A stretch of DNA of 64,000 bases from Acinetobacter calcoaceticus (GTDB lineage Bacteria > Pseudomonadota > Gammaproteobacteria > Pseudomonadales > Moraxellaceae): assembly GCF_900520355.1 (NCBI RefSeq), contig NZ_LS999521.1:2480001-2544000 (forward strand), in the 5' to 3' direction. The notes beneath the pieces were generated by a model. That model ran no database searches and was not told the DNA's origin. It saw only the letters and a list, made by a program, of their open reading frames with translations. Positions 1-64,000 of this stretch are shown in pieces (the stretch's first letter is position 1; each line of letters begins with the position of its first letter). Made by a program: the position numbers and the translations under genes.

Positions 1-58
1 TACAAAATGGTGTAAGCCGTGGGCTTAAAAAACTTAAGTTTTAATTGAGATATATCAA

Positions 59-90
59 ATAAAAGCCCTTTATCGGGCTTTTATTTTTAA
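59..90 (+). terminator. Rho-independent terminator
   Basis: AAAAGCCC and GGGCTTTT form an 8-bp stem with a 6-nt loop, followed by a T-rich run. It probably ends a gene lying left of the window. Confidence 0.75.
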
Positions 91-154
91 GTAGATTTGT
101 TGAAGAATTGGTATATCAATTTCTAAAAATAGTAAATTCGAAAACTTAATGACA

Positions 155-187
155 AAAACAAAAGCCGACTCGTTAAAGTCAGCTTAA
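155..187 (-). terminator. Rho-independent terminator, minus strand
   Basis: On the minus strand AAGCTGACT pairs with AGTCGGCTT around a TTAACG loop (one G-U pair) and is followed by TTGTTTTTG. No minus-strand gene lies immediately to its right, so its transcript is unknown. Confidence 0.6.
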
Positions 188-458
188 TTCTACAGTTTGA
201 GAGAATTGCTTAAATAGTTTTTGTTCGTGGCAATCTTCTATCTATTTTCTTTTTCTAAAATTAATTTACACCTTAGTTATGACTGTTTGATTAAAAGAAA
301 ACAGAAAGATGAGATAAAAAGCAAATTAACTCACACTTAACAAGAATAATGCTAAACAATTAACATTTTATAGAGATGATGTATATCAATTAAATCTTTA
401 GAAATTTTCTAAAGTTCAGTATGCTGAAATGACCTACTATTAGAAAATAATCCATACA

Positions 459-692
459 ATGGAACATCAGTGCTTGTTAAAGGAATTAAATTCACTTATT
501 GAATATTATTCCAAAAGAACAGATTGTCCACCTACCAGAATTCGTATAGGTTACAGAGCCTATGCGAAACTCATGCAGAATCCAAAATTTGCTGATGAAG
601 TCTCAAACTCTGCCTTAGATCCAAATAAACGTAAATATAAAAAGATGAAAATCAAAGTCACGAAAGATGATGATCAACTTGAACTAGATTGA
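459..692 (+). CDS. Small hypothetical protein (77 aa)
   Basis: I do not recognise a family. The protein is basic and hydrophilic, with no signal peptide or membrane segment. Its C-terminal third is lysine-rich and ends in an acidic DDDQLELD tail. The ATG has only a weak ribosome-binding site. Support for a real gene comes from a terminator directly after the stop and from a truncated relative at 34573-34698 that keeps the last 30 or so residues (EVSNxALDxNK...KLKIRVTK...QLELE). The TetR gene at 749 converges on it from the other strand. Function unknown. Confidence 0.6.
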   Translation: MEHQCLLKELNSLIEYYSKRTDCPPTRIRIGYRAYAKLMQNPKFADEVSNSALDPNKRKYKKMKIKVTKDDDQLELD

Positions 693-697
693 TTAAA

Positions 698-729
698 ATA
701 AAAGCCCAGCCACGGGCTTTTATTTTTAA
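698..729. terminator. Bidirectional terminator
   Basis: AAAGCCC-AGCCAC-GGGCTTT with T-rich sequence on both sides lies between the convergent genes at 459-692 and 749-1303 and can end transcripts from both. Confidence 0.8.
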
Positions 730-748
730 GAAGTGTGTGGATTTAGAG

Positions 749-1303
749 TTAAAACAACATTATTAAAAAATAATCTAACAACTTATCTCGCTCATCTACA
801 CTGTTTTTACTTAAAAGCTGAACCATTGCCCCATCAATCACGAACAAAAACATGTGGGCGTCTTTCATTGAAGCCGTAGTTTTGACGGTTAAAAGCAGTT
901 TATAAATTTCGTTGATTAGCCAAGTTCTATATTCAATCACCATGCTATAGGCTTTTGGGTAGAGCTTTTCAATTTCAAAAATTGCTTTAAAGGGCAAATG
1001 ATAAAAGCCATTTAAGTCGGCATGTAAAAGGTAAATCTGCTTGAGTTTATCAAGCACCATTTGTTCACGGTAAGAATTAAGAATTGAAAATACTTTTACT
1101 TTGAGCGCATCTTTTTGAAAAGTGAGACACATCTCGATCAGTCGTGCTTTTGAGTGAAAGTCGTTATAGAAAGTCGCTTTGGGAATTTTAGCTTCCGCAA
1201 TAATTCGGTCGACACCGACCTTATGAAAGCCATATTGATTAAATAAATCTTTTGCTGCGTGAAGCACTCGCAGCGCTCTAAATGAAGATTCTAAATTTTT
1301 CAT
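749..1303 (-). CDS. TetR/AcrR family regulator, paralog 1 of 3
   Basis: A 184-residue TetR-type repressor. The helix-turn-helix lies at about residues 10-55 and contains VGVDRIIAEAKIPKATFYNDFHSKARLIE, close to the family consensus. The rest is the helical ligand and dimer domain. Paralogs lie at 21311-21865 and 47597-48148 and share long blocks such as FLFVIDGAMVQLLS and LPFKAIFEIEK. All three are on the minus strand behind a short leader ORF and a C4-like RNA, so the gene is probably read from the promoter at 1813-1841. The ligand and target genes cannot be told from sequence; no obvious regulated partner is adjacent. Confidence 0.88.
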   Translation of the reverse strand: MKNLESSFRALRVLHAAKDLFNQYGFHKVGVDRIIAEAKIPKATFYNDFHSKARLIEMCLTFQKDALKVKVFSILNSYREQMVLDKLKQIYLLHADLNGFYHLPFKAIFEIEKLYPKAYSMVIEYRTWLINEIYKLLLTVKTTASMKDAHMFLFVIDGAMVQLLSKNSVDERDKLLDYFLIMLF

Positions 1304-1478
1304 GTATACCGCTTAAAATAATTTTTTGTTGTATCTAAAAGAGATAGAAATGCCGTCACTCTTAAAATGAGTGCTAAAAAACAGGCATGCAAAAGCGGCA
1401 CTAAAGGTGTGCTCGCCTATCTCGGGTTTATTGTTGCTATGATTTTTGAGTCGTAACGATTCTTAAGGTGTAGAAAAC

Positions 1479-1571
1479 CTAGAGTCGATTAAACCGTTTT
1501 ATAGACTGTTTAATTGGTATGGACGGAAAGATTTTGGCAAAGGCCAATAAATGAGAAGAATTAGTACGCAT
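1479..1571 (-). CDS. Leader ORF of TetR module 1 (30 aa)
   Basis: On the minus strand AGGAG lies 6 nt before an ATG that opens a 30-codon frame ending in TAG. The product contains SSHLLAFAKIFPS. At the same place modules 2 and 3 have 18-codon frames sharing a histidine-rich start and an A-K core (HYFLATFAKS, HYFLALDAKS). From memory the start and the GGAGCTGGCT ribosome-site context resemble the N-terminus of phage P4 Ash proteins (MHGYSHSAVAKS); this was not checked. It sits between the C4-like RNA and the TetR gene, so it may be the translated target through which the antisense RNA controls the operon. Confidence 0.5.
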   Translation of the reverse strand: MRTNSSHLLAFAKIFPSIPIKQSIKRFNRL

Positions 1572-1622
1572 AGCGGACTCCTTTGTTAACAAAAGAAATC
1601 CTACCGATCACTGCTAAATGAT

Positions 1623-1701
1623 GGTGGCAGGACGAAAGAGGGTTAGCAGACTGGCAACAAAGAAACCAGCACACCCGAAGGTGTCCCCCTTCCGCCCTAC
1701 C
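1623..1701 (-). ncRNA. C4-like antisense RNA, copy 1
   Basis: Read on the minus strand, GGTAGGGCGGAAGGGGG pairs with CCCTCTTTCGTCCTGCCACC into a long stem with a 3-nt bulge. Inside are a hairpin ACACC-UUCG-GGUGU and a hairpin CUGGU...GCCAG. Three stem pairs are G-U on the minus strand but would be A-C mismatches on the plus strand, which fixes the orientation. The junction segment GTCTGCTAA (1643-1651) is complementary to the upstream leader at 1774-1782 over 9 nt. The fold and the self-complementary leader match C4 antisense RNA of phages P1/P7; a large group of C4-like sRNAs is reported for A. baumannii. Confidence 0.78.
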
Positions 1702-1812
1702 GTAGAGAAAAAGGGGGCGAACGAGATCACGATACACAAAACAAGGCTTCGTATATCGTCTTTGTTAAATAGGGTCTGCTAAAACCCGCTAGCAATGTAG
1801 GCCAGCCCGCAA

Positions 1813-1841
1813 AGGATAGTATTCGCTTTTGTTGTCGTCAA
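1813..1841 (-). promoter_or_regulatory. Promoter of TetR module 1
   Basis: On the minus strand TTGACG and TATCCT are separated by 17 nt. The same arrangement, TTGAC(G/T)-N17-TAT(C/T)CT, occurs with identical spacing upstream of all four C4-like RNAs in the window. Confidence 0.7.
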
Positions 1842-2010
1842 GCGTGCGGAATGACAATCGTATTAAAGTAGAGCGGTTGAGTTCTAAATTATTTTAAAAA
1901 TTTAAAAAAATAATTGAATATTGATATATAGGAAGTACTTGTCTAGTTATAACAATTAAATATAGGCTTAGGAATAAATATAATCCTATTAATCTCTGCT
2001 AAATAGTTAT

Positions 2011-2089
2011 GGTGGCAGAACGAAAAAGAGTTAGCAGTCTGGTGCCAAAGAGACCAGCACATCCTAAGATGTCCTCTTTCCGTCCTACC
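2011..2089 (-). ncRNA. C4-like antisense RNA, copy 4 (solitary)
   Basis: This has the same fold as the other copies: outer stem GGTAGGACGGAAAGAG with CTCTTTTTCGTTCTGCCACC, hairpin ACATC-UUAG-GATGT (a compensated change relative to ACACC/GGTGT) and hairpin CTGGT...ACCAG. It begins about 9 nt after its -10 box and lacks the 110-nt leader of the other copies. No leader ORF or TetR gene of its own follows. Downstream it keeps a decayed target-like stretch (1995-2002 and TAATAGGATT) before copy 1's promoter. It may be a stand-alone regulator of its neighbour. Confidence 0.72.
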
Positions 2090-2097
2090 AGAAAGCA

Positions 2098-2126
2098 AGG
2101 ATAGTATTCACTTTTCTTATCGTCAA
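2098..2126 (-). promoter_or_regulatory. Promoter of solitary C4-like RNA
   Basis: TTGACG-N17-TATCCT on the minus strand, the same design as the promoters at 1813, 22353 and 50087. The predicted start point falls at the base of the RNA stem. Confidence 0.7.
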
Positions 2127-2276
2127 GAATATAAAATCCTGTTCGCATTAAATTAGAGCAATTGTTTTAAATATTATATTTCCATATCAACAATAAAATA
2201 ACTTATGTTAATCACATTTAAAATCTCAAAGTAAGATAATAGAATTTTATCTATTATCTCAAAAGATTCAATAAAT

Positions 2277-3413
2277 TTAGATTAAATTACTAGAAGACTG
2301 ATCTGGTTTCACTTCATCATTATTTATTTCTGATAATTCCTCTTCAACAGATTTATTAAGCTTATCAGTAGAGTTCATCTCGTTTACTTTTTGTTGGTAT
2401 TTTGCTTTAAGTATTTCTGCCAATTCTGCATTAACATTCTGTAAATGTTCCGTTGCTGTACTAGAATCAATACTATTCGGTATATAGTAATTATTATTTA
2501 TTCTACTTAATACTCGTTCATCCATTAAGTAATCATCACGAATAATACCCATTGTCTGAGAAGCACCTAAATCAAGCATTCTAGCTGTCAAGTCTAAGAA
2601 TAGACAATAAAGCCTATCCTCTTTTTTATCTATATAGCAGTCATGAATTTCTTTGACCACACCTATGATGCCGCTCTCTTCTTGAATATTAATAACACTT
2701 TGGACAGCTTTATACATTAGATCTGGTCGAGATGGAATTACTTTAGACTGTTCATTGGTAGTATTAACTAATTCTGGTGTACTGGCAGATTCAGAAGTAG
2801 ATGCATATAAAGTATTCACTGTCTCATCAGCTTGTTCAGCTGGTAAGGGGCCTTCAGTAACAATGTTTTCTGAGTATCTTGTATTCTCATATATTGATAG
2901 AATAGTACTAATAAAAATTATCCCTACGCCTAAGATTGATAACGATATAATAATTTTTTTGCTATTTCTTTTTATCATATTATAAAGACTCAAAAATGGC
3001 TTAAAAATATAAAGCCCTTTTGAAATATTTATATTGATATTAACGTTAAAAGCTTTGGCTTCTTTCTGACTTCTATCTTTATCATCATCATTTTTAGAAA
3101 AATTTCTACTATTTTTCTCTTGCTGCTGAAAATCTTCATACTTCTTTCTTTTTTGATACTCTTGAAAATCTCTTTCTTTTTGTTTTCGTTGATTAAAAGA
3201 ATTTAATTTTAAATCAAATTCTTTACGTTTATTTTCATTAGTTAGCACTTCAAATGCTTCATTAATTAATTGCATTTTTCCATTTGCATCATTCCCTTGG
3301 TAACGATCAGGATGATATTTTTGTGCTAAACCTTTATAAGCCAATCTAATAATTTCAACTGGAGCATCTTGAGATACATGTAAAATCTCATAATAATTAA
3401 TAAATGTATTCAA
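2277..3413 (-). CDS. Membrane-anchored J-domain (DnaJ-like) protein
   Basis: A 378-residue protein. Residues 5-70 form a J domain with the Hsp70-activating HPD motif in YHPDRY and the helix IV region INEAFEVLTNENKRKEFD. A charged, Gln/Lys/Glu-rich linker runs to about residue 125. One membrane segment (IIISLSILGVGIIFISTIL) lies at about 150-170, with a soluble C-terminal part of about 200 residues of unknown fold. It has no glycine-rich or zinc-finger region, so it is not DnaJ or CbpA but a specialised class III J protein that would recruit DnaK to a membrane client. It stands alone as a transcription unit. The client is unknown. Confidence 0.82.
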   Translation of the reverse strand: MNTFINYYEILHVSQDAPVEIIRLAYKGLAQKYHPDRYQGNDANGKMQLINEAFEVLTNENKRKEFDLKLNSFNQRKQKERDFQEYQKRKKYEDFQQQEKNSRNFSKNDDDKDRSQKEAKAFNVNININISKGLYIFKPFLSLYNMIKRNSKKIIISLSILGVGIIFISTILSIYENTRYSENIVTEGPLPAEQADETVNTLYASTSESASTPELVNTTNEQSKVIPSRPDLMYKAVQSVINIQEESGIIGVVKEIHDCYIDKKEDRLYCLFLDLTARMLDLGASQTMGIIRDDYLMDERVLSRINNNYYIPNSIDSSTATEHLQNVNAELAEILKAKYQQKVNEMNSTDKLNKSVEEELSEINNDEVKPDQSSSNLI

Positions 3414-3656
3414 GTAAAACCCCCTTTTCCTAGTAAAAATTTATATTAATATTATAACTATCTTTGAATTAGATTCTTAGCATATCTAATCCTAGATAGT
3501 ACACTTTCTAATTTTTTTAGTAAAAAATAAGTTTGTCTAGGAAAGCTTCTAAATCAGTATACGAAGATAGAACTCTACTAAAGAATCAGCATTATTTTTT
3601 ATTAGAACTAACTGATTTAAAAATAAATCAAGTTAATTTTTCTCATGAATCACGTA

Positions 3657-4877
3657 CTAATCCATCAACTTCTTACGGCGATACAACCCACAATCCCCAG
3701 AAAATAGCGCTGCCAACAAACAAGTAATGATGGCGTAAGTCGCGACATTCATTCCAAATAATTCAATCGCTAAAATAATAGACGTTAACGGTGCCTTACT
3801 TGTCCCCGAAAAAAGACTCACCAAGCCTAAGCCTGCAAGCAATGAAATTGGCAAGTTTAAAACGGCCCCTAAAGCATTACCTAATGTCGCCCCCACATAA
3901 AACAATGGCGTAATTTCACCACCTTTAAAACCTGAGCCTAAAGTAATAGCGGTAAAAACGGTTTTGTTAAAAAAGTCGTAAAACTCAATGGGCACATAAA
4001 AAGATGAAATAATTTTATCTGTACCCAAACCATTGTATTGCTGATGTGCGGTGAACAAAGTAAGTAGCATAATGACAATACCACCCACCATCGTTCTTAA
4101 GGGCAAATAACGAATGTATTTGTAAAAGACGTCACTGGCAAAATGGATTGCAGCAATAAAGAAACGTGCAACCAGACCAAAGATCAGACCTGCCACAATT
4201 AAGTTCATGAGCGTGCCAAAATGAATGGCAGGAAACTCACTAATCACATAAAAAATATGTGGGTGGACAATATCGAATAGCTCAGGGATGGTCGAAGCAA
4301 TTAAGGCCGACACAAAACATGGGAAAATGGCTGAATATCTTAAATTACCTAAAGCAGTAATTTCCAAACCATAGATTGCACCCGCCAGAGGCAAGCCAAA
4401 CACCCCTGCAAAGCCCGCACCAATACTGGCGATTAAACAAATTTTTCGGTTATCTTCCGAGACTTTTAATATGTGGCTCAAGTGATCAATTAAAGCACCT
4501 GAAAGCTGAACGGCTGGCGCCTCACGCCCTGCCGAACCACCAAACAACTGCGTTAAAATTGAAGTGATAAAAATGATAGGGCTCATTCGTTTCGGAATAA
4601 ACGACTTAGGTTGATGAATTTCATCAATCAGTAAATGTGTTCCCCGTTCAATGGGTGATCCATATTTTTTAATGAGATAACCAATACCAAACCCGATAAA
4701 GGGTAAGAAATAAATGAGCCAGTGATGCAGGCTTCTTACTTTATTAGAGATATCAAAAGCGACAAAAATTAAAGTCGATGCTAGCCCCGCGACGACTCCA
4801 ATCACAATCGATATGACGAGCCAATAGACACTGTATTTTAGAATTTGATCATATTCAGATGAAGGTAGAATTTTCAT
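3657..4877 (-). CDS. ClC-type chloride channel/antiporter family protein
   Basis: A 406-residue polytopic membrane protein of the voltage-gated chloride channel superfamily. Signature II appears as GGSAGREAP at about residues 114-121 (GREGP in ClC-ec1), keeping the gating glutamate. The GxFxP-type loop appears as GSGFKGGEITPLF near residue 320. I do not find the N-terminal GSGIP motif, and the protein is shorter than classical EriC (about 470 aa), so it belongs to a divergent branch. Ion and transport mode (H+/Cl- exchange or other anion) are not decidable. It starts with ATG at 4877, is preceded by a minus-strand terminator and is read alone. Confidence 0.85.
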   Translation of the reverse strand: MKILPSSEYDQILKYSVYWLVISIVIGVVAGLASTLIFVAFDISNKVRSLHHWLIYFLPFIGFGIGYLIKKYGSPIERGTHLLIDEIHQPKSFIPKRMSPIIFITSILTQLFGGSAGREAPAVQLSGALIDHLSHILKVSEDNRKICLIASIGAGFAGVFGLPLAGAIYGLEITALGNLRYSAIFPCFVSALIASTIPELFDIVHPHIFYVISEFPAIHFGTLMNLIVAGLIFGLVARFFIAAIHFASDVFYKYIRYLPLRTMVGGIVIMLLTLFTAHQQYNGLGTDKIISSFYVPIEFYDFFNKTVFTAITLGSGFKGGEITPLFYVGATLGNALGAVLNLPISLLAGLGLVSLFSGTSKAPLTSIILAIELFGMNVATYAIITCLLAALFSGDCGLYRRKKLMD

Positions 4878-5180
4878 TCGCGTTCTTCAATTCGCCTTTG
4901 AGTGGATGATAAATTCTCAATTTTTTTATGCTGCCAGCTCATTAAGTGAGAAATGCTTAAACTGGGCTAAAAATTAAAGCCCGCATAAGCGAGCTTTTAT
5001 ACAGTGATTAATTTTGATATCACTAAACTGTGATAAATATCTCATAACCAGCACAAGCTTTCAAGTTGAAAATGGTTAACGACAACTGTCAAAAATAGCT
5101 AATTTACTTGATCGATAAAAATATATTCCGACTGACCTGACTAAATTAAAATCTAGTCAGGCGAAATCATTTATTTAAAC
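4878..5180. other. Intergenic region with two hairpins
   Basis: This 303-bp gap lies between the ClC gene and the end of the pxp operon. It contains a minus-strand terminator (listed) and a CCTGACTA/TAGTCAGG hairpin at 5136-5161, 20 bp past the biotin carboxylase stop, which lacks a U-run. The ClC promoter must be in the left part. Confidence 0.6.
4968..4997 (-). terminator. Terminator after the pxp operon
   Basis: On the minus strand AAAGCTCGC-TTAT-GCGGGCTTT is followed by AATTTTT. It would stop transcripts coming from 5181 before they enter the ClC gene. Confidence 0.7.
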
Positions 5181-6902
5181 TTAATTAATACTCCCAATCA
5201 CAGTTTCTGCATGGCAGGTCGCGCCCTTCTCTGCGCTAATCTGAATAGCTCCACTACGGTGGGCAAGCACCTGCACTTCCATTTTCATGGCTTCCATAAT
5301 CGCAACCACTTGCCCTTCTGTCACTTGTTTACCATTTTCGACTTTCCAAGCGCTAATCACACCATTAATTGGGGCAAGTAAATGCTCGGCACTCACTTCT
5401 GGCTCATTAGTTTGTGCTTGAGCTGTTGTTGCAGGGCCTTGTGCAAACATGCCCGCTGGTAAACCTAAGCGGTGTAACTTGCCATCAATTTCAATGTAAC
5501 TAAGTAACATCGGTTGTTGGTGGTTTGGAATACCACGTTTGGTTGGCTTTAACTCTTGTTTAAAGTCATTTTCAATCCAACGCGTATGTACATTAAACTC
5601 ATCTGTAAAGTCAGGTTCGTTTAATACCGCACGGTGAAAGTCTAATACTGATGCCACGCCTTCAATTTTAAATTGCTTTAAAGCGCGTTTAGCACGGGCA
5701 ATTGCAACTTCACGGGTTGGACCAGTCACAATCAGTTTTGCCATGAGCGAATCAAAATGACTCGATACTAATGAACCAGTGCGAACACCTGTATCCACTC
5801 GTACACCGTTTCCAAACGGCGCCTCAAACAAGCTCAACACACCAAACGCCGGAATAAAACCACGTGCTGGGTCTTCGGCATTAATTCGAAACTCAATCGC
5901 ATGGCCTTGTGCTTTAGGTGTTTCTTTAATGGAAAGTTCATGGCCCTGTGCGACACGGATTTGCTCAACCACCAAATCGACTTTTGCCGTTTCTTCAGTA
6001 ACTGGGTGCTCAACTTGCAAACGGGTATTTACTTCTAAAAATGAAAGTTTTCCATCACGACTCAGTAAATATTCAACCGTTCCCGCACCAACATAATTTG
6101 CAGCCTGACAAATGTCTTTTGCCGAGGTTAAAATTTTTTGATAAATCTCATCGCTGATAAACGGCGCTGGTGCTTCTTCGACTAATTTTTGGTTACGGCG
6201 TTGCAACGAGCAATCACGTGTGCCAAGTACGACAATGTTACCGTGTTGGTCGGCAATGACTTGGGCTTCTACATGGCGCGGTTTATCTAAATATTGCTCG
6301 ACAAAACATTCACCACGGCCAAAGGCAGCTTTTGCCTCTCGTACTGCCGACTCATAAAGCTCTTTCACTTCTTCGAGTTTCCACGCAACTTTTAAACCGC
6401 GGCCACCACCACCAAATGCGGCTTTAATGGCAATGGGCAAACCAAATTGTTTAGCAAACTCTAAAGCTTCATCGCCATTGTTGAGTGGGTCTTGCGTACC
6501 TTGAACTAATGGTGCGCCCACTGAAGCGGCAATTTTACGTGCTTCAATTTTATCGCCCAGTTTTTCAATGGCACTTGGTGATGGACCTACCCATTTTAAG
6601 CCTGCATCAATTACAGCTTGGGCAAATTCAGCACGTTCAGACAAAAAGCCATAACCCGGATGAACCATAGTCGCTTTCGATTTTTTTGCAACTTCGATAA
6701 TGGCTGGAATATTTAAATAGGTTTCACTGGCGGTAGCACCAGCCAAGCCCCATGCTTCATCTGCGAGTTCGACATGCATGCTGCCAATGTCGTCATCTGC
6801 ATATAACGCGACCGATGAAATGCCCATATCACGGCAAGCATGGATAATACGAACGGCAATTTCACCACGGTTAGCAATCAATAATTTTTCTGTATTCATC
6901 AT
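5181..6902 (-). CDS. Biotin carboxylase with fused biotin-carrier domain
   Basis: 573 residues. The N-terminal 445 or so are a biotin carboxylase: an N-terminal LLIANRGEIAVRI domain, the ATP-grasp loop AFGGGGRGLK and the catalytic EVNTRLQVEHPVTE. The C-terminal 75 residues are a biotinyl (BCCP) domain with EAMKMEV, the lysine at about 540 being the biotin site. The start overlaps the stop of the PxpB/C fusion at 6899, so the two are translationally coupled. Together the pair has the domains of urea carboxylase (carboxylase, KipI-KipA-type carboxyltransferase, biotin carrier) without allophanate hydrolase. The operon points to 5-oxoproline or a similar cyclic amide as substrate, but a biotin-dependent step there is an inference. 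Confidence 0.85.
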   Translation of the reverse strand: MMNTEKLLIANRGEIAVRIIHACRDMGISSVALYADDDIGSMHVELADEAWGLAGATASETYLNIPAIIEVAKKSKATMVHPGYGFLSERAEFAQAVIDAGLKWVGPSPSAIEKLGDKIEARKIAASVGAPLVQGTQDPLNNGDEALEFAKQFGLPIAIKAAFGGGGRGLKVAWKLEEVKELYESAVREAKAAFGRGECFVEQYLDKPRHVEAQVIADQHGNIVVLGTRDCSLQRRNQKLVEEAPAPFISDEIYQKILTSAKDICQAANYVGAGTVEYLLSRDGKLSFLEVNTRLQVEHPVTEETAKVDLVVEQIRVAQGHELSIKETPKAQGHAIEFRINAEDPARGFIPAFGVLSLFEAPFGNGVRVDTGVRTGSLVSSHFDSLMAKLIVTGPTREVAIARAKRALKQFKIEGVASVLDFHRAVLNEPDFTDEFNVHTRWIENDFKQELKPTKRGIPNHQQPMLLSYIEIDGKLHRLGLPAGMFAQGPATTAQAQTNEPEVSAEHLLAPINGVISAWKVENGKQVTEGQVVAIMEAMKMEVQVLAHRSGAIQISAEKGATCHAETVIGSIN

Positions 6903-8482
6903 TCATTCTCAAAATCTGTAAATTCGGCAATTTTTTTAAATTTGATGTGGCAACCTGCTGGTATCTGCGCCACCAAATCCCAATGGTGTTTAGCAACAGC
7001 GCCAATGACCGGATATCCGCCTGTTAAAGGGTGATCATTCATAAACAAAACTGGTTGGCCGCTCGGTGGAATCTGCAAAGCACCAATGCATGTGCCTTCA
7101 CTTTCTAGTTCATGGGTAATTTTGCGCGTTAAAGGCTGCTCCCCTGAAAGTCTTAGCCCGACTCGGTTGCTTTCATTGGTCACGAGCCATTCTTGCTGAC
7201 ACAGCAGTTCAATACTGTCTTGTTCGAACCAGTCTGTGCGTGGCCCCATCACAATATCTAGCTCAACCACTTCGCCAGCTTTTGGTAAATCGCTTTTGCC
7301 TACTTCATTTACGCTAATGTTGGCTGCCTTCACCTGTCCTTGATAAATCGTATCTCCAAGCTTTAAAGGCTCTGGCCCTAACACCGCCAAGCTGTCAAAT
7401 GAGGCGCTATTGAGTACAGGTTCAACATCTATGCCACCACGAATAGCCAGATAGTTTCTTAAACCTGCTGTTGGTGGCTGAATTTGAAATTCATCGCCCT
7501 CATCCAAATCAATCGGCTGATAACTTGCAAAGTCGGCTGTTTGACCATCTGCAAATTTCACACGAATGTTTGAAATGGCACCTGCAACCGCAATCACGGC
7601 TGCATGCTGCATTTTGGCTTTTAAGCCACCGTTTAAAACTTCAATTACGGGTGTGTCGGTTGGATTACCCACAATTCGGTTAGCACTATGCATGGCCGAC
7701 AGATCCATTGCACCTGCAACCCCAACGCCAATATTGGTCTGGTTTACGCGTCCTTCATCTTGAATGAGCATCTGTAGACTCGGCGCAGTGATCGTAAACA
7801 GTGGCGTAGATTGTTTCGGCTCAACCGTACAAGTAATTTGCTGCTGTACATTTACGGTTATTGGACTATGCGAAACATCTTCAAAATGTACGGTCATGCC
7901 CGGTAAAAGTAGTGCTGGATTTGTACGCTCTAAATCCCACATTTTTTCCGATGTTGTACCAATAAGCTGCCAGCCACCCGGACTGTCTTTTGGGTAAATA
8001 CCAGAGTATTTTCCAGCCAAACCCAAAGAACCTGACGGTATTTTCTTACGCGGAACTGTTAAGCGCGGAATATCGGTAAAAGGCCGATCGGGACTGCTCA
8101 TATAAGCAAAGCCCGGCGCAAAACCAATAAAAGCGACATTCCAAACGCTTTGGTGATGTTTTCTAATCACATCTGCCACAGACAAACCTTGTAACTCTGC
8201 AACTTGAGCAAGGTCTTCACCATCGTAACGGATCGGTACAATTACTTCCTGGCCGCTACGCTCAAACGCTGAATCAATTTTGAGGCCCTGAATTGAAGCA
8301 ACCAGCGTTTTAAAATTGGTTTCGATCTCGTTAAAAAAAACCAAAATTGTTTTTGCAGCAGGGACTAAGTCTTTAATTCCATTCAATTGCGTATTTTGCA
8401 ATTTATTGTACAACGCCAAAGTTTCTTCTAGGCTCGCAAGCTCAATCAGAAAACAATCGGCGTTTACCGATAAAAAACGCAT
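6899..8482 (-). CDS. pxpBC: PxpB-PxpC (KipI-KipA) fusion, 5-oxoprolinase/carboxyltransferase family
   Basis: 527 residues. The first 215 or so are KipI/PxpB-like (FIGFAPGFAYM, PRLTVPRKKIPSGSLGLAG, SPGGWQLIG). Residues of about 225-520 are KipA/PxpC-like (QDEGRVNQTNIGVGVAGAMD, NRIVGN, IEVLNGGL, LFMNDHPLTGGYPVIG). In many bacteria these are separate subunits of the ATP-dependent 5-oxoprolinase PxpABC; the same fold forms the carboxyltransferase part of urea carboxylase. The ribosome site AAGGATAAG precedes the ATG at 8482. PxpA is two genes upstream and a biotin carboxylase follows with overlap, so both roles remain open. Confidence 0.85.
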   Translation of the reverse strand: MRFLSVNADCFLIELASLEETLALYNKLQNTQLNGIKDLVPAAKTILVFFNEIETNFKTLVASIQGLKIDSAFERSGQEVIVPIRYDGEDLAQVAELQGLSVADVIRKHHQSVWNVAFIGFAPGFAYMSSPDRPFTDIPRLTVPRKKIPSGSLGLAGKYSGIYPKDSPGGWQLIGTTSEKMWDLERTNPALLLPGMTVHFEDVSHSPITVNVQQQITCTVEPKQSTPLFTITAPSLQMLIQDEGRVNQTNIGVGVAGAMDLSAMHSANRIVGNPTDTPVIEVLNGGLKAKMQHAAVIAVAGAISNIRVKFADGQTADFASYQPIDLDEGDEFQIQPPTAGLRNYLAIRGGIDVEPVLNSASFDSLAVLGPEPLKLGDTIYQGQVKAANISVNEVGKSDLPKAGEVVELDIVMGPRTDWFEQDSIELLCQQEWLVTNESNRVGLRLSGEQPLTRKITHELESEGTCIGALQIPPSGQPVLFMNDHPLTGGYPVIGAVAKHHWDLVAQIPAGCHIKFKKIAEFTDFENE

Positions 8483-8515
8483 TTGCTTATCCTTTTTAAT
8501 TCTTCTTTAGTCCAA

Positions 8516-9331
8516 TCAGCCAATCCAAGCACGGTCAGGAATGTCTGTAATAAACATGTAGCCCGGTGCGTGACTAATGGCAAAAGGAATTTTTGAGTTC
8601 ATGACTGCCGCTTGAGGCGTTACACCGCAAGCCCAAAACACTGGAATTTCACCTGCTTCAATACGAGAAGCATCACCAAAGTCAGGTTTGTTTACGTCCA
8701 AAATCCCTAAGCTTTCAGGGTGCCCAATATGTACAGGCGCACCATGCACACTTGGCATACGCGCGGTAATTTTTACCGCTTCACTAATTTGATGAGATGG
8801 AATTGGTCGCATGGAAACCACCATGTTTCCTGAAATACGACCTGCTGGCTGGCACTGAATATTGCTCAAATACATCGGCACATTGGTGTCGTCATGAATA
8901 TGGCGAACTTCAATACCCGCTTCTTGCAAAGCCGTTTCAAACGAAAAACTGCAACCAATTAAGAAAGTCACCAAATCTGGATGGGCATTATAAATCTCGC
9001 TTGCATCGGTCACTTCATCGACCATTTCTCCATCTTTCCAAACGCGATAACGTGGGAAATCGGTGCGGATGTCTGAGTCTGCAGCAAGCTTTGTTGCATA
9101 GATGCCTTCTTCGAGCACATCAAGCACTGGGCAGCTTTGCGGGTTACGATGTGCGTAAAGAAGGAAATCGTAAGCCCACTCTTTTGGCACTGAAATCATG
9201 TTGACCTGAGTCATGCCCGCAGCCATACCTGCTGTTGGTTTATCAAAACCTGCACGGATTTTTAAACGCGCATCTAAAGCGGCTTCAAGCTGAGCTGGGT
9301 CGACTTTAATATCCTTATACATTGTGCTCAT
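8516..9331 (-). CDS. DUF1445/UPF0317 protein (putative hydro-lyase, D-glutamate cyclase family)
   Basis: 271 residues of the YcsI/UPF0317 family, often labelled putative hydro-lyase. Family features visible are [25 protein letters not shown] near the start, [20 protein letters not shown], the Cys-containing IQCQPAGRI and [10 protein letters not shown] with [10 protein letters not shown] at the end. The same domain occurs in mammalian D-glutamate cyclase, which makes 5-oxo-D-proline. That fits its place directly between PxpA (3 bp away) and PxpBC. Cytoplasmic. The exact reaction in bacteria is not shown here. Confidence 0.82.
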
Positions 9332-9333
9332 CC

Positions 9334-10098
9334 TTATGCTTTGTTTACAAACGGGCGGATTTCAATATTGTTTTTTACAAGCTCGGCTTTAATGGCTGCC
9401 GACATTTCTAACGCACCGTCGGTGTCGCCATGTAGGCAAATGGTGTCGGCTTGAATTGGGGTAAATACACCGTCAATTGACTCAACTCCACCATTTTTAA
9501 GCATTGAAACCACACGGCTGGCAACAAATGCTGAGTCATGTAACACCGCACCTTCTAGGCGGCGAGACACCAGTGAACCATCGCTGTTATACGCACGGTC
9601 AGCAAATGCTTCAGACACGACTTTTAAACCAGCCGCTCGTGCTTGTTCCACTAAGTTTGATCCAGCCAAAGCCACTAGCACCAATTCAGGGTTATACATT
9701 TTAATTGCATCAATCACGGCTGCTGCTTGAGCTTGGTCATGTGCAATGGTGTTGTAGAGCGCGCCATGCGGTTTAACATATTGCACTTTTGAGCCTGCTA
9801 CCTTTGCCAAACCATCGAGTGCAGAAATTTGGTAAAGTACATCGGCAATCAATTCGTCACGTAACAAATCCATATTACGGCGACCAAAACCAACAAGGTC
9901 TGGATAAGACACGTGAGCACCAATGGTCACGCCAAGCTCAACTGCTTTACGAACCGTTTTTAAAATGCCGAGCGGGTCGCCAGCATGGAAGCCACAAGCA
10001 ATATTGGCACTGGTCACGACAGGTAAAATCTGATCATCATTGCCCATTTTCCATGAGCCAAAGCTCTCACCCAAATCACTATTTAAATCTACAAACAT
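9334..10098 (-). CDS. pxpA: 5-oxoprolinase subunit A (LamB/YcsF family)
   Basis: 254 residues, the usual PxpA size. It begins with the family signature [19 protein letters not shown] and has [54 protein letters not shown] and ICLHGDT, the conserved acidic and histidine residues of this metal-dependent TIM-barrel-like fold. PxpA works with PxpB and PxpC to hydrolyse 5-oxoproline to glutamate with ATP. Second gene of the operon after the NRAMP-like transporter. Confidence 0.9.
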
Positions 10099-10132
10099 GG
10101 CATCATTCCTTTATTACTGAACAAAGTCTGGC

Positions 10133-11365
10133 TTAAAGCTTCGTCAAATAGTTAAACACTGTCGTAAACGACATATAACCCATCCACCACGTCAACAGAC
10201 ATGTTAATCCACCCAAAATAAGCAACCATTTTGGATAGTTATAATTACCCATTAAATCTTTACGGCACGCGGCAACATACACAAAAATTGTAAGGCCAAT
10301 TGGCAACACCAATCCGTTAAAACCACCTACGAAAATGAGTAGACCTGCTGGAGTTGCACCCAATAACACATAGAGCAATAAAGCCAATGCGATAAAGGTA
10401 ATGGTCGTATAGTTGTTTTGTTTTGGTGTTAAGTTCTTTTTAAACACATTAAAGAACGACACTGAAGTATATGCTGCACCAATAGTGCTACTAATACCGG
10501 CTGCCCAGAAAATCAAACCAAATAATTTAAAACCAAATGTGCCCGCTGCATATTGGAATGCTTGAGCTGCTGGGTTGGCATCATGGCTGGCTAAATCAAT
10601 ATTTGCACCACTCACCACCACACCTAAGAATGCTAAAAACAGCACATAGCGCATGATGCCGACAACAATAATGCCCTTGGTTGCAGCTTTAGCGACTTCA
10701 TCAATATTTTCAGGGCCAACAGCACCTTTATCGAGTAACCGGTGTGCGCCTGCATAACAGATATAGCCACCAACCGTACCGCCGACAATGGTCGTAATAA
10801 TGGCGAAGTCGATCTGGTCTGGAGCAAAGGTTTGATGTACAGCTTGTCCCACAGGAGGCATCACAATCACGGCAACAATAATGATCAGGAGAATTTTAAG
10901 CAATCCCAACACGATCATGCTTTTATCCATGGCAAGCGTTGCTTTTCTTGAGGCAAAAATCAAAATGGCTAATGCACCACTTAAAATACCGCCCCACTTT
11001 GTGTCTAGGCCAAAAAGCGCATTTAGACCTAAAGCCGCACCTGCAATATTACCAATACTAAAGAAAAAACCACCTAGAATGACCAGAAAAGCCAGTAAGT
11101 AACCACTGCCGGGAATTGCTTTATTGGCAATATCCGATGCACGCATTTGAGTGAGTGTGACCACTCGCCAAATATTTTGTTGAACCACATAATCAATCAG
11201 AATGGAAACTAAAATGGCAAAGCCAAATGCCGCCCCTAACTTGACTGTAAATACAGCAGTTTGGGTTAAAAATCCGGGCCCCATTGCAGAGGTCGCCATC
11301 ATAAAGATTGAGGCAACAATGGCCCATTGGCGATCTGATAAAAAAGAAGATTTCAGTAAAGACAT
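10133..11365 (-). CDS. NRAMP-family (YcsG-like) membrane transporter
   Basis: About 410 residues and about 11 membrane helices. The N-terminal MMATSAMGPGFLTQTA corresponds to the first unwound helix of NRAMP proteins, but the DPGN metal-binding motif is replaced by GPGF. The YcsG branch clustered with pxp genes may therefore carry something other than manganese, such as 5-oxoproline. I start at the ATG at 11365 because GAGGAA lies 9 nt before it; an ATG seven codons upstream has no ribosome site. First gene of the operon. Confidence 0.8.
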   Translation of the reverse strand: MSLLKSSFLSDRQWAIVASIFMMATSAMGPGFLTQTAVFTVKLGAAFGFAILVSILIDYVVQQNIWRVVTLTQMRASDIANKAIPGSGYLLAFLVILGGFFFSIGNIAGAALGLNALFGLDTKWGGILSGALAILIFASRKATLAMDKSMIVLGLLKILLIIIVAVIVMPPVGQAVHQTFAPDQIDFAIITTIVGGTVGGYICYAGAHRLLDKGAVGPENIDEVAKAATKGIIVVGIMRYVLFLAFLGVVVSGANIDLASHDANPAAQAFQYAAGTFGFKLFGLIFWAAGISSTIGAAYTSVSFFNVFKKNLTPKQNNYTTITFIALALLLYVLLGATPAGLLIFVGGFNGLVLPIGLTIFVYVAACRKDLMGNYNYPKWLLILGGLTCLLTWWMGYMSFTTVFNYLTKL

Positions 11366-11726
11366 ATTAATGCGTTCCTCATCCATTTGAGCTTAACAAC
11401 GCTATTTGCAAGTTGAACCAAGAACACCATTTCTTTCCCAAACGATATTCTTTAATCCTTTTAAATGACAAAGATTCCCTGTTCCCCAATCAACACAATC
11501 GGTGATCAAATCTTGTATCTAAAATAAAAACATAGCTAATCCCTACGGACAATAAGACTTTTTACATAAAATAAAAAACTCAAATATATGATTTTAAAAC
11601 ATTTAATATTTATTAAAAAATCAGGATAAGCTTTACTTATCGAGCTACATAAGCTGCTTTTATGGCTTTACACTCAAGCAGCTGTTTGAAGGCTAAAAAT
11701 TTATCGAGAAAAATAGCTCGAACTTT
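11366..11726. other. Intergenic region upstream of the pxp operon
   Basis: 361 bp without a gene, very AT-rich. It must hold the operon promoter and probably LysR-binding sites, since the LysR gene ends at its right side, but I cannot mark boxes with confidence. Confidence 0.5.
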
Positions 11727-12638
11727 TTATTTTTGGATTCTTTCATTAAGGCTTTTCATGGCACTTTCCGAGACCTTAACCGCAACCTCTGTCAATTTCT
11801 CTTTCAAGGCAACGTCATTCCCGTGAATATAGATCGAGGTGAAATGAAATGTCTTTAACTGAATGGGCGTATTTAATATTTCTAGTCGACCATCAATAAT
11901 TTCTTTCAACGCCGTTAAGGTCGGCACTACAGCAATGCCTAAGCCCTGTTCGGCTAAACGCAACAGAGTTGCTAATGAATAACTGGTAATTGAAAGTGGT
12001 TCATCAACGCCCAGTTCTTTCATTCTTGCTTTCAATTCTTTATAGGGATAGGTAATTTTTGGGTAAGTTAAAATGGTATGAGACATGAGAGCTTTAAAAG
12101 ACATTTGAGCTACGCACCCTTTAAATGACGGTGAAGCTAAGAAACTCAGTTCAAAATCACACAATGCCTGTTCAATACATTCAAAAGCCAAAGTTGGTCC
12201 AAGCAAAAAGGCCATGTCCAAGTCCCCTGTCCGAACACCTTCTTGTAAATTGGGTGTTAGATCGACCACAATTTCCACCGAAACTTTTGGGAACTCTTGT
12301 TGAACTTTTTCGATGTATTCAACCAACCACGTATAAACAATTGTTTCGGAAACACCTAAACGTATTGTTCCGGTCAGGTGCTGGTTTTCTGTAAGCTCTG
12401 CGACAAGGTCAGTCTCCAAACGCATAAACTTTTCAGCATATTTAAATAATGTGATGCCTTTGTGGGTCAGTTTAAATTTTCGCAAACTTCGGTCTAAAAC
12501 TTTAAAACCTAGTTCATTTTCAAGAGATGTGATTTTTTGAGATACCGCAGGCTGGGTTGTTTGCAATTTAATTGCAGCCTTATTAAAGCTATTTAAAGTC
12601 ACAACCCAATAAAATGCTTCAAGATTCTTTAAATTCAC
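11727..12638 (-). CDS. LysR family regulator next to the pxp operon
   Basis: 303 residues. Winged helix-turn-helix at 1-60 (LEAFYWVVTLNSFNKAAIKL, TTQPAVSQKITSLENELGF) followed by the periplasmic-binding-like effector domain (LGVSETIVYTWL, DLDMAFLLGP, GLGIAVVPTL). It is upstream of and co-directional with the pxp genes, separated by 361 bp, so it is a likely activator or repressor of them. Effector unknown; 5-oxoproline is a guess from context. Confidence 0.85.
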   Translation of the reverse strand: MNLKNLEAFYWVVTLNSFNKAAIKLQTTQPAVSQKITSLENELGFKVLDRSLRKFKLTHKGITLFKYAEKFMRLETDLVAELTENQHLTGTIRLGVSETIVYTWLVEYIEKVQQEFPKVSVEIVVDLTPNLQEGVRTGDLDMAFLLGPTLAFECIEQALCDFELSFLASPSFKGCVAQMSFKALMSHTILTYPKITYPYKELKARMKELGVDEPLSITSYSLATLLRLAEQGLGIAVVPTLTALKEIIDGRLEILNTPIQLKTFHFTSIYIHGNDVALKEKLTEVAVKVSESAMKSLNERIQK

Positions 12639-12729
12639 GTTTCATCCTGTCTTAAAAAACTCCTTTACTTTTATAGTATGGGAGTTCTTAGCGTGATTAG
12701 GCTAGCAATAAATAAATTTTTAACTAAAG

Positions 12730-12909
12730 TTAGCCATCAAAACTTTTAAATGCTTTAGAAAGCTGACTAATTGTTTTGATCTGTTTTGAATAACGGCGGC
12801 ATGACCGGCAGGTCAATAAATGCAGCTGTAAACCACTTTGCTCACGTAATAACAATGGTTTATCTTGCTTTTCAGACAACAGTTGAGTGGCTTGTCGACA
12901 TGTCAGCAT
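12730..12909 (-). CDS. Zinc-finger anti-sigma factor (59 aa)
   Basis: A small protein with MLTCRQATQLLSEKQD and an H-LLTCRSCRRY segment, giving the Cys/His-x3-Cys-x2-Cys pattern of zf-HC2 anti-sigma domains, and no membrane segment. The ATG at 12909 is preceded by GGAGG and lies inside the end of the sigma gene (ATGCTGA), so the two are translationally coupled. It most likely binds and holds the ECF sigma factor encoded by the preceding gene. Confidence 0.82.
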   Translation of the reverse strand: MLTCRQATQLLSEKQDKPLLLREQSGLQLHLLTCRSCRRYSKQIKTISQLSKAFKSFDG

Positions 12910-13523
12910 GAACAATCCTCCTTCAATAACCATTTATTTTCTAAACATTCCCTTAGTCGGGTACGACTTCGATACATCAACACATTAAAGTTTGAGATAG
13001 ACAATTCCAACTTGCTACAAATTTCGTTGGAGCTCAGCTCTATCACTTCTCTCAACATAAAAACTTGAGCATATTTGGCAGGTAAATGATTTAAACAAGC
13101 TTCAAAAATTATCCAGAAATCTGTCTGCTCCATCATTTCTTCAGGGTTTTGCCATGCTTGAGGTGCTTCATATTTATGCCAATGTCCAGAAGCATCAAAC
13201 AGTGCATCAATACTCAGTTCACTTTCCTCATCCTTAAATAATTCACTCATTGCGACCAAACGTGACTTTTGCCGAATCACATCAATAATTTTATTTTTTA
13301 AAATGGCAAACACCCATGTTTTAAACGCAGCACGTCCTTTAAATGAATCTAAATGTTGGAAAGCACTTGTTAATGCCTCTTGCACCACATCTTCAGCCTG
13401 AGGAAGCGAGGAAAGCTGTAAAAAAGCAAATTTTATCATTTGCTGTCTTAAGTCTTGTAAAAAGGCTGGATTATGCAGCTGATCCCCTATTTCTTCATGA
13501 TCTGATGCTACGGCTGAAGTCAT
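12903..13523 (-). CDS. ECF-type RNA polymerase sigma factor of the Hvf locus
   Basis: 206 residues. Region 2 lies at about 25-95 (LPQAEDVVQEALTSAFQHLDSF, FKTWVFAILKNKIID) and region 4 at about 140-195 (LPAKYAQVFMLREVIELSSNEICSKLELS, YRSRTRLRECL). GAGG lies 7 nt before the ATG, and the HvfC stop is only 2 bp upstream. It is encoded after hvfABC and before its anti-sigma, so it probably activates the locus. A promoter pattern TGTAA-N16-CG(T/A)CTA occurs before both hvfA and hvfX. Confidence 0.9.
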   Translation of the reverse strand: MTSAVASDHEEIGDQLHNPAFLQDLRQQMIKFAFLQLSSLPQAEDVVQEALTSAFQHLDSFKGRAAFKTWVFAILKNKIIDVIRQKSRLVAMSELFKDEESELSIDALFDASGHWHKYEAPQAWQNPEEMMEQTDFWIIFEACLNHLPAKYAQVFMLREVIELSSNEICSKLELSISNFNVLMYRSRTRLRECLENKWLLKEDCSC

Positions 13524-13525
13524 CC

Positions 13526-14281
13526 TTATACCTCTTTAAAATCATGGGGAACGTGAATTAATCGCAGTCGAATTAACAGTGCTTTTAATTCTTGAATTTG
13601 CAGATAAATGTGATATTCAGACAAGTCAGTGAGTACAGATTGAATGAATGTATGAATATCTTGATCAGTTAGCTTTACATTTTGAGTCAACTGTTCAATC
13701 ACAATAGCAAACAAAGGCGAAAGCTGTTCAATACATACATTGTCTTGTTCATCTCGCCAGACCATAATCGCTCCCAGTATAGGCTCAGCATGTTCTGGAG
13801 TCATTAAAGTTGTCCACGTATAAACGGGATATTGATAAACCAATACCCATATCTTGGTGGTTAACTGCCAATCGCAGTTTTCCTGCAAGACTACTTTTTC
13901 AATTTCAACAGTATCTAAATACAACTCAAGCCATTCAAACTGCAACAACTCAGCCAACCAAGGATATTCTTGCAATATTGGGTGCTGCTGATCTGTCAAA
14001 TACTCTCTAAACTCCAGAGAAATATCATTATACAAAGGTGAGCGACACTGGGCTTTTTTAAAAAATTCCGAGAGTAATTGTTGCCACTTTAATTCTGGCA
14101 ACATCGCACGAGCTACGGGATAAACTAACTCAATAAATGAGCTGACATTATTAAAAAGCAAGTCCCGATAAATTTGCATTCGCTCGGCAGGAAGAGCTTG
14201 AGGTAATTCCAAATCAGGATCTCTAATCCAGTCACAAAACTGTTGTTGCATGGTTTGGAAGGATATTTGATTTTCCTTCAT
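13526..14281 (-). CDS. hvfC: HvfC/BufC-family RiPP maturation protein (DUF2063)
   Basis: 251 residues. The N-terminal half is a DUF2063 DNA-binding-like domain (QFCDWIRDPDLELPQALPAERMQIYRDLLFNNVSSFIELVYPVARAML), which in this family acts as the peptide-recognition partner of the DUF692 enzyme. The start is the ATG at 14281, with AGGAG 7 nt upstream; it overlaps the end of hvfB by 50 bp. It is expected to form a complex with HvfB in the cytoplasm and present the HvfA precursor to it. Confidence 0.87.
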   Translation of the reverse strand: MKENQISFQTMQQQFCDWIRDPDLELPQALPAERMQIYRDLLFNNVSSFIELVYPVARAMLPELKWQQLLSEFFKKAQCRSPLYNDISLEFREYLTDQQHPILQEYPWLAELLQFEWLELYLDTVEIEKVVLQENCDWQLTTKIWVLVYQYPVYTWTTLMTPEHAEPILGAIMVWRDEQDNVCIEQLSPLFAIVIEQLTQNVKLTDQDIHTFIQSVLTDLSEYHIYLQIQELKALLIRLRLIHVPHDFKEV

Positions 14282-15095
14282 AGCCACTCTCCTGTTGTTG
14301 AATTATTTTAATTCTGGCTAGTTCCTCTTCTAGCTCTCGCCATGATGGAATATTAAAGTCGCGCTCAAGTAAAGTTGCTTTCACACCACATACTTGATAG
14401 GTATATCTCAATAGTTCCCATACGCGATCACAAACTTCTGCGCCATGCGTATCAATTAATAAATTTTTCTGAACTTGTTCATGCCCAGCAATATGTAAAT
14501 AACGGATTCTCTCTTTTGGCATCTCCCGAATAAATCCAAATGCATCACTGCCATGATTAATACTGTTGACATAGACATTATTTACATCCAGAAGCAAATC
14601 ACAGTCTGCACATTGAAGAACTTCACGGATAAATTCCGCTTCACTCATTTCAGCATGGGGCATTAAATAAGTAGAAACATTCTCTATGACTAATCTTCTT
14701 CCTAAAATATCTTGCACACGTAAAATACGTTCAGCCACATATTTAACAGCCGCTTCGGTCATGGGGATTGGCAACAAATCATATAAATAGCCGCCATCAT
14801 TTGTATAACTTAAATGTTCAGAATAAATAGAGACATCATATTGTTCTAAAAAGCTTTTTATTTTGCCGATAAATTCAAGATTCAGTGGATGAGGACCGCC
14901 AATAGACAATGACAAGCCGTGACAAATTAATGGCGCTTTTTCAGCACACTGTGCGAGTAATTTTGCATGTCGTCCACCAAAACCTAGCCAGTTTTCAGGA
15001 GCAACTTCGATAAAGTCCGGACATGTTTTTGCATCTAAAAACGAATCTATAAAATCACGCCTTAAACCAAGCCCTACGCCTGACAAATCCATCAT
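14232..15095 (-). CDS. hvfB: HvfB/BufB-family MNIO peptide maturase (DUF692)
   Basis: 287 residues with a TIM-barrel multinuclear iron oxidase fold. Metal-site motifs in order are FIEVAPENW, ICHGLSLSIGG, YSEHLSY, LVIENVSTY, LLLDVNNVYVNSINH and YLHIAGHEQ. MNIO enzymes oxidise cysteines of a precursor peptide; HvfB of Haemophilus influenzae makes oxazolone/thioamide groups at EGKCG motifs. The start at 15095 is chosen for GGAG 8 nt upstream; an earlier in-frame codon at 15128 lacks one. It lies between hvfA and hvfC. Confidence 0.9.
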   Translation of the reverse strand: MMDLSGVGLGLRRDFIDSFLDAKTCPDFIEVAPENWLGFGGRHAKLLAQCAEKAPLICHGLSLSIGGPHPLNLEFIGKIKSFLEQYDVSIYSEHLSYTNDGGYLYDLLPIPMTEAAVKYVAERILRVQDILGRRLVIENVSTYLMPHAEMSEAEFIREVLQCADCDLLLDVNNVYVNSINHGSDAFGFIREMPKERIRYLHIAGHEQVQKNLLIDTHGAEVCDRVWELLRYTYQVCGVKATLLERDFNIPSWRELEEELARIKIIQQQESGYEGKSNILPNHATTVL

Positions 15096-15164
15096 GGTGA
15101 TTTCTCCTTTTGGAAACGATGCCGACACTTACCAGAAGGCCGACATCATCCATGATCAGATTGT

Positions 15165-15473
15165 TTACTTAGCGCCGCACTTACCGTCAGCGACTTTTTT
15201 ATCTGCACCGCACTTGCCGTCCGCTGCTTTTTTGGTTGCTCCACATTTTCCATCAGCTGCTTTTTTATCTGCACCACATTTTGCTTCGGCAGACTTTTCG
15301 TGGTTTTTCATTTTGCTAGCACCGCATTTTGCTTCACCGCATTTTCCATCTGCTGCTTTGGTTGCATATGCTTCGGTTGTTGTATGGGTTGCTGCTACCG
15401 CCACTTGTGTAGCGCCAGCAACTGTTAGTGCTAATAATGCCGCCACTGAAGTCCTTGAGTTGAGTTTATTCAT
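15165..15473 (-). CDS. hvfA: HvfA-like RiPP metallophore precursor (bufferin type)
   Basis: 102 residues. A Sec signal peptide covers about 1-27 (SVAALLALTVAGATQVAVA-A). The mature part carries six KCG units in (D/E)(G/A)KCG context, separated by Lys/Ala-rich spacers; the last four are near-exact repeats. Each cysteine is a candidate for oxidation by HvfB. The product is expected in the periplasm, binding copper. Compared with the EGKCG of H. influenzae HvfA, the units are DGKCG or EAKCG. First gene of hvfABC-sigma-anti-sigma, with a predicted ECF promoter 53-80 bp upstream. Confidence 0.88.
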   Translation of the reverse strand: MNKLNSRTSVAALLALTVAGATQVAVAATHTTTEAYATKAADGKCGEAKCGASKMKNHEKSAEAKCGADKKAADGKCGATKKAADGKCGADKKVADGKCGAK

Positions 15474-15525
15474 TTTAGTATTCCTTTAAAGATAAATTCT
15501 CGGTTTGTACATTTGTACGTATAGT

Positions 15526-15553
15526 TAGACGGACCAAATCCTTTTTTATTACA
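15526..15553 (-). promoter_or_regulatory. Predicted ECF-sigma promoter of hvfA
   Basis: On the minus strand TGTAAT-N16-CGTCTA. The divergent hvfX gene has TGTAAG-N16-CGACTA with the same spacer. CG(T/A)C-type -10 boxes are typical of ECF sigma factors. Confidence 0.55.
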
Positions 15554-15574
15554 CCGTAAATAAAAAAAAATTTA

Positions 15575-15602
15575 TGTAAGAAATACAGTCTTTATCCGAC
15601 TA
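15575..15602 (+). promoter_or_regulatory. Predicted ECF-sigma promoter of hvfX
   Basis: TGTAAG-N16-CGACTA, ending 34 bp before the hvfX start codon, matching the site before hvfA on the other strand. Confidence 0.5.
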
Positions 15603-15636
15603 ATTAATATTCAATCGCATCGGATGTGAAATTATC

Positions 15637-16242
15637 ATGAAGAATTTTATTTATGGTTTATCTCAATATTATCAAAAACTGGGTAAAACTCTACAACATG
15701 CAGATGGCATCGCAGCTCTGGCTCTTCGATTGTATCTAGTGCCTATATTTTGGATGGCAGGCACAAATAAATTAATGCACTTCAATGATATTGTAGAATG
15801 GTTTGGCAACTCAGATGGAGGTTTAGGACTTCCCTTTCCATATCTAATGGCCCTGCTTGCAACAACAACTGAACTCGCGGGCGCAATACTATTAACATTT
15901 GGCCTCTTTACTCGCTTAATTAGTATTCCCCTCATTATTACGATGTTGGTTGCTATATTTACGGTACATCTACCAAATGGATGGCAAGCGATTGCTGATC
16001 CAAATGCACCCTTTGCAAACATGCAGGTGTTGGCTTCAGCTGAAAAGTTAGAGAAGGCTCGCCAAATATTACAAACCTACGGCAATTATGACTGGCTCAC
16101 TTCCAATGGTTCGTTTGTAATATTAAATAATGGAATTGAGTTTGCCACTACGTATTTAGTCATGCTTCTCGCACTGCTTGTTCTTGGAGGCGGCCGTTAT
16201 TTTAGTTTAGATTATTGGATTAAAAAGAAACTGTCTAATTAA
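15637..16242 (+). CDS. hvfX: DoxX-family HvfX-like membrane protein
   Basis: 201 residues, with four or five membrane helices and the DoxX core (ALALRLYLVPIFWMAGTNKL, ATTTELAGAILLTFGLFTRL, PLIITMLVAIFTVH). An insertion of about 55 residues, with YGNYDWLTSNGSFVILNNGIE, precedes the last helix, as in the DoxX proteins that accompany hvfABC. Its role there is thought to be copper-peptide handling at the inner membrane. It is divergent from hvfA (163 bp apart) rather than in the operon. Confidence 0.83.
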   Translation: MKNFIYGLSQYYQKLGKTLQHADGIAALALRLYLVPIFWMAGTNKLMHFNDIVEWFGNSDGGLGLPFPYLMALLATTTELAGAILLTFGLFTRLISIPLIITMLVAIFTVHLPNGWQAIADPNAPFANMQVLASAEKLEKARQILQTYGNYDWLTSNGSFVILNNGIEFATTYLVMLLALLVLGGGRYFSLDYWIKKKLSN

Positions 16243-16366
16243 TCATTACGTTAAGAACCCTCATGGCGGCAACATTGAGTATCTTTTTCTTATTGTGTGC
16301 CATGTTTAGCTCATGACACACAATCAATAGTGAGGCAATTGGGGAGAATTCGAAGCTTGTATGAAA

Positions 16367-17311
16367 TTATCTAACTCTCACAAAAATAATATCTAGATCT
16401 CTTTTAGGTACAAACTTGGTTTTGGTCATTTGAAATTGAGTCGGACTTATTTTTTTAACTTGTCCATCCCAACAAAATGAAACTAGTTCATTTTTATCAC
16501 GCTCAATGGTTAGCTTAAAATTTTCAATAGGCTTTGCCCAATTTGCACCAGTTGTCAAAATATAGCCCAAAGCACTAAACGGCGAATTTTCTGCACTGGC
16601 TTTTTTTAAGCCCTGCTTAAATTGCTTATCCATACAAAATTGTCGGCTATCTTCCTCGGGATATAAGGCAACAGAACCACCCACCAAAGGTTTATATTCA
16701 TGGTGAATTTTAGTCAAACTATTGGCTTTAAAGGTTTGCTTCCAACTATAAATTACTTGAGATGACCAAGGAATCACATCATCTTTTTTAAAATTGACTA
16801 AGATTTTCTGTATATTCGGTGTCTTACATTGTTTTAACTTATCTACATAATATTCATAATCATAGTTATTACGCAGCCATGGGTTTAACATATCCTTTTG
16901 ACTAAAACCACACTGCTTAAACTCATCCGTTGCATCAATGAGTGGCGATTTTTCATCTTTTTGAATAAACGTTCTGACATGCATGTCTGGTTGTATGTTT
17001 TTACCATCAACCACAATCTTAAAACTTTTTAAAAGTTCTTCTGTATGGGCAAAATCAGACTCAAAGAAATTATCAATACGCGGTAAGGGAAATAAAATGG
17101 TTTCAGTGACCTCTTTATTGCTTAGGTTTTTATAGAGATAATCGACCTTAATTAGTTTTTTACTAATAAATAGATTTTCGCTTTGCATGGCAATCTGCGA
17201 ATTTTTGAGATATTGAATCCCGCCCGTACCGACATAGCCCGTAGAATCATTGGCTACGCTATAGGTCGATAGTTGAATCAATGCAGCAAAGGTGATTACA
17301 AGCTTTTTCAT
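16367..17311 (-). CDS. DUF4424-like exported protein
   Basis: 314 residues with a signal peptide (MKKLVITFAALIQLSTYSVA). The start of the mature protein (STGYVGTGGIQYLKNSQIAMQSENLFIS, then VDYLYKNLSNKEVTETILFPLPR) matches the beginning of DUF4424 proteins as I recall them. Several Cys residues could form periplasmic disulfides. No membrane helix after the signal. It stands alone; function unknown. Confidence 0.68.
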   Translation of the reverse strand: MKKLVITFAALIQLSTYSVANDSTGYVGTGGIQYLKNSQIAMQSENLFISKKLIKVDYLYKNLSNKEVTETILFPLPRIDNFFESDFAHTEELLKSFKIVVDGKNIQPDMHVRTFIQKDEKSPLIDATDEFKQCGFSQKDMLNPWLRNNYDYEYYVDKLKQCKTPNIQKILVNFKKDDVIPWSSQVIYSWKQTFKANSLTKIHHEYKPLVGGSVALYPEEDSRQFCMDKQFKQGLKKASAENSPFSALGYILTTGANWAKPIENFKLTIERDKNELVSFCWDGQVKKISPTQFQMTKTKFVPKRDLDIIFVRVR

Positions 17312-17384
17312 TTTAAAGTGCTCTATGTCATTTTCTAATTATGGAATGTCAATCTAAGGTAAATCATATTATATATTTGAACCA

Positions 17385-17408
17385 CAAAAAAACCGTCTAA
17401 AGACGGCT
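17385..17408 (-). terminator. Terminator after the 17437-17790 gene
   Basis: On the minus strand GCCGTC-TTTA-GACGGT is followed by seven T. Confidence 0.88.
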
Positions 17409-17436
17409 CGTTCATACACTTAAAATCTAATTAATT

Positions 17437-17790
17437 TTAATGAAAATTTAGTTTCTGCCTTATCATCTTTTTTTGCACACTAATTTTTCCAATAAAATTT
17501 GTCAGCCATAAAATGCATTCATCCCGATGTTCAAAATGAGGAATCAAACTTAGATCAATTTTTACATCTCTATCTGCCAAAGGCAAACTCAGGCAATATT
17601 CAAAGTCGATAGAGTGATACTTTAATTTTAGATCTTTTTCCTCAGCTTGCTTTTTGATTTCAGCCATAATTCGATTAAGGTTAACAATCAAGTTATTTGA
17701 AACTTGGTTATTTTCATAGATACGTTCATATACGTTTTCAGCAACGTCTATGTATTTTATTAGCTCGGCATTTTCATTCATATCATTCAC
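17437..17790 (-). CDS. Hypothetical protein, paralog A (117 aa)
   Basis: Unrecognised. It shares the pattern NLN(R/C)...I(K/R)K...LK(Y/F)...IDFE..L..PL.....(V)(K/Q)IDLS..P.F...(E)..LWL..FI with the protein at 18089-18547, so the two form a local paralog pair. Soluble, mixed charge. Strong terminator downstream. No function proposed. Confidence 0.7.
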   Translation of the reverse strand: MNDMNENAELIKYIDVAENVYERIYENNQVSNNLIVNLNRIMAEIKKQAEEKDLKLKYHSIDFEYCLSLPLADRDVKIDLSLIPHFEHRDECILWLTNFIGKISVQKKMIRQKLNFH

Positions 17791-18002
17791 ATTCTCTTTT
17801 TTTAAAGATTATGAACAGCTAAATGTTTAATTGCGTTACTTAAAACATGCCTTATGTGAAAAATGTATTTTTTATTTACCAATAGATATACTTAACCTTT
17901 TGTTATATATGAGAATAAAAGTTACTTTAATATTTGCACACATTTAATGTTTTCTAGATTTAAAGTTAGGCAGCTAAAAAAAGCAGATCTGAATATTTTT
18001 AG

Positions 18003-18032
18003 AGAAAAAAAAACCGCCCCAGAAGGCGGTCG
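18003..18032 (-). terminator. Terminator after the 18089-18547 gene
   Basis: On the minus strand ACCGCC-TTCTGG-GGCGGT is followed by a long T run. Confidence 0.88.
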
Positions 18033-18088
18033 CTGAAGTTAAACCAGCAGTATATAGAAGTGTGGTGGACCGTCACTTCTATATTCTT

Positions 18089-18547
18089 TTATGAAGGAGT
18101 TTTATTGGTTTTAATAAAATCCTCAGATTTAAAATAATTGATAATCATGTCCGCATGCTCTTCTTTTTGAGGAGCTACAGATACAGGAAATGCATCTTTC
18201 GACATCTTAAAACCTGGTGGAAGAAATTGTGAAATTGGAGGCAATTTAGGTTTTCCACCTTCTGTGATGCGCTCTATAAAACCCGCTAGCCAAAGAAGGT
18301 ATTCGCCCTCATTGGTAAATTTCGGCATGACACTCAAGTCAATTTGAACTTTGCATTCACTTAAAGGTTTGGTTAAGTTCTCTTCAAAATCTATATAGTT
18401 GAACTTGAGCTTAAACTCAGTTCCCTTGATCGCTTTTCGAATCTGACTAATTAAACAGTTAAGATTCTGAGTAATGTCATCAGTGAATAAGCTATCTTTT
18501 TTAATATTTTTATAAACCTTTTCGGCTACAGCTAGATACTTTGGCAT
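18089..18547 (-). CDS. Hypothetical protein, paralog B (152 aa)
   Basis: Paralog of the 17437-17790 product over its first 100 residues (NLNCLISQIRKAIKG, IDFEENLTKPL, VQIDLSVMPKF, YLLWLAGFIERI), with an extra proline-rich tail of about 50 residues (LPPISQFLPPGFKM). Both genes keep separate terminators, suggesting an old tandem duplication that is still expressed. Function unknown. Confidence 0.72.
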   Translation of the reverse strand: MPKYLAVAEKVYKNIKKDSLFTDDITQNLNCLISQIRKAIKGTEFKLKFNYIDFEENLTKPLSECKVQIDLSVMPKFTNEGEYLLWLAGFIERITEGGKPKLPPISQFLPPGFKMSKDAFPVSVAPQKEEHADMIINYFKSEDFIKTNKTPS

Positions 18548-18799
18548 TAACCTCTCTCTCCGTACTATTGTTATAAAGTGCTGATCTAAAAATCTTTTAT
18601 GACTTTGATTATGCTTAAAGAAGCGTAAGTAAAGGTAATCTTATTAATGTTGTCTGTAAGTATTTAAGTGTTTGTGTAATGTGCACCAAAAAAACTCTTA
18701 AAAAAATTATGGTTTTGATAACTCATCCGCAAAATGAATGGTTGAATAGAGATAATTAGAAACATTTACTTTCATATTATTTTTTACCACTTGGTAAAA

Positions 18800-18994
18800 T
18801 TAATATGCTTTCATCTGCTTATCCCGTCGAATCAAACCCAAAACAGATCTACGCACTCTTATTTCTTCCTCAGAAAAAGGCAAATGTTCTATGAGTTCGT
18901 GAATTGGAAGAGAATTATTTTCTATCAAGAAACAGTCTTGTTCTGTTGTCCAATTAGATGTTGTTGATTGAATTTGTTTTAGATAACGTTTCAT
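18800..18994 (-). CDS. Small hypothetical protein (64 aa)
   Basis: A basic 64-residue product. The segment WTTEQDCFLIENNSLPIHELIEHLPFSEEEIRVRRSVLGL looks like a short helix-turn-helix or SANT/Myb-like segment, in which W-T-x-E-Q-D and regularly spaced acidic and hydrophobic residues recur. No clear ribosome site. Alternative: a gene remnant. Confidence 0.5.
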   Translation of the reverse strand: MKRYLKQIQSTTSNWTTEQDCFLIENNSLPIHELIEHLPFSEEEIRVRRSVLGLIRRDKQMKAY

Positions 18995-19022
18995 ATTTCC
19001 TAGCAGACTTGTTTACATATAC

Positions 19023-19046
19023 AAAAAGCCTGCCTTTAGGCAAGCT
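19023..19046 (-). terminator. Minus-strand terminator without an obvious gene
   Basis: AAGCTTGCC-TAAA-GGCAGGCTTTTTG on the minus strand. The gene at 19170 already has its own terminator 90 bp to the right, so this one either backs it up or ends a short unseen transcript in 19047-19134. Confidence 0.65.
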
Positions 19047-19134
19047 TATATTTCAGATTTTGAATTGATCATTATTATAGCAGTCTATAAATGATATGTT
19101 CAGTTAATATTGTAGCTGCCCTAACTAAACATTA

Positions 19135-19161
19135 TAAAAAAAGCCCACTTACTGTGGGCTT
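19135..19161 (-). terminator. Terminator after the 19170-19487 gene
   Basis: AAGCCCAC-AGTAA-GTGGGCTT followed by a T run on the minus strand, 8 bp after the stop codon. Confidence 0.9.
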
Positions 19162-19169
19162 CTGAATGG

Positions 19170-19487
19170 TTATTGTGCGGCATTTACCCCAACAATAAAC
19201 TGACTACAATTAGAACCTTCAGATGCGTTACCTAATTGCTTTTCAGAGAATTTGAATTTAGATGCAACCGACTCATAATCTTGTTTAAGGCTTTGACCTG
19301 TGAGCTCACCTAGCTCTTTTACTTGTTCAGGTTTCAAGATCCCATGTTCAACCGCTTGGTTTACCATTACACATGCTGTGGTCATGGCGTCATAACGTGC
19401 AGCAGTTTTAGAGTAGCCTAGAGCGCCGATTACTCCACCAACAATTAAGCCAATAATTACCGCTAAAGTTACGTGCATTTTATTCAT
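19170..19487 (-). CDS. Small inner-membrane-anchored hypothetical protein (105 aa)
   Basis: One glycine-rich N-terminal membrane helix (VTLAVIIGLIVGGVIGALGYSKTAA) and a soluble part of about 75 residues with two Cys (ACVMV, SNCSQF). It may remain anchored in the inner membrane with a periplasmic domain. Monocistronic. No function recognised. Confidence 0.7.
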   Translation of the reverse strand: MNKMHVTLAVIIGLIVGGVIGALGYSKTAARYDAMTTACVMVNQAVEHGILKPEQVKELGELTGQSLKQDYESVASKFKFSEKQLGNASEGSNCSQFIVGVNAAQ

Positions 19488-19628
19488 TTTTTAAATACCT
19501 AAAAATCTAACTAAAAGAGGAACACTTCAAAAGATTGTGCTCAAGTCCAATTAGAATAGTCGTATTTACATGTTATAAAAAGTTAGAATCTGTCACAGTT
19601 ATTGATAGATAAAGATATTCCTAAACCA

Positions 19629-20342
19629 TCAAGGTAAAAAAGCATTTGTTAGGAATACAAATCCGACAGAGAAAAAAGCATTATCCTGATGAGAAATTTG
19701 ATTGCCATAACTTGCATCTAACTGAACAAAGTCTTTATAGACCATGTATCTAAATCCTGTTTGGTAAAAGGCGTCATTTCGGTCATTACCATATACTTCG
19801 GCAGTGAGCGTTAATGGATGAATAAGTTGTGTTTCGGTTCCAATGCCCCACGTGGTCTGGTTTTTATGCGTGGTATTTTCACGTAACCAACCGAGGTTGG
19901 CATGGATTAAAAATTTATCATCGAAAGTAGAAACACTTAATGGAACGTTAACAGTCCAATCTTTGTTTGAAGAATCTTTAGTATTCATTTGAGTTCCAAA
20001 AGAAAAACCAACTCCCCAATCATTGGTTTCTAAAGGCTTTAATAAGGTTTTACCTTGTAAGGTTGCATAGCTGACGTGCTCAGTATCATCGTTTACTCTT
20101 CCCAGCCCTACAGCAAATTCAAAATTACCACCAAAATTACAGGCAGGCATTGCCCAATATTCTTTGTTGTCAGGATTATGCTGCATCCATGTTTCGAGTT
20201 GGCATGTTTTTGGTGAAACAAGAGCTGCGTCGTCAACAACCATAGGTCGTCCACAATGGCTAGCGTTAGATAAAGCCAATAAACAGAAACCTGAAATAAG
20301 TGAGCGTTTCTTTAAAGTAAATACCACTGGCATCACTCCCAT
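19629..20342 (-). CDS. Outer-membrane-like beta-barrel protein
   Basis: 237 residues. An N-terminal hydrophobic signal (SLISGFCLLALSNAS) is followed by CGRPMVVDDAALVSPKTCQLETWM, which resembles a small family of proteobacterial outer-membrane proteins starting GRPL-VDDA. Alternating-hydrophobicity strands follow (FEFAVGLGRV, WGVGFSFGTQM, DAFYQTGFRYMV, AFFSVGFVFL), and the end is aromatic. Role unknown; it could be a porin-like channel. Its 5' region has a terminator-like hairpin and a small ORF, which suggest attenuation. Confidence 0.62.
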   Translation of the reverse strand: MGVMPVVFTLKKRSLISGFCLLALSNASHCGRPMVVDDAALVSPKTCQLETWMQHNPDNKEYWAMPACNFGGNFEFAVGLGRVNDDTEHVSYATLQGKTLLKPLETNDWGVGFSFGTQMNTKDSSNKDWTVNVPLSVSTFDDKFLIHANLGWLRENTTHKNQTTWGIGTETQLIHPLTLTAEVYGNDRNDAFYQTGFRYMVYKDFVQLDASYGNQISHQDNAFFSVGFVFLTNAFLP

Positions 20343-20419
20343 AAGTTATGGAGCATATGCGAGTACTACAACCCGTCATGATTAAATCATGGGCTAATAA
20401 TAGAAATGAAAAGATGAAA

Positions 20420-20454
20420 ATAAAAAACCTCTTCTTGCATCCACAAAAAGAGGT
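20420..20454 (-). terminator. Possible attenuator upstream of the outer-membrane gene
   Basis: On the minus strand ACCTCTT-TTTGTGGATGCAAG-AAGAGGTTTTTTATTTT, a hairpin with a good U-run, lies about 80 nt before the start at 20342 in the same direction. It is either an attenuator or the end of a small RNA starting near 20560. Confidence 0.6.
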
Positions 20455-20476
20455 CTGTAAGGACTTCAGTGGATAC

Positions 20477-20521
20477 TTAGACTATTACCGATCGACTATC
20501 GTCACTCGAACAAGTACTCAC
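20477..20521 (-). CDS. Putative leader peptide (14 aa)
   Basis: On the minus strand AGGAG lies 7 nt before GTG, opening MSTCSSDDSRSVIV. The ATG overlapping one base upstream is followed at once by TGA, so AUGUGA also forms a start-stop pair. It lies between a probable promoter and the hairpin at 20420-20454, the usual place of an attenuator leader peptide. Ser makes up 5 of 14 residues. Speculative. Confidence 0.35.
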   Translation of the reverse strand: MSTCSSDDSRSVIV

Positions 20522-20720
20522 ATTGAAGCTCCTAAAAATTAGTTGGGCGGATTCTAAAATTACCTTAGTTAAATATCAAGTTAAAATTTCGTGACAAGCT
20601 AAACCTTGGATCGTCTCTTGACTGCAAATAGTAAGGCTCTTTTATCGTTAAAATTTAATTTATAAAACGAGTATTTGATTGGAAATAAATGACCGAAATG
20701 CATATGGGTAAAACAAGCAA

Positions 20721-20912
20721 TCATCCTTCTTGTCTTTTCTCAAAAGACCACCATTTTTTGTTATAACGGACTCTATTTTGAGCTCCAATCTCTAGTCTGT
20801 TTCCATAAGAGTTATATATTTTTACTACATTATTATCATGGTCTAACTCCGCAAGCAGGTCGCAGGTATCTTTACTTTTTATATCAATGACTTTAATCAT
20901 TATTGATTTCAT
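20721..20912 (-). CDS. Small hypothetical protein (about 63 aa)
   Basis: A compact basic protein: MKSIMIKVIDIKSKDTCDLLAEL at the start and a possible small beta fold with NNVVKIYNSYGNRLEIG. I start at the second ATG after AAAGGAG. A start at 20936 would overlap the preceding stop as ATGA but lacks a good ribosome site. Co-directional and adjacent to the gene at 20933. Function unknown. Confidence 0.55.
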   Translation of the reverse strand: MKSIMIKVIDIKSKDTCDLLAELDHDNNVVKIYNSYGNRLEIGAQNRVRYNKKWWSFEKRQEG

Positions 20913-20932
20913 CATTACTCCTTTTTTACTTA

Positions 20933-21166
20933 TCATTCAGATCCATCTAGTCTAGCCTGACGAGTTTCCGTTAATTCTGCATGGAGTTTATTATATTCTT
21001 CACGTGTGATATGGCCAGTCACTAATAACGTGCGTAATGTGCCATAAAGAAAGCCAATATCATAACCCAAAGCGTAATTACTAACTTTATCTTCTTTAGA
21101 TGAATTTCTAATACCGTCAATACCTTGACTTAACCAATCTAATGCATCTTGTGTAGAGTATTTCAT
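20933..21166 (-). CDS. Small hypothetical protein (77 aa)
   Basis: Acidic, soluble, mostly helical 77-residue protein (STQDALDWLSQGIDGIRN; LVTGHITREEYNKLHAEL, which resembles a short SHOCT-like segment). First gene of a two-gene unit with the small ORF downstream. No further assignment. Confidence 0.6.
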   Translation of the reverse strand: MKYSTQDALDWLSQGIDGIRNSSKEDKVSNYALGYDIGFLYGTLRTLLVTGHITREEYNKLHAELTETRQARLDGSE

Positions 21167-21310
21167 AATTCATGGATCTATATTAACAAGGCTAAATATT
21201 AATAATCATCTATCTAATAAAGCAAATATAATTATTTAAAAAATCTCTACTTATACAAGTATATAATTGTCCATTGAATACTTGTTGTATTAATTTCCCT
21301 ATCACTCTCA

Positions 21311-21865
21311 TCACTGCAATCCTATCAAAAAATACTCAAGCAGCCGCTCTCTTTCATCTGGTTTGTTTGGGTCTAAAAGCTGAACCATTGCCCCATCAAT
21401 CACAAACAAAAACATGTGGGCATCGGGTTTTAAAGCATTTGCATTGGTGGTTAAAAGCAACTTATAAATTTCATTAATCAGCCAGTTCCGATATTCAACT
21501 ACTGTCTGATAGGCCTTTGGATGTGTTTTCGCAATTTCAAAAATAGCCTTAAATGGCAAATGATAAAGCCCATCTAAGTCGGCATGTAAAAAGTAAATTT
21601 TGCGCAGTTTTTCGACTAGAGTTAATTCTTTTTGAATATAGATAATCGAAATGGCCTCTTGTTTAAGGCCATCTTTTTGAAAGGTTAAGCTCATTTCAAT
21701 AAGGCGTTCTTTTGAGTGAAAGTAATTATAAAACGTGGCTTTGGTAGTATTTGCCGACTCAATAATTCGGTCTACACCGACATTGTGAAAACCGTATTGA
21801 TTAAAAAGATATCTTGCTGAGTGAAGTACGCTTAAAGCACGAAATGGTAGGTCTGAATGTGGCAT
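21311..21865 (-). CDS. TetR/AcrR family regulator, paralog 2 of 3
   Basis: 184 residues, starting MPHSDLPFRALSVLHSARYLFNQYG, with the HTH at 10-55 (VGVDRIIESANTTKATFYNYFHSKERLIEM). An upstream in-frame codon would add 37 residues absent from paralog 1, so I use the ATG at 21865. The C-terminal domain is closely similar to paralog 1 (DAHMFLFVIDGAMVQLL). It lies downstream of leader ORF 22063-22119 and C4-like RNA copy 2, the intact form of the module. Target unknown. Confidence 0.88.
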   Translation of the reverse strand: MPHSDLPFRALSVLHSARYLFNQYGFHNVGVDRIIESANTTKATFYNYFHSKERLIEMSLTFQKDGLKQEAISIIYIQKELTLVEKLRKIYFLHADLDGLYHLPFKAIFEIAKTHPKAYQTVVEYRNWLINEIYKLLLTTNANALKPDAHMFLFVIDGAMVQLLDPNKPDERERLLEYFLIGLQ

Positions 21866-22062
21866 AGTTTTACCGTTATAAAAAATTATTGTTGTATATA
21901 AATGAGATATAAAAACCGCTGCCGTTTTTTGGGAGAAAAAAGGCATAGCAAAGCCCATAAAGACTGTGCTTGGCACATCTCAAGTTTTATTGTTGATTAA
22001 GTTTTTAGACAAAATGATTTAAAGTCTGAAAAGCCTAATAGCCATCAAACTGCTTTAAAATT

Positions 22063-22119
22063 TTAAGTTGTGTCGTTATAGCTTTTGGCAAAGGTTGCCA
22101 AGAAATAATGGATGTGCAA
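22063..22119 (-). CDS. Leader ORF of TetR module 2 (18 aa)
   Basis: AAAGGAG, then 6 nt, then TTG opens LHIHYFLATFAKSYNDTT, ending in TAA. Module 3 has the same frame with three substitutions. The sequence just upstream (TGGCAGAAC, complement of 22141-22149) is complementary to the 3' arm of the C4-like RNA, so the RNA could mask this ribosome site. Confidence 0.5.
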   Translation of the reverse strand: MHIHYFLATFAKSYNDTT

Positions 22120-22165
22120 AGCCAGCTCCTTTGTAATTGGAGTTCTGCCAGACATTATAAATTAT

Positions 22166-22241
22166 GGTGGCAGAACGGAAGTGGGTTCGCAGACTGGTCA
22201 CACAACCAGCACACCCGAGGGTGTCCCACTCCCGTCCTACC
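22166..22241 (-). ncRNA. C4-like antisense RNA, copy 2
   Basis: On the minus strand GGTAGGACGGGAGTGGG pairs throughout with CCCACTTCCGTTCTGCCACC apart from a 3-nt bulge. The hairpins are ACACC-CUCG-GGUGU and CUGGU-UGUGUG-ACCAG. Relative to copy 1 the stem has a compensated change (G-U to U-A). The junction segment GTCTGCGAA (22186-22194) is complementary over 8 nt to the leader at 22314-22321. Confidence 0.8.
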
Positions 22242-22352
22242 GCAACGGGAGGGAACGAGATGGCCGCACAAAATTATTCCTCAGAGAAATAATCCTGATA
22301 CGGGTGTGAATCGGTCTGCGACAACCGACTGGCAATGTAGGCCAGCAGGCAA

Positions 22353-22381
22353 AGAATAGTATTCAACCCTCTTTCAGTCAA
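22353..22381 (-). promoter_or_regulatory. Promoter of TetR module 2
   Basis: TTGACT-N17-TATTCT on the minus strand. The flank upstream of it (about 22385-22465) is also nearly identical to that of module 3. Confidence 0.7.
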
Positions 22382-22571
22382 GCACGCAAAATGACATTTG
22401 CTTTAAAATAGATCATTAAAAAGTAAGGGTAAATAATTAAAATTTATTGTTAAATTGGGGTTTATAAAACGCCTATCAATCAAAGCTCTATCGATGTCTT
22501 AAAAGATACAACTTGCAAAAAATCATCTATGATAATATTTTAGAGTAATTACTCTAAAATGAGATCTAATA

Positions 22572-23330
22572 ATGAAAACTATAAGAATTGGTTCATATAA
22601 CTGGATGCAAGCTACAAATGGTCAGCTCAGTTTCAAAGAGAAAATTAAGTTAATTCAAAAAATTATGCTGCCGAGTATTATGGCCTCTATAAAAATAAAT
22701 TACTTTCGGTTCAAAACTTCCCATGATTTTGATATGGATCAGATCGTAATACCAGATACTCAAATGGTTAAAGTCGTGCTTGATGAACTAGAGGCTAAAG
22801 CAAATATATCTATCTACAATCATTCATGGCGCACCTACTTTTGGGGAGCTGCCTTAGGCAATATACAAAAACAGCAATTTGACCATGAATCACTTTTAGT
22901 AGCCTCACTTTTTCATGATATTGGCTTAACTGAGCAACATATTCATAGTAAAGGTTGTAATTGTTTTACCTACGAGAGTGCCAAACAATTTGAGCTAAAG
23001 GCTAAAGAACATAGCTTTGATGAGAAGAAAAGTGAAGTTATTAGAGATGCTATCTGCTTACATATGAATGGTTATATAGATCATTCTGACCCAGCAGAAA
23101 TTACGCTATTACAGCAAGGTGCATCATGCGATGTGATTGGTGACGGTCTATATAAACTCCCCGTCTCTTTTAGAAATAAAATTTTAGGAAAATATCCTAG
23201 AAAACAATTTAATAAAGCATTTATCGAGCTTATTGATTTAGAAAATAAGAATGTACCAAATTCTCGAACTAGCTTATTAAGTAGTCTTGGTTTACCGCTC
23301 ATGATTAAGTCAAATTTATATGAAGAGTAG
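22572..23330 (+). CDS. HD-domain protein (cyanamide-hydratase-like)
   Basis: 252 residues. Metal-binding HD motifs are seen: NHSWRTYFWG (first His), LFHDIGLT (His-Asp) and AICLHMNGYIDHSDPAE (later His and Asp). The order and spacing resemble the cyanamide hydratase and related small-molecule HD hydrolases. Cytoplasmic. It is followed with an 11-bp overlap by a short ORF. Substrate unknown. Confidence 0.78.
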   Translation: MKTIRIGSYNWMQATNGQLSFKEKIKLIQKIMLPSIMASIKINYFRFKTSHDFDMDQIVIPDTQMVKVVLDELEAKANISIYNHSWRTYFWGAALGNIQKQQFDHESLLVASLFHDIGLTEQHIHSKGCNCFTYESAKQFELKAKEHSFDEKKSEVIRDAICLHMNGYIDHSDPAEITLLQQGASCDVIGDGLYKLPVSFRNKILGKYPRKQFNKAFIELIDLENKNVPNSRTSLLSSLGLPLMIKSNLYEE

Positions 23331-23499
23331 AAATATTAATATTTATAAAGTGCCTACACCAAATATTGAAACACCTGAAGTTGGATTCTTTGGTAGAAAT
23401 GAGTTGCCGCCCATTTCTACAGCACGGGTAACAGAAGAACAAATACAGAAATTTTTTGATTATTTAGAGTTAATACCAGAAGTTACTCAATTTGATTAA
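23320..23499 (+). CDS. Small hypothetical protein (59 aa) after the HD gene
   Basis: The ATG at 23320 overlaps the end of the HD gene in another frame and runs 59 codons to TAA. The product includes NIETPEVGFFGRNELPPISTARVTEE and ends with an acidic helix. A terminator follows 20 bp after the stop, which supports a translated second cistron. It may also be the remnant of a larger protein. Confidence 0.55.
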   Translation: MKSRNINIYKVPTPNIETPEVGFFGRNELPPISTARVTEEQIQKFFDYLELIPEVTQFD

Positions 23500-23518
23500 T
23501 TAAAAACTCACTGTAAGG

Positions 23519-23546
23519 CAGAACTCTTATATTTGGAGTTCTTCTT
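23519..23546 (+). terminator. Terminator after the HD operon
   Basis: AGAACTC-TTATATTT-GGAGTTCT followed by TCTTT. Confidence 0.75.
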
Positions 23547-23567
23547 TCATAATCGAATATGTCGTTT

Positions 23568-24731
23568 TTAGCGAAACCCATATTGTTTCGCTCTTAAAAC
23601 AACAATGAATGTAATAAATAACAATATTAAAAGTACTTGAGGGAAAGAACTCACCCCGACATTACTCAGTAAGAAGCCACCAATAATTCCCCCGCCAGCA
23701 ATAGCGATATTCCAAACAGTCACTAACATTGATTGAGCAATATCAGCCATATTGGTTGTAGTCTTCGCTAATGCAGTTTGAAACAATGTCGCAGCACCAC
23801 CAAACGCAATACCCCAAATTCCGATTGCCACATAAACGATAACCGCATAATTCCCCATCACCGCAAGTAAAAGAGCAGAAAAGCCAAATAATATGATGCT
23901 AGTGAGTGTTAATAGGCGTGAATGTTGGTCAATCAACACACCTGTAATGAAGATGCTGAATAATGATAAACAGCCGAATATCAGTAAAATAATGTCCGTA
24001 TTTTTAGATAAATCAGCAATTGATAAAAACGGAGCGATATAGGTATATAGAAGATTATGCGCAAGCACAAAGCTTAAAACAGTAAATAATATAGGTCTGA
24101 CACCGGGTAAAATAAATACCTGTTTTAAAGATATGTGTTTACCAGTAGCCTGCCCTTCAAAGTCAGGTAGTGTGAGACTTCCCCACACCACTAAAATAAT
24201 CGCAAAAATACTCATAACACCAAAAGCCATTCGCCAACCGAACAATTGACCAAGGTAAGTACCTGCTGGCACACCTAGAGACAAAGCCAATGGTGTTCCT
24301 AACATTGCTATTGCTATCGCACGCCCTTTTAAGTGTTCTGGTGCCATTCGCGTTGCATAACCAGCTAGCAAGGCCCAAAGTAACCCTGCTGAAACACCGG
24401 CCAAAAATCGGGCAACCATTGTTAAAAGATAACTGGTAGATAGCGTTGTAATTAGATTTGTGAAAGCAAAACCCGCTAGAGCAATTAATAACAAGGGTTT
24501 ACGACGAATACTTTGGGTAGCATTCGTTAATGGAATGGCTGTTAATAAAGACCCAATCGCATATATCGTGATTGTTTGTCCTGCTAAGGGTTCAGATATA
24601 TTTAAACCCAAAGCTAATTGAGGTAATAACCCCGCAGGTAACGCTTCTGTCAAGATCGTAACAAAGGCTGCCATAGCGAGGATGAGTAAAGAAACGATAG
24701 GCAATCGATCATTTGAATGCGAGCTGCTCAT
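23568..24731 (-). CDS. MFS transporter, drug/sugar efflux type
   Basis: 387 residues and about 12 membrane helices. The pattern is that of DHA1-type arabinose/drug efflux proteins: EALPAGLLPQLALGLNISEPLAGQTI at the start, then RRKPLLL (motif A loop) and LAGVSAGLLWALLAGYATRMAPEH. The start codon overlaps the stop of the beta-lactamase-fold gene (ATGA), so the two are translated together. Probably exports a small molecule; substrate unknown. Confidence 0.87.
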   Translation of the reverse strand: MSSSHSNDRLPIVSLLILAMAAFVTILTEALPAGLLPQLALGLNISEPLAGQTITIYAIGSLLTAIPLTNATQSIRRKPLLLIALAGFAFTNLITTLSTSYLLTMVARFLAGVSAGLLWALLAGYATRMAPEHLKGRAIAIAMLGTPLALSLGVPAGTYLGQLFGWRMAFGVMSIFAIILVVWGSLTLPDFEGQATGKHISLKQVFILPGVRPILFTVLSFVLAHNLLYTYIAPFLSIADLSKNTDIILLIFGCLSLFSIFITGVLIDQHSRLLTLTSIILFGFSALLLAVMGNYAVIVYVAIGIWGIAFGGAATLFQTALAKTTTNMADIAQSMLVTVWNIAIAGGGIIGGFLLSNVGVSSFPQVLLILLFITFIVVLRAKQYGFR

Positions 24732-25918
24732 TCGACTACTCCTATCGCTTTATAAACTGCATCGCGTAGGTCTGTAACAAACTTTCCAGACATGCCTTCA
24801 TAAAGTGTGTTTGTAAATGCGATGACACTCAGATTATGTTTTTTATCGACAAACCATGAATGACCGTAAGCGCCTCCCCAACGCCATGTTCCCTCTGATT
24901 CTGGTGATAGTGCTTGCTGAGCGTTTCTTAATACTGAAAATCCGAGACCAAAACCAAAGCCCGGCGCATTAGGTAACTCATAACCACCCGTTTGATCTTT
25001 TGCCATTTCATCAATTAATTCAGTGGGTAAAAATAATGAATCATCCTGACGAAGAGCTTCTAATAAGCTAAAAAAATCCTCAACGGTTCCAGCCATTCCT
25101 GCGCCACCTGAGAAAAATGCTTGCGAATTAAAAATACGGCGTGGACTAAAACTAATTCCAACACATCCTTCAAATGGTGAAACAACCTCTTCTTCTAATA
25201 AAATATGAGGTTCAGGACTATCACTCACATAAACAGTTGCTACATGTTGGTTATCTGGTACAACAAAACCAGTATTGTTCATTTTCAATCGATCAGTGAC
25301 TAACTCTCTAACCGCTTGATCTAAAGGCTTGCCATATACTTTTTCGATTAATGCGCCTAATACATCTGTTGCTAAAGAATATCCCCATCCTTTCCCTGGT
25401 TCATAGAGTAAAGGTACGGTAGCAATTCGACGTACGTTCTCTTCCAAACTAATATTGGATGAATCCATGCCATCAGATACATCTGCCTGTGAATATGCAC
25501 CATAGATATCTGGTTCAAGAAAACGATAATTTAAACCTGCCGTATGACTGAGTAGTTGGCGTAAAGTAATCGGTACAAACTTTCCATTTTCTAATTTAGG
25601 CTGAAAAAATGGTAATTGATGATGAATGAATTCATCTAAGTTCAGTTTATTTTGAGCAACTAAAACTAAAGCAGCGGTTGAAACAATAACCTTACTCACT
25701 GAAGCTAAACGGAAGACTATATCCGTTGTCATTGATATTGATCGCTCTCGATCAGATAACCCCAATGCTTCACGATGTATCACTTTCCCATGTTGAGCCA
25801 CAATAACCGTAGCACCTACTAACTGGTTATTATCTATCGCTTTTTGAACAACATTTTGAACGAGGCTTAAAGAGGTCGATGGTACGGTGTTATTTGATAC
25901 GGACTCTTTAGAAATCAT
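24728..25918 (-). CDS. Serine hydrolase of the beta-lactamase fold (EstB/class C-like)
   Basis: 396 residues. The active-site SxxK is SVSK in FRLASVSKVIVSTAAL at about residue 75. The tyrosine motif is WGYSLATDVLG, and a later GHSWFVD segment sits where the KTG-like motif is expected. No clear signal peptide, so an esterase or D-aminopeptidase-like role in the cytoplasm is likelier than a secreted beta-lactamase. Operon with the MFS gene, divergent from a LysR gene that probably controls both. Confidence 0.83.
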   Translation of the reverse strand: MISKESVSNNTVPSTSLSLVQNVVQKAIDNNQLVGATVIVAQHGKVIHREALGLSDRERSISMTTDIVFRLASVSKVIVSTAALVLVAQNKLNLDEFIHHQLPFFQPKLENGKFVPITLRQLLSHTAGLNYRFLEPDIYGAYSQADVSDGMDSSNISLEENVRRIATVPLLYEPGKGWGYSLATDVLGALIEKVYGKPLDQAVRELVTDRLKMNNTGFVVPDNQHVATVYVSDSPEPHILLEEEVVSPFEGCVGISFSPRRIFNSQAFFSGGAGMAGTVEDFFSLLEALRQDDSLFLPTELIDEMAKDQTGGYELPNAPGFGFGLGFSVLRNAQQALSPESEGTWRWGGAYGHSWFVDKKHNLSVIAFTNTLYEGMSGKFVTDLRDAVYKAIGVVE

Positions 25919-26034
25919 AGTAAAAACTTCTTTTCATATTCGAGATTTATATACTAGGAAGTCTCCTATTAAAGAAAAAGTCGGTTATAGTTCCTTGTTA
26001 TACGGAAGTTTTGTTCCGTAATAAGGAGAAAAGA

Positions 26035-26922
26035 ATGGATAGCCTGAATGGATTTACCGTATTCGTTAAAATCGCTGAGACTGGAAGTATTGTGGCGGCA
26101 GGACGTTCATTAGGAATTTCAGCTTCTGCTGTTGGTAAGAGCTTGATTCGCCTTGAAGAAAAGATTGGTGTACGACTTTTTCATCGTAATACACGTAGTA
26201 TTAATCTGACTGCTGAAGGAATATTATTTTTAGAACGTAGTCGACGCATACTGGCTGAAATTGAAGCAGCAGAAATGGAGTTATCGCAAGCAATCAAGTC
26301 TCCACAAGGACGATTACGTGTGAGTTTGCCTTTAGTAAGTTCACTCGTATTACCTATACTTGGTGACTTTATGCAGGAATATCCAGAAATAGAATTAGAT
26401 CTTGATTTTACAGACCGATTGGTAGATGTGATTGAAGAAGGATTTGATGCTGTTGTTCGGACAGGTATTCCAACAGATTCACGTTTAAAAGCCTCAAAAC
26501 TGGGGACTTTTAGACAATTACTTGTCGCCTCTCCTGCCTATTTACTTCAACGTGGAACGCCCACTGTACCTGCTGATTTATTAAAACACTCTTGTTTACA
26601 TTATCGATTTTCTCATAGCGGCAAGCTTGAGAAATGGCCCCTAAAAACAACTGAAAATGAACTGGACTTACAACTGCCGATATCGATGATTTGTAATAAT
26701 ATTGAGACACGAGTTTGCTTTGCACTTAAAGGTCGAGGAATTGCTTGCTTGCCTGACTTTTCTATCAAAGAATTATTGAATACTAATCAATTAGTTCAAG
26801 TATTACCGGAGTTTGTGGATAGAACAGGCATATTTAATATTCTCTGGCCAGCAAGTAAACATCCCTCTCCAAAAGTTCGAGCATTTGTTAATTTCTTGTC
26901 TCAACATATGTTTGAAAAATAA
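26035..26922 (+). CDS. LysR family regulator
   Basis: 295 residues from the ATG at 26035, which follows AAGGAGAAAAGA; an upstream TTG would add eight residues. HTH MDSLNGFTVFVKIAETGSIVAAGRSLGISASAVGKSLIRLEEKIG, then the effector domain starting RLRVSLPLVSS. Related in style to the LysR at 43789. Divergent from the hydrolase-MFS pair with 116 bp between, the classic control arrangement. Confidence 0.88.
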   Translation: MDSLNGFTVFVKIAETGSIVAAGRSLGISASAVGKSLIRLEEKIGVRLFHRNTRSINLTAEGILFLERSRRILAEIEAAEMELSQAIKSPQGRLRVSLPLVSSLVLPILGDFMQEYPEIELDLDFTDRLVDVIEEGFDAVVRTGIPTDSRLKASKLGTFRQLLVASPAYLLQRGTPTVPADLLKHSCLHYRFSHSGKLEKWPLKTTENELDLQLPISMICNNIETRVCFALKGRGIACLPDFSIKELLNTNQLVQVLPEFVDRTGIFNILWPASKHPSPKVRAFVNFLSQHMFEK

Positions 26923-27000
26923 AGAATGTGATGTGCTAGATAAAGAGCTATTTATCAAAACTAATGATGACTTATTTTCATTAAAGTAAACACCAGCTTA

Positions 27001-27600
27001 TTAAACGCTTACAACATATTGATCTAGATTTTTTAATGCAAAATTAATGACCCGAGAAAGCTCTTCTTGCGAATATCCATCTCTTGCTTGAACAGATAAT
27101 CCATGTAGAACGAGCGCGTAATATTGCCCTAAGGTTTTAGGGTCAGCCTCTGCCACCAATTGACCGTCTGATTTTGCCTGAACAAATCGATCAACCAGAC
27201 TCTGCCCCCGTGCAATACGTTGTGCTTTCATCCAGTCTAAAACAGCTTGGTTTTCTTCGCCTAACACACTCGCTGCGGACACAACCATGCACCCATACGA
27301 GTGATTGGCTTGCGTGTAAAGCGCTAGTGCATCTTTAAATAATTGGTTGATTACATCTTTAATATTTTTTTGCTTTAAAGCATTTAACGCAAAGTTACCT
27401 TCATTTTTTTCGTAGTGATTTACGGCCTCTCTAAACAAAGCCTCTTTTGAGCCAAATGCTTTATAAATTCGAGCTGAGGCAATCCCTAAAGCTTCAACTA
27501 AATCTGACATTGATGTGCCTTCATAGCCATGAAGCCAGAAAAAATCTCTCGCTTTTACGAGGGCTTCTTCTCGATCAAACTCTCTTGGTCTGCCAGCCAT
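27001..27600 (-). CDS. TetR family regulator, divergent to the isomerase-hydrolase operon
   Basis: 199 residues, starting MAGRPREFDREEALVKARDFFWLHGYEGTSMSDLVEALGIASARIYKAFGSKEALFREAV, typical of the branch with AGRPREFD N-termini. Unrelated to the three module TetR paralogs. It is divergent from 27781 with a 180-bp gap that should hold its operator, and probably represses that operon. Confidence 0.87.
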   Translation of the reverse strand: MAGRPREFDREEALVKARDFFWLHGYEGTSMSDLVEALGIASARIYKAFGSKEALFREAVNHYEKNEGNFALNALKQKNIKDVINQLFKDALALYTQANHSYGCMVVSAASVLGEENQAVLDWMKAQRIARGQSLVDRFVQAKSDGQLVAEADPKTLGQYYALVLHGLSVQARDGYSQEELSRVINFALKNLDQYVVSV

Positions 27601-27780
27601 AATGACCCTTCATCAAACTTAGTACGTCTTTTCATTATTATTCGAAAAAAATATTTTCACAAATAAATCAATGAGATTTATTCAAAATAGTCCCGTTTTG
27701 TTTTGATTTTTAAATAAAAAGTTGTTTTTATCCAAAATTCAGCCTATTGTTTGTCGATCAACAACTAATTAAGGTTTATT

Positions 27781-28833
27781 ATGAAAACCATCAAAGGCCC
27801 TAGTATTCATCTTGCTCAATTTAGCGATGATGTTTTCCCTTTTAACCGTCTAGAAGATATTGCTGCTTGGGTAGCAAACCAAGGCTTTGAAGCGGTACAA
27901 CTTCCTGCTTGGGATAAGCGTTTATTTGATGTCAATTTTGCAGCAGAAAGCCAAGATTATTGCGATGAAATATTAGGTACTTTAAACAATCATGGCTTAA
28001 AAGTTAGTGAGTTAACGACTCATATTTTTGGGCAGTTAATGGCTGTGCACCCTGCTTATGACTCAATGTGCGATAACTTTGCCCCATCTCATTTGCATGG
28101 CAATTCAGCGGCTTGAACCGAGTGGGCAAAACAGCAAATGCTCGCTTCAATTCAAGCATCTGCCCGCTTAGGACTTAAAGACATGGGAACATTTTCAGGT
28201 TCTTTGGCATGGCCTTATGTATTTCCATTTCCTCAAAGACCGTCAGGACTCATCGAAACGGCGTTTGATGAATTAGCGTGTCGTTGGCTTCCTATTTTGA
28301 ATGCTTGTGATGAACAAGACGTCAACCTTTGCTATGAAATTCACCCCGGTGAAGATTTGCATGACGGCATTACATTTGAAATGTTTTTAGAGCGTACTCA
28401 TAACCACCCACGTTGCAATATTCTTTTTGACCCAAGCCATTTTGTTTTGCAGCAACTGAACTATGTGGAATATATCGATATCTATAAAGATTTCATTCGC
28501 ATGTTTCATGTTAAAGATGCCGAATTTAATCCAACAGGCCGCCAAGGGATGTACAGCGGCTATCAAAGCTGGGGAAATCGAGCGGCTCGATTCCGCTCTA
28601 CGGGTGATGGTCAAGTTGACTTTAAAGCGATTTTTTCCAAGTTAGCACATTACGACTACGAAGGCTGGGCAACGTTGGAGTGGGAATGCTGCCTTAAAAA
28701 TAAAGATGATGGCGCACGCGAAGGCGCAGAGTTTATTAAGCAAAATATTATTCATGTCACCGATAAAGTGTTTGATGACTTTGCTGCTGCCCCTGTGAAT
28801 CAGACTCAAATTAATCAGTTATTAGGTATTTAA
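27781..28833 (+). pseudogene. Sugar phosphate isomerase/epimerase gene with an in-frame stop
   Basis: Two ORFs, 27781-28116 and 28138-28833, are in the same frame and separated only by a TGA at 28114-28116 (GCG GCT TGA ACC GAG TGG). Together they encode a protein of about 350 residues of the AP-endonuclease-2/xylose isomerase-like TIM barrel family (CYEIHPGEDLHDG, CNILFDPSHFVLQ, HVKDAEFNPTGRQGMYSGYQSW, DYEGWATLEWECC). A single C-to-T change of CGA (Arg) would explain the stop. Unless the stop is read through, the product is lost or split. First gene of an operon with two alpha/beta hydrolases. Confidence 0.87.
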
Positions 28834-28852
28834 GGAATCGTAAAAGATCAAC

Positions 28853-29752
28853 ATGAAAACTCACCTATTCAATGAAAACTCGTATAACGAATTCCAACAT
28901 CATTACACTCACATCGAAAGTAAAAAATTACACTACGTCACCTTAGGGGAAGGTCCAGCTGTATTGCTTATTCCCGGTTGGCCGCAGACATGGTACGCGT
29001 GGCACAAAGTCATGATCGAACTAGCGAAACAGGGTTATCAAGCAATCGCAGTTGATTTACCCGGAACAGGAAATTCAGCTCCACTGGATGGAAGTTACGA
29101 TACGGGGCGTATCGCTAAAATTTTATCAATGCTGATGACTGAACTTGAGTATCCAACTTATTCGGTTGTTGGTCATGACATTGGTATGTGGGTTGCCTAT
29201 GCGCTTGCATCTGACTTTCCTGAGTCAGTGACTCGTCTTGCGGTAACAGAAGCAGTGATTCCCGGTTTAGCGCCCGCACCTCCTATTTTTGTTGAGCCGA
29301 GTGAAAATATCTTTCTTTGGCACTTCATGTTTAACCAGACCTTAGATTTACCCGAAGCCTTAATCGCGGGCCGTGAAGATACTTATTTAAATTATATGTT
29401 TGATAAATGGTCGTGGCACAAAGATAAAGTGGCGATTGAAACTTATATTGAAGCCTATAAAATTCCGGGTCGATTAACGGCAGGTTTTAATTATTACCGT
29501 TCTATTCCAGAGACCATACGTCAAAATAAAATCAGAGAAACTAAAAGCTTAGACATGCCAGTTTTAGCCATAGGCGCTGAACATGCCACAGATAATGCAC
29601 CTTATGAAACCATGAAAAAGGTTTCACCGCATTTAACCAGTACAATTGTAAAAGACTGCGGTCATTTCATTATGGAAGAACAGTCAGAAAAATTTAGTTC
29701 ACTCATTTTAGATTTTTTACAGCAGGAAAAAAGCGATGCCTCTACTTGCTGA
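28853..29752 (+). CDS. Alpha/beta hydrolase (epoxide hydrolase-like)
   Basis: 299 residues. The oxyanion region is LIPGWPQTWYAWHKVM. The nucleophile elbow is VGHDIGMWVAYALA, with Asp as nucleophile in G-H-D-I-G, which is the epoxide hydrolase or haloalkane dehalogenase type rather than an esterase. The late histidine is in DCGHFIMEEQSEKF. No signal peptide. It follows the broken isomerase by 20 bp and overlaps the next hydrolase by 17 bp. Confidence 0.86.
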   Translation: MKTHLFNENSYNEFQHHYTHIESKKLHYVTLGEGPAVLLIPGWPQTWYAWHKVMIELAKQGYQAIAVDLPGTGNSAPLDGSYDTGRIAKILSMLMTELEYPTYSVVGHDIGMWVAYALASDFPESVTRLAVTEAVIPGLAPAPPIFVEPSENIFLWHFMFNQTLDLPEALIAGREDTYLNYMFDKWSWHKDKVAIETYIEAYKIPGRLTAGFNYYRSIPETIRQNKIRETKSLDMPVLAIGAEHATDNAPYETMKKVSPHLTSTIVKDCGHFIMEEQSEKFSSLILDFLQQEKSDASTC

Positions 29753-30650
29753 AATTGAAAGCTGGCTTAAGTCCAGACCAACCGCACAAGCCGTAAACTC
29801 GTTGCAAGAGCTAAGGGAACAAGTAAATAAAGACATTATTGATCAGCAAGGCATTCAACATGATGCAAGCTACCAACAAAGTTTTCATGTTGCTGTTTCA
29901 GATGATATGGAAATTGAGGTTCGTGTTTATGTTCCATATTCACTAGAAAACGCTGAGCAACGGCCCGCTTTAGTTTTTGCTCATGGTGGAGGCTGGTGCC
30001 TTGGAAGTTTAGACGCATGGGACCGCTCGTGTCGGTTATTAGCAGAATCCACTCAACAAGTTGTATTTTCTGTGGACTATCGATTGGCTCCAGAGTTTAA
30101 GTTCCCAACACCTTTAAATGATTTTTTTACGGCATTCCGCTATATCAGTGAGAATGCTTCACTGTTTGGAATTGATCCAAACTATATTGCTGTAGGTGGA
30201 GATAGTGCCGGCGCAAACATAGCTGCGGCCACATGTCTCATGGCAAAACAACATCCAGAAATTAAGGTGAGCCATCAACTTCTTTTCTACCCAGCCTTAG
30301 ATGCCACCATGAGTAGCAATTCTTATAACCAATACGCCGAAGGTTATGGTTTGGACTCATCCACAATGGTTTATTGCTGGGATCAATATTTGCCGCATGA
30401 AAGTGAAAAACAGAATGAACTTGTAAGCCCGTTACTTGCTCAGTCTTTAGAGGGGCTACCGGATGCAACCATTTTTATTTGTGAATATGATCCCGTTCGT
30501 GAGGATGGTGAAAGATATGCTCAAAAATTGAGAGATGCCGGTATTAAGGTGAACTTTCATTTGTTAGACGGAATGATTCACGGCGCGATTCACATGCTGG
30601 CAATCAGTCCCGAGAAAATAAAATCTATCTATAGCAAAATTCGTATGTAG
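29736..30650 (+). CDS. Alpha/beta hydrolase fold-3 esterase (HSL family)
   Basis: 304 residues. The HGGGW oxyanion-hole motif (VFAHGGGWCLGS) and the GDSAG nucleophile elbow (AVGGDSAGANIAAATC) define the hormone-sensitive-lipase family. The acid is in EYDPVREDGERYA and the histidine in GMIHGAIHM. Cytoplasmic carboxylesterase of unknown substrate. Last gene of the operon; its start lies inside the preceding hydrolase. Confidence 0.88.
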   Translation: MPLLAEIESWLKSRPTAQAVNSLQELREQVNKDIIDQQGIQHDASYQQSFHVAVSDDMEIEVRVYVPYSLENAEQRPALVFAHGGGWCLGSLDAWDRSCRLLAESTQQVVFSVDYRLAPEFKFPTPLNDFFTAFRYISENASLFGIDPNYIAVGGDSAGANIAAATCLMAKQHPEIKVSHQLLFYPALDATMSSNSYNQYAEGYGLDSSTMVYCWDQYLPHESEKQNELVSPLLAQSLEGLPDATIFICEYDPVREDGERYAQKLRDAGIKVNFHLLDGMIHGAIHMLAISPEKIKSIYSKIRM

Positions 30651-30687
30651 ATATATTTGTTTCCAACATTCAAACATATTGCTTAGT

Positions 30688-30733
30688 TGGCCACTCTTTA
30701 AAATTGTTTAATTACATATCTAGAGTGGCCCAA
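30688..30733 (+). terminator. Hairpin after the esterase gene
   Basis: TTGGCCACTCT and AGAGTGGCCCAA form an 11-bp stem with a 23-nt loop, followed by TTAAATTTTAAC. A probable weak terminator. Confidence 0.5.
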
Positions 30734-30791
30734 TTAAATTTTAACTATGGATGTCGGTTACAGTGAATCCTTATTGAAATAGCCCTTTTGC

Positions 30792-30900
30792 TTATTTATT
30801 TAAATGTGGTAATTGTTTAAGAAAATCTTTTAAAGGCATCGGACATCCCCATAAATAGCCTTGAAACTCCGTGCAGCCATTGTTTTTAAAAGCGTTAAAC
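30792..30900 (-). pseudogene. 3'-end fragment of an EAL-domain gene
   Basis: On the minus strand this reads AFKNNGCTEFQGYLWGCPMP, then LKDFLKQLPHLNK and a stop, nearly the same as the C-terminus of the EAL protein at 34882-36282 but with a slightly different end. Everything 5' of it is missing and replaced by the helicase gene, whose stop codon abuts the fragment. Confidence 0.85.
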
Positions 30901-30901
30901 T
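30804..30901. repeat. Direct repeat DR1 (EAL 3' end)
   Basis: 98 bp matching 34900-34997 with 7 mismatches, including a 47-bp exact block. It marks the left border of the helicase segment. Confidence 0.85.
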
Positions 30902-33900
30902 ATTCCAACTCGATCGATTTATTTATAGTAGTAATTGTTTTCACTGGAAGTGCATCAAATAAGGTTGAAAAATAACTCATTTTAGACCAAGTATGAACAT
31001 TACCAATAATATACAAACGACTCTTAGCTCGTGTCACAGCAACATTTAATAAATTTGGAGTTGAAGAGGCCCACGCTCTAGCCCCTTCTCCTATACGTTC
31101 TTTTGCTGTTCCTAACACAAGAAATACGATATCAGCCTCTTTGCCCTGAAAAGTATGCACAGTACCACATTCAACACCTATTAACCCTTCATCTTTAATA
31201 CGCTCTTTACATGCTTGAATAACTTTTCTAAAAGGTGAAATTACATATATTTTCTTTTTCGAATTATCAACTGAAGCTTTGCGTCTCTCTTCAAGCTTTC
31301 TTAAAGAGTAAATCATTACATCTAGTTCTTCAGAATTAACAGGGTGTGTAAAATCTATTGAGTCCACATTGAACCATGTACTGGCTCCTATGTCATAGGC
31401 CATATCTACAGCTTTAGGATTTCCTGCACTATCGACACGTCCCTGAACCATTTGACCAGCATAAGCAATGCTATTTGCAATAGAAAACATAGGGTCATCA
31501 CAACGACGATGCGTTCTTAATGGCATGCCAGTCCAGATTCTCGATTGGTCATCACCACTACCATCATCGATCCATGAACCCAATGGTGTTATTCGGTCAG
31601 CAAGGGTTTGTACAGATTCAAATACTGGGGACCAAGATAAATCCACATCATGTTGTTTGCGTAAGATCTCAACTACGCTATCTGGTAATGTAAAGACAGG
31701 TTCAACCTGTAAAGGATCACCAATTAAAATAGCTCTTTTGCTTCGCCAAATTGCACCTGCTGCCGATTGAGGAGTAGCTTGACCCGCTTCATCAATTAAT
31801 AACCAACCTAGACTATCTTGTCCCAAGCCAGCAAAAAGCCGACTAAATGAAGCCAAAGTTGTTGAGACAACAGGAACAACAAAAAATAAGCTGTCCCAAA
31901 TCAATGGACGATCCTCATAGGACAACCCTTTAGCATTCCCTGATAACATTTGCCCAACCATTCTTAAATTACTTAAAAATCGTTTGGCATTAGATAAAAT
32001 CGTTAGTTTATGTAGTTCTATTGATTTAATAAAAATATGGGCCCGAGTATCATCTATAATTTCCGATGTATTTACTGAAGCTCGATGCAACTCTTCAAAC
32101 GTTAATTTCCAGAAATCAGGGCCAATCAGATGTTTTACACCTAAAGTTTGTATTGCCTGAAGATCATGACTCAATCTCTCGTATTCTTGTCTTATCTTAA
32201 TGAGTTCATCATTTAACTCTAATAGCTCTTGTTCGCAGATTTTTATCGTTTGATTTCTTAAAGTCTTCTCATAAATTAGATTTTCATACTGTGAAGTGGT
32301 TTCTTGCAATGATAAAGTCACCTCATTAATCCGCTTATCATAGATTTCCATGCGGTGAGTCCGATAACCAAATAGTGCAAATAAACGATCCCATAATCGA
32401 GGTCCATGTGAAATATGGATTTGCTCTAATATCTGTTGTTTAGACTGCATTAAGATAGACTGATCTTGTAGTTCACTTTGTATTTGATGAAATACATTTT
32501 GATGTTCATTTAATTTTTTATTCTTGAGCGTAATCGTTTGCGTTAAGTTTTCTTTCGTCTCCCTACATTCTAAAATCGCCAGTGACGCACGCTCTGCTTT
32601 CATTAAAATTGAACGCTTTTGCTCCATTAGTTCAATTAATTCAAGAAGTTCATTCTTTGCTTTATGCCACTCTTGTCGATAAATAGCGGTACGAGGAATA
32701 GCATCTTCCAGTATTTGTTTCATCGATACAAATGAATCTTTACTATCCTCATCATCACTCTCAGTAACATGATCTTCTTTAAAAAATGCACGAGCAAAAG
32801 ATCTACGGTTAGTACTATTACCTAGAGCGGCAGCAATTATCCCCCATGTAGGAATTATTGCTTGATTTTCATCTAGTACTTTTTGACTATCAAATACCCC
32901 CTTTATGACCTCGGGAAAATATAAAGAGTTTGATGTGTACTTCTCATCTAATTTACCAAGTGCAGGTAGCTCCTGTGAAATATTTTTTACAGCATTATTA
33001 TTGTTGCTACTCACAACTATTGAAGTATCACGTACCAACTCCTCTACAATTGGAGAAAACATTCTACCCATGAGTTGAATAGGCTTTTTAAATATAGCAT
33101 CAGGTGTAGAAAGTGCCGAGATCCGCTTAGCTCTATCAGTAATAACGGTTGCAATAACATCACATAGTAAAGTTGTTTTTCCTGTACCTGGCGGCCCATT
33201 TACACCAATAATCCCGTCTTGATTACCCAGTAAATTTCCAATATGAGCAACAACTGCTTGTTGAGCTAGCACTAAAGGTTTATCTGGTGAAGCGGGCCAA
33301 CGGGTAATAGGTAAATGAGCAGCGCAGACAAGCTTCCCCATAACTTCATGATTTTTTAAAATATCTATTCTTTCATGATGAGTGATGGAGGGTCCAAGAT
33401 ATCTTGTTAAGGCTTGTCCAAATGCGTGATTAGACTTGCTCTTTTTCAGCATTTGATCAAGATCATCTAAATAAAATGAATTAAGGTAATTAACCTCTTG
33501 CTCGACATTCTCTATTATTTTTTTTCTTGGCAATTGTTTAGTGACAACTACAAACCGCCAATCTAATCCGACTTGGTCATCTTGATCAAAAATAGATCTA
33601 ACCAATTCGCTCTCGCCTTCTAGGTCCTTCCAAGAACATCGATATTCATGTTTTAACTGAGATAAGCGATGGCAACGCTGAGCAAACTCCTCTTTTGCTC
33701 GAGCAAGTCTTGCATTCAGATCAGTAAGAGGTTCTCCCCGACTTAAAGCTTGAGTCCCATATACGTAACTGGCAGGCATATAACTATCCTCACTTAAACG
33801 ACCATTTTCGTTTACAGTAAAAGATGCTAACCAACCAGTGCCAGAAATTCGTTCACGTTCTTTATCACTTAGCTCTTGCCTTACAATCTTTCGTAAAACA

Positions 33901-34151
33901 AGTCGAGTAAGGTCTTCTTGATCAGCAACACCAATATAAACGGTATGCATATACATATGTTTTGATGTTGGTTGATACTCCGCCTTATCCCAAGGTAATT
34001 GCTCACCAACCCTTAAAGTTATTATCTTTGTAAATTTATTACTATCTTTTGCTGTTGGAGCCGAAGGGATCGTGAAAATTTCTAAATCGCGCCAAAATGA
34101 AAGAATTTGGCTAACTTCAGTACAACTATGATTAATTTTCTTATTATTCAT
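30900..34151 (-). CDS. Large Upf1-like superfamily 1 helicase (COG1112-type)
   Basis: 1083 residues from the ATG at 34151; an upstream TTG at 34217 is possible. Helicase motifs in order are I GVNGPPGTGKTTLLCDVIA, II WLLIDEAGQATPQSAAG, III-like RAILIGDPLQVEPV, V VECGTVHTFQGKEADIVFLV and VI LLNVAVTRAKSRLYIIG. Between motifs I and II lies a coiled-coil insertion of about 200 residues (roughly 530-720) rich in Glu, Gln and Leu. No nuclease motif seen. Upf1-like helicases of this size occur in several phage-defence systems, but no partner gene is present. The gene sits alone between direct repeats, a sign of recent acquisition. Role uncertain. Confidence 0.85.
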   Translation of the reverse strand: MNNKKINHSCTEVSQILSFWRDLEIFTIPSAPTAKDSNKFTKIITLRVGEQLPWDKAEYQPTSKHMYMHTVYIGVADQEDLTRLVLRKIVRQELSDKERERISGTGWLASFTVNENGRLSEDSYMPASYVYGTQALSRGEPLTDLNARLARAKEEFAQRCHRLSQLKHEYRCSWKDLEGESELVRSIFDQDDQVGLDWRFVVVTKQLPRKKIIENVEQEVNYLNSFYLDDLDQMLKKSKSNHAFGQALTRYLGPSITHHERIDILKNHEVMGKLVCAAHLPITRWPASPDKPLVLAQQAVVAHIGNLLGNQDGIIGVNGPPGTGKTTLLCDVIATVITDRAKRISALSTPDAIFKKPIQLMGRMFSPIVEELVRDTSIVVSSNNNNAVKNISQELPALGKLDEKYTSNSLYFPEVIKGVFDSQKVLDENQAIIPTWGIIAAALGNSTNRRSFARAFFKEDHVTESDDEDSKDSFVSMKQILEDAIPRTAIYRQEWHKAKNELLELIELMEQKRSILMKAERASLAILECRETKENLTQTITLKNKKLNEHQNVFHQIQSELQDQSILMQSKQQILEQIHISHGPRLWDRLFALFGYRTHRMEIYDKRINEVTLSLQETTSQYENLIYEKTLRNQTIKICEQELLELNDELIKIRQEYERLSHDLQAIQTLGVKHLIGPDFWKLTFEELHRASVNTSEIIDDTRAHIFIKSIELHKLTILSNAKRFLSNLRMVGQMLSGNAKGLSYEDRPLIWDSLFFVVPVVSTTLASFSRLFAGLGQDSLGWLLIDEAGQATPQSAAGAIWRSKRAILIGDPLQVEPVFTLPDSVVEILRKQHDVDLSWSPVFESVQTLADRITPLGSWIDDGSGDDQSRIWTGMPLRTHRRCDDPMFSIANSIAYAGQMVQGRVDSAGNPKAVDMAYDIGASTWFNVDSIDFTHPVNSEELDVMIYSLRKLEERRKASVDNSKKKIYVISPFRKVIQACKERIKDEGLIGVECGTVHTFQGKEADIVFLVLGTAKERIGEGARAWASSTPNLLNVAVTRAKSRLYIIGNVHTWSKMSYFSTLFDALPVKTITTINKSIELE

Positions 34152-34422
34152 GTAAATTCTCAGTAAACACTTATTTCCCAATTTAACAGCATGGTAGCAT
34201 TCGTGGTCGACAAGCAAATTAATTCAGCTCTGGAAAAACCCGCGTTGAGTTTGTGCTGTCCATCAATGCGTTGTAAAAAGACTTGGATATTTAAAAGTGT
34301 ATTTGAAAATTGAAAATACACAGCACGGTGTAGGGAAAGAAAACCCAAACACTCTAAAATCCGATATATGTTATTAAGCATTTTTATTTTAAAACTCAGT
34401 CATCATCGACTTCATTCTATAA

Positions 34423-34446
34423 AAAATAGACAGATTTGTCTATTTT
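34423..34446. promoter_or_regulatory. Perfect 10-bp palindrome upstream of the helicase
   Basis: AAAATAGACA-GATT-TGTCTATTTT. It could be an operator or a bidirectional terminator; U-runs are present on both strands. It lies about 270 bp upstream of the helicase start. Confidence 0.5.
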
Positions 34447-34572
34447 AAAAAAATATTCATAAGCAACTAATTAATAAAATTTTATTTTAAAAAACAATAC
34501 TCAATTAAAAAACTTACTGATATGATTTATATCAAGAACAGTCGTGATTTAAATATCTAGTAAAAATTAAAA

Positions 34573-34698
34573 ATGATCTTGGCAACAACAATTCTGTTAT
34601 TTACTGAGGTTTCGAATTTTGCTTTAGATGCAAACAAATGTAAATTCACAAAGTTAAAAATTAGAGTCACTAAAAATGATCAGTTGGAACTTGAATAG
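34573..34698 (+). pseudogene. Truncated relative of the 459-692 small gene
   Basis: A 41-codon frame whose last 31 residues (EVSNFALDANKCKF, then TKLKIRVTKNDQLELE) match the C-terminus of the 77-residue protein at 459-692. The first 35 or so residues of that protein are missing. It lies inside the repeat-bounded helicase segment. Confidence 0.7.
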
Positions 34699-34881
34699 TT
34701 TAAAAAGTCCAGACCTGATAGGAATGGGTCTTATGAATTCCACAAAACCTAAATTTCTAAGCATTCAACTTAGCCATACAAAATATATCTAATTACGTTT
34801 AAAAACACTTACCTACATATAGGTGTTTACCACATTTTAACTTAGGTAAAAATTTGTTGAATTTATAAACGATACATTAAG

Positions 34882-36282
34882 TTAATTCAAATCATTCAGA
34901 TGTGGTAATTGCTTCAGAAAATCATTTAATGGCATTGGACAGCCCCATAAATAGCCTTGAAACTCCGTGCAGCCATTGTTTTTAAAAGCGCTAAACTGTT
35001 CAGCAGTTTCAATCCCTTCTACTAACACTTGAAGGTTCAAATCTAGTCCAATTTTAATAATACCCGTGACTAATTTATTACTCCGTTTATCATCCAAAGC
35101 TGCTTGCACAAAGCTACGATCAATCTTGATTTGTCTAATGGGCATTTTTTGTAAATAGCTTAAAGATGAATACCCCGTACCAAAATCATCAAGAGAAAGC
35201 TGAATTCCATGTTTAGACAAGAAATGCATTTTTTCGATGACGCTCACACAATTATTTAAAGCAATACTTTCGGTTATTTCTAATATGAGTTGAGCTGGAT
35301 TAACTTCATATTTTTGAACCATGGCAATCACGGTCTGCTCAAAGTTTGGTTGCATGAAATGATCAGCACTAATATTAATAGAAAGTGTGAGATCTTTCGT
35401 CGCTTCTTTTTCACTCCAATCTTGTAATACTTTAATCCCCTGAACCAATACCCATTCCCCAATTTCAGGTATTAAATCAAAAGTTTCAGCAGCCGGAATA
35501 AAATCTTTTGTAGGAATGTATCCCAACACTGGATGATGCCAGCGCAACAAGACTTCTGCCCCGATAATTTTTTCAGAAGAATTCATTTGCGGTTGATAAA
35601 AAAGTTCAAATTGTTCTTTGGCCAGTGCTAAGCGTAAGTCTTGCACCATGGTATTTTCTGTTTGTATCTCTAATTGCATGGCATAAATTGAAATACAAAT
35701 CATGAGGGTAGCAACACATGTCGCGATCCACCCGCCATGATCACGAATATTTTCTGATAAAGGTATTGCACTATCGAGCGTAAAAGAACTTCCACTAAAA
35801 AATATAAAGCACGCGATCGATAAGATAATTAAAACGATTTGTAAAAAGCTCGGATCTCGGCGGTAATTTAAATATCCTAATATGGCTCCAGCGGGTAAAA
35901 ACAAATGAGCTACCCGAGGACGATCCAATGTGGCTACATCAAAAATTAGGCAAAAAACCACAGGAAAAGCCAAAAGAACAATTTGTGATAGAAGAATACC
36001 AGCTGAAATTCGACGTATATAAATTAAAAAAAGACTAAATATAGATACTAGTGTAAAAAACACATCCATATAAACAATCAGCCACATTTGTGCAAATGCG
36101 AAATATATGGTCCAAAACAAGCAAAAAATAATGCAAATAAAAATATTTGCTTTAGCAGCAATTGTAAGTTGTTGGTCCTTTATAGCACGGTAGTTTTTCT
36201 TGTGTTTTTTTAAGTAAGACAAAGCAATCATAAAATCAACCGTAAAATATTTCTTGATGGTTCCCCCATATTGATTATTCAT
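34882..36282 (-). CDS. Membrane EAL-domain c-di-GMP phosphodiesterase
   Basis: 466 residues. The N-terminal 210 or so contain about seven membrane helices and no recognised sensor signature. The C-terminal 250 are an EAL domain: EVLLRWHHP (EVL for EAL), NISADHFMQP, LILEITES, LDDFGTGYSSLSYLQ, IKIDRSFVQ and VEGIETAEQF. All metal and general-base residues I can place are present, so it should hydrolyse c-di-GMP. No GGDEF domain. Its 3' end is duplicated at 30804-30901. Confidence 0.88.
   Translation of the reverse strand: MNNQYGGTIKKYFTVDFMIALSYLKKHKKNYRAIKDQQLTIAAKANIFICIIFCLFWTIYFAFAQMWLIVYMDVFFTLVSIFSLFLIYIRRISAGILLSQIVLLAFPVVFCLIFDVATLDRPRVAHLFLPAGAILGYLNYRRDPSFLQIVLIILSIACFIFFSGSSFTLDSAIPLSENIRDHGGWIATCVATLMICISIYAMQLEIQTENTMVQDLRLALAKEQFELFYQPQMNSSEKIIGAEVLLRWHHPVLGYIPTKDFIPAAETFDLIPEIGEWVLVQGIKVLQDWSEKEATKDLTLSINISADHFMQPNFEQTVIAMVQKYEVNPAQLILEITESIALNNCVSVIEKMHFLSKHGIQLSLDDFGTGYSSLSYLQKMPIRQIKIDRSFVQAALDDKRSNKLVTGIIKIGLDLNLQVLVEGIETAEQFSAFKNNGCTEFQGYLWGCPMPLNDFLKQLPHLNDLN
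34900..34997. repeat. Direct repeat DR2 (EAL 3' end)
   Basis: Right-hand partner of 30804-30901, inside the intact EAL gene. About 4.1 kb separates the starts of the two copies. Confidence 0.85.
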
Positions 36283-36649
36283 TATCCAATCCAGGATTCA
36301 ATCAATAAAATTTAATGTCTTACACCTTTGTTATTTATATTATTATTTTTAGATTAGGTGTTTTTTCACTATTGCTAGCAAAGTCCGTTTGTTTAATAAA
36401 TGTGGTTAAAAAACATCACTTTTCAATGGCCTCTATAATTTAAAGTATAGCCATACAACAATACACGTCTCTACTAGGCTGACACAAGGCTTGGATGCCA
36501 AAAGCCAGCTCCCCTTCAACTCTTTTTTTCACGTCATCAAAATGGCTGACTTATCTTTTTTAGTCCTATAAAGAAACCTGTTTCAAGCACTACGATTCAT
36601 CCATTAGTTCAACCAGCTTCTTACAATATATAGTTTCCATTATTGATAT

Positions 36650-36668
36650 TAATAACAATTATCATTAC
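36650..36668. promoter_or_regulatory. Fur-box-like site before the fecI-like gene
   Basis: TAATAACAATTATCATTAC resembles the inverted repeat GATAATGATAATCATTATC and lies about 70 bp before the sigma gene. It suggests iron-dependent control of the sigma/receptor set. Confidence 0.6.
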
Positions 36669-36735
36669 TATTTAAGAATATCTTAAATGTTTGTTTAATC
36701 GTGCTACTCATTACCAATTTGTGGGCTCCTCTGCT

Positions 36736-37242
36736 ATGAACCTGAATGTAGATAAACAAGTATGGTTTAGCCAAATTTACCGTTCTCAGCAAAGCACGCT
36801 CTTGTCATGGTTTAAACATAAACTTCAGCATCATCATCAATCTGAAGACCTGAGTCAGGAAGTGTTTTATCGTGCTTTAAAAAGTGAATATAGTTTTAAA
36901 CAAATTAAAGAGCCTCAAGCATGGCTGATGGGAATCGCCAAGCATGTGATTATTGATTATTGGCGTCGTCAACATATTGAAAATCTCTATCTCGATGCCC
37001 TACAAAACCTTCCACAAGAATATTATCCCTCTGCTGAGCATGAAGTTTATATTCAAGAAACCTTGTATCAGGTTCATTTAATATTAGAAAAACTCCCCAC
37101 CCGAACGGCTCAAGTGTTTTTGATGTCTCAGCTAGACGGCATGACTTATCGAGAAATTAGTGAAAAAATGAATATTTCTGAGGCCACTGTAAAAAGAGAT
37201 ATGAAACAAGCTTTTTTGGCTTGCATAGACCTCTATCATTAA
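36736..37242 (+). CDS. FecI-like ECF sigma factor
   Basis: 168 residues from the ATG at 36736; an in-frame TTG at 36691 is an alternative, and neither has a strong ribosome site. Region 2 is SEDLSQEVFYRALKS with QAWLMGIAKHVIIDYWRR. Region 4 is LEKLPTRTAQVFLMSQLDGMTYREISEKMNISEATVKRDMKQAF. It is followed by FecR-like and TonB receptor genes, so it is an iron-starvation sigma factor of the cell-surface signalling type. Confidence 0.9.
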   Translation: MNLNVDKQVWFSQIYRSQQSTLLSWFKHKLQHHHQSEDLSQEVFYRALKSEYSFKQIKEPQAWLMGIAKHVIIDYWRRQHIENLYLDALQNLPQEYYPSAEHEVYIQETLYQVHLILEKLPTRTAQVFLMSQLDGMTYREISEKMNISEATVKRDMKQAFLACIDLYH

Positions 37243-37273
37243 ACCCGTTAAACGCGCTTAAAATTTCTACCCT

Positions 37274-38230
37274 ATGTCAGATATTACGAAAATCCCTCAT
37301 CATGTTTTAGATGCAGCCGCAGATTGGTTGGTCCTTTTGCATTCAGGGGAAATGACAGCGTTACAGCAGCAACAGTTTGAGCAATGGAAAGCTGAAAAAA
37401 AAGAACATCAATTAGCACTCCAGCAAATGGAAAAGTTTAGCCACGGTTTAACAAACCTTGCAGGTAACTTCCCTTCCGAAGCTTTAGTCCAGTCTAATCA
37501 AAAATTTAATCTCGCTGCAAAACGCAATCTGCTGTTAAGCCTTTCAGGCTTAGTCATCGTTGGCTTGTCTGCCTATTGCATCCCTTGGGAAAAATGGCAA
37601 TCTGACTATCACACCAAAGTGGGCGAAATTAAAAAAGTATCGTTAAAAGATGGTTCACAACTCATTATGGCAAGTAATTGCTATGTCGATATAAATTTCA
37701 CGCAAGAGACACGTCAGATAAAACTAATTGATGGGGAAATCTATATTGAGACTGCCAAGGATACTCAACATCGGCCGTTTATTGTCGAAACAAAAAATGG
37801 TTCAGTAGAAGCCTTAGGAACTCAATTTTCAGTGAGACAAGAAAATAGCGAACAAACAAAAGTTAAGGTTTATAAGCATGCAGTAGCCATTGAGCCAGAG
37901 AACTCCTCTAAACGGCAGATTCTAAAACAAGGCCAGCGTGCTTTTTTTGATGAAAAATATATTTCAAAATCGCTTCCACTCGATAATGATCAACCTTACT
38001 GGACCCAACAACTTTTGGTCGTAGATCAATGGCCACTCCAAAAAGTGTTGGATGAACTATTCCGCTATAAAAAGGGAACCTATAGCATCGATCCGGAATT
38101 GAAAAATATAAAAATTTCGGGTGTATTTTCGCTCAAAAATCCTGAGCAAAGCTTAGAAACTTTGGCCTATAGCCATCAACTTGAACTGACCTATTACAGT
38201 CCTTATCTGTTAAATATTAAAAAAAGATAA
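37274..38230 (+). CDS. FecR-family anti-sigma/signal transducer
   Basis: 318 residues. The cytoplasmic N-terminal domain (AADWLVLLHSGEMTALQQQQFEQWKAEKKEHQLALQQME) matches DUF4880. One membrane helix follows at about 88-106 (LLSLSGLVIVGLSAYCIP), then a periplasmic FecR domain with KVSLKDGSQLIMASNC, RQIKLIDGEIYIETAKD and VEALGTQFSVR. The C-terminal STN-like half receives the receptor signal. Between the sigma and receptor genes. Confidence 0.9.
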   Translation: MSDITKIPHHVLDAAADWLVLLHSGEMTALQQQQFEQWKAEKKEHQLALQQMEKFSHGLTNLAGNFPSEALVQSNQKFNLAAKRNLLLSLSGLVIVGLSAYCIPWEKWQSDYHTKVGEIKKVSLKDGSQLIMASNCYVDINFTQETRQIKLIDGEIYIETAKDTQHRPFIVETKNGSVEALGTQFSVRQENSEQTKVKVYKHAVAIEPENSSKRQILKQGQRAFFDEKYISKSLPLDNDQPYWTQQLLVVDQWPLQKVLDELFRYKKGTYSIDPELKNIKISGVFSLKNPEQSLETLAYSHQLELTYYSPYLLNIKKR

Positions 38231-38299
38231 AAAAACATGACCCTTTTTTTGATCTGGTTCGACTTATAGAGAAATACACTCCACTGTCGAGAAGACCAC

Positions 38300-40831
38300 A
38301 TGAAGGATTATCAAGCAAAAAGTAAACTGGCTTTGGCTATACGTGCAGTGCTGTGGAGTACGCCCTTGGTGGTCACGGCGCTTACCACAACTTCTGCTTA
38401 CGCTGCGCAAACTTATCGTATTTCAATTAATCAAAGCACACTTGATCAGGCCATTAAGCAGCTAGCGATTCAAACGGGTACAACCATTAGCTACGATAAT
38501 GCCAGCCTTTCAAAAACAAAAAGCAAAGCGCTTAAAGGGAATTACGCCGTTGACGATGCCTTAAACCTTTTATTGCAAAGTCATCCATTTGAAGCTGTTA
38601 AAGTCAACAATGGCGGCTATAGCATTCGAGTGAAGTCTTCTCCCGCTCCGATTGAACCCAAAGTCTTTCAGTTGGAAACCATTAAAACCAAAGCAAATAA
38701 CAATAATGAATTTGATACAGCGGGTGGTGAAACGGGCACAGCTCATTTAGCAACGATTCATATCAATGCTGATCATGGCGAAAACCTAACAACCGAAGGT
38801 TCTGGTTTATATACGGCGAAAGCGACCACCGCTTCTAATGGCTTAGCTTTAAGTTTAAAAGAAACGCCTCAACTGGTCAGTGTAATCACCAATCAACAAA
38901 TGAAAGATCAGAACCTGACACAATTAACCGATGTTGTAAGTCAGGCAGCAGGCCTCTCAATTAAACAAGGCGGAAATATTGGTAGTGATAATTCCCCTAT
39001 TTACGCTCGCGGTAAAGAAGTGGATAGTTATTTACTCGATGGCGTGAAGCTCATGAGTTCATATTCAAGTATTTTCCAAAGTCAGGACATGGCTTTATTT
39101 GACCGTGTAGAGGTTGTGCGAGGTGCAAATGGCTTAATGACAGGTGCCGGAAGTGCAAGCGCAAGTATCAATCTGGTCCGCAAAAAACCATTACAGGACT
39201 TTAAAGCTTCGGTGAGTGCTGACATCGGTTCTTGGGATTCTTACCGTACCGATATTGATGTATCTACACCACTTAATGAGTCAGGAAGTCTTCGTGGTCG
39301 TACCCTGTTTGCCTACCAAAAATCAGACTCTTACATCGACCGTTACAACGAAGAACGCAAAGTGGCTTATGCAGTAGTAGAAGCCGATTTAAGTGACCAA
39401 ACCAAAGCAAGTTTAGGTGCTAGCTATCAACAAATTGACATGACTGGCGTTGCTAGAGGTGGCTTACCTAGCTTTTATACCGACGGGAGTTTAATCGACT
39501 GGTCACGTTCAGATTCAGCGGCAGCGAGTTGGACGGGTTCTGACCGTTCTACTACATCTTACTTTGCAGATATTGAACACAAGTTGAATGACTACTGGAA
39601 ATTAAAAGGTGTAGTGTCTAGAACCATTACCGATTCTGACGAAATTGTAGGCTATACCTACTCAAGTGAAGGAATTGATAAAGCCACTGGTAGCGGGGCG
39701 ATGTTATATGCAACCCGTTGGGATTATCGTCCTACTCAAGACTTGTTCAATTTAACCTTAAACGGATCATTTGATTTGTTTAATCAAACTCATGATGTAG
39801 TACTCGGCACAACCTACACAAAAAGTAAAAATAAACGCCCCACCTATTCTGGCTGGAATAATGGAATGACATGGGACGGCACTCTAAAAAATATTTTTAC
39901 GTGGGATGGTAGTACACCTAACCGCCCCGAAACAAAAATAGATGGCTGGTACAGTGGAGATGATCGTAGCCAATCTATTTTTGGTGCTGTTCGTCTTAAA
40001 GCAACCGACAATCTTGCAGTCATTTTAGGTACGCGTATTGAAGACTGGGAACGTGTAACAGCCAACCATTCAGATGCTAACAATAAGACCACCTACACAA
40101 CACAAAAAGAAAGCGGCAAAGTCATTCCTTATGTCGGTGTTACCTATGATTTCACAGACAACTGGACTGCGTATGCAAGCTACACCAACATTTTTTCACC
40201 ACAAGATAAGAAGGCCCCTACAGGCGAATATATAGAACCGTTAATAGGTAATAGTACCGAGTTGGGCATTAAGGGTGAGTTTTTTGATAATCAGTTAAAT
40301 GTCGGAGCTGCTATTTATCAAACTAAAGAGGACAATACAGCGATTGCATTGACCGATGTATTTGCTCCAGATGGTTCTCAAGCATATCGAACAGAATCTG
40401 GCACAAAAAGCCGCGGCTTTGAAATCGAGGCGACAGGTAAGTTAACTGATTTATGGCAAGTTTCCACAAGCTTTAGCCGTAATATATCAAAAGATAGCCA
40501 AGACAATCGATTAAATACCGGTGTGCCAAATAACACAGCCAAACTATTTACCACCTATACCCTGCCTTATCTTGATGAAGCCCTTACTATTGGTGGCGGT
40601 GTTCGTTGGCAAAGTGAGATTTACGAAAAAAATGCAGTCTCTGCAACGGGTCGATTTACTCAAGAAAGTTACGCTTTGGTCGACTTAATGGCACGTTATA
40701 AAGTGAACAATAATCTTATGCTCAACTTCAACCTTAATAATTTATTTAATGAGAAATACCATTTAGCCACTACAAATAGCTATTACGGCGCTCCAACTAA
40801 TTTTCGAGTGGGTGTGAAATATGAGTGGTAA
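38300..40831 (+). CDS. TonB-dependent siderophore receptor with STN signalling domain
   Basis: 843 residues. Signal peptide of about 36 residues ending TTSAYAAQ. STN domain at about 40-115 (INQSTLDQAIKQLAIQTGTTISYDNASL). Plug domain at about 190-310 (KETPQLVSVITNQQMKDQNL, YLLDGVKL, VEVVRGANGLMTGAGSASASINLVRK). A 22-strand barrel ends with NLNNLFNEKYHLATTNSYYGAPTNFRVGVKYEW, whose terminal aromatic residue is typical. The STN domain and the upstream FecIR genes show it senses its ligand and induces its own synthesis. The ligand, probably a ferric hydroxamate or similar siderophore, is not decidable. Confidence 0.92.
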   Translation: MKDYQAKSKLALAIRAVLWSTPLVVTALTTTSAYAAQTYRISINQSTLDQAIKQLAIQTGTTISYDNASLSKTKSKALKGNYAVDDALNLLLQSHPFEAVKVNNGGYSIRVKSSPAPIEPKVFQLETIKTKANNNNEFDTAGGETGTAHLATIHINADHGENLTTEGSGLYTAKATTASNGLALSLKETPQLVSVITNQQMKDQNLTQLTDVVSQAAGLSIKQGGNIGSDNSPIYARGKEVDSYLLDGVKLMSSYSSIFQSQDMALFDRVEVVRGANGLMTGAGSASASINLVRKKPLQDFKASVSADIGSWDSYRTDIDVSTPLNESGSLRGRTLFAYQKSDSYIDRYNEERKVAYAVVEADLSDQTKASLGASYQQIDMTGVARGGLPSFYTDGSLIDWSRSDSAAASWTGSDRSTTSYFADIEHKLNDYWKLKGVVSRTITDSDEIVGYTYSSEGIDKATGSGAMLYATRWDYRPTQDLFNLTLNGSFDLFNQTHDVVLGTTYTKSKNKRPTYSGWNNGMTWDGTLKNIFTWDGSTPNRPETKIDGWYSGDDRSQSIFGAVRLKATDNLAVILGTRIEDWERVTANHSDANNKTTYTTQKESGKVIPYVGVTYDFTDNWTAYASYTNIFSPQDKKAPTGEYIEPLIGNSTELGIKGEFFDNQLNVGAAIYQTKEDNTAIALTDVFAPDGSQAYRTESGTKSRGFEIEATGKLTDLWQVSTSFSRNISKDSQDNRLNTGVPNNTAKLFTTYTLPYLDEALTIGGGVRWQSEIYEKNAVSATGRFTQESYALVDLMARYKVNNNLMLNFNLNNLFNEKYHLATTNSYYGAPTNFRVGVKYEW

Positions 40832-40852
40832 ATAAATTAGTCGACTTTTAAA

Positions 40853-40895
40853 AACCTTACTTCAGAGGCAAATAATGTTCTTCTGAAGTAAGGTT
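40853..40895 (+). terminator. Long perfect inverted repeat after the receptor gene
   Basis: AACCTTACTTCAGA and TCTGAAGTAAGGTT pair perfectly over 14 bp with a 15-nt loop, 22 bp after the receptor stop. It serves as a terminator or an mRNA 3'-end stabiliser. Confidence 0.75.
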
Positions 40896-40984
40896 AAATC
40901 TACTTAATAAACTGGACTAGAATATTTTCGACTAAGCTCAGGCTATAATATTAGACATGCTCTATTATTTTATTTAATTCTCAT

Positions 40985-41683
40985 ATGAAGAATACGTTTT
41001 CTGACAACAATCAAATTAGACAAGTGTCTAGTTTCTCTGAACTTATAAGTACAAAGTTTCAAGGAGAGGCAAATGCGATGTGTTGGCATAGAAATTTGGT
41101 TGGTGACTTTAAAGAAATTGTGAATAAACTTCATTTAAAAGGAAATATTACAGAAGTTACTGTTGAAGACCTTTTAGCGTTACAGCTTTCAGAACAAGGC
41201 AATCTGGCAAGGAAAACTATTTTAGAAGACATACAGCAATTATCTGATTTCGGTGCATCACCCGTACTGAATTTACTTAAATATTATGAACGCGATGACG
41301 AGCTAGATTTCATTTCAACAGACGTATATTCATTTCATGTCGATCGCTCCCCTATTGAAACCGATACATTCTTATGTACCTATCACGGCGCCGCGAGCGA
41401 TATTGTGCCTAATGATCAGGTTGAACAAAAAGTTTTAATCCCAGAAATTAGAGAAAAACTCAAAGAATTACATGAAGGCTCAGATGCTGAATTTGAAGCC
41501 TTCTTGGCAGAGTATTTTTTTGATTTGCATTATCAGCCTAAACCTAACGCCCAACCTGTAAATTTAGGCAAGGGACATTTGTGGCGTTTGGCAGTAGATC
41601 ATCCTACACAACAGGTTTTGCCGTGTGTTCATAGAGCGCCTGTTGAAAAGGATGGTGAATATCGATTGCTGTTGATTTGTTAA
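40985..41683 (+). CDS. DUF1826-like protein
   Basis: 232 residues, cytoplasmic. It begins with a segment containing MCWHRNL and has the central HVDRSPIETDTFLCTYHGAASDIVPNDQ, with Cys/His residues that could bind a metal, followed by the His/Cys-containing GKGHLWRLAVDHPTQQVLPCVHRAP at the end. I associate this pattern with DUF1826, but no activity is known to me. It follows the iron receptor but is separated by a terminator. Confidence 0.65.
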   Translation: MKNTFSDNNQIRQVSSFSELISTKFQGEANAMCWHRNLVGDFKEIVNKLHLKGNITEVTVEDLLALQLSEQGNLARKTILEDIQQLSDFGASPVLNLLKYYERDDELDFISTDVYSFHVDRSPIETDTFLCTYHGAASDIVPNDQVEQKVLIPEIREKLKELHEGSDAEFEAFLAEYFFDLHYQPKPNAQPVNLGKGHLWRLAVDHPTQQVLPCVHRAPVEKDGEYRLLLIC

Positions 41684-41787
41684 GTGTTTCAGTGGTTAAT
41701 TAGTTTTTATGGAGTAATGTGTTGCCACTCCCATGAATGGAATGGCTTGAAGTCACTTTATATCAACAATACTTGTTTAAAGATTCA

Positions 41788-42240
41788 TCACCTATCACCA
41801 AAAAGAGCAATCCCTAGACCTACCAGCATGACCACTGTTCTGACCAGTTTAATCATAGAAACTGGGCGTTCAGTCGCTCCCATCAACCCAAAATGATCAA
41901 TTAATAATGACGAGATAATTTGCCCAGCAATTGCCAGCCCCAGCAATGCAGACAACCCAATTCTAGGCGCAAGGACGACATAACTAAGTAGTGCGCAAGA
42001 ACCTAGAACTCCGCCTAAAAGACTCCACCATGGCTGAGCAGGAATAGCGATCAGCGAAGGAGCGATTCCACCTCGCACCAGAGAGTAAATCCCAAGACAT
42101 ACCGCACCAGCTGTAAACGAAAATAACGCCGCAACAACAGAATCCCCGCCTATGCCTTTAGCCAGTTGGCCATTCAACGTGGTCTGTAGAGTAATCCCTA
42201 ATCCCGCAGCAAAGGCCATGAGGTAATAGATAACATTCAT
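41788..42240 (-). CDS. YdcZ-like DMT-family small membrane transporter
   Basis: 150 residues and about five membrane helices (MNVIYYLMAFAAGLGITLQTTLNGQLAKGIG, VVAALFSFTAGAVCLGIYSL, LLGGVLGSCALLSYVVLAPRIG), the DUF606/YdcZ pattern. The start at 42240 follows AAGGGGGGC; the longer open frame upstream is inside the amidohydrolase gene. It is 25 bp downstream of that gene and probably co-transcribed, so it may move the enzyme's substrate or product. Confidence 0.83.
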   Translation of the reverse strand: MNVIYYLMAFAAGLGITLQTTLNGQLAKGIGGDSVVAALFSFTAGAVCLGIYSLVRGGIAPSLIAIPAQPWWSLLGGVLGSCALLSYVVLAPRIGLSALLGLAIAGQIISSLLIDHFGLMGATERPVSMIKLVRTVVMLVGLGIALFGDR

Positions 42241-42265
42241 CGTGTTTGCCCCCCTTTCATCTGGT

Positions 42266-43657
42266 TTATTCAAGGGGCAAAAACGTTTCGGCGAAAATGT
42301 CTGGAACATAACCAGCCGCAGCAAAAAGATGCTGGCGAGATTCATCAATCGCTGCACGAAGTCGCTCACTGTCCACACCCAACACTTTACCGTCACGTTT
42401 AACGATTCGTCCGCCAATCATCACTGTATCAATATTGCTGCGCTCAGCTGCATGAACCACCGTGCCAAACGCGTTACCAGACGGATAAAGGTTAATATCG
42501 TCTGTTCGAATCAATATCAGGTCAGCCTGTTTTCCAAGGGTTAGACTGCCAATTTTTTCTTGTAAACCTGCACAAGTTGCACCATCAAGCGTCGCAGCTT
42601 TTAGAAGATTTTGAGCCTGAAGGGTTACTGGCGAATGTGCTGAACCACAACATTTGTTCTGATGCATTCCCATGACACGTTGTAAATAAAACGCTACGCG
42701 CATTTCCATAAACATATCGCCACTGTAAGACGTTTCATTATCAACACTCAAACCGGGTCTAATGCCGTGACGTAGAGCCGATTGCATGGCAAACATACCG
42801 TCTTCGATGCCATAGTGGGCATCTGATCGTGGGCATACGTTTACTCGTACTCCAGCCTCGCGCAAAATTTCCCATCCAACATCTGGCAGCGAGGTGCAAT
42901 GGTTAAAGATATTATCTGGTCCTAGCAGACCTTGCTGATGCAGACCCTCTAGTGCAGCAGCCATTTCACCACCAAAAAATTCAGTAATGATTGGCAGCCC
43001 CAATCTGCGTGCCTCAGCCCATAGTTCAGGTTCTAGCTGAGCCATAGCAGCCAGTGATACCAAACTGCTTTCGCTGTTTTTAAAATATTTTTTTTGTAGG
43101 CGTTCAAGATTGCTAGGCCAGTTCGCTCTATCCCAGTCTCCTGAGACTGATGCACCAGAAGCGTGTACAGCTCGAATACCAGCATCTAGTAAAGCTTCAA
43201 CAGCCGCATCAGAGTGAGCGGCACTACGACTATTGTGCGAGTTATCAATCACTGTGGTGATACCCGCATCTATACAGCCTAGAGCTGTAAGCAAATTACC
43301 GATGTACATATCTGCTGGACGATAGTACTTGGCAAAAGAATAGTGCGTCGCGTTGCAATAGTCTTCTAACGTTTCAGCATTCGGATTAATCCATCGCAGT
43401 TGCCCTTCCCATGAATGTCGATGAGTATCGACCATACCCGGCATCGCGATCATATTGGATGCATCAATAATAGCTGCACCTTCGGCTTCTAAATTTTCAC
43501 CCACGGCGGTAATCTTGCCGCCCTCAATCAGAATATCTCCGCGAACCATGTTCCCAATCACGCTATCCATGCTTAGGATCGTCGCCCCACGAATCAGCGT
43601 TCTATTTGGTGAAGACTCAGTCAGCTGCACTATGTTTCTGTTGTAATCAGTCATCAT
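42266..43657 (-). CDS. Amidohydrolase (TrzA/AtzB or SAH-deaminase-like)
   Basis: 463 residues. The metal-binding motif is HRH in MPGMVDTHRHSWEGQL. A later His lies in IFNHCTSLPDVGWEIL, and the catalytic Asp is in GLSVDNETSYSGDM. The N- and C-terminal beta-sandwich segments (RGDILIEGGKITAVG; LTLGKQADLILIRTDDINLYP) match the subtype III amidohydrolases that deaminate or dechlorinate N-heterocycles. Expected to be a zinc or iron deaminase; substrate unknown. Divergent from a LysR gene. Confidence 0.86.
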   Translation of the reverse strand: MMTDYNRNIVQLTESSPNRTLIRGATILSMDSVIGNMVRGDILIEGGKITAVGENLEAEGAAIIDASNMIAMPGMVDTHRHSWEGQLRWINPNAETLEDYCNATHYSFAKYYRPADMYIGNLLTALGCIDAGITTVIDNSHNSRSAAHSDAAVEALLDAGIRAVHASGASVSGDWDRANWPSNLERLQKKYFKNSESSLVSLAAMAQLEPELWAEARRLGLPIITEFFGGEMAAALEGLHQQGLLGPDNIFNHCTSLPDVGWEILREAGVRVNVCPRSDAHYGIEDGMFAMQSALRHGIRPGLSVDNETSYSGDMFMEMRVAFYLQRVMGMHQNKCCGSAHSPVTLQAQNLLKAATLDGATCAGLQEKIGSLTLGKQADLILIRTDDINLYPSGNAFGTVVHAAERSNIDTVMIGGRIVKRDGKVLGVDSERLRAAIDESRQHLFAAAGYVPDIFAETFLPLE

Positions 43658-43788
43658 TATTCCAACTTCTCAAATGTATGCTGAAAATCTATCTGAAGTG
43701 ATAATGCTGAAAAAGCTGGTTAAACTGTTTTTATTATTCAGCGGAAGCGAATAATCTAAGAGTGTGAGTACAGTATTGGGACAAAGGT

Positions 43789-44703
43789 ATGAGATTGGAT
43801 CGTATTCAGGCAATGCAGATTTTTGTTCGGGTAGCAGAAGCTGAAAGCTTTATCCATGCAGCAGAGGCACTTTCCCTACCAGCCTCAACAGTCACTAGTA
43901 CAATTAAAAATCTTGAAAAGTATTTACAAGTGCGTCTGTTAAACAGAACAACAAGACGGGTTAGCCTGACGCCAGAGGGAGCAGAATATCTGACCCAGTG
44001 CCGAGAAATACTCGACCTGATTGAACATACAGAATCTAACCTGACCAATGCCATCAAACAGCCACAAGGTCGATTACGAGTTGATATGCCTGCGGGCATC
44101 GCTCATTCGGTGATCATGCCGAACCTGCAAGAGTTTCAACAACGTTATCCAGATATTTACCTCATGATAGGTGTCAGCGATAGACAAGTAGATCTTATTA
44201 AGGAAGGCGTAGACTGTGTGATTCGGATGGGGAATCTAGAAAACTCCACCCTTGTTGCCCGCCCTCTTGGTGAGTTCCGTTGGGTCACATGCGCATCGTC
44301 AGCATATTTAAAAGAAAACGGAATTCCACAAACTCCCGATGATTTAGCACATCACCGAGCTATTCATTATTTTTCAGGGAACAACAGACATGCAGGTGAA
44401 ATGCGCTTTCTACGGAATGGAGAGAAAAAAACTGTACAAATGAATGGTACTGTTGCCGTTAATGAAACTGAGCTTTATATAAAAATGTGCCTTGAAGGAT
44501 ACGGACTTGCTCAACTTGCTGAAAGACTTGTGTCAAAGCACCTCAAAGAAAAAAGACTCATCGCGGTGTTACAAGGCTGGTGCCCACCACCTGTTGCCGT
44601 GACTTTACTTTATCCGCATCAACGTTTTCTTTCACCGGCAGTAAGGGTATTTTCTGACTGGATGGCCGAGCTTATTAGCAATAATCAAACTAACTCACTT
44701 TAA
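43789..44703 (+). CDS. LysR family regulator of the amidohydrolase/YdcZ operon
   Basis: 304 residues. HTH MRLDRIQAMQIFVRVAEAESFIHAAEALSLPASTVTSTIKNLEKYLQVRLLNRTTRRVSLTPEG, then the effector domain (GRLRVDMPAGIAHSVIMP, EGVDCVIRMG, VTCASSAYL). It is 131 bp from the divergent amidohydrolase start, so it is probably its regulator. Confidence 0.88.
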   Translation: MRLDRIQAMQIFVRVAEAESFIHAAEALSLPASTVTSTIKNLEKYLQVRLLNRTTRRVSLTPEGAEYLTQCREILDLIEHTESNLTNAIKQPQGRLRVDMPAGIAHSVIMPNLQEFQQRYPDIYLMIGVSDRQVDLIKEGVDCVIRMGNLENSTLVARPLGEFRWVTCASSAYLKENGIPQTPDDLAHHRAIHYFSGNNRHAGEMRFLRNGEKKTVQMNGTVAVNETELYIKMCLEGYGLAQLAERLVSKHLKEKRLIAVLQGWCPPPVAVTLLYPHQRFLSPAVRVFSDWMAELISNNQTNSL

Positions 44704-44876
44704 AAGATTATTTTTAAGACTTTGTAAGTGCACTAACGCACTCAATAAAATATATAAGATAAATTTGTATACTCAGCAAAGCGAAAATAAGAAAAAAATA
44801 TGATTTAAAGTAGTTGACCCTCACGTAACGTAAGCCCCTAGCATAAAACACACCTAAGGAAGAAGGAGCTAAAAAG

Positions 44877-45905
44877 ATGCTGTTAAAAGTTGGTGAATTG
44901 GCTAAGCAGACAGGACTTACTGTCCGTGCTCTTCATCACTATGACGATATCGGTTTACTTCAGCCTTCGGTCCGTTCCGATGCTGGTTATCGACTATACA
45001 CCCGTAAAGACATTACTCGTTTGCATCAGATTCAAGCATTACGAGGACTGGGAATGTCGTTAGCTGAAATCTATACGGTTCTTGAAGACCCCGATCTTGC
45101 TCTTTTACCCATTATTGATCAGCAGATTCAAGCAATTGATCAAAGACTGACTGAGCAAAAGAAATTGCGAAATCAGCTCAGCAAACTTAAATCTCAGATC
45201 ATGAATGGTGAAGAGCTTGATTTGGAAGATTGGTTAAAAACACTGGAGCTTATAGCAATGTATGAGAAATACTTTACAAAAGAAGAGCTTGAAAAACTCA
45301 CTTTCTTACAAGCAGGCAGTAAAAGTCACCAAGAATGGCAAGAGTTAACTCAAGCAGCAAATGCACTATTTAATGCTGGCGAACCATTTAACTCTGAAGT
45401 AGCTCAAGACTTAGCCCGAAAGTGGATGAAAACTCTTGAGCACAATACACGAGCTAACCCTGAATGGCTTGTTAAATTAAATACCATCAATTCAGCCGAG
45501 CCCGAATTTCAGGAAAAATTAGGAGTAACGCCAGAAGTTGTTGAGTTTTTACTTAAAGCTTTTTCTGAGAGTAAACTGAGTATTTTTGCCCGTTATTTAT
45601 CTGACGATGAATTTGATTTTCTAAAAGAAAATTACATTCGTGAGATGAAAAAATGGCCTCAATTATTGGTCGATGTTGAAAAATTGATAGATGCAGAGGT
45701 CACACCAGATAGTGATGGAGCAAAGCGTTTGGCACAACAATGGCTCACTATGCTACAAGGCTATGCTGGTAAAGAAGTGGCTACCCAAGAAAAAATCCGT
45801 ACAGCAATGCGAAATGAACCAAGTCTTGCTGAGGGCACTTGGCTCAAACCAGTTACCCTACAATTTTTAGAAAAAGCAGTAGCAGTATTAATGCGTAGTG
45901 CTTAG
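44877..45905 (+). CDS. MerR-family regulator with TipAS-like domain
   Basis: 342 residues. MerR winged HTH at 1-75 (VGELAKQTGLTVRALHHYDDIGLLQPSVRSDAGYRLYTRKDITRLHQIQALRGLGMSLAEI), a coiled-coil linker at about 80-125, and helical repeats similar to TipAS antibiotic-recognition domains (FTKEELEKLTF..., then two FL(L/E)KA(F/V)-type repeats). Such proteins bind bulky ligands and activate their own or neighbouring promoters. AAGGAG lies before the ATG. Alone, followed by a terminator. Confidence 0.86.
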   Translation: MLLKVGELAKQTGLTVRALHHYDDIGLLQPSVRSDAGYRLYTRKDITRLHQIQALRGLGMSLAEIYTVLEDPDLALLPIIDQQIQAIDQRLTEQKKLRNQLSKLKSQIMNGEELDLEDWLKTLELIAMYEKYFTKEELEKLTFLQAGSKSHQEWQELTQAANALFNAGEPFNSEVAQDLARKWMKTLEHNTRANPEWLVKLNTINSAEPEFQEKLGVTPEVVEFLLKAFSESKLSIFARYLSDDEFDFLKENYIREMKKWPQLLVDVEKLIDAEVTPDSDGAKRLAQQWLTMLQGYAGKEVATQEKIRTAMRNEPSLAEGTWLKPVTLQFLEKAVAVLMRSA

Positions 45906-45971
45906 TTCTATCAAGTTAAATCGCTTTTTTATAAGAAGAGTAGTTTAAACTAAACGATATCAAAACAGCTG

Positions 45972-45999
45972 GCTACACCATAATTTGGTGTAGCTTTTA
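45972..45999 (+). terminator. Terminator after the MerR gene
   Basis: GCTACACCA-TAATTT-GGTGTAGCTTTT. Confidence 0.88.
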
Positions 46000-46086
46000 A
46001 AAAAATATCCTATTTATTCCTAAAATAATTTTTACTTTATTTTTAAATTAAGTAATTAATATAAATCATTATTTTATTTTCTATTG

Positions 46087-46557
46087 TTAATATATGACAT
46101 TCACACGGACCCAATCTTCATATTTGGTTGCCTGAACATTGGTACTTGATGTAATTGCCCCATGAATAGGAATATTTTCTTTCATTCCTGTTGCGATTCT
46201 TGAATGTATTTTATCTGCTGACCCTCCCCAAATTTGAGTATGGCCAGCATCTTGATACAGTACATATGCAACAGATGCTGTGCTGGCAGCAGATTTAAGT
46301 TCAAAGTTATTGTCTGAAGTTACCGCCAATTGATACGGCGTATTTTGGCTACATTGGACAGATACATCCGTTCTTGCACCAGCAACTGGCTGAGAGCGAA
46401 CAACTGAACCAAAATCTAAATTTCCTTGTGTGGAAACTTCACACGTTTCTACAATAGTTAAACTGACCTTCAATGATGTAGATATATTTCCAGCATCTGC
46501 ACTATTTATTAGCAGCATTCCCATAAGAGAAAATAAGGCGTATCTAATGACTTTCAT
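46087..46557 (-). CDS. Lone CsuA/B-like spore-coat-U-domain protein
   Basis: 156 residues. Signal peptide (ALFSLMGMLLINSADA). A single SCPU (PF05229-like) domain begins VSLTIVETCEVSTQGNLDFGSV, with TDVSVQCSQNTPYQLAV and IHGAITSSTNVQATKYEDWVRVNVIY at the end; the two Cys would form the subunit disulfide. It resembles the pilin subunits of Csu chaperone-usher pili, but no chaperone, usher or tip gene is nearby. It may be assembled by a distant csu system or be an exported orphan. Confidence 0.82.
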   Translation of the reverse strand: MKVIRYALFSLMGMLLINSADAGNISTSLKVSLTIVETCEVSTQGNLDFGSVVRSQPVAGARTDVSVQCSQNTPYQLAVTSDNNFELKSAASTASVAYVLYQDAGHTQIWGGSADKIHSRIATGMKENIPIHGAITSSTNVQATKYEDWVRVNVIY

Positions 46558-47073
46558 TTCTTCTCCTTATATTTTCGTTCTAATATCTATTGATCTTTAT
46601 ATTGTTATTTCTCTGTTCTGGTTAAAGAAACAGCTTCAGGATCTTTTAGTTATAAAACTTAATATTGCACACTGTCAATAAATACTAAACGCATGATTTG
46701 CATGTTATTTTCTTAATTTGTGATGCATTACGCGCAATCTTAGTAATTTAAAAATTAGTTGATGTTTTATTTCCTTTCAGTACACATTTTGACATCATTT
46801 ATTACAGCATAAGACTGCTTACTCACTGCGTACTTTTAAAACTCTTCATAATTTATAATTTAATCATCAACTCTTGAGGATAAGATTTGATAATTCTGTC
46901 TATTATCGCAATTGCATAAATAAATCGATCAAAATAATATTGCTGTCAATAGAATATAACTTCACATATTGTTTAGCTTATAGATTCAATATTAAGAAAA
47001 TTGTGAAGTTAAATTTAAAATGAATAATTTTGGCCATTAAAACTATCTATTTTTAATTCGAGAAACCATTGAT
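46558..47073. other. Intergenic region, 516 bp
   Basis: Very AT-rich, with no plausible ORF with a ribosome site and no clear hairpin. It contains the divergent promoters of the CsuA/B-like and DUF2147 genes. Confidence 0.5.
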
Positions 47074-47511
47074 ATGAAAAAATATTTATTCTTACTTTTA
47101 CTTAGCTTTTATTCGATTCATTCATTTGCTTCAGACAAATTACATGGCAGTGTTTGGAAAACAATTGATGATGCAACCAATCAACCTAGAGCACTGGTAA
47201 GATTTAGCGAAGATAAAAATGGTAACCTCTATGCAAACATCGAAAAAATACTTGTTCCGAGTGAAGCCAATAAATGTACGATGTGTGAGGGCCCCTTTAA
47301 AAACAAATCTTTAATTGGTTTGACCATCGTCAAAAACTTAAAAAGTTCAGGTCAAAATAAATATGCCAATGGATCTATTTTAGACCCACAGTCAGGCAAG
47401 ACATATCGCTTTAGTGCAACAATATCACCAGATGGTGCAAAACTTATCGCTCGTGGATACATTGGTATCTCTGCAATTGGTCGAAATCAAACGTGGTATC
47501 GAATTAAATAA
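47074..47511 (+). CDS. DUF2147 exported protein
   Basis: 145 residues with a signal peptide (MKKYLFLLLLSFYSIHSFA). The mature part shows the DUF2147 pattern: GSVWKTIDDATNQPRALVRFSE, LYANIEKIL, then the Cys pair in KCTMCEGPFKNKSLIGL, ILDPQSGKTYRFSATIS and ARGYIGISAIGRNQTWYRI. Lipocalin-like periplasmic protein; role unknown. Confidence 0.85.
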   Translation: MKKYLFLLLLSFYSIHSFASDKLHGSVWKTIDDATNQPRALVRFSEDKNGNLYANIEKILVPSEANKCTMCEGPFKNKSLIGLTIVKNLKSSGQNKYANGSILDPQSGKTYRFSATISPDGAKLIARGYIGISAIGRNQTWYRIK

Positions 47512-47515
47512 GCTT

Positions 47516-47545
47516 CGAGGTCTTTAAAAGACTTCATTTATAAAT
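47516..47545 (+). terminator. Hairpin after the DUF2147 gene
   Basis: GAGGTCTTT and AAAGACTTC are paired and followed by ATTTAT, just after the stop. A moderate terminator. Confidence 0.5.
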
Positions 47546-47596
47546 TGCATGGTTTTTTTGAAGTGATCATTTCTCTCAAGAACCATGTAATTTTCA

Positions 47597-48148
47597 TTAA
47601 ACACCCCTCAAAAAACAATCCAACACCCTTTCCCTCTGGTCCGCCCCATCTGAACTTAAAAGCTCAATAATTGCCCCTTCAATCATATATAAAAATAGTT
47701 TGGCATCTTGAAAGGAAGCATCGGTTTTTAGGTTTATAAGCTGGCTATAGATTTCATTGATTATCCACGTCCGGTATTTAATTGCAACTTGATAGGCTTT
47801 TGGATAGGTCAGTTTCGTTTCAAAAATTGCTTTAAATAGTAAATAGTACAGTCCTTCTAAATCTGTATGTAAGAAATAGAGCTTCTTAATCTTATCAACC
47901 ACATTGGTGTTGCAGTCATACTCAGCAATTGAAACCACTTTTTCTTTTAAACGTTCTTTTTGCACAATCAGACAGATTTCAACAAACCGCTCTTTCGAGT
48001 GAAAGTAGTTATAAAAAGTCGCTTTGGGAATTTCACACTCTTTCACGATTCGATCGATTCCAACAACATGAAATCCGCGATGATGAAATAAATCAATCGA
48101 CTTATTGATGACTTGTATGGCACGTGTTGGAAGAACTAACTTTGGCAT
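47597..48148 (-). CDS. TetR/AcrR family regulator, paralog 3 of 3
   Basis: 183 residues from the ATG at 48148, starting MPKLVLPTRAIQVINKSIDLFHHRGF. HTH VVGIDRIVKECEIPKATFYNYFHSKERFVEI. It diverges more from paralogs 1 and 2 than they do from each other (for example LFLYMIEGAIIELLSSDGADQRE at the end). An upstream extension to 48244 is rejected by comparison with paralog 1. Its module is cut by an insertion sequence between the promoter and the RNA, so expression is probably reduced or altered. Confidence 0.87.
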   Translation of the reverse strand: MPKLVLPTRAIQVINKSIDLFHHRGFHVVGIDRIVKECEIPKATFYNYFHSKERFVEICLIVQKERLKEKVVSIAEYDCNTNVVDKIKKLYFLHTDLEGLYYLLFKAIFETKLTYPKAYQVAIKYRTWIINEIYSQLINLKTDASFQDAKLFLYMIEGAIIELLSSDGADQRERVLDCFLRGV

Positions 48149-48327
48149 AGTTTTACCGTTATAAAAATTATTGTTGTTTCTAAATGAGATACTTTTTTGG
48201 GAGAAAAAAAGGCACAGCAAAGTCGTAAAGACTATGCGTAGCACATCTCAAGTTTGTTATTGCTAAGTTTTAAGTAAAAATGACTTAAAGCCTGAAAACC
48301 TTAGGGTGATTAAGCTGCTTTAATTTT

Positions 48328-48384
48328 TTAAGCTGTGTCGTTATAGCTTTTGGCATCGAGAGCCAAGAAATAATGGATGTGCAA
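48328..48384 (-). CDS. Leader ORF of TetR module 3 (18 aa)
   Basis: AAAGGAG, 6 nt, then TTG opens LHIHYFLALDAKSYNDTA and TAA, differing from module 2 at three residues. The reading frame and ribosome site are conserved, which suggests selection on translation. Confidence 0.5.
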   Translation of the reverse strand: MHIHYFLALDAKSYNDTA

Positions 48385-48552
48385 AGCCAACTCCTTTTTA
48401 TTGGGAGTTCTGCCAGACATTTAAATTATGGTGGCAGAACGAAAGAGGGTTGACGAACTGGTCACACGAGGCCAGCACACCCGAAGGTGTCCCCCTTCCG
48501 TCCTGAACTGCACCCCATAAGTTAGACTCTTTAAACTTATAAGGTGTGTCCT

Positions 48553-49062
48553 ATGCCAGTTCCAAAGCATTCAAAAGAGTTAAAACTAAAAGTAATTCAG
48601 GCTTATTTAGATGGGAGTAAAGGCTATAAAATTCTTTCCAAAGAGTTTAATGTAGATCTCCAAACCATCCGGTTATGGATTGAAAACTATAAAGCACATG
48701 GTACTGATGGGCTTAATGTTAAAATTAAAAAGACTTATTATTCTCCAGAATTTAAAATCAATGCGATACAAATGCTTCTTGATAAGATACCCGTAAGAGA
48801 AGTAAGAAGACGATTAAATCTGAGCGGGACGTCAATTTTAAGAAGATGGTTAGCTCAGTATCATAAAGAAGGGATTGCTGGTTTTAATACTAAACGGACT
48901 TATACCAATATGACTAGGCAAGATAAAATCAAAGTAGTTAAGCCAATCAGAGATGATAAAGACAAGTCTCAACAAGAACTCATTGATGAGGTTACAGCTT
49001 TGCGCGCAGAGGTCGCTTTCTTAAAAAAGCTAAAAGCCTTAAAACTGAAGCAGCGTACTTAA
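48553..49062 (+). CDS. IS3-family transposase OrfA
   Basis: 169 residues. Two helix-turn-helix units (YKILSKEFNVDLQTIRLWIENY; PVREVRRRLNLSGTSILRRWLAQY) and a C-terminal leucine-zipper-like helix (QQELIDEVTALRAEVAFLKK). The ATG at 48553 is used; a GTG three codons earlier is an alternative. Near the end, TTA AAA AAG at 49021-49029 contains the slippery heptamer A-AAA-AAG for -1 frameshifting into OrfB. Confidence 0.9.
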   Translation: MPVPKHSKELKLKVIQAYLDGSKGYKILSKEFNVDLQTIRLWIENYKAHGTDGLNVKIKKTYYSPEFKINAIQMLLDKIPVREVRRRLNLSGTSILRRWLAQYHKEGIAGFNTKRTYTNMTRQDKIKVVKPIRDDKDKSQQELIDEVTALRAEVAFLKKLKALKLKQRT

Positions 49063-49121
49063 GTTCAATTTCTACCGCAGACAGTGTTCAGGTTGTTTCA
49101 GAATTAAGGCATATCTATCCA

Positions 49122-49937
49122 TTGAAACTATTACTCGGTATCGCGAAGATAGCCCGTAGTACTTATTTCTACCACATGAAAGCTCTACGCTCCAATGATA
49201 AATATACTGAGCTAAAACAAAATATTAAGTCGATATATCACAAGCACAAAGGATGTTACGGCTATCGTAGAATTACTCTTGCTTTGAAAAGTGCAGGAAT
49301 AATGATTAACCATAAATGCGTATATCGCCTCATGAAAACTATGGGACTCAAATCAAGGATCAGAGCACTAAAATATCGCTCATATAAAAGTGGTTGTGTC
49401 GGGATGGTGGCTGATAACATTTTACAACGGCAATTTAAAGCAAATCGGCCAAATCAGAAATGGGCAACTGATGTAACGGAATTTAATGTGAATGGTGAAA
49501 AACTTTACCTATCCCCAATTATAGATTTATTTAATGGGGAAATTATTACGTTCCGAATCCAACGCAAACTCAATTATGAGTTAGTAAAAGAGATGCTCAT
49601 TCATGCTTTGGCTAAACTTAAGCGACATGAAAAACCAATTCTCCATTCCGATCAAGGATGGCAATATCAAATGGCCCATTACCAGCAGCAATTAAAGCAA
49701 CATGGTTTAATTCAGAGTATGTCTCGTAAGGGAAATTGTTTGGATAATGCTGTAATAGAAAGCTTCTTTGGAATATTAAAATCGGAATGCTTTCATGGTG
49801 AAAAATTTCAATCAATTGATGAATTAGAGAAAACTGTAAAAGAGTACATTCATTATTATAATCATGAGAGAATCAAGGTGAAGCTACAAGGTTTATCCCC
49901 TGTACAATATAGAAATCAGTTTTTAAAAACTGCTTAA
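49122..49937 (+). CDS. IS3-family transposase OrfB (DDE integrase)
   Basis: 271 residues if started at TTG. The frame is open back to about 49029, so the real enzyme is most likely an OrfAB fusion made by -1 frameshifting at 49023-49029. Features are HTH_21-like KHKGCYGYRRITLALKSAGI and the rve catalytic core with the DDE triad in WATDVTEF, LHSDQGWQYQ and NAVIESFFGILKSE. The C-terminal YYNHERIKVKLQGLSPVQYR is typical of IS3. Confidence 0.92.
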   Translation: MKLLLGIAKIARSTYFYHMKALRSNDKYTELKQNIKSIYHKHKGCYGYRRITLALKSAGIMINHKCVYRLMKTMGLKSRIRALKYRSYKSGCVGMVADNILQRQFKANRPNQKWATDVTEFNVNGEKLYLSPIIDLFNGEIITFRIQRKLNYELVKEMLIHALAKLKRHEKPILHSDQGWQYQMAHYQQQLKQHGLIQSMSRKGNCLDNAVIESFFGILKSECFHGEKFQSIDELEKTVKEYIHYYNHERIKVKLQGLSPVQYRNQFLKTA

Positions 49938-50086
49938 TTAACTGTCCAACTTTATGGGGTCAGATCATCCTACCGCTACGAGAGGGAGACGAAGAGCTGC
50001 ACAAAACTATCCCTCAGAAGGAATAATTCTGATACTCGTGTGAAAACGGTTCGTCAAAACCGACTGGCAATGTGGCCAGCAGGCAA

Positions 50087-50115
50087 AGGATAGTGTTCAA
50101 CCCTTTTGCAGTCAA
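50087..50115 (-). promoter_or_regulatory. Promoter of TetR module 3
   Basis: TTGACT-N17-TATCCT on the minus strand. The IS now separates it from most of the RNA and from the TetR gene. Confidence 0.7.
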
Positions 50116-50308
50116 GCACACAAAATGACATTTGTTTTAAAATAGATCATTAAAAAGTAAGGATAAATAATGAGTGGATTATTGTTAAATTGGGGTTTAT
50201 AAAGCAGGCATAAATTAAGCAGCCAAGTGCAGATAAGTCTTGAGCTGAATATACACAGATGTTGTGTATAGTGCCGATTTGAACCAAGAAAATAATTTAT
50301 TCTTAAAT

Positions 50309-50935
50309 TTATTTTTTCATAGGTAGTAGTAAAACAGGGTCTTCAACATCATAACCAGTTTCTTCTGGAACCCCCAGATATTTAACGACAACTAACCTCT
50401 TATTTTGTTTAGGCACTCTATAATTTTGGGAAATTTTTATTGCTTTGGTGTAATGAACTGCAATATGGGTCTTACTTTGCAAAGACGGCGATTTTACAAC
50501 ATATTCAGTTTTATATTGTGTCATCTTTTCTGAAGGATCAAACCAAGCTGATATTTGATTTTGATGACTTTTTAATCTTTGAATTTTTATAGTCTTACTA
50601 TTACTTACGATCAAAGGGGTTAAATTCTTTTTAATTTTTTTTATAGCCTTATTAAATCCACTACTATCTTGATCATAATCAATTTTATGGGTTTTTGGAT
50701 TGATATATAGAGATCGAACTTCAATAAGTTTATCGGGTGATTTACTATTTAACAGATAATAATATAATTGTGGTAGACGTCCTCGACCATCTTCATAATG
50801 TCTTAATACATAAAGTTTCTTGTCTTTTTCCTGATAACCCAATACTTCAATTTTTTGTCCACCACCCACTGTCGCATAAGTATGTGCGGATAACGTAAAA
50901 ATAGCACTAAAACTTAGAATTTTTAGAAACTTCAT
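50309..50935 (-). CDS. Exported hypothetical protein (208 aa)
   Basis: Signal peptide (FLKILSFSAIFTLSAHTYA) followed by a basic, beta-rich domain (TVGGGQKIEVLGYQEKDKKLYVLRHYEDGRGRLPQLYYYLL). No Cys in the mature part. Unrecognised family. A second small gene lies 38 bp upstream on the same strand. Confidence 0.7.
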   Translation of the reverse strand: MKFLKILSFSAIFTLSAHTYATVGGGQKIEVLGYQEKDKKLYVLRHYEDGRGRLPQLYYYLLNSKSPDKLIEVRSLYINPKTHKIDYDQDSSGFNKAIKKIKKNLTPLIVSNSKTIKIQRLKSHQNQISAWFDPSEKMTQYKTEYVVKSPSLQSKTHIAVHYTKAIKISQNYRVPKQNKRLVVVKYLGVPEETGYDVEDPVLLLPMKK

Positions 50936-50973
50936 TAGCTGATATCCTTATGATTTTTTAGATGGAAAATTAA

Positions 50974-51192
50974 TTAACGAACATAGAGTGGATCTTCTTC
51001 AACAAAAAACACTTCACCTGATGAAGGTAAAATCCATTGATAAGTTCCTTCTATTTTCTGCATTTTTTCTTTAAAAATATTATATATCGCTACAAGATCA
51101 TGTTTTTCATCATACTCCCCCATATAGCCAAGCGCCTTTTCTTCATGAAAATCTCTAAACATTTTATGCATTTTTACTGCTCTTAGTTCCAT
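50974..51192 (-). CDS. Small hypothetical protein (72 aa)
   Basis: AAGGAG lies 7 nt before the ATG. Soluble and acidic (MFRDFHEEKALGYMGEYDEKHDLVAIYNIF...). Probably co-transcribed with the exported protein downstream. Function unknown. Confidence 0.62.
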   Translation of the reverse strand: MELRAVKMHKMFRDFHEEKALGYMGEYDEKHDLVAIYNIFKEKMQKIEGTYQWILPSSGEVFFVEEDPLYVR

Positions 51193-51309
51193 ATCTGTTC
51201 TCCTTTTTATTACCGCTACGATTAATTATGATCTTTTTTTATTTCCAATACTAAAAAATATGTACCAAAATATATCTTATAAAAATATCAACCCAATACT
51301 TATTGGAGT

Positions 51310-51780
51310 TTAATATTTATCAAACCTAAACTTTTCCATATCGTATGGTATGTCTAGCTTCACACTCCATTGACTTGATTCTTCACTCATTATAACTGCA
51401 TCAACTTCAAAAGCATCTGTCTCACTAAAACCTTTTATTTTTAAAAAATTAACAAAACTAGAAGAGTTTATTTTATTGAGATACCCTACTCTTAAAGTAT
51501 CTATATATACTGCGATTTTATTTGTTTCTTTTTCAAGGCATATTACAGCATTTTTAAAGACCTTTACTCTACCACCATTTTGGTTACCGACTAAAGTTAT
51601 CAATTCTTCTTGGTATAAAGTTACAATTACTTCATGTTCAAAAAGATTTTTATTCTCTGTAAATATTTTTCCAGCTATTTTAAGAGTACTTTCGGGTAGC
51701 TCTAGATTAACTTTTGAAAAAAGTTTAAACAAAATATAAGCAAAAAGAAAAAGAATGAAAATTATTATAATAAAAGACAT
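51310..51780 (-). CDS. Membrane-anchored hypothetical protein (156 aa)
   Basis: One N-terminal membrane helix (SFIIIIFILFLFAYILFKLF) and a cytoplasmic or periplasmic domain of about 130 residues (EVIVTLYQEELITLVGNQNGGRVKVFKNAVICLE; VYIDTLRVGYLNKINSSSFVNFL). The start is the ATG at 51780, which follows AAGGATG; an upstream TTG would add 12 residues. Unrecognised, although the GYL segment recalls HIRAN-like folds. Confidence 0.6.
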   Translation of the reverse strand: MSFIIIIFILFLFAYILFKLFSKVNLELPESTLKIAGKIFTENKNLFEHEVIVTLYQEELITLVGNQNGGRVKVFKNAVICLEKETNKIAVYIDTLRVGYLNKINSSSFVNFLKIKGFSETDAFEVDAVIMSEESSQWSVKLDIPYDMEKFRFDKY

Positions 51781-51877
51781 ATTAAAAACATCCTTCTTAA
51801 TTTTATAAATTGGCAAAAAGAATAGTTATTCTTTCCACCAACCAATATTTTAAGAAAAAACATAATTTACTATATTA

Positions 51878-52024
51878 TTATTTTTTCTCATTTTTATCAT
51901 TTTGATTTAATTTCTCTATATCATTTTGATCAGGAGTTTTAGGTTCAAACTCTTTACCATCTTGTTGTTGCTGTTGTTGCTCTTTTGATTTGTCTTGATC
52001 GCTTTTAACTTGGTCCTGAGACAT
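51878..52024 (-). CDS. Small disordered acidic/Gln-rich protein (48 aa)
   Basis: The ATG at 52024 follows GGAGA by about 7 nt. The product is almost entirely hydrophilic with a KEQQQQQQDGKEFEPKTPDQ core and no hydrophobic segment, so it is probably unstructured. Similar in character to the protein at 52534. Such small hydrophilic proteins occur in Acinetobacter, some linked to stress; no function assigned. Confidence 0.6.
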   Translation of the reverse strand: MSQDQVKSDQDKSKEQQQQQQDGKEFEPKTPDQNDIEKLNQNDKNEKK

Positions 52025-52533
52025 TAGAGTCTCTCCTATTTAATAGTGTGTAGATGATTATCTAACACTTAGTTAACATAGTCCTTTTATCTTTATATAG
52101 ATACAACACAAGTGTATCTGAATGTGATACCACTGTTTATTATCAATAATAATATTTATATTAATACCCCTACAGAATAAACATTTTAAATCTCCATTTT
52201 TATTTTAAATTTTATTAGCTTTGATTTTACACCTTAAATACAAATTTAACCTATAAAAAACAATACCAAAATCCCTTTATACTATTGAATATAGGTATGG
52301 GTATTACAGTTTCATTAACCACCATCTATAAAATAAATTTAAAATATCTATTGATTCTTGTCTCATATTTAAATTTTACTTTTTAAATCAACAAATAAGA
52401 TATTTAAAAAAATTATTTCGATATTAAAATATATAAAGGAACATATCTCTACATACCACTCCTATAACTACCGCAATGTAACTCAGTTAAAGGTATACGA
52501 TTAAGCCTCACTACTCTTATTAAGAAGTTTAAA
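52025..52533. other. Intergenic region, 509 bp
   Basis: Extremely AT-rich. I see no ORF, conserved hairpin or repeat I can support. Divergent promoters for the two small disordered proteins are expected here. Confidence 0.5.
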
Positions 52534-52686
52534 ATGTCTGACTTCAAAGACTTTTCAAAAAAAGCAACTCAGGATCAAAATGATTCCACGCCAAAACCAA
52601 ATGAGGATAAAGTTGAAAAACCAACCCAGCCACCTGAATCAGGCAATTCTTTACCAAGTAAAAACAGTGAAGAACTAAATAAATAA
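52534..52686 (+). CDS. Small disordered protein (50 aa)
   Basis: An ATG opens MSDFKDFSKKATQDQNDSTP, followed by PKPNEDKVEKPTQPPESG and a polar tail, 50 residues in all, Pro/Glu/Lys-rich and without hydrophobic core. Ribosome site weak (AAGAAG). A terminator 24 bp after the stop supports transcription. Divergent from the similar 48-residue protein. Confidence 0.55.
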   Translation: MSDFKDFSKKATQDQNDSTPKPNEDKVEKPTQPPESGNSLPSKNSEELNK

Positions 52687-53165
52687 AAATATAAAACTTA
52701 ATTAATATAAAGAAGTCCAATATTTTTGGATTTCTTTTATATTAATTTTTCATAAACAATTTATTTTTTAAATTACTTTCCAATCAAGTCTTTTCCAAAT
52801 TTACCATCCAATTAATTTTTATATTATATTTCTCAACCACTCACACTCTATTTCTTTATCGGCATTTTTTGGGCGAGATAATTTAAAATTATATCTTTTT
52901 CTATCGATTGATCTCCCATATAAATACCTACAATCTAAAACAAATGATTTTCTTTAGATTACAGGATAAAAGAATAGATTTATAAATAATTATGTATTGA
53001 TAAATTTCAAAGATTAAATCTAAAAAAATATTTAAATTTCATTTTAATGAATAGGATACTTCAAATGATTTAATAAGAAAAAAGTCCACCCTATTTTAAT
53101 AATAAAAACTTTCAAATCTGGAAATGCTGAGAAAAAAAAGAATAAATGAGTCACATAACCGCATA
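52687..53165. other. Intergenic region, 479 bp
   Basis: Apart from the terminator at 52710-52738 this is AT-rich sequence with no supported feature. It lies between the small ORF and the end of the paa operon. Confidence 0.5.
52710..52738 (+). terminator. Terminator after the 50-aa protein gene
   Basis: AAGAAGTCCAA-TATTT-TTGGATTTCTTTT, with one mismatch in the stem. Confidence 0.75.
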
Positions 53166-53567
53166 TTACGGCGCGAGTCTGTAACACGTAGATGTAAATA
53201 AAGCGGTCTTATTATTCAAACCGTCTGTTATCACAACTTCATAATGCGCAAATTTTTTACTACTGCCGACCTTGGTTGCCGTTGCAAATAACACTTTATC
53301 TTTAGCACCGCTCATATAGCGAATATCAGCCTGTAGGCCAGTATATGGGGCATCGCCTGCATTACAAGCAACTGCAAAAGCGATATCGGCTAAAGAAAAT
53401 ATGACCCCGCCATGCACGCCACCCAATGCATTCATGTGTTCGTCTTTCACATTAAGCTGACAACGCGCTTCATCAAAACTGCGATGCAACACTTGAACAC
53501 CCAATAATGCTGCGAATTGATCGACAGCAGTGATTTCCATTTTTTGCACAAACGTCTCCCTACTCAT
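53166..53567 (-). CDS. paaI: PaaI hotdog-fold thioesterase
   Basis: 133 residues of the PaaI group (LGVQVLHRSFDEARCQLNVKDEHMNALGGVHGGVIFSLADIAFAVACN), with the catalytic Asp in the LADIAF helix and the HGG loop. It hydrolyses dead-end acyl-CoA esters of the phenylacetate pathway to free CoA. AAGGAAT precedes the ATG. Last gene of the cluster, 59 bp after paaY. Confidence 0.9.
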   Translation of the reverse strand: MSRETFVQKMEITAVDQFAALLGVQVLHRSFDEARCQLNVKDEHMNALGGVHGGVIFSLADIAFAVACNAGDAPYTGLQADIRYMSGAKDKVLFATATKVGSSKKFAHYEVVITDGLNNKTALFTSTCYRLAP

Positions 53568-53626
53568 GCGAGTATTCCTTAAGTATTATGAACCTATGTA
53601 TATTGAAATCGACTTATGAATAGCCG

Positions 53627-54232
53627 TTAAACACTATCTTGTTTAATCTGATAGTTTGAAGAACTAAAGTCCTTATAGGTCAGGCGGTCATCCAACTCTG
53701 AGCTTAAAGGCTGAACTTCTTGCATTGTATTTAAGCAGCGCTGGGCAAGCTCCATGTATTCTTGCGTACCGCGGGTTTTCCATTTTTTTTCTTGTTCTGA
53801 TAAATCACGTGCAACCTTGGCAGGACTACCCATTGCCAATACATTTGCCGGAATAATATCTTTGGTTTTGACCAAGCTATTTGCGCCAATAATGGTATTT
53901 TCACCAATTTCGGCATAGTCCAAAACTACACTATTCATGCCGACCAAAACATTTTTACCAATGCGGCAGCCATGTAAAGTTGTGCCATGCCCAATGTGTC
54001 CCATTTCCTCAACTAAAGTCACGCTTTGCGGAAAACCATGTACGGTGCAGCTATCTTGTATATTGGCATTTTGCTTAATGTGAATACGACCAAAATCGGC
54101 ACGCAATGAAGCAAATGGCCCTACATATACACCCGCTTCAATAATCACATCACCAATTAAAACAGCCGTTGGATGTACAAAAGCCTCTGGGCTGACCACC
54201 GGAATAACACCGTCAATACTATAACAAGGCAT
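53627..54232 (-). CDS. paaY: PaaY, gamma-carbonic-anhydrase-like thioesterase
   Basis: 201 residues. Left-handed beta-helix of hexapeptide repeats ([38 protein letters not shown]) with the zinc-type histidines in CTVHGFP and [13 protein letters not shown]. In the paa pathway it hydrolyses CoA adducts formed by the reactive epoxide. Overlaps paaX by 14 bp. Confidence 0.9.
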
Positions 54233-55184
54233 GATTTACCCTCTCATTTGTCGCAACCAAACCTCCGAAACGGCGCCAATAATGCGCTGAGGCATTTGGC
54301 ATTGGTCCTTCTGCTGTTGCAGCAACAGACAAGAAGTATTCATCCGCAGGTTCAAATACTTTTTTATAAATATTCATTGATAAAGTTCGTGCACTAATCG
54401 CTGGCCAGTCAGTTGGCAACAATTCAAGCGGTAATGCAGGGTCTTTTAATAAAATCCGTCGATAATAATGAATCAGCAAAGTTCGAATTTGAAAGGCCTG
54501 AACTGGTTCTAGTTGTTCGTTTTCTTGCATCAACAACACCCCAATTTCTCTAAAAATATCGAGAAACTGTAAATATCTTTGACGTAATTCATCGATTGGC
54601 CAGTTGGTTCTGAGCATACGCCCAATAGTATCGACCGAATTATTAAAGAGCTGCAATGTTTCGGCTTTAAACACCACCACTTGCTCACTCATATTTAAGT
54701 CAACCAATAAGCGTTGCAGTTCAATACGGTTACAACCTGGATAAGCCATTAAGTTTGTCGAAATATTGGCAAATCCTAACCATTCGAGTTCTTTTTTTAA
54801 CAACGCTTTATTTTCAGTGTCGAGGCTAGACATGAGAATAAGATCCCAATAATGATCCCACTCTTTCATCTGGTCGTTATAAATGCGTTGCTCGGCCTGC
54901 AAATAGGTCGAACGGCTTGAATCGGTAATTCGATAAAAACTGGTTCTGCCGATTTTGTCTGAACATAACCAATCATTTTTAACTAAACGAAAAACAGAAG
55001 TTCTTACAGCGCGGTCATTAAAACCAAACAGCTCTAATAACTGAATCAGGCTTGCAAGACTAATGTTCCCACCCCGATGAAGTACTGAATCTCCAAAAAT
55101 TGTCGAAATAAGCGAAGTTCCACTTAAGGTCTCATTCTTTACAACAGAATCAATTATTTGCTGTATTTTTGCACTCATACTCAT
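54219..55184 (-). CDS. paaX: PaaX, phenylacetyl-CoA-responsive repressor
   Basis: 321 residues, the usual PaaX length. Winged-helix part [50 protein letters not shown], then the PaaX-specific [25 protein letters not shown] and the C-terminal [27 protein letters not shown]. It represses paa promoters and is released by phenylacetyl-CoA. Cotranscribed downstream of paaK. Confidence 0.92.
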
Positions 55185-55200
55185 GTCTTGGCGGCTAGTT

Positions 55201-55225
55201 TCAGGGTATAGATTCTATACCCTGA
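55201..55225. other. Perfect inverted repeat between paaK and paaX
   Basis: TCAGGGTATAG-ATT-CTATACCCTGA, an 11-bp perfect stem in the 53-bp gap. There is no U-run, so it is more likely an mRNA processing or stabilising hairpin, or a protein site, than a terminator. Confidence 0.65.
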
Positions 55226-55237
55226 ATGATCTTGATG

Positions 55238-56527
55238 TTAAGCAATCTGACGCATATCGATTACCCGCTTTGCCTTACCTTCCGAACGAGGTAAGGTCGC
55301 TTCTGTAACAACCTCTACAGTAACGCTAATCCCAATCATGGTTTTAATACGTTTCATCAACTCCTGAGCAAGCTGATTGGCCTGTATAGTACAGTTATGA
55401 CACATCTCTGTACGAATATGCAAAGTATCCATATGTCCTTTTTTAGTCACCAAAATTTCATAATTTGGAACTAAATTCGGAACTTGCAAAATTTGCTCTT
55501 CAATTTGGGTTGGAAAAACGTTCACGCCGCGAATAATCAGCATGTCGTCACTACGGCCCACAATTTTATCCATTTTACGCATTGCCAGATTTTCTCCCGC
55601 CAGTAAACGGGTCAAATCACGGGTACGGTAACGAATAATCGGCAGGCCTTCTTTGGTAATGGTCGTAAAGACTAATTCGCCAAGTTCACCATCTTTACAG
55701 ACTTCACCCGTTTCAGGGTTAATAATTTCTGGGTAGAAATGATCTTCCCAAATGGTTAATCCCTCGCCCTCACCTAGACATTGCATGGCAACACCCGGAC
55801 CCATTACCTCAGACAAACCATAAATATCGAGTGCTTTAATATTGAGGCGTTCTTCAATTTCACGGCGCAGTTCGTTGGTCCACGGCTCGGCACCAAAAAT
55901 ACCGACTTTTAAAGACGTATTACGTGCAGTACCAAATTGCTGTTCCAGCTTTTCGATAATACTCACGCAATACGATGGCGTAACCATAATTGCAGTAGGT
56001 TTAAAGTCTTGAATGAGCTGGACTTGCTTTTCAGTTTGTCCGCCAGACATTGGAATAACCGTCGCACCTAAGCGTTCAGCGCCATAATGTGCACCTAGAC
56101 CACCAGTAAACAGTCCATAGCCATAAGCAACCTGAATCATATCTTTGGCAGTTAAACCTGCCATACGTAAGCAACGCGCAACAATGTCCGACCACGTATT
56201 AATATCTTTTTGGGTATAACCTACGACGGTCGGTTTACCCGTTGTCCCAGATGACGCATGTAAACGCACAATCTGTTCTTGCGGTACGGCAAACATCCCA
56301 AAAGGATAGTTGTCTCTTAAATCCTGTTTGGTTGTAAATGGAAACTTCGCCAGATCGTCTAAAGTCACGAAGTCATTAGGATGTACACCTGCTTCATCGA
56401 ACTTTTTCTTATAGACCGGACTATTTTCATATACAAAAGTCAGGGTTTGTTTTAACCGTTTAGTTTGCAGTTCTCTAAGCTCTGCAAGTGTTAATTGTTC
56501 AACATTATCCGTTGTAAGGCTGTCCAT
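55238..56527 (-). CDS. paaK: Phenylacetate-CoA ligase
   Basis: 429 residues from the ATG at 56527, which follows GAGGAG. Adenylate-forming enzyme: ATP loop HASSGTTGKPTVVGYT, IFGAEPWTNELRREIE, YGLSEVMGPGVAMQC and the C-terminal hinge GRSDDMLIIRGVNVFPTQIEE. Converts phenylacetate, ATP and CoA into phenylacetyl-CoA, the first step and the PaaX inducer. Confidence 0.94.
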   Translation of the reverse strand: MDSLTTDNVEQLTLAELRELQTKRLKQTLTFVYENSPVYKKKFDEAGVHPNDFVTLDDLAKFPFTTKQDLRDNYPFGMFAVPQEQIVRLHASSGTTGKPTVVGYTQKDINTWSDIVARCLRMAGLTAKDMIQVAYGYGLFTGGLGAHYGAERLGATVIPMSGGQTEKQVQLIQDFKPTAIMVTPSYCVSIIEKLEQQFGTARNTSLKVGIFGAEPWTNELRREIEERLNIKALDIYGLSEVMGPGVAMQCLGEGEGLTIWEDHFYPEIINPETGEVCKDGELGELVFTTITKEGLPIIRYRTRDLTRLLAGENLAMRKMDKIVGRSDDMLIIRGVNVFPTQIEEQILQVPNLVPNYEILVTKKGHMDTLHIRTEMCHNCTIQANQLAQELMKRIKTMIGISVTVEVVTEATLPRSEGKAKRVIDMRQIA

Positions 56528-56567
56528 CGCCTCTCTCCTCATTATGTAATTTTAAAAACCGTCTGAA

Positions 56568-57776
56568 TTAATTTAAGTTTTCCAAAATCAGTGCGACACC
56601 TTGTCCAACACCCACACACATCGTGCAAAGTGCATAGCGTCCACCTCGTTTTTTTAGCTCACGTGTTGCGGTAATGACTAAGCGTGTACCACTCATACCG
56701 AGCGGATGTCCTAGCGCAATCGCACCACCATTTGGGTTCACGCGTTCATCGTCATCTTTTAGACCAAGTTCACGCATACAAGCTAAAGATTGGGCTGCGA
56801 ATGCTTCATTTAGTTCAATCACATCCATCTGATCTAGTGTTAAACCTGTCTGCTTTAAAATTTTCTGCACAGCCGGAACAGGACCTATACCCATATATTT
56901 GGGTTCAACACCCGCACTTGCAATGCCAATCACACGTGCTAAAGGTTTTAAACCATGGGTATCTGCAAATTCACGGTTGGTAATGAGCACACACGCGGCA
57001 CCGTCATTTACACCAGAAGCATTTCCGGCTGTCACTGACCCGCCTTCTTTTCTAAAAGGTGCTTTAAGCTTAGCGAGTGCTTCAAGTGTCGTTTCACGCG
57101 GATGTTCATCGCGATTAACAACGTTCACATTTTTCTTACGGTCTACAATCTCGACAGGCAAAATCTCGTCGGTAAAGAAACCATTTTGTTGTGCAGCAGC
57201 CGTCTTTTGTTGGCTACGCAATGCAAAAGCATCTTGGTCTTCACGACTAATCTGATATTTTTCAGCTACATTTTCGGCAGTTTCCGGCATGCTGTCGGTG
57301 CCGTATTGTGCTTTAAGTTGTTTATTTACAAAGCGCCAACCAATGGTTGTGTCATAAATTTCAGGGGTTCGGCTAAACGCTTCGGTCGGTTTAGCTTGTA
57401 CAAATGGTGCACGGCTCATCGACTCAACACCACCAGCCAAAACGAACTGTGCTTCACCTGCTTTAATTGAGCGTGCAGCAAGCCCTACTGCATCTAAACC
57501 CGATGCACACAAGCGATTAACAGTCATGGCTGGTACCGCATCAGGTAAGCCTGCCAACAATGTCGCCATACGTGCAACATTACGGTTGTCTTCACCAGCC
57601 TGATTGGCACATCCTAAAAATACTTCATCTACAGTATTCCAAGGTAGGTTCGGGTGTTTATCTTTTAAATATTTGATGGGCAATGCAGCTAAATCATCTG
57701 CACGTACAGCACTTAGGGCACCTGCATATCGTCCAATTGGGGTACGAATAAAATCGCAAATTAAAACGTCTTCCAT
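56568..57776 (-). CDS. paaJ: 3-oxoadipyl-CoA/3-oxo-5,6-dehydrosuberyl-CoA thiolase
   Basis: 402 residues. Nucleophilic Cys in [12 protein letters not shown] at about residue 90, [12 protein letters not shown], the His motif [14 protein letters not shown] and the second Cys in [10 protein letters not shown]. Carries out the two thiolytic steps near the end of the pathway. A PcaF-type thiolase would look alike; the position in paa decides. Confidence 0.93.
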
Positions 57777-57788
57777 GTTGACTCCTGA

Positions 57789-59327
57789 TTATGCAAATTC
57801 GGTCATATCACGTGAATATTGAGTAGCAATGTTTTGAGTTTTCGCTACATATTGCTTGAGGTAGATACTCGCGCGATATTTTTCCTCTCCATACAGTGCA
57901 TATAAGTTATTTAAGGTTTGGAGCACATAAGCACCGCCCATTTGTGTCAACCACTGGTAAGGGCCTTTAGGATAGTTCACTCCATATTTCATGGCATTAT
58001 CAATATCTTCCAGACTCGCAACACCATGTAAACTTACTTCACATGCTTCATTAATGAGTAAAGCGATGGTGCGTAAGGTTAACAGTGCCGGATGGTCTTT
58101 AATCCACATGACGCTCATGCCAAATTGCGCAAAGTAAGCTTCAACTTTAGCCAAATCACTTGCTTCACACAGTTCGTTATGACTGAGCACCACAGCCTGA
58201 GCTTTTTCAAAATCATGATGCCAATCCATCAAAACCACTTTACGGCTCAGATAATGAATATTAGCTGATTCACCTTGGCTTAAACGTAAGTCGATATCAT
58301 CAATTTGAAGAATATTGTCATCGTTCACAGATCCGCTTTTTAAATCTAAACGCGTTAAAAAAGTAGGTAGCTGAGACCAAGCACCTTTTAGCTGAATACG
58401 TGCATCAACTGGCTTGGCAACTACTGCTTGAGGCTGAAATGTCTCGTACTGATTTTTTTCGTTATAGCGATAAAAGCCTTGTTTTGACTTACGGCCCCAA
58501 GCACCCGCATCGACTAATTCTTTTTGAATGAGGCTTGGACGGTAGCGTGGTTCGTAAAAAAACTCTTGATAAACGCTTTGTGTCACTGAAAAGTTAACAT
58601 CTTGCCCAATGAGGTCTGTAAGTTCACACGGCCCCATCGCAAAACCGCCACATTGCTTTAACGCATAATCTAGTTGGTCGTAGCTGGTGACTTGTTCTTG
58701 CAGTGCTCTAAAACCTTCTGCATAAAACGGACGTGCAATTCGGTTGACAATAAAACCGGGAGTCGACTTGGTTAATACTGGAATTTTTTTCCAGCTCAAC
58801 ATCAAGTTTTTTAAAGCCAAACATAGGCTATTTGGTGTTTTTAAACCTTGTACAATTTCGACCAGTTTCATGACTGGCGCAGGGTTAAAAAAGTGTAAAC
58901 CTACCACGCGCTCAGGGTGAGCAATGCCAGCCGAAATTGCAGTCACTGAGATTGAAGATGTGTTACTTGCAAAAATGGTTTGCGCACTACAAATTTCAGC
59001 AAGCTGCTTAAATAAAGACTGTTTAACTTCTTTTTTCTCAACGACTGCTTCAATGACTAAGTCGGCATCACGTAGCGCTTCAACTTGATTCACCACAGTT
59101 AAACGCGCTAAGGCTTCATCAGCTTGCTGTTGTGTGAGCTTGCTCTTTTCGACCAGCTTTTTAAAAGTCTGCCCCAAGCCCTCAACGGCTTGTTGCGCTT
59201 TTTGAGCATCCAGATCATATAAAACAGTCGAGTGCCCATTGACGATAGCTAACTGAGCAATTCCAATGCCCATAGTTCCAGAACCAATTACGGCAATTTG
59301 GGCACGAGATAAATCTAGATCTGTCAT
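57789..59327 (-). CDS. paaH: 3-hydroxyadipyl-CoA dehydrogenase
   Basis: 512 residues. NAD-binding Rossmann start IAVIGSGTMGIGIAQLAI, VEKKEVKQSLF, SNTSSISVTAI and HFFNPAPVMKLVEIV, then two 3HCDH C-terminal domains, the second ending near MKYGVNYPKGPYQWL. The long two-domain form is usual for PaaH. 3 bp upstream of it lies the end of paaG. Confidence 0.93.
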   Translation of the reverse strand: MTDLDLSRAQIAVIGSGTMGIGIAQLAIVNGHSTVLYDLDAQKAQQAVEGLGQTFKKLVEKSKLTQQQADEALARLTVVNQVEALRDADLVIEAVVEKKEVKQSLFKQLAEICSAQTIFASNTSSISVTAISAGIAHPERVVGLHFFNPAPVMKLVEIVQGLKTPNSLCLALKNLMLSWKKIPVLTKSTPGFIVNRIARPFYAEGFRALQEQVTSYDQLDYALKQCGGFAMGPCELTDLIGQDVNFSVTQSVYQEFFYEPRYRPSLIQKELVDAGAWGRKSKQGFYRYNEKNQYETFQPQAVVAKPVDARIQLKGAWSQLPTFLTRLDLKSGSVNDDNILQIDDIDLRLSQGESANIHYLSRKVVLMDWHHDFEKAQAVVLSHNELCEASDLAKVEAYFAQFGMSVMWIKDHPALLTLRTIALLINEACEVSLHGVASLEDIDNAMKYGVNYPKGPYQWLTQMGGAYVLQTLNNLYALYGEEKYRASIYLKQYVAKTQNIATQYSRDMTEFA

Positions 59328-59329
59328 GC

Positions 59330-60124
59330 TTAGCGCCCTTTAAAATTTGGTTCACGTTTATTCATAAAGGCTTGCACACCTTCGCGATAATCTTCCGAGC
59401 GTCCAGCAATACGTTGTAAATCTCGCTCTAACAACACTTGCTCATCAAAGGTGTTATTACTTGATTGATGAATCGCTTTTTTAATAAGAGATAAACCAAA
59501 TGTAGGCTGTTTCGCTAAACGTTCTGCGAGCTCAGTGACTTTTGTTTTAAGCTCAGCGTCTTCAACCACATCCCAAATCATGCCCCATTCTTTTGCGGTT
59601 TCTGCTGGCAACTTGTCGCCTAATAAGGTCAAACCCATAGCGCGAGCATGGCCTACAGCACGTGGTAAAAACCATGTACCAGCCGAGTCTGGAACCAAAC
59701 CTAAGCGACAAAATGCTTGTACAAAGTTTGCCGATTTGGCTGCAATCACCAAATCACATGCCAGTGCAATATTTGCCCCTGCACCTGCTGCCACACCATT
59801 TACGGCACAAATGACAGGCTTTGGCATATTTACAATCGTTTTAATCAGCGGGTTATAGTAAGTTTCAATGGAATATCCTAAATCTGGAGCTTCAGCATTT
59901 GGGTCTACTACACGATCACCTAAATCTTGACCTGCACAAAAGCCACGGCCTTCGCCACTAATCACGACGCAGCGAACATCTGCATTTTTACTCCACAGGT
60001 TTAAGACCTCAGCCACTTCACGATGCATATCAACGTTAAAGCTATTCAGTGCTTTTGGGCGGTTAAATGTCAGGTAGCCAACACCATTTTTTTCTTTAGC
60101 AATAATATTTTGATAGTCCATCAC
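59330..60124 (-). CDS. paaG: Ring-1,2-epoxyphenylacetyl-CoA isomerase
   Basis: 264 residues of the crotonase fold: oxyanion segment GRGFCAGQDLGDR and NGVAAGAGANIALACDLVIA, and the catalytic Asp in RLGLVPDSAGTWFLPR, characteristic of PaaG. Converts the epoxide to the oxepin-CoA. The start overlaps the paaF stop by 4 bp. Confidence 0.93.
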   Translation of the reverse strand: MMDYQNIIAKEKNGVGYLTFNRPKALNSFNVDMHREVAEVLNLWSKNADVRCVVISGEGRGFCAGQDLGDRVVDPNAEAPDLGYSIETYYNPLIKTIVNMPKPVICAVNGVAAGAGANIALACDLVIAAKSANFVQAFCRLGLVPDSAGTWFLPRAVGHARAMGLTLLGDKLPAETAKEWGMIWDVVEDAELKTKVTELAERLAKQPTFGLSLIKKAIHQSSNNTFDEQVLLERDLQRIAGRSEDYREGVQAFMNKREPNFKGR

Positions 60125-60894
60125 TCACCTCTAAACACTGGCTTTCTTTTCTCAAAAAAAGCATTAATCCCTTCGTTTCGATCTTTTGTAGCCGCCAACC
60201 AGACAAAGTTTTGACGTTCAAACTTAAGTCCCTGACTTAAAGTCGTTTCATGAATATTTTTAATTGATTGTTTAATCACGCGAATCGCTAAAGGCGCTTG
60301 TTTCGCAATTTTGGCCGCAAGTTGAACCGCATATTCAACGGTTAACTCAGTCGGCACCACCTGACTGCAAATACCATGTTGCTCTGCCTGTTTTACCGAA
60401 ATCATCTCACCTGTCATTGCCCAGCGCATTGTGAGTTGCTGACCCACCAAGCGTGCTAAACGCTGTGTTCCGCCTGCACCCGGCAACATACCAAGGCCAA
60501 TTTCAGGTAAAGCAAAACGGGCATTTTCACCGCAAATCACCATATCCGAATGCAAAACCAACTCAAACCCAGCGCCTAAGGCATAACCATTTACTGCGGT
60601 AATGAGCGGCTTACTAAAAGCATCAATTTTTTGCCAAAGCTTCGGGCGAATATCGAGTTGCAAAGTGACAGAGTCCATAGCAGCCAACTCTGTAAGATCT
60701 GCCCCAGCTGCAAAACATTGAGCGTTACCCGTTAAAACCACCGCTTTAACTTGTGAATTATGTTCAGCTTCTTCGAGCAATTCGCATAAACACTGCAATG
60801 TTGCATTGTTTAAAGCATTTCTTTTCTCTGGACGGTTTAGTGTTAATAACAAAACACCTTCTGCCGCTGTGTTGGCTTTAATCAACTCTTGCAT
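60121..60894 (-). CDS. paaF: 2,3-dehydroadipyl-CoA hydratase
   Basis: 257 residues, crotonase fold: FAAGADLTELA and NGYALGAGFELVLHSDMVI, with the catalytic Glu in PEIGLGMLPGAGGTQRLARLVG. Differs from PaaG in the catalytic segment (GLGMLPGAGG versus GLVPDSAGT). 9 bp downstream of paaE. Confidence 0.93.
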   Translation of the reverse strand: MQELIKANTAAEGVLLLTLNRPEKRNALNNATLQCLCELLEEAEHNSQVKAVVLTGNAQCFAAGADLTELAAMDSVTLQLDIRPKLWQKIDAFSKPLITAVNGYALGAGFELVLHSDMVICGENARFALPEIGLGMLPGAGGTQRLARLVGQQLTMRWAMTGEMISVKQAEQHGICSQVVPTELTVEYAVQLAAKIAKQAPLAIRVIKQSIKNIHETTLSQGLKFERQNFVWLAATKDRNEGINAFFEKRKPVFRGE

Positions 60895-60903
60895 GAGAAG
60901 CCT

Positions 60904-61965
60904 CTATTCATCAAAACTCAAACGAACATTTGGGCCTTTTGGCAAGGTCTGGCAGCTAAGTACATAGCCCTTTTCGACTTCATCTTTTTCAAGACTATAG
61001 TTAAGGAACATATCCACTTCACCAGAAACAACCTTACAACGGCATGTTGCACACACCCCACCTTTACAGGCATACGGTAAGTCAGCACCTGCACGTAAAG
61101 CAGCATCAAGAATACTTTCATCATCCTGAGCCACAGAAACAATCAGCTCACGACCATCTAAAATGATGTTTACTTTTTCCTCTTTACGGTTTGCATCAGC
61201 TTCAGCACTACGTTTACGGGCTTGTCCTGTATGGAAACGTTCAGTGTGAATTTTCTCTGCTGCAATCCCATAATTTGGTAGCGTGCTTTCTACAGCATTC
61301 ATCATTTCGTCTGGACCACAGGCAAAAACATGGTCAAAACTTGTTTCAAGTACATCAAAGTCAAAAAGCTGTTTTAGCTTTTCTGCATCAATACGACCAT
61401 TCATCAATTCACTGTCGTTGAACTCACGAGAAAAAATATTGATGAGTTGAAAGCGTTCTTTAAACTGATCTTTCAAATCCATAATTTGCTCGGCAAACAT
61501 GGTTTGTTTCCATGAACGATTGCCATAAAGCAAAGTAAAGTTGGCTTCAGGCTGTTCAAATAAAACCTGCTTAACAATCGATAAAATTGGGGTAATGCCA
61601 CTGCCCGCGGCAACGCCTAAAAAGTTTTGTCCGCCCAACTTGGCTGCTTTTTGGAAAAACACGCCTTGTGGTGGCATCACTTCAAGCACATCACCTACTT
61701 TTAAATGGTCATTTGCCCAATGTGAAAATTGACCCTGATCAATTTTTTTAACCGCAATACTGATGTCTTCTTTTGCAGCATAGCTACAAATTGAATAACA
61801 ACGGCGGATTTCACCAGCTTCGGTTAAATGGCGAATTGTTAAATGTTGACCCGGTTGAAATTGAAATTGTTCTTGTTGTTCAGGTACAACGTCAAATGCA
61901 ATACAAATTGCCTGATCGGTTTGAGGCGTAATACTTTTTACTTTTAATGGTACAAATTGGCTCAT
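60904..61965 (-). CDS. paaE: Phenylacetyl-CoA epoxidase reductase
   Basis: 353 residues. FAD domain (RRCYSICSY), NAD domain (GVAAGSGITPILSIV; HVFACGPDEMMNAVE) and a C-terminal plant-type [2Fe-2S] ferredoxin with CKGGVCATCRC and the last Cys in LSCQTLP. Transfers electrons from NAD(P)H to the PaaA di-iron centre. Confidence 0.94.
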   Translation of the reverse strand: MSQFVPLKVKSITPQTDQAICIAFDVVPEQQEQFQFQPGQHLTIRHLTEAGEIRRCYSICSYAAKEDISIAVKKIDQGQFSHWANDHLKVGDVLEVMPPQGVFFQKAAKLGGQNFLGVAAGSGITPILSIVKQVLFEQPEANFTLLYGNRSWKQTMFAEQIMDLKDQFKERFQLINIFSREFNDSELMNGRIDAEKLKQLFDFDVLETSFDHVFACGPDEMMNAVESTLPNYGIAAEKIHTERFHTGQARKRSAEADANRKEEKVNIILDGRELIVSVAQDDESILDAALRAGADLPYACKGGVCATCRCKVVSGEVDMFLNYSLEKDEVEKGYVLSCQTLPKGPNVRLSFDE

Positions 61966-61988
61966 GGCTGATTTCCTTATCTAAAGAC

Positions 61989-62489
61989 TTAAATACATTT
62001 GAAGTAATCAAAAGGCTCAAGACAGTCCTGACATTTATAAAGTGCTTTACAGGCGGTAGAACTAAACTCTGTTAACAGTCGGGTATGTCGGCTTTTACAA
62101 CGTGGGCACTCTACGCCATCAATCAAATGAACATGCGTACCACATTGATGTGCCAACCCTTCAGGTGGCGCAATGCCATAAACTTGCAATTTCTTTTTAC
62201 CCGCCTCAGACATCCAGTCCGTGGTCCATGCTTCTGATAAATCGACCATGACTTTGACTGGGGTCAACGCTTCTGCGGTAAATGCCTCAACAATTTGTGC
62301 TTTCAACATATCTGTTGCTGGGCAACCGCTATATGTTGGCGTTAGACGAACCACAATTTCTTGTTGATCGTTAATGTCTACACCCCGAATCATGCCTAAA
62401 TCCACAACAGATAAAACCGGAATTTCAGGATCACTTACCGTTTGTAAAACATCCCAACATTGGTCGATACAATGACGAATCATGTGCAT
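61989..62489 (-). CDS. paaD: Phenylacetyl-CoA epoxidase assembly protein PaaD
   Basis: 166 residues. DUF59/MIP18-type domain (DPEIPVLSVVDLGMIRGV; TPTYSGCPATDML) and a C-terminal zinc-ribbon-like part with CPRC, ACKALYKCQDC. Thought to mature the oxygenase. AAGGAGG precedes the ATG. Confidence 0.92.
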   Translation of the reverse strand: MHMIRHCIDQCWDVLQTVSDPEIPVLSVVDLGMIRGVDINDQQEIVVRLTPTYSGCPATDMLKAQIVEAFTAEALTPVKVMVDLSEAWTTDWMSEAGKKKLQVYGIAPPEGLAHQCGTHVHLIDGVECPRCKSRHTRLLTEFSSTACKALYKCQDCLEPFDYFKCI

Positions 62490-62505
62490 GGCTCACCTCC
62501 TTGTC

Positions 62506-63261
62506 TTACCAGGTCATTCCCGGATAAGTTCTTTGAATACTTTGCATTTCAGCCAACAAAAATCCTAAATGCTCGGTATGCAATCCTTGTTTCGCACCAC
62601 GGCGATAAGCGCCATTAACAGCAACATTTAATTCAAAGCGCTTAAGCTCATCTGCAATGGTTTTATCCCATTGTTCTTTTTCATTTGAAAAATCTGGAAT
62701 CACGCCTTGAGCGACTAATGCTTGTTCGTCTGCATTAAGTTCAAATAACTCAGCGGTAAAGCGCCATAAATTATTTAATCCGTCTTGTACACGTTGATGC
62801 GCTTCATCTGTGCTTAAACTTAAACGCTCCATCCAGCTTGTCGAAAAACGGATGTGATACTTCACTTCTTTTAAAGATTTGACGGCAAGCGCACTTAATT
62901 CAGGAAGTGAACTCTGGGTTAACGCAGTAAATAAATGAAGATGGTAATGATCCATTAGCCATTGGCGTACAATCGTTTGCGCAAAATCACCGTTCGGTTG
63001 TTCGCATAACAATAAGTTTAGAAACTCACGCTCTGTACGAAAATAAGCGAGCTGATCTTCATCACGTTGGTTTTCATCATATTGACCTGCCAAAGTCAGA
63101 AAGTTTCTCGCCTGACCTAACAAGTCCAAACCGATATTTGCTAAAGCAATATCAACTTCAAGCTCAGGTGCATGTCCACACCACTCAGCTAAACGCTGTG
63201 ATAAGACCAGTTGGCTATCGCCAATATGTAATAAGAATTTAGATAAAACTGAATGATTCAT
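62506..63261 (-). CDS. paaC: Phenylacetyl-CoA epoxidase subunit C
   Basis: 251 residues, ferritin-like helical scaffold subunit: IALANIGLDLLGQARNFLTLAGQY, LRNLLL-like segment FLNLLLCEQPNGDFAQTIVRQWLMDHYH and VKYHIRFSTSWMERL. Pairs with PaaA structurally. Confidence 0.93.
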   Translation of the reverse strand: MNHSVLSKFLLHIGDSQLVLSQRLAEWCGHAPELEVDIALANIGLDLLGQARNFLTLAGQYDENQRDEDQLAYFRTEREFLNLLLCEQPNGDFAQTIVRQWLMDHYHLHLFTALTQSSLPELSALAVKSLKEVKYHIRFSTSWMERLSLSTDEAHQRVQDGLNNLWRFTAELFELNADEQALVAQGVIPDFSNEKEQWDKTIADELKRFELNVAVNGAYRRGAKQGLHTEHLGFLLAEMQSIQRTYPGMTW

Positions 63262-63273
63262 TTTCCCACCCCC

Positions 63274-63564
63274 TTACATATGCTCAATGCCGTCTGGAAT
63301 ATGGTAAAAAGTCGGATGACGATAAACCTTATCTAGAGCAGGTTCGAAAAATTCAGCTTTTTCATCTGGCTGCGAAGACTTAATAAGTTCAGAACGAACC
63401 ACCCAAATGCTAATTCCTTCATTACGGCGAGTGTAAACATCGCGCGCATGTTGAAGTGCGATTTCGTCATCTGGTGCTCTTAAGCTGCCTACATGACGGT
63501 GGCTTAAGCCTTGTTTGCTACGGACAAATACCTCGTAGAGTGACCAGTTTTTTTTATCTTCCAT
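63274..63564 (-). CDS. paaB: Phenylacetyl-CoA epoxidase subunit B
   Basis: 96 residues from the ATG at 63564, which follows GAGGAAATC; this gives the normal PaaB length. WSLYEVFVRSKQGLSHRHVGSLRAPDDEIALQHARDVYTRRNEGISIWVVRS is the whole family pattern. Bridges PaaAC heterodimers. Confidence 0.94.
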   Translation of the reverse strand: MEDKKNWSLYEVFVRSKQGLSHRHVGSLRAPDDEIALQHARDVYTRRNEGISIWVVRSELIKSSQPDEKAEFFEPALDKVYRHPTFYHIPDGIEHM

Positions 63565-63596
63565 TTTGATTTCCTCAAATTTTTCCATAAATCTCG

Positions 63597-64000
63597 TTAA
63601 GCCACTTTGTTCGCTTCAAGCTGCTGTTTTCTCGCATAGACCACTGCTGCATCACGAACCCATTTGCCGTTTTCCCATGCTTTACGGCGTGCTTCTATAC
63701 GCTCGTGATTACATGGTCCACGTCCGGCAATCACTTCATTAAATTCGTGCCAGTCGATCTCGCCAAACTCATAGTGGCCTGTTTCTTCATTGAACTTTAA
63801 ATCTGGGTCCGGTACTTCTAGACCAAGCTGCAAAATTTGCGGAACCGTGTTATCGACAAACTTTTGACGTAATTCATCGTTACTGAAACGTTTGATTTTC
63901 CACGCCATGCTTTGTGCGCTATTTGGAGAATGCTCATCACTTGGGCCAAACATCATCAGTGCAGGCCACCAATAACGATTTACCGCATCTTGTGCCATTT
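63597..64000 (-). CDS. paaA: Phenylacetyl-CoA epoxidase subunit A, C-terminal part
   Basis: The last 134 or so residues, cut by the window edge ([48 protein letters not shown] ending with [29 protein letters not shown]). Catalytic di-iron oxygenase subunit; the N-terminal iron ligands lie outside the window. First gene of those seen in the operon; paaZ and the promoter would be further right. Confidence 0.93.

Follow-up and report, generated by a model that had tools for sequence, protein, structure and literature searches.

Co-varying antisense and target segments in C4 RNA modules that precede TetR-type regulators in Acinetobacter

Three copies of a C4-like RNA lie within a 64,000-nucleotide stretch of the Acinetobacter calcoaceticus genome (NZ_LS999521.1, positions 2,480,001 to 2,544,000; the window), and a preliminary description reported that an unpaired junction segment in each is complementary to the copy's own leader, even though the sequence differs from copy to copy. 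What does this complementarity do, and how could RNAs so alike be told apart in one cell? Below, G000 is the genome of the window and L numbers are labels of individual modules or loci.

Anatomy of the C4 modules

The window contains four C4 antisense RNAs (RF01695, threshold 45 bits), all on the minus strand and scoring between 50.3 and 75.6 bits. A full module consists, in transcription order, of a sigma-70-like promoter, a hairpin, a leader with two target segments (a1 and b1), the C4 RNA and a cargo gene. The antisense segments occupy the junction of the C4 fold (a′) and the loop of its third stem (b′). Some modules have further targets, a2 and b2, between the C4 RNA and the cargo, with b2 lying over the Shine–Dalgarno sequence of a short open reading frame (ORF).

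In copy 1, on the minus strand like all module features below, the sigma-70-like promoter (TTGACG, 17 nt, TATCCT; 1813..1841) has an architecture common to all 18 G000 modules tested of the 20 present, each with the 17-nt spacing. The 5′ hairpin of the leader (1789..1805) corresponds to Region 1 of Weiss et al., whose loop motif is described in that paper (PMC5320573); such hairpins start about nine bases past the −10 box, or five in L009. There follow target a1, TTAGCAGAC (1774..1782), target b1, AACAAAGA (1759..1766), and the C4 RNA itself (1620..1707; 75.6 bits), with b′, TCTTTGTT, at 1656..1663 and a′, GTCTGCTAA, at 1643..1651. Downstream target a2 (TTAGCAG) lies at 1611..1617, and b2 (AACAAAG; 1581..1587) overlaps the Shine–Dalgarno sequence AAGGAG (1578–1583) of a 30-aa ORF (1479..1571). 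A TetR-family regulator of 184 aa (PF00440) is encoded at 749..1303. Upstream of copy 1 is an extra C4 RNA (2008..2095; 56.3 bits) that has no leader and whose b′ has no match of at least 6 nt in its own flanks.

Copy 2 comprises a promoter (22353..22381), a1, TCGCAGAC (22314..22321), b1, TCACAC (22304..22309), a C4 RNA (22163..22247; 61.7 bits) with a′, GTCTGCGAA, at 22186–22194 and b′ at 22198–22203, an 18-aa ORF with a TTG start and no a2 (22063..22119), and a TetR-family gene (21311..21976; PF00440). Copy 3 has its promoter at 50087..50115, a1, TTGACGAAC, at 50049..50057 and b1, TCACACGAG, at 50035..50043; an insertion then cuts the 5′ end of its C4 RNA (48427..48512; 50.3 bits), in which a′, GTTCGTCAA, spans 48450–48458 and b′ 48462–48470. 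An 18-aa ORF (48328..48384) and a TetR-family gene (47597..48244; PF00440) follow. Read on the minus strand, all three antisense–leader pairs are complementary as first described. Beyond that description, b′ also pairs with the leader, and in copy 1 both a′ and b′ also match a2 and b2 over the Shine–Dalgarno sequence.

The short ORFs, which have only a moderate coding signal, define two classes: type A, of about 30 residues (copy 1), and type B, of 18 residues with a TTG start (copies 2 and 3). Of 47 TetR-linked modules, 38 are type A (20) or type B (18), and 9 are neither. All 20 type A modules have a1, b1, a2 and b2, the last two over the ribosome-binding site as in copy 1. The type B modules have a1 in 18 of 18, b1 in 16 and a b2-like match in three; a2 is absent from all 18, as from copies 2 and 3. 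In energy comparisons of G000 modules, the own downstream region ranked first for the six with a type A-like ORF and for none of the other twelve.

Two further elements were noticed. In copy 1, a segment at 1598–1605 could form a helix with the C4 stem's 3′ strand, as could segments downstream of other C4 RNAs; over 155 modules this helix averages 8.95 bp in the own combination and 7.09 bp after permutation, and it may constitute an anti-C4 hairpin. By eye, an inverted repeat, GTCA-N11-TGAC, overlaps the −35 box in the promoters of copies 1–3, L007, L011 and L013 and is near-complete in those of L003 and L017; it is a possible operator.

Distribution and sampling

G000 (3.93 Mb, one contig) carries 20 C4 RNAs. 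Among Acinetobacter genomes 82 of 99 have a C4 match, ten of them with 15 to 26 copies and all others with at most 8; among sampled genomes of the class outside the genus, 17 of 273 have one. The five best plasmid-collection matches to the copy 1 region are all from Acinetobacter baumannii (80.6 to 83.5% identity). We compiled 155 modules: the 20 of G000, 109 found in 52 further Acinetobacter genomes, and 26 that come from 17 non-Acinetobacter genomes. These are the best-scoring among the matches listed, and the genus total is larger. Nine modules with no leader in reach (L012, L015–L020, L073 and L122) were set aside, giving 146 modules, 145 of them distinct; the alignment test also left out L100, L125 and L147, which have short flanks, and so covers 143 of 155. 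Two kinds of database entry merit comment: NZ_CP064203.1, listed as a plasmid in PLSDB, is 3.97 Mb long and chromosome-like, and contigs labelled ‘Acinetobacter phage MD-2021a’ (CAKLQF/CAKLQH), some with several matching places, may be bacterial.

Antisense and target segments change together

Among the matches listed, a′ matches its own leader over at least 7 contiguous Watson–Crick bases in 141 of 145 distinct modules; the 17,282 cross pairs in which a′ differs reach this in 2.3%. Segment b′ matches the own leader in 118 of 145 (7.3% of cross pairs of different sequence), and the downstream region is matched by a′ in 117 and by b′ in 105 (1.3% and 7.2% of cross pairs). None of 10,000 permutations equalled any of the four observed match sums (a1, b1, a2 and b2). 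In an alignment made blind to pairing, a1 and a′ are Watson–Crick complementary in 98.2% of 1001 cells (seven positions, 143 modules), compared with at most 33% when one segment is slid and 72.6% in the best of 1000 row permutations. The corresponding values for a2 and a′ are 90.5%, at most 29% and 71.3%. Every one of the seven a′ positions shows at least two Watson–Crick pair types, one position by virtue of a single sequence. Outside the genus a1 is kept in 23 of 26 modules and a2 in 24 of 26, across 23 different a′ cores, with cross matches in 16 of 644 combinations. Complementarity is thus retained while the sequences differ, as had been proposed from the window; the opposite outcome, loop and leader varying independently in a wide sample, was not found. 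RNA–RNA pairing is supported because antisense and target co-vary so widely.

The clearest case is a pair of modules, L106 and L108, from two genomes of a set with one genome per species. Over the leader, the C4 RNA and 55 downstream bases (274 nt) they are 97.1% identical, and each of a1, a′ and a2 differs by two adjacent bases; the only further difference is a one-base indel next to a2. An identical address change separates L102 from L109, together with two other substitutions. All six changed bases are transitions, so wobble pairs could have bridged the steps. In all, 67 module pairs are at least 80% identical and have different a′; 35 keep an exact 7-mer match to a1 on both sides and 36 one to a2. 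Others include the GTCTGCGAA and GTCCGCGAA classes, whose complementarity to the leader stops one base early at one end and extends further at the other. Shared ancestry as the cause of the match can be rejected, because the changes come as complementary pairs on near-identical modules. These natural modules, with joint change of leader, antisense and downstream segment, form an unusually clean record of a change in antisense specificity.

Co-variation of this kind is equally compatible with pairing inside a single transcript and with pairing between two RNAs. Leader and antisense segment might meet in a pseudoknot or other long-range fold, which would guide how the C4 RNA folds or is released by RNase P and would carry no address; both partners lie on one predicted transcript, and the additional helix that joins the 3′ strand of C4 to its downstream segment exceeds its length in shuffles. 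We nevertheless consider this unlikely. The record of the phage P1 immI operon annotates a1, b1, a2 and b2, in the same order around c4 as here, as target sites of the C4 RNA. The a′ and b′ segments of type A modules each match both the leader and the downstream region, and one RNA cannot pair with the two simultaneously. Leaderless C4 genes also exist, namely that at 2008–2095 and six truncated ones described in A. baumannii AB5075 (available part of PMC5320573).

A probable two-part address

Within G000 the a′ segment is far from unique, CTGCTAA and CTGTCAA each serving as the core of seven RNAs. We calculated two-site duplex energies for 18 of the 20 modules; L012 (no leader) and L020 (leader unlike the motif) were left out, and the leader start of L009 was set by hand. 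The L020 leader (locus L185) does contain TTGACAGAC. These energies disregard the folding of each RNA and serve for ranking only. Own pairs average −22.6 kcal/mol and cross pairs −13.6 kcal/mol. By row the own leader always ranks first (18 of 18), and by column it does so in 16 of 18; the own-pair sum of −407.3 lies below the minimum of −322.6 reached in 100,000 permutations.

The junction had been credited with separate specificities, and here the result is mixed. Taken alone, a′ singles out the own leader in 3 of 18 modules, so its sufficiency is rejected; b′ alone does so in 12 of 18, and the two together in 18 of 18. The median gap to the nearest competitor is then 3.6 kcal/mol, with four gaps of at most 1.1. 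Among the three window copies, predicted cross-pairing is weak (own −21.7, −21.9 and −26.9 kcal/mol; cross −7.4 to −15.1). Separation is graded rather than strict across the genome, the copy 1 RNA on the L015 leader being predicted only 1.1 kcal/mol worse than on its own. Copy 3, singled out as unlikely to cross-react, is indeed distinct from copies 1 and 2, and less strictly so from L014, on whose leader its RNA is predicted to be 5.7 kcal/mol worse.

Cargo genes

A TetR gene of one family lies downstream of 16 of the 20 C4 RNAs in G000; there are 15 such genes because copy 1 and the adjoining extra C4 RNA share one. With the copy 1 TetR as the sole query, the 15 paralogues are 51–100% identical and the next TetR 31%, and all 15 sit downstream of a C4 RNA. 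Among the matches listed, and with the three window TetRs as queries, ten genomes contribute 64 modules, of which 47 have a family member within 1.9 kb downstream, and none of 65 modules from 43 other Acinetobacter genomes does within that distance; the ten genomes are those with at least 15 C4 copies. The four C4 RNAs of G000 with no TetR after them count against an explanation in terms of TetR locks. Three of these modules (L004, L016 and L020) lead into related ORFs of 87–94 aa with lipoprotein-like starts and the fourth into a 100-aa ORF; of 15 modules inspected by eye in other genomes, several have lipoprotein-like or exported proteins. The setting of C4 modules before one distinct TetR family in this genome appears to be new. 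Because nearly all the RNAs match their own leaders and most precede one TetR family, the roughly twenty copies look like individually addressed locks on TetR regulators.

The preliminary description had instead likened the separate specificities to incompatibility or immunity groups, in which resident C4 RNAs would silence incoming phages that bear matching targets. This suits the phage relatives, C4 being described as the immunity RNA of P1 and P7 (P1 record; PMC5320573, in the part available), and coordinated address switches in near-identical modules are what immunity groups would be expected to produce. Among the matches listed, 27 of 129 Acinetobacter modules have the phage-like layout of a first ORF of at least 60 aa, and 7 of the 27 have the CTGCTAA or CTGTCAA core in common with short-ORF modules. 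The other 20, however, use a′ cores other than these two, which dominate the short-ORF modules (80 of 99), and the window copies lead into TetR genes. A Pfam comparison of ten ORFs of the window gave no phage family; one ORF proved to be the copy 3 transposase, and three were without any match. The Pfam-matched neighbours of the window modules are DnaJ, HD-domain and DUF2147 proteins. With TetR cargo and no phage family among these ORFs, gene control is the likelier role, in the form of address-coded silencing of regulators; immunity is an improbable one here.

Relation to known C4 systems

P1 provides a close anatomical parallel, with its C4 fold, a1 and b1 in the leader, and a2 and b2 before the first ORF; its a1/a2 letters, TTGACAG, are those of one class found here. 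The comparison with P1 and P7 is drawn from the P1 record. Where those phages have icd/ant as cargo, the present modules carry a TetR regulator or a lipoprotein-like ORF; no icd/ant was found downstream of the window copies, where the genes encode TetR_N proteins. The present modules further differ in that about twenty copies with different addresses share a genome and in that one subclass has lost a2. Phage P4 CI RNA is a processed antisense RNA that pairs with its own leader and ends transcription early. P4 CI immunity is what we take to be the closest model for the leader-only type B modules.

RNAs of the same kind have been described in A. baumannii AB5075 as 21 Group 1 C4-like sRNAs (Weiss et al. 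2016, PMC5320573). According to the available part of that paper they have a Region 1 hairpin with a CUACAUU or CACAUU loop, regarded as perhaps auxiliary, and are processed at GGW; processing of RNase P type was deduced from RNA-seq, and the processed C4 part is the more abundant. By eye, the order of the sRNAs on the AB5075 map resembles that of the G000 copies. Neither pairing with the own leader nor a link to TetR was found in the same part of the paper; in the main text ‘tetr’ occurs once and was taken as ‘tetraloop’ in a figure legend. Its authors favoured a role in which the RNAs regulate unlinked host mRNAs in trans; that the RNAs here act chiefly in this way, with an auxiliary leader, draws on the variable a′ loop and the abundant processed C4 part (PMC5320573, same part) and is very hard to credit when the own leader is the best partner in 18 of 18 modules and 141 of 145 have a match to a1 of 7 nt or more. 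To judge by its name, the c4-a1b1 motif (Weinberg et al. 2010) is what C4 RNAs target in the leader; the available part of that paper (PMC2864571) tabulates it for gamma-Proteobacteria and phages and gives no host operons.

A candidate lock on TetR regulators

Building on the observed anatomy, co-variation and linkage, we think it probable that these are self-addressed, phage-related C4 cassettes that pair through two segments with their own operon and act as a lock holding each TetR regulator OFF. The C4 RNA would be cut from the transcript and then pair through a′ and b′ with the targets of its own operon. In type A modules this pairing would also cover the ribosome-binding site of the short ORF; in type B modules the leader target alone would bring about an early end of transcription or destabilize the RNA before the cargo. 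The retention of leader pairing alone in type B points to a control that precedes translation of the cargo, through early termination or RNA decay. The two-part sequence would serve as the address by which some twenty RNAs stay separate within a single cell. Action in trans, silencing and the OFF lock are what we infer from sequence. One consideration counts against this reading: the antisense RNA and its cargo have one promoter in common, and an operon in the ON state would be expected to produce more of its own repressor, which makes a lasting ON state hard to account for.

Probable link to the opaque/translucent switch

A. baumannii, too, is known to have many similar TetR proteins in a single genome: expression of any of 11 such TetR-type regulators (TTTRs) makes opaque cells translucent, and the family includes one pseudogene (Perez-Varela et al. 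2022, PMC9802203). As described in the available part of that paper, four TTTRs are activated by chance and in differing combinations, the state of each is reported by promoter fusions on a plasmid, and autoregulation was absent for the three tested. We read the last two observations together as suggesting a trans-acting factor. The G000 family has the TTTR hallmark of about a dozen close members, its 15 paralogues standing clear of the next TetR.

Position agrees. We compared the 12 TTTR locus tags (PMC9802203, part available) with the 21 AB5075 sRNAs (PMC5320573, likewise), counting the cluster 066–069 once. With a fitted scale of 1.002 kb per tag, the tags average 10.8 kb from C4-like sRNA loci, and no random tag set among 20,000, given the same fit, came equally close. 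Without fitting, at 1.017 kb per tag, distances range from 7 to 47 kb (mean about 25 kb), and each of two pairs of tags shares a single locus, which counts against the match. A. baumannii NZ_CP064203.1 has 19 C4 RNAs and 15 TetRs at 47–75% identity, the next being at most 34% among long matches; a C4 RNA lies just upstream of 14 of the 15, and one has no C4 call upstream. From position and family size, the C4-linked TetRs of G000 are very probably the regulators of the A. baumannii virulent-opaque/translucent switch. Among the open-licence papers listed, none joins C4-like RNAs to these regulators. The main text of PMC9802203 does not use ‘antisense’ or ‘phage’, and SrvS is the only sRNA discussed in the part available.

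Tentatively, then, the ON and OFF states of the A. baumannii switch regulators, which arise by chance and in combinations, may be set by a phage-derived antisense network with two-part addresses, a possibility that we put forward without holding it to be the more probable outcome: each C4 RNA would be the trans-acting lock on its own TetR operon, graded cross-talk would couple certain regulators, and the leader-only class would end transcription early. If so, two published puzzles would merge, the role of C4-like RNAs and the silence and variable activation of the TetR switch regulators, and the sequences would predict, pair by pair, which RNA silences which operon and which pairs cross-talk.

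SrvS, an sRNA known to raise switching, was considered as a decoy and found unsupported, since neither a′ nor b′ matches it significantly. As an approximation to SrvS, the 110 nt that precede aadB on p1AB5075 were compared with all 20 a′ and b′ segments of G000; of 300 single-base shuffles, 11% reached the mean b′ match, 39% the mean a′ match and 8.7% the three b′ matches of at least 7 nt.

An IS3-like element inserted in C4 genes

The insertion in copy 3 (48504..49967) lies between leader and C4 RNA and is flanked by TCC on either side; its 172-aa ORF matches NF033516 (IS3) below the cut-off. This 1464-bp IS3-like element interrupts C4 genes at one and the same nucleotide position, always in one orientation, at all 12 places found in four genomes (G000, 6; G004, 3; G408, 2; G381, 1), corresponding to loci L182–L187, L190, L191, L194, L198, L201 and L203. 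Its 3-bp flanks comprise three sequences and are equal on both sides in 11 of 12 cases, so the insertions look independent. Related ends, with one or two mismatches, occur at 13 places in five other genomes (G064, G374, G048, G097 and G383), all outside C4 genes; by eye, several of these sites resemble terminator hairpins.
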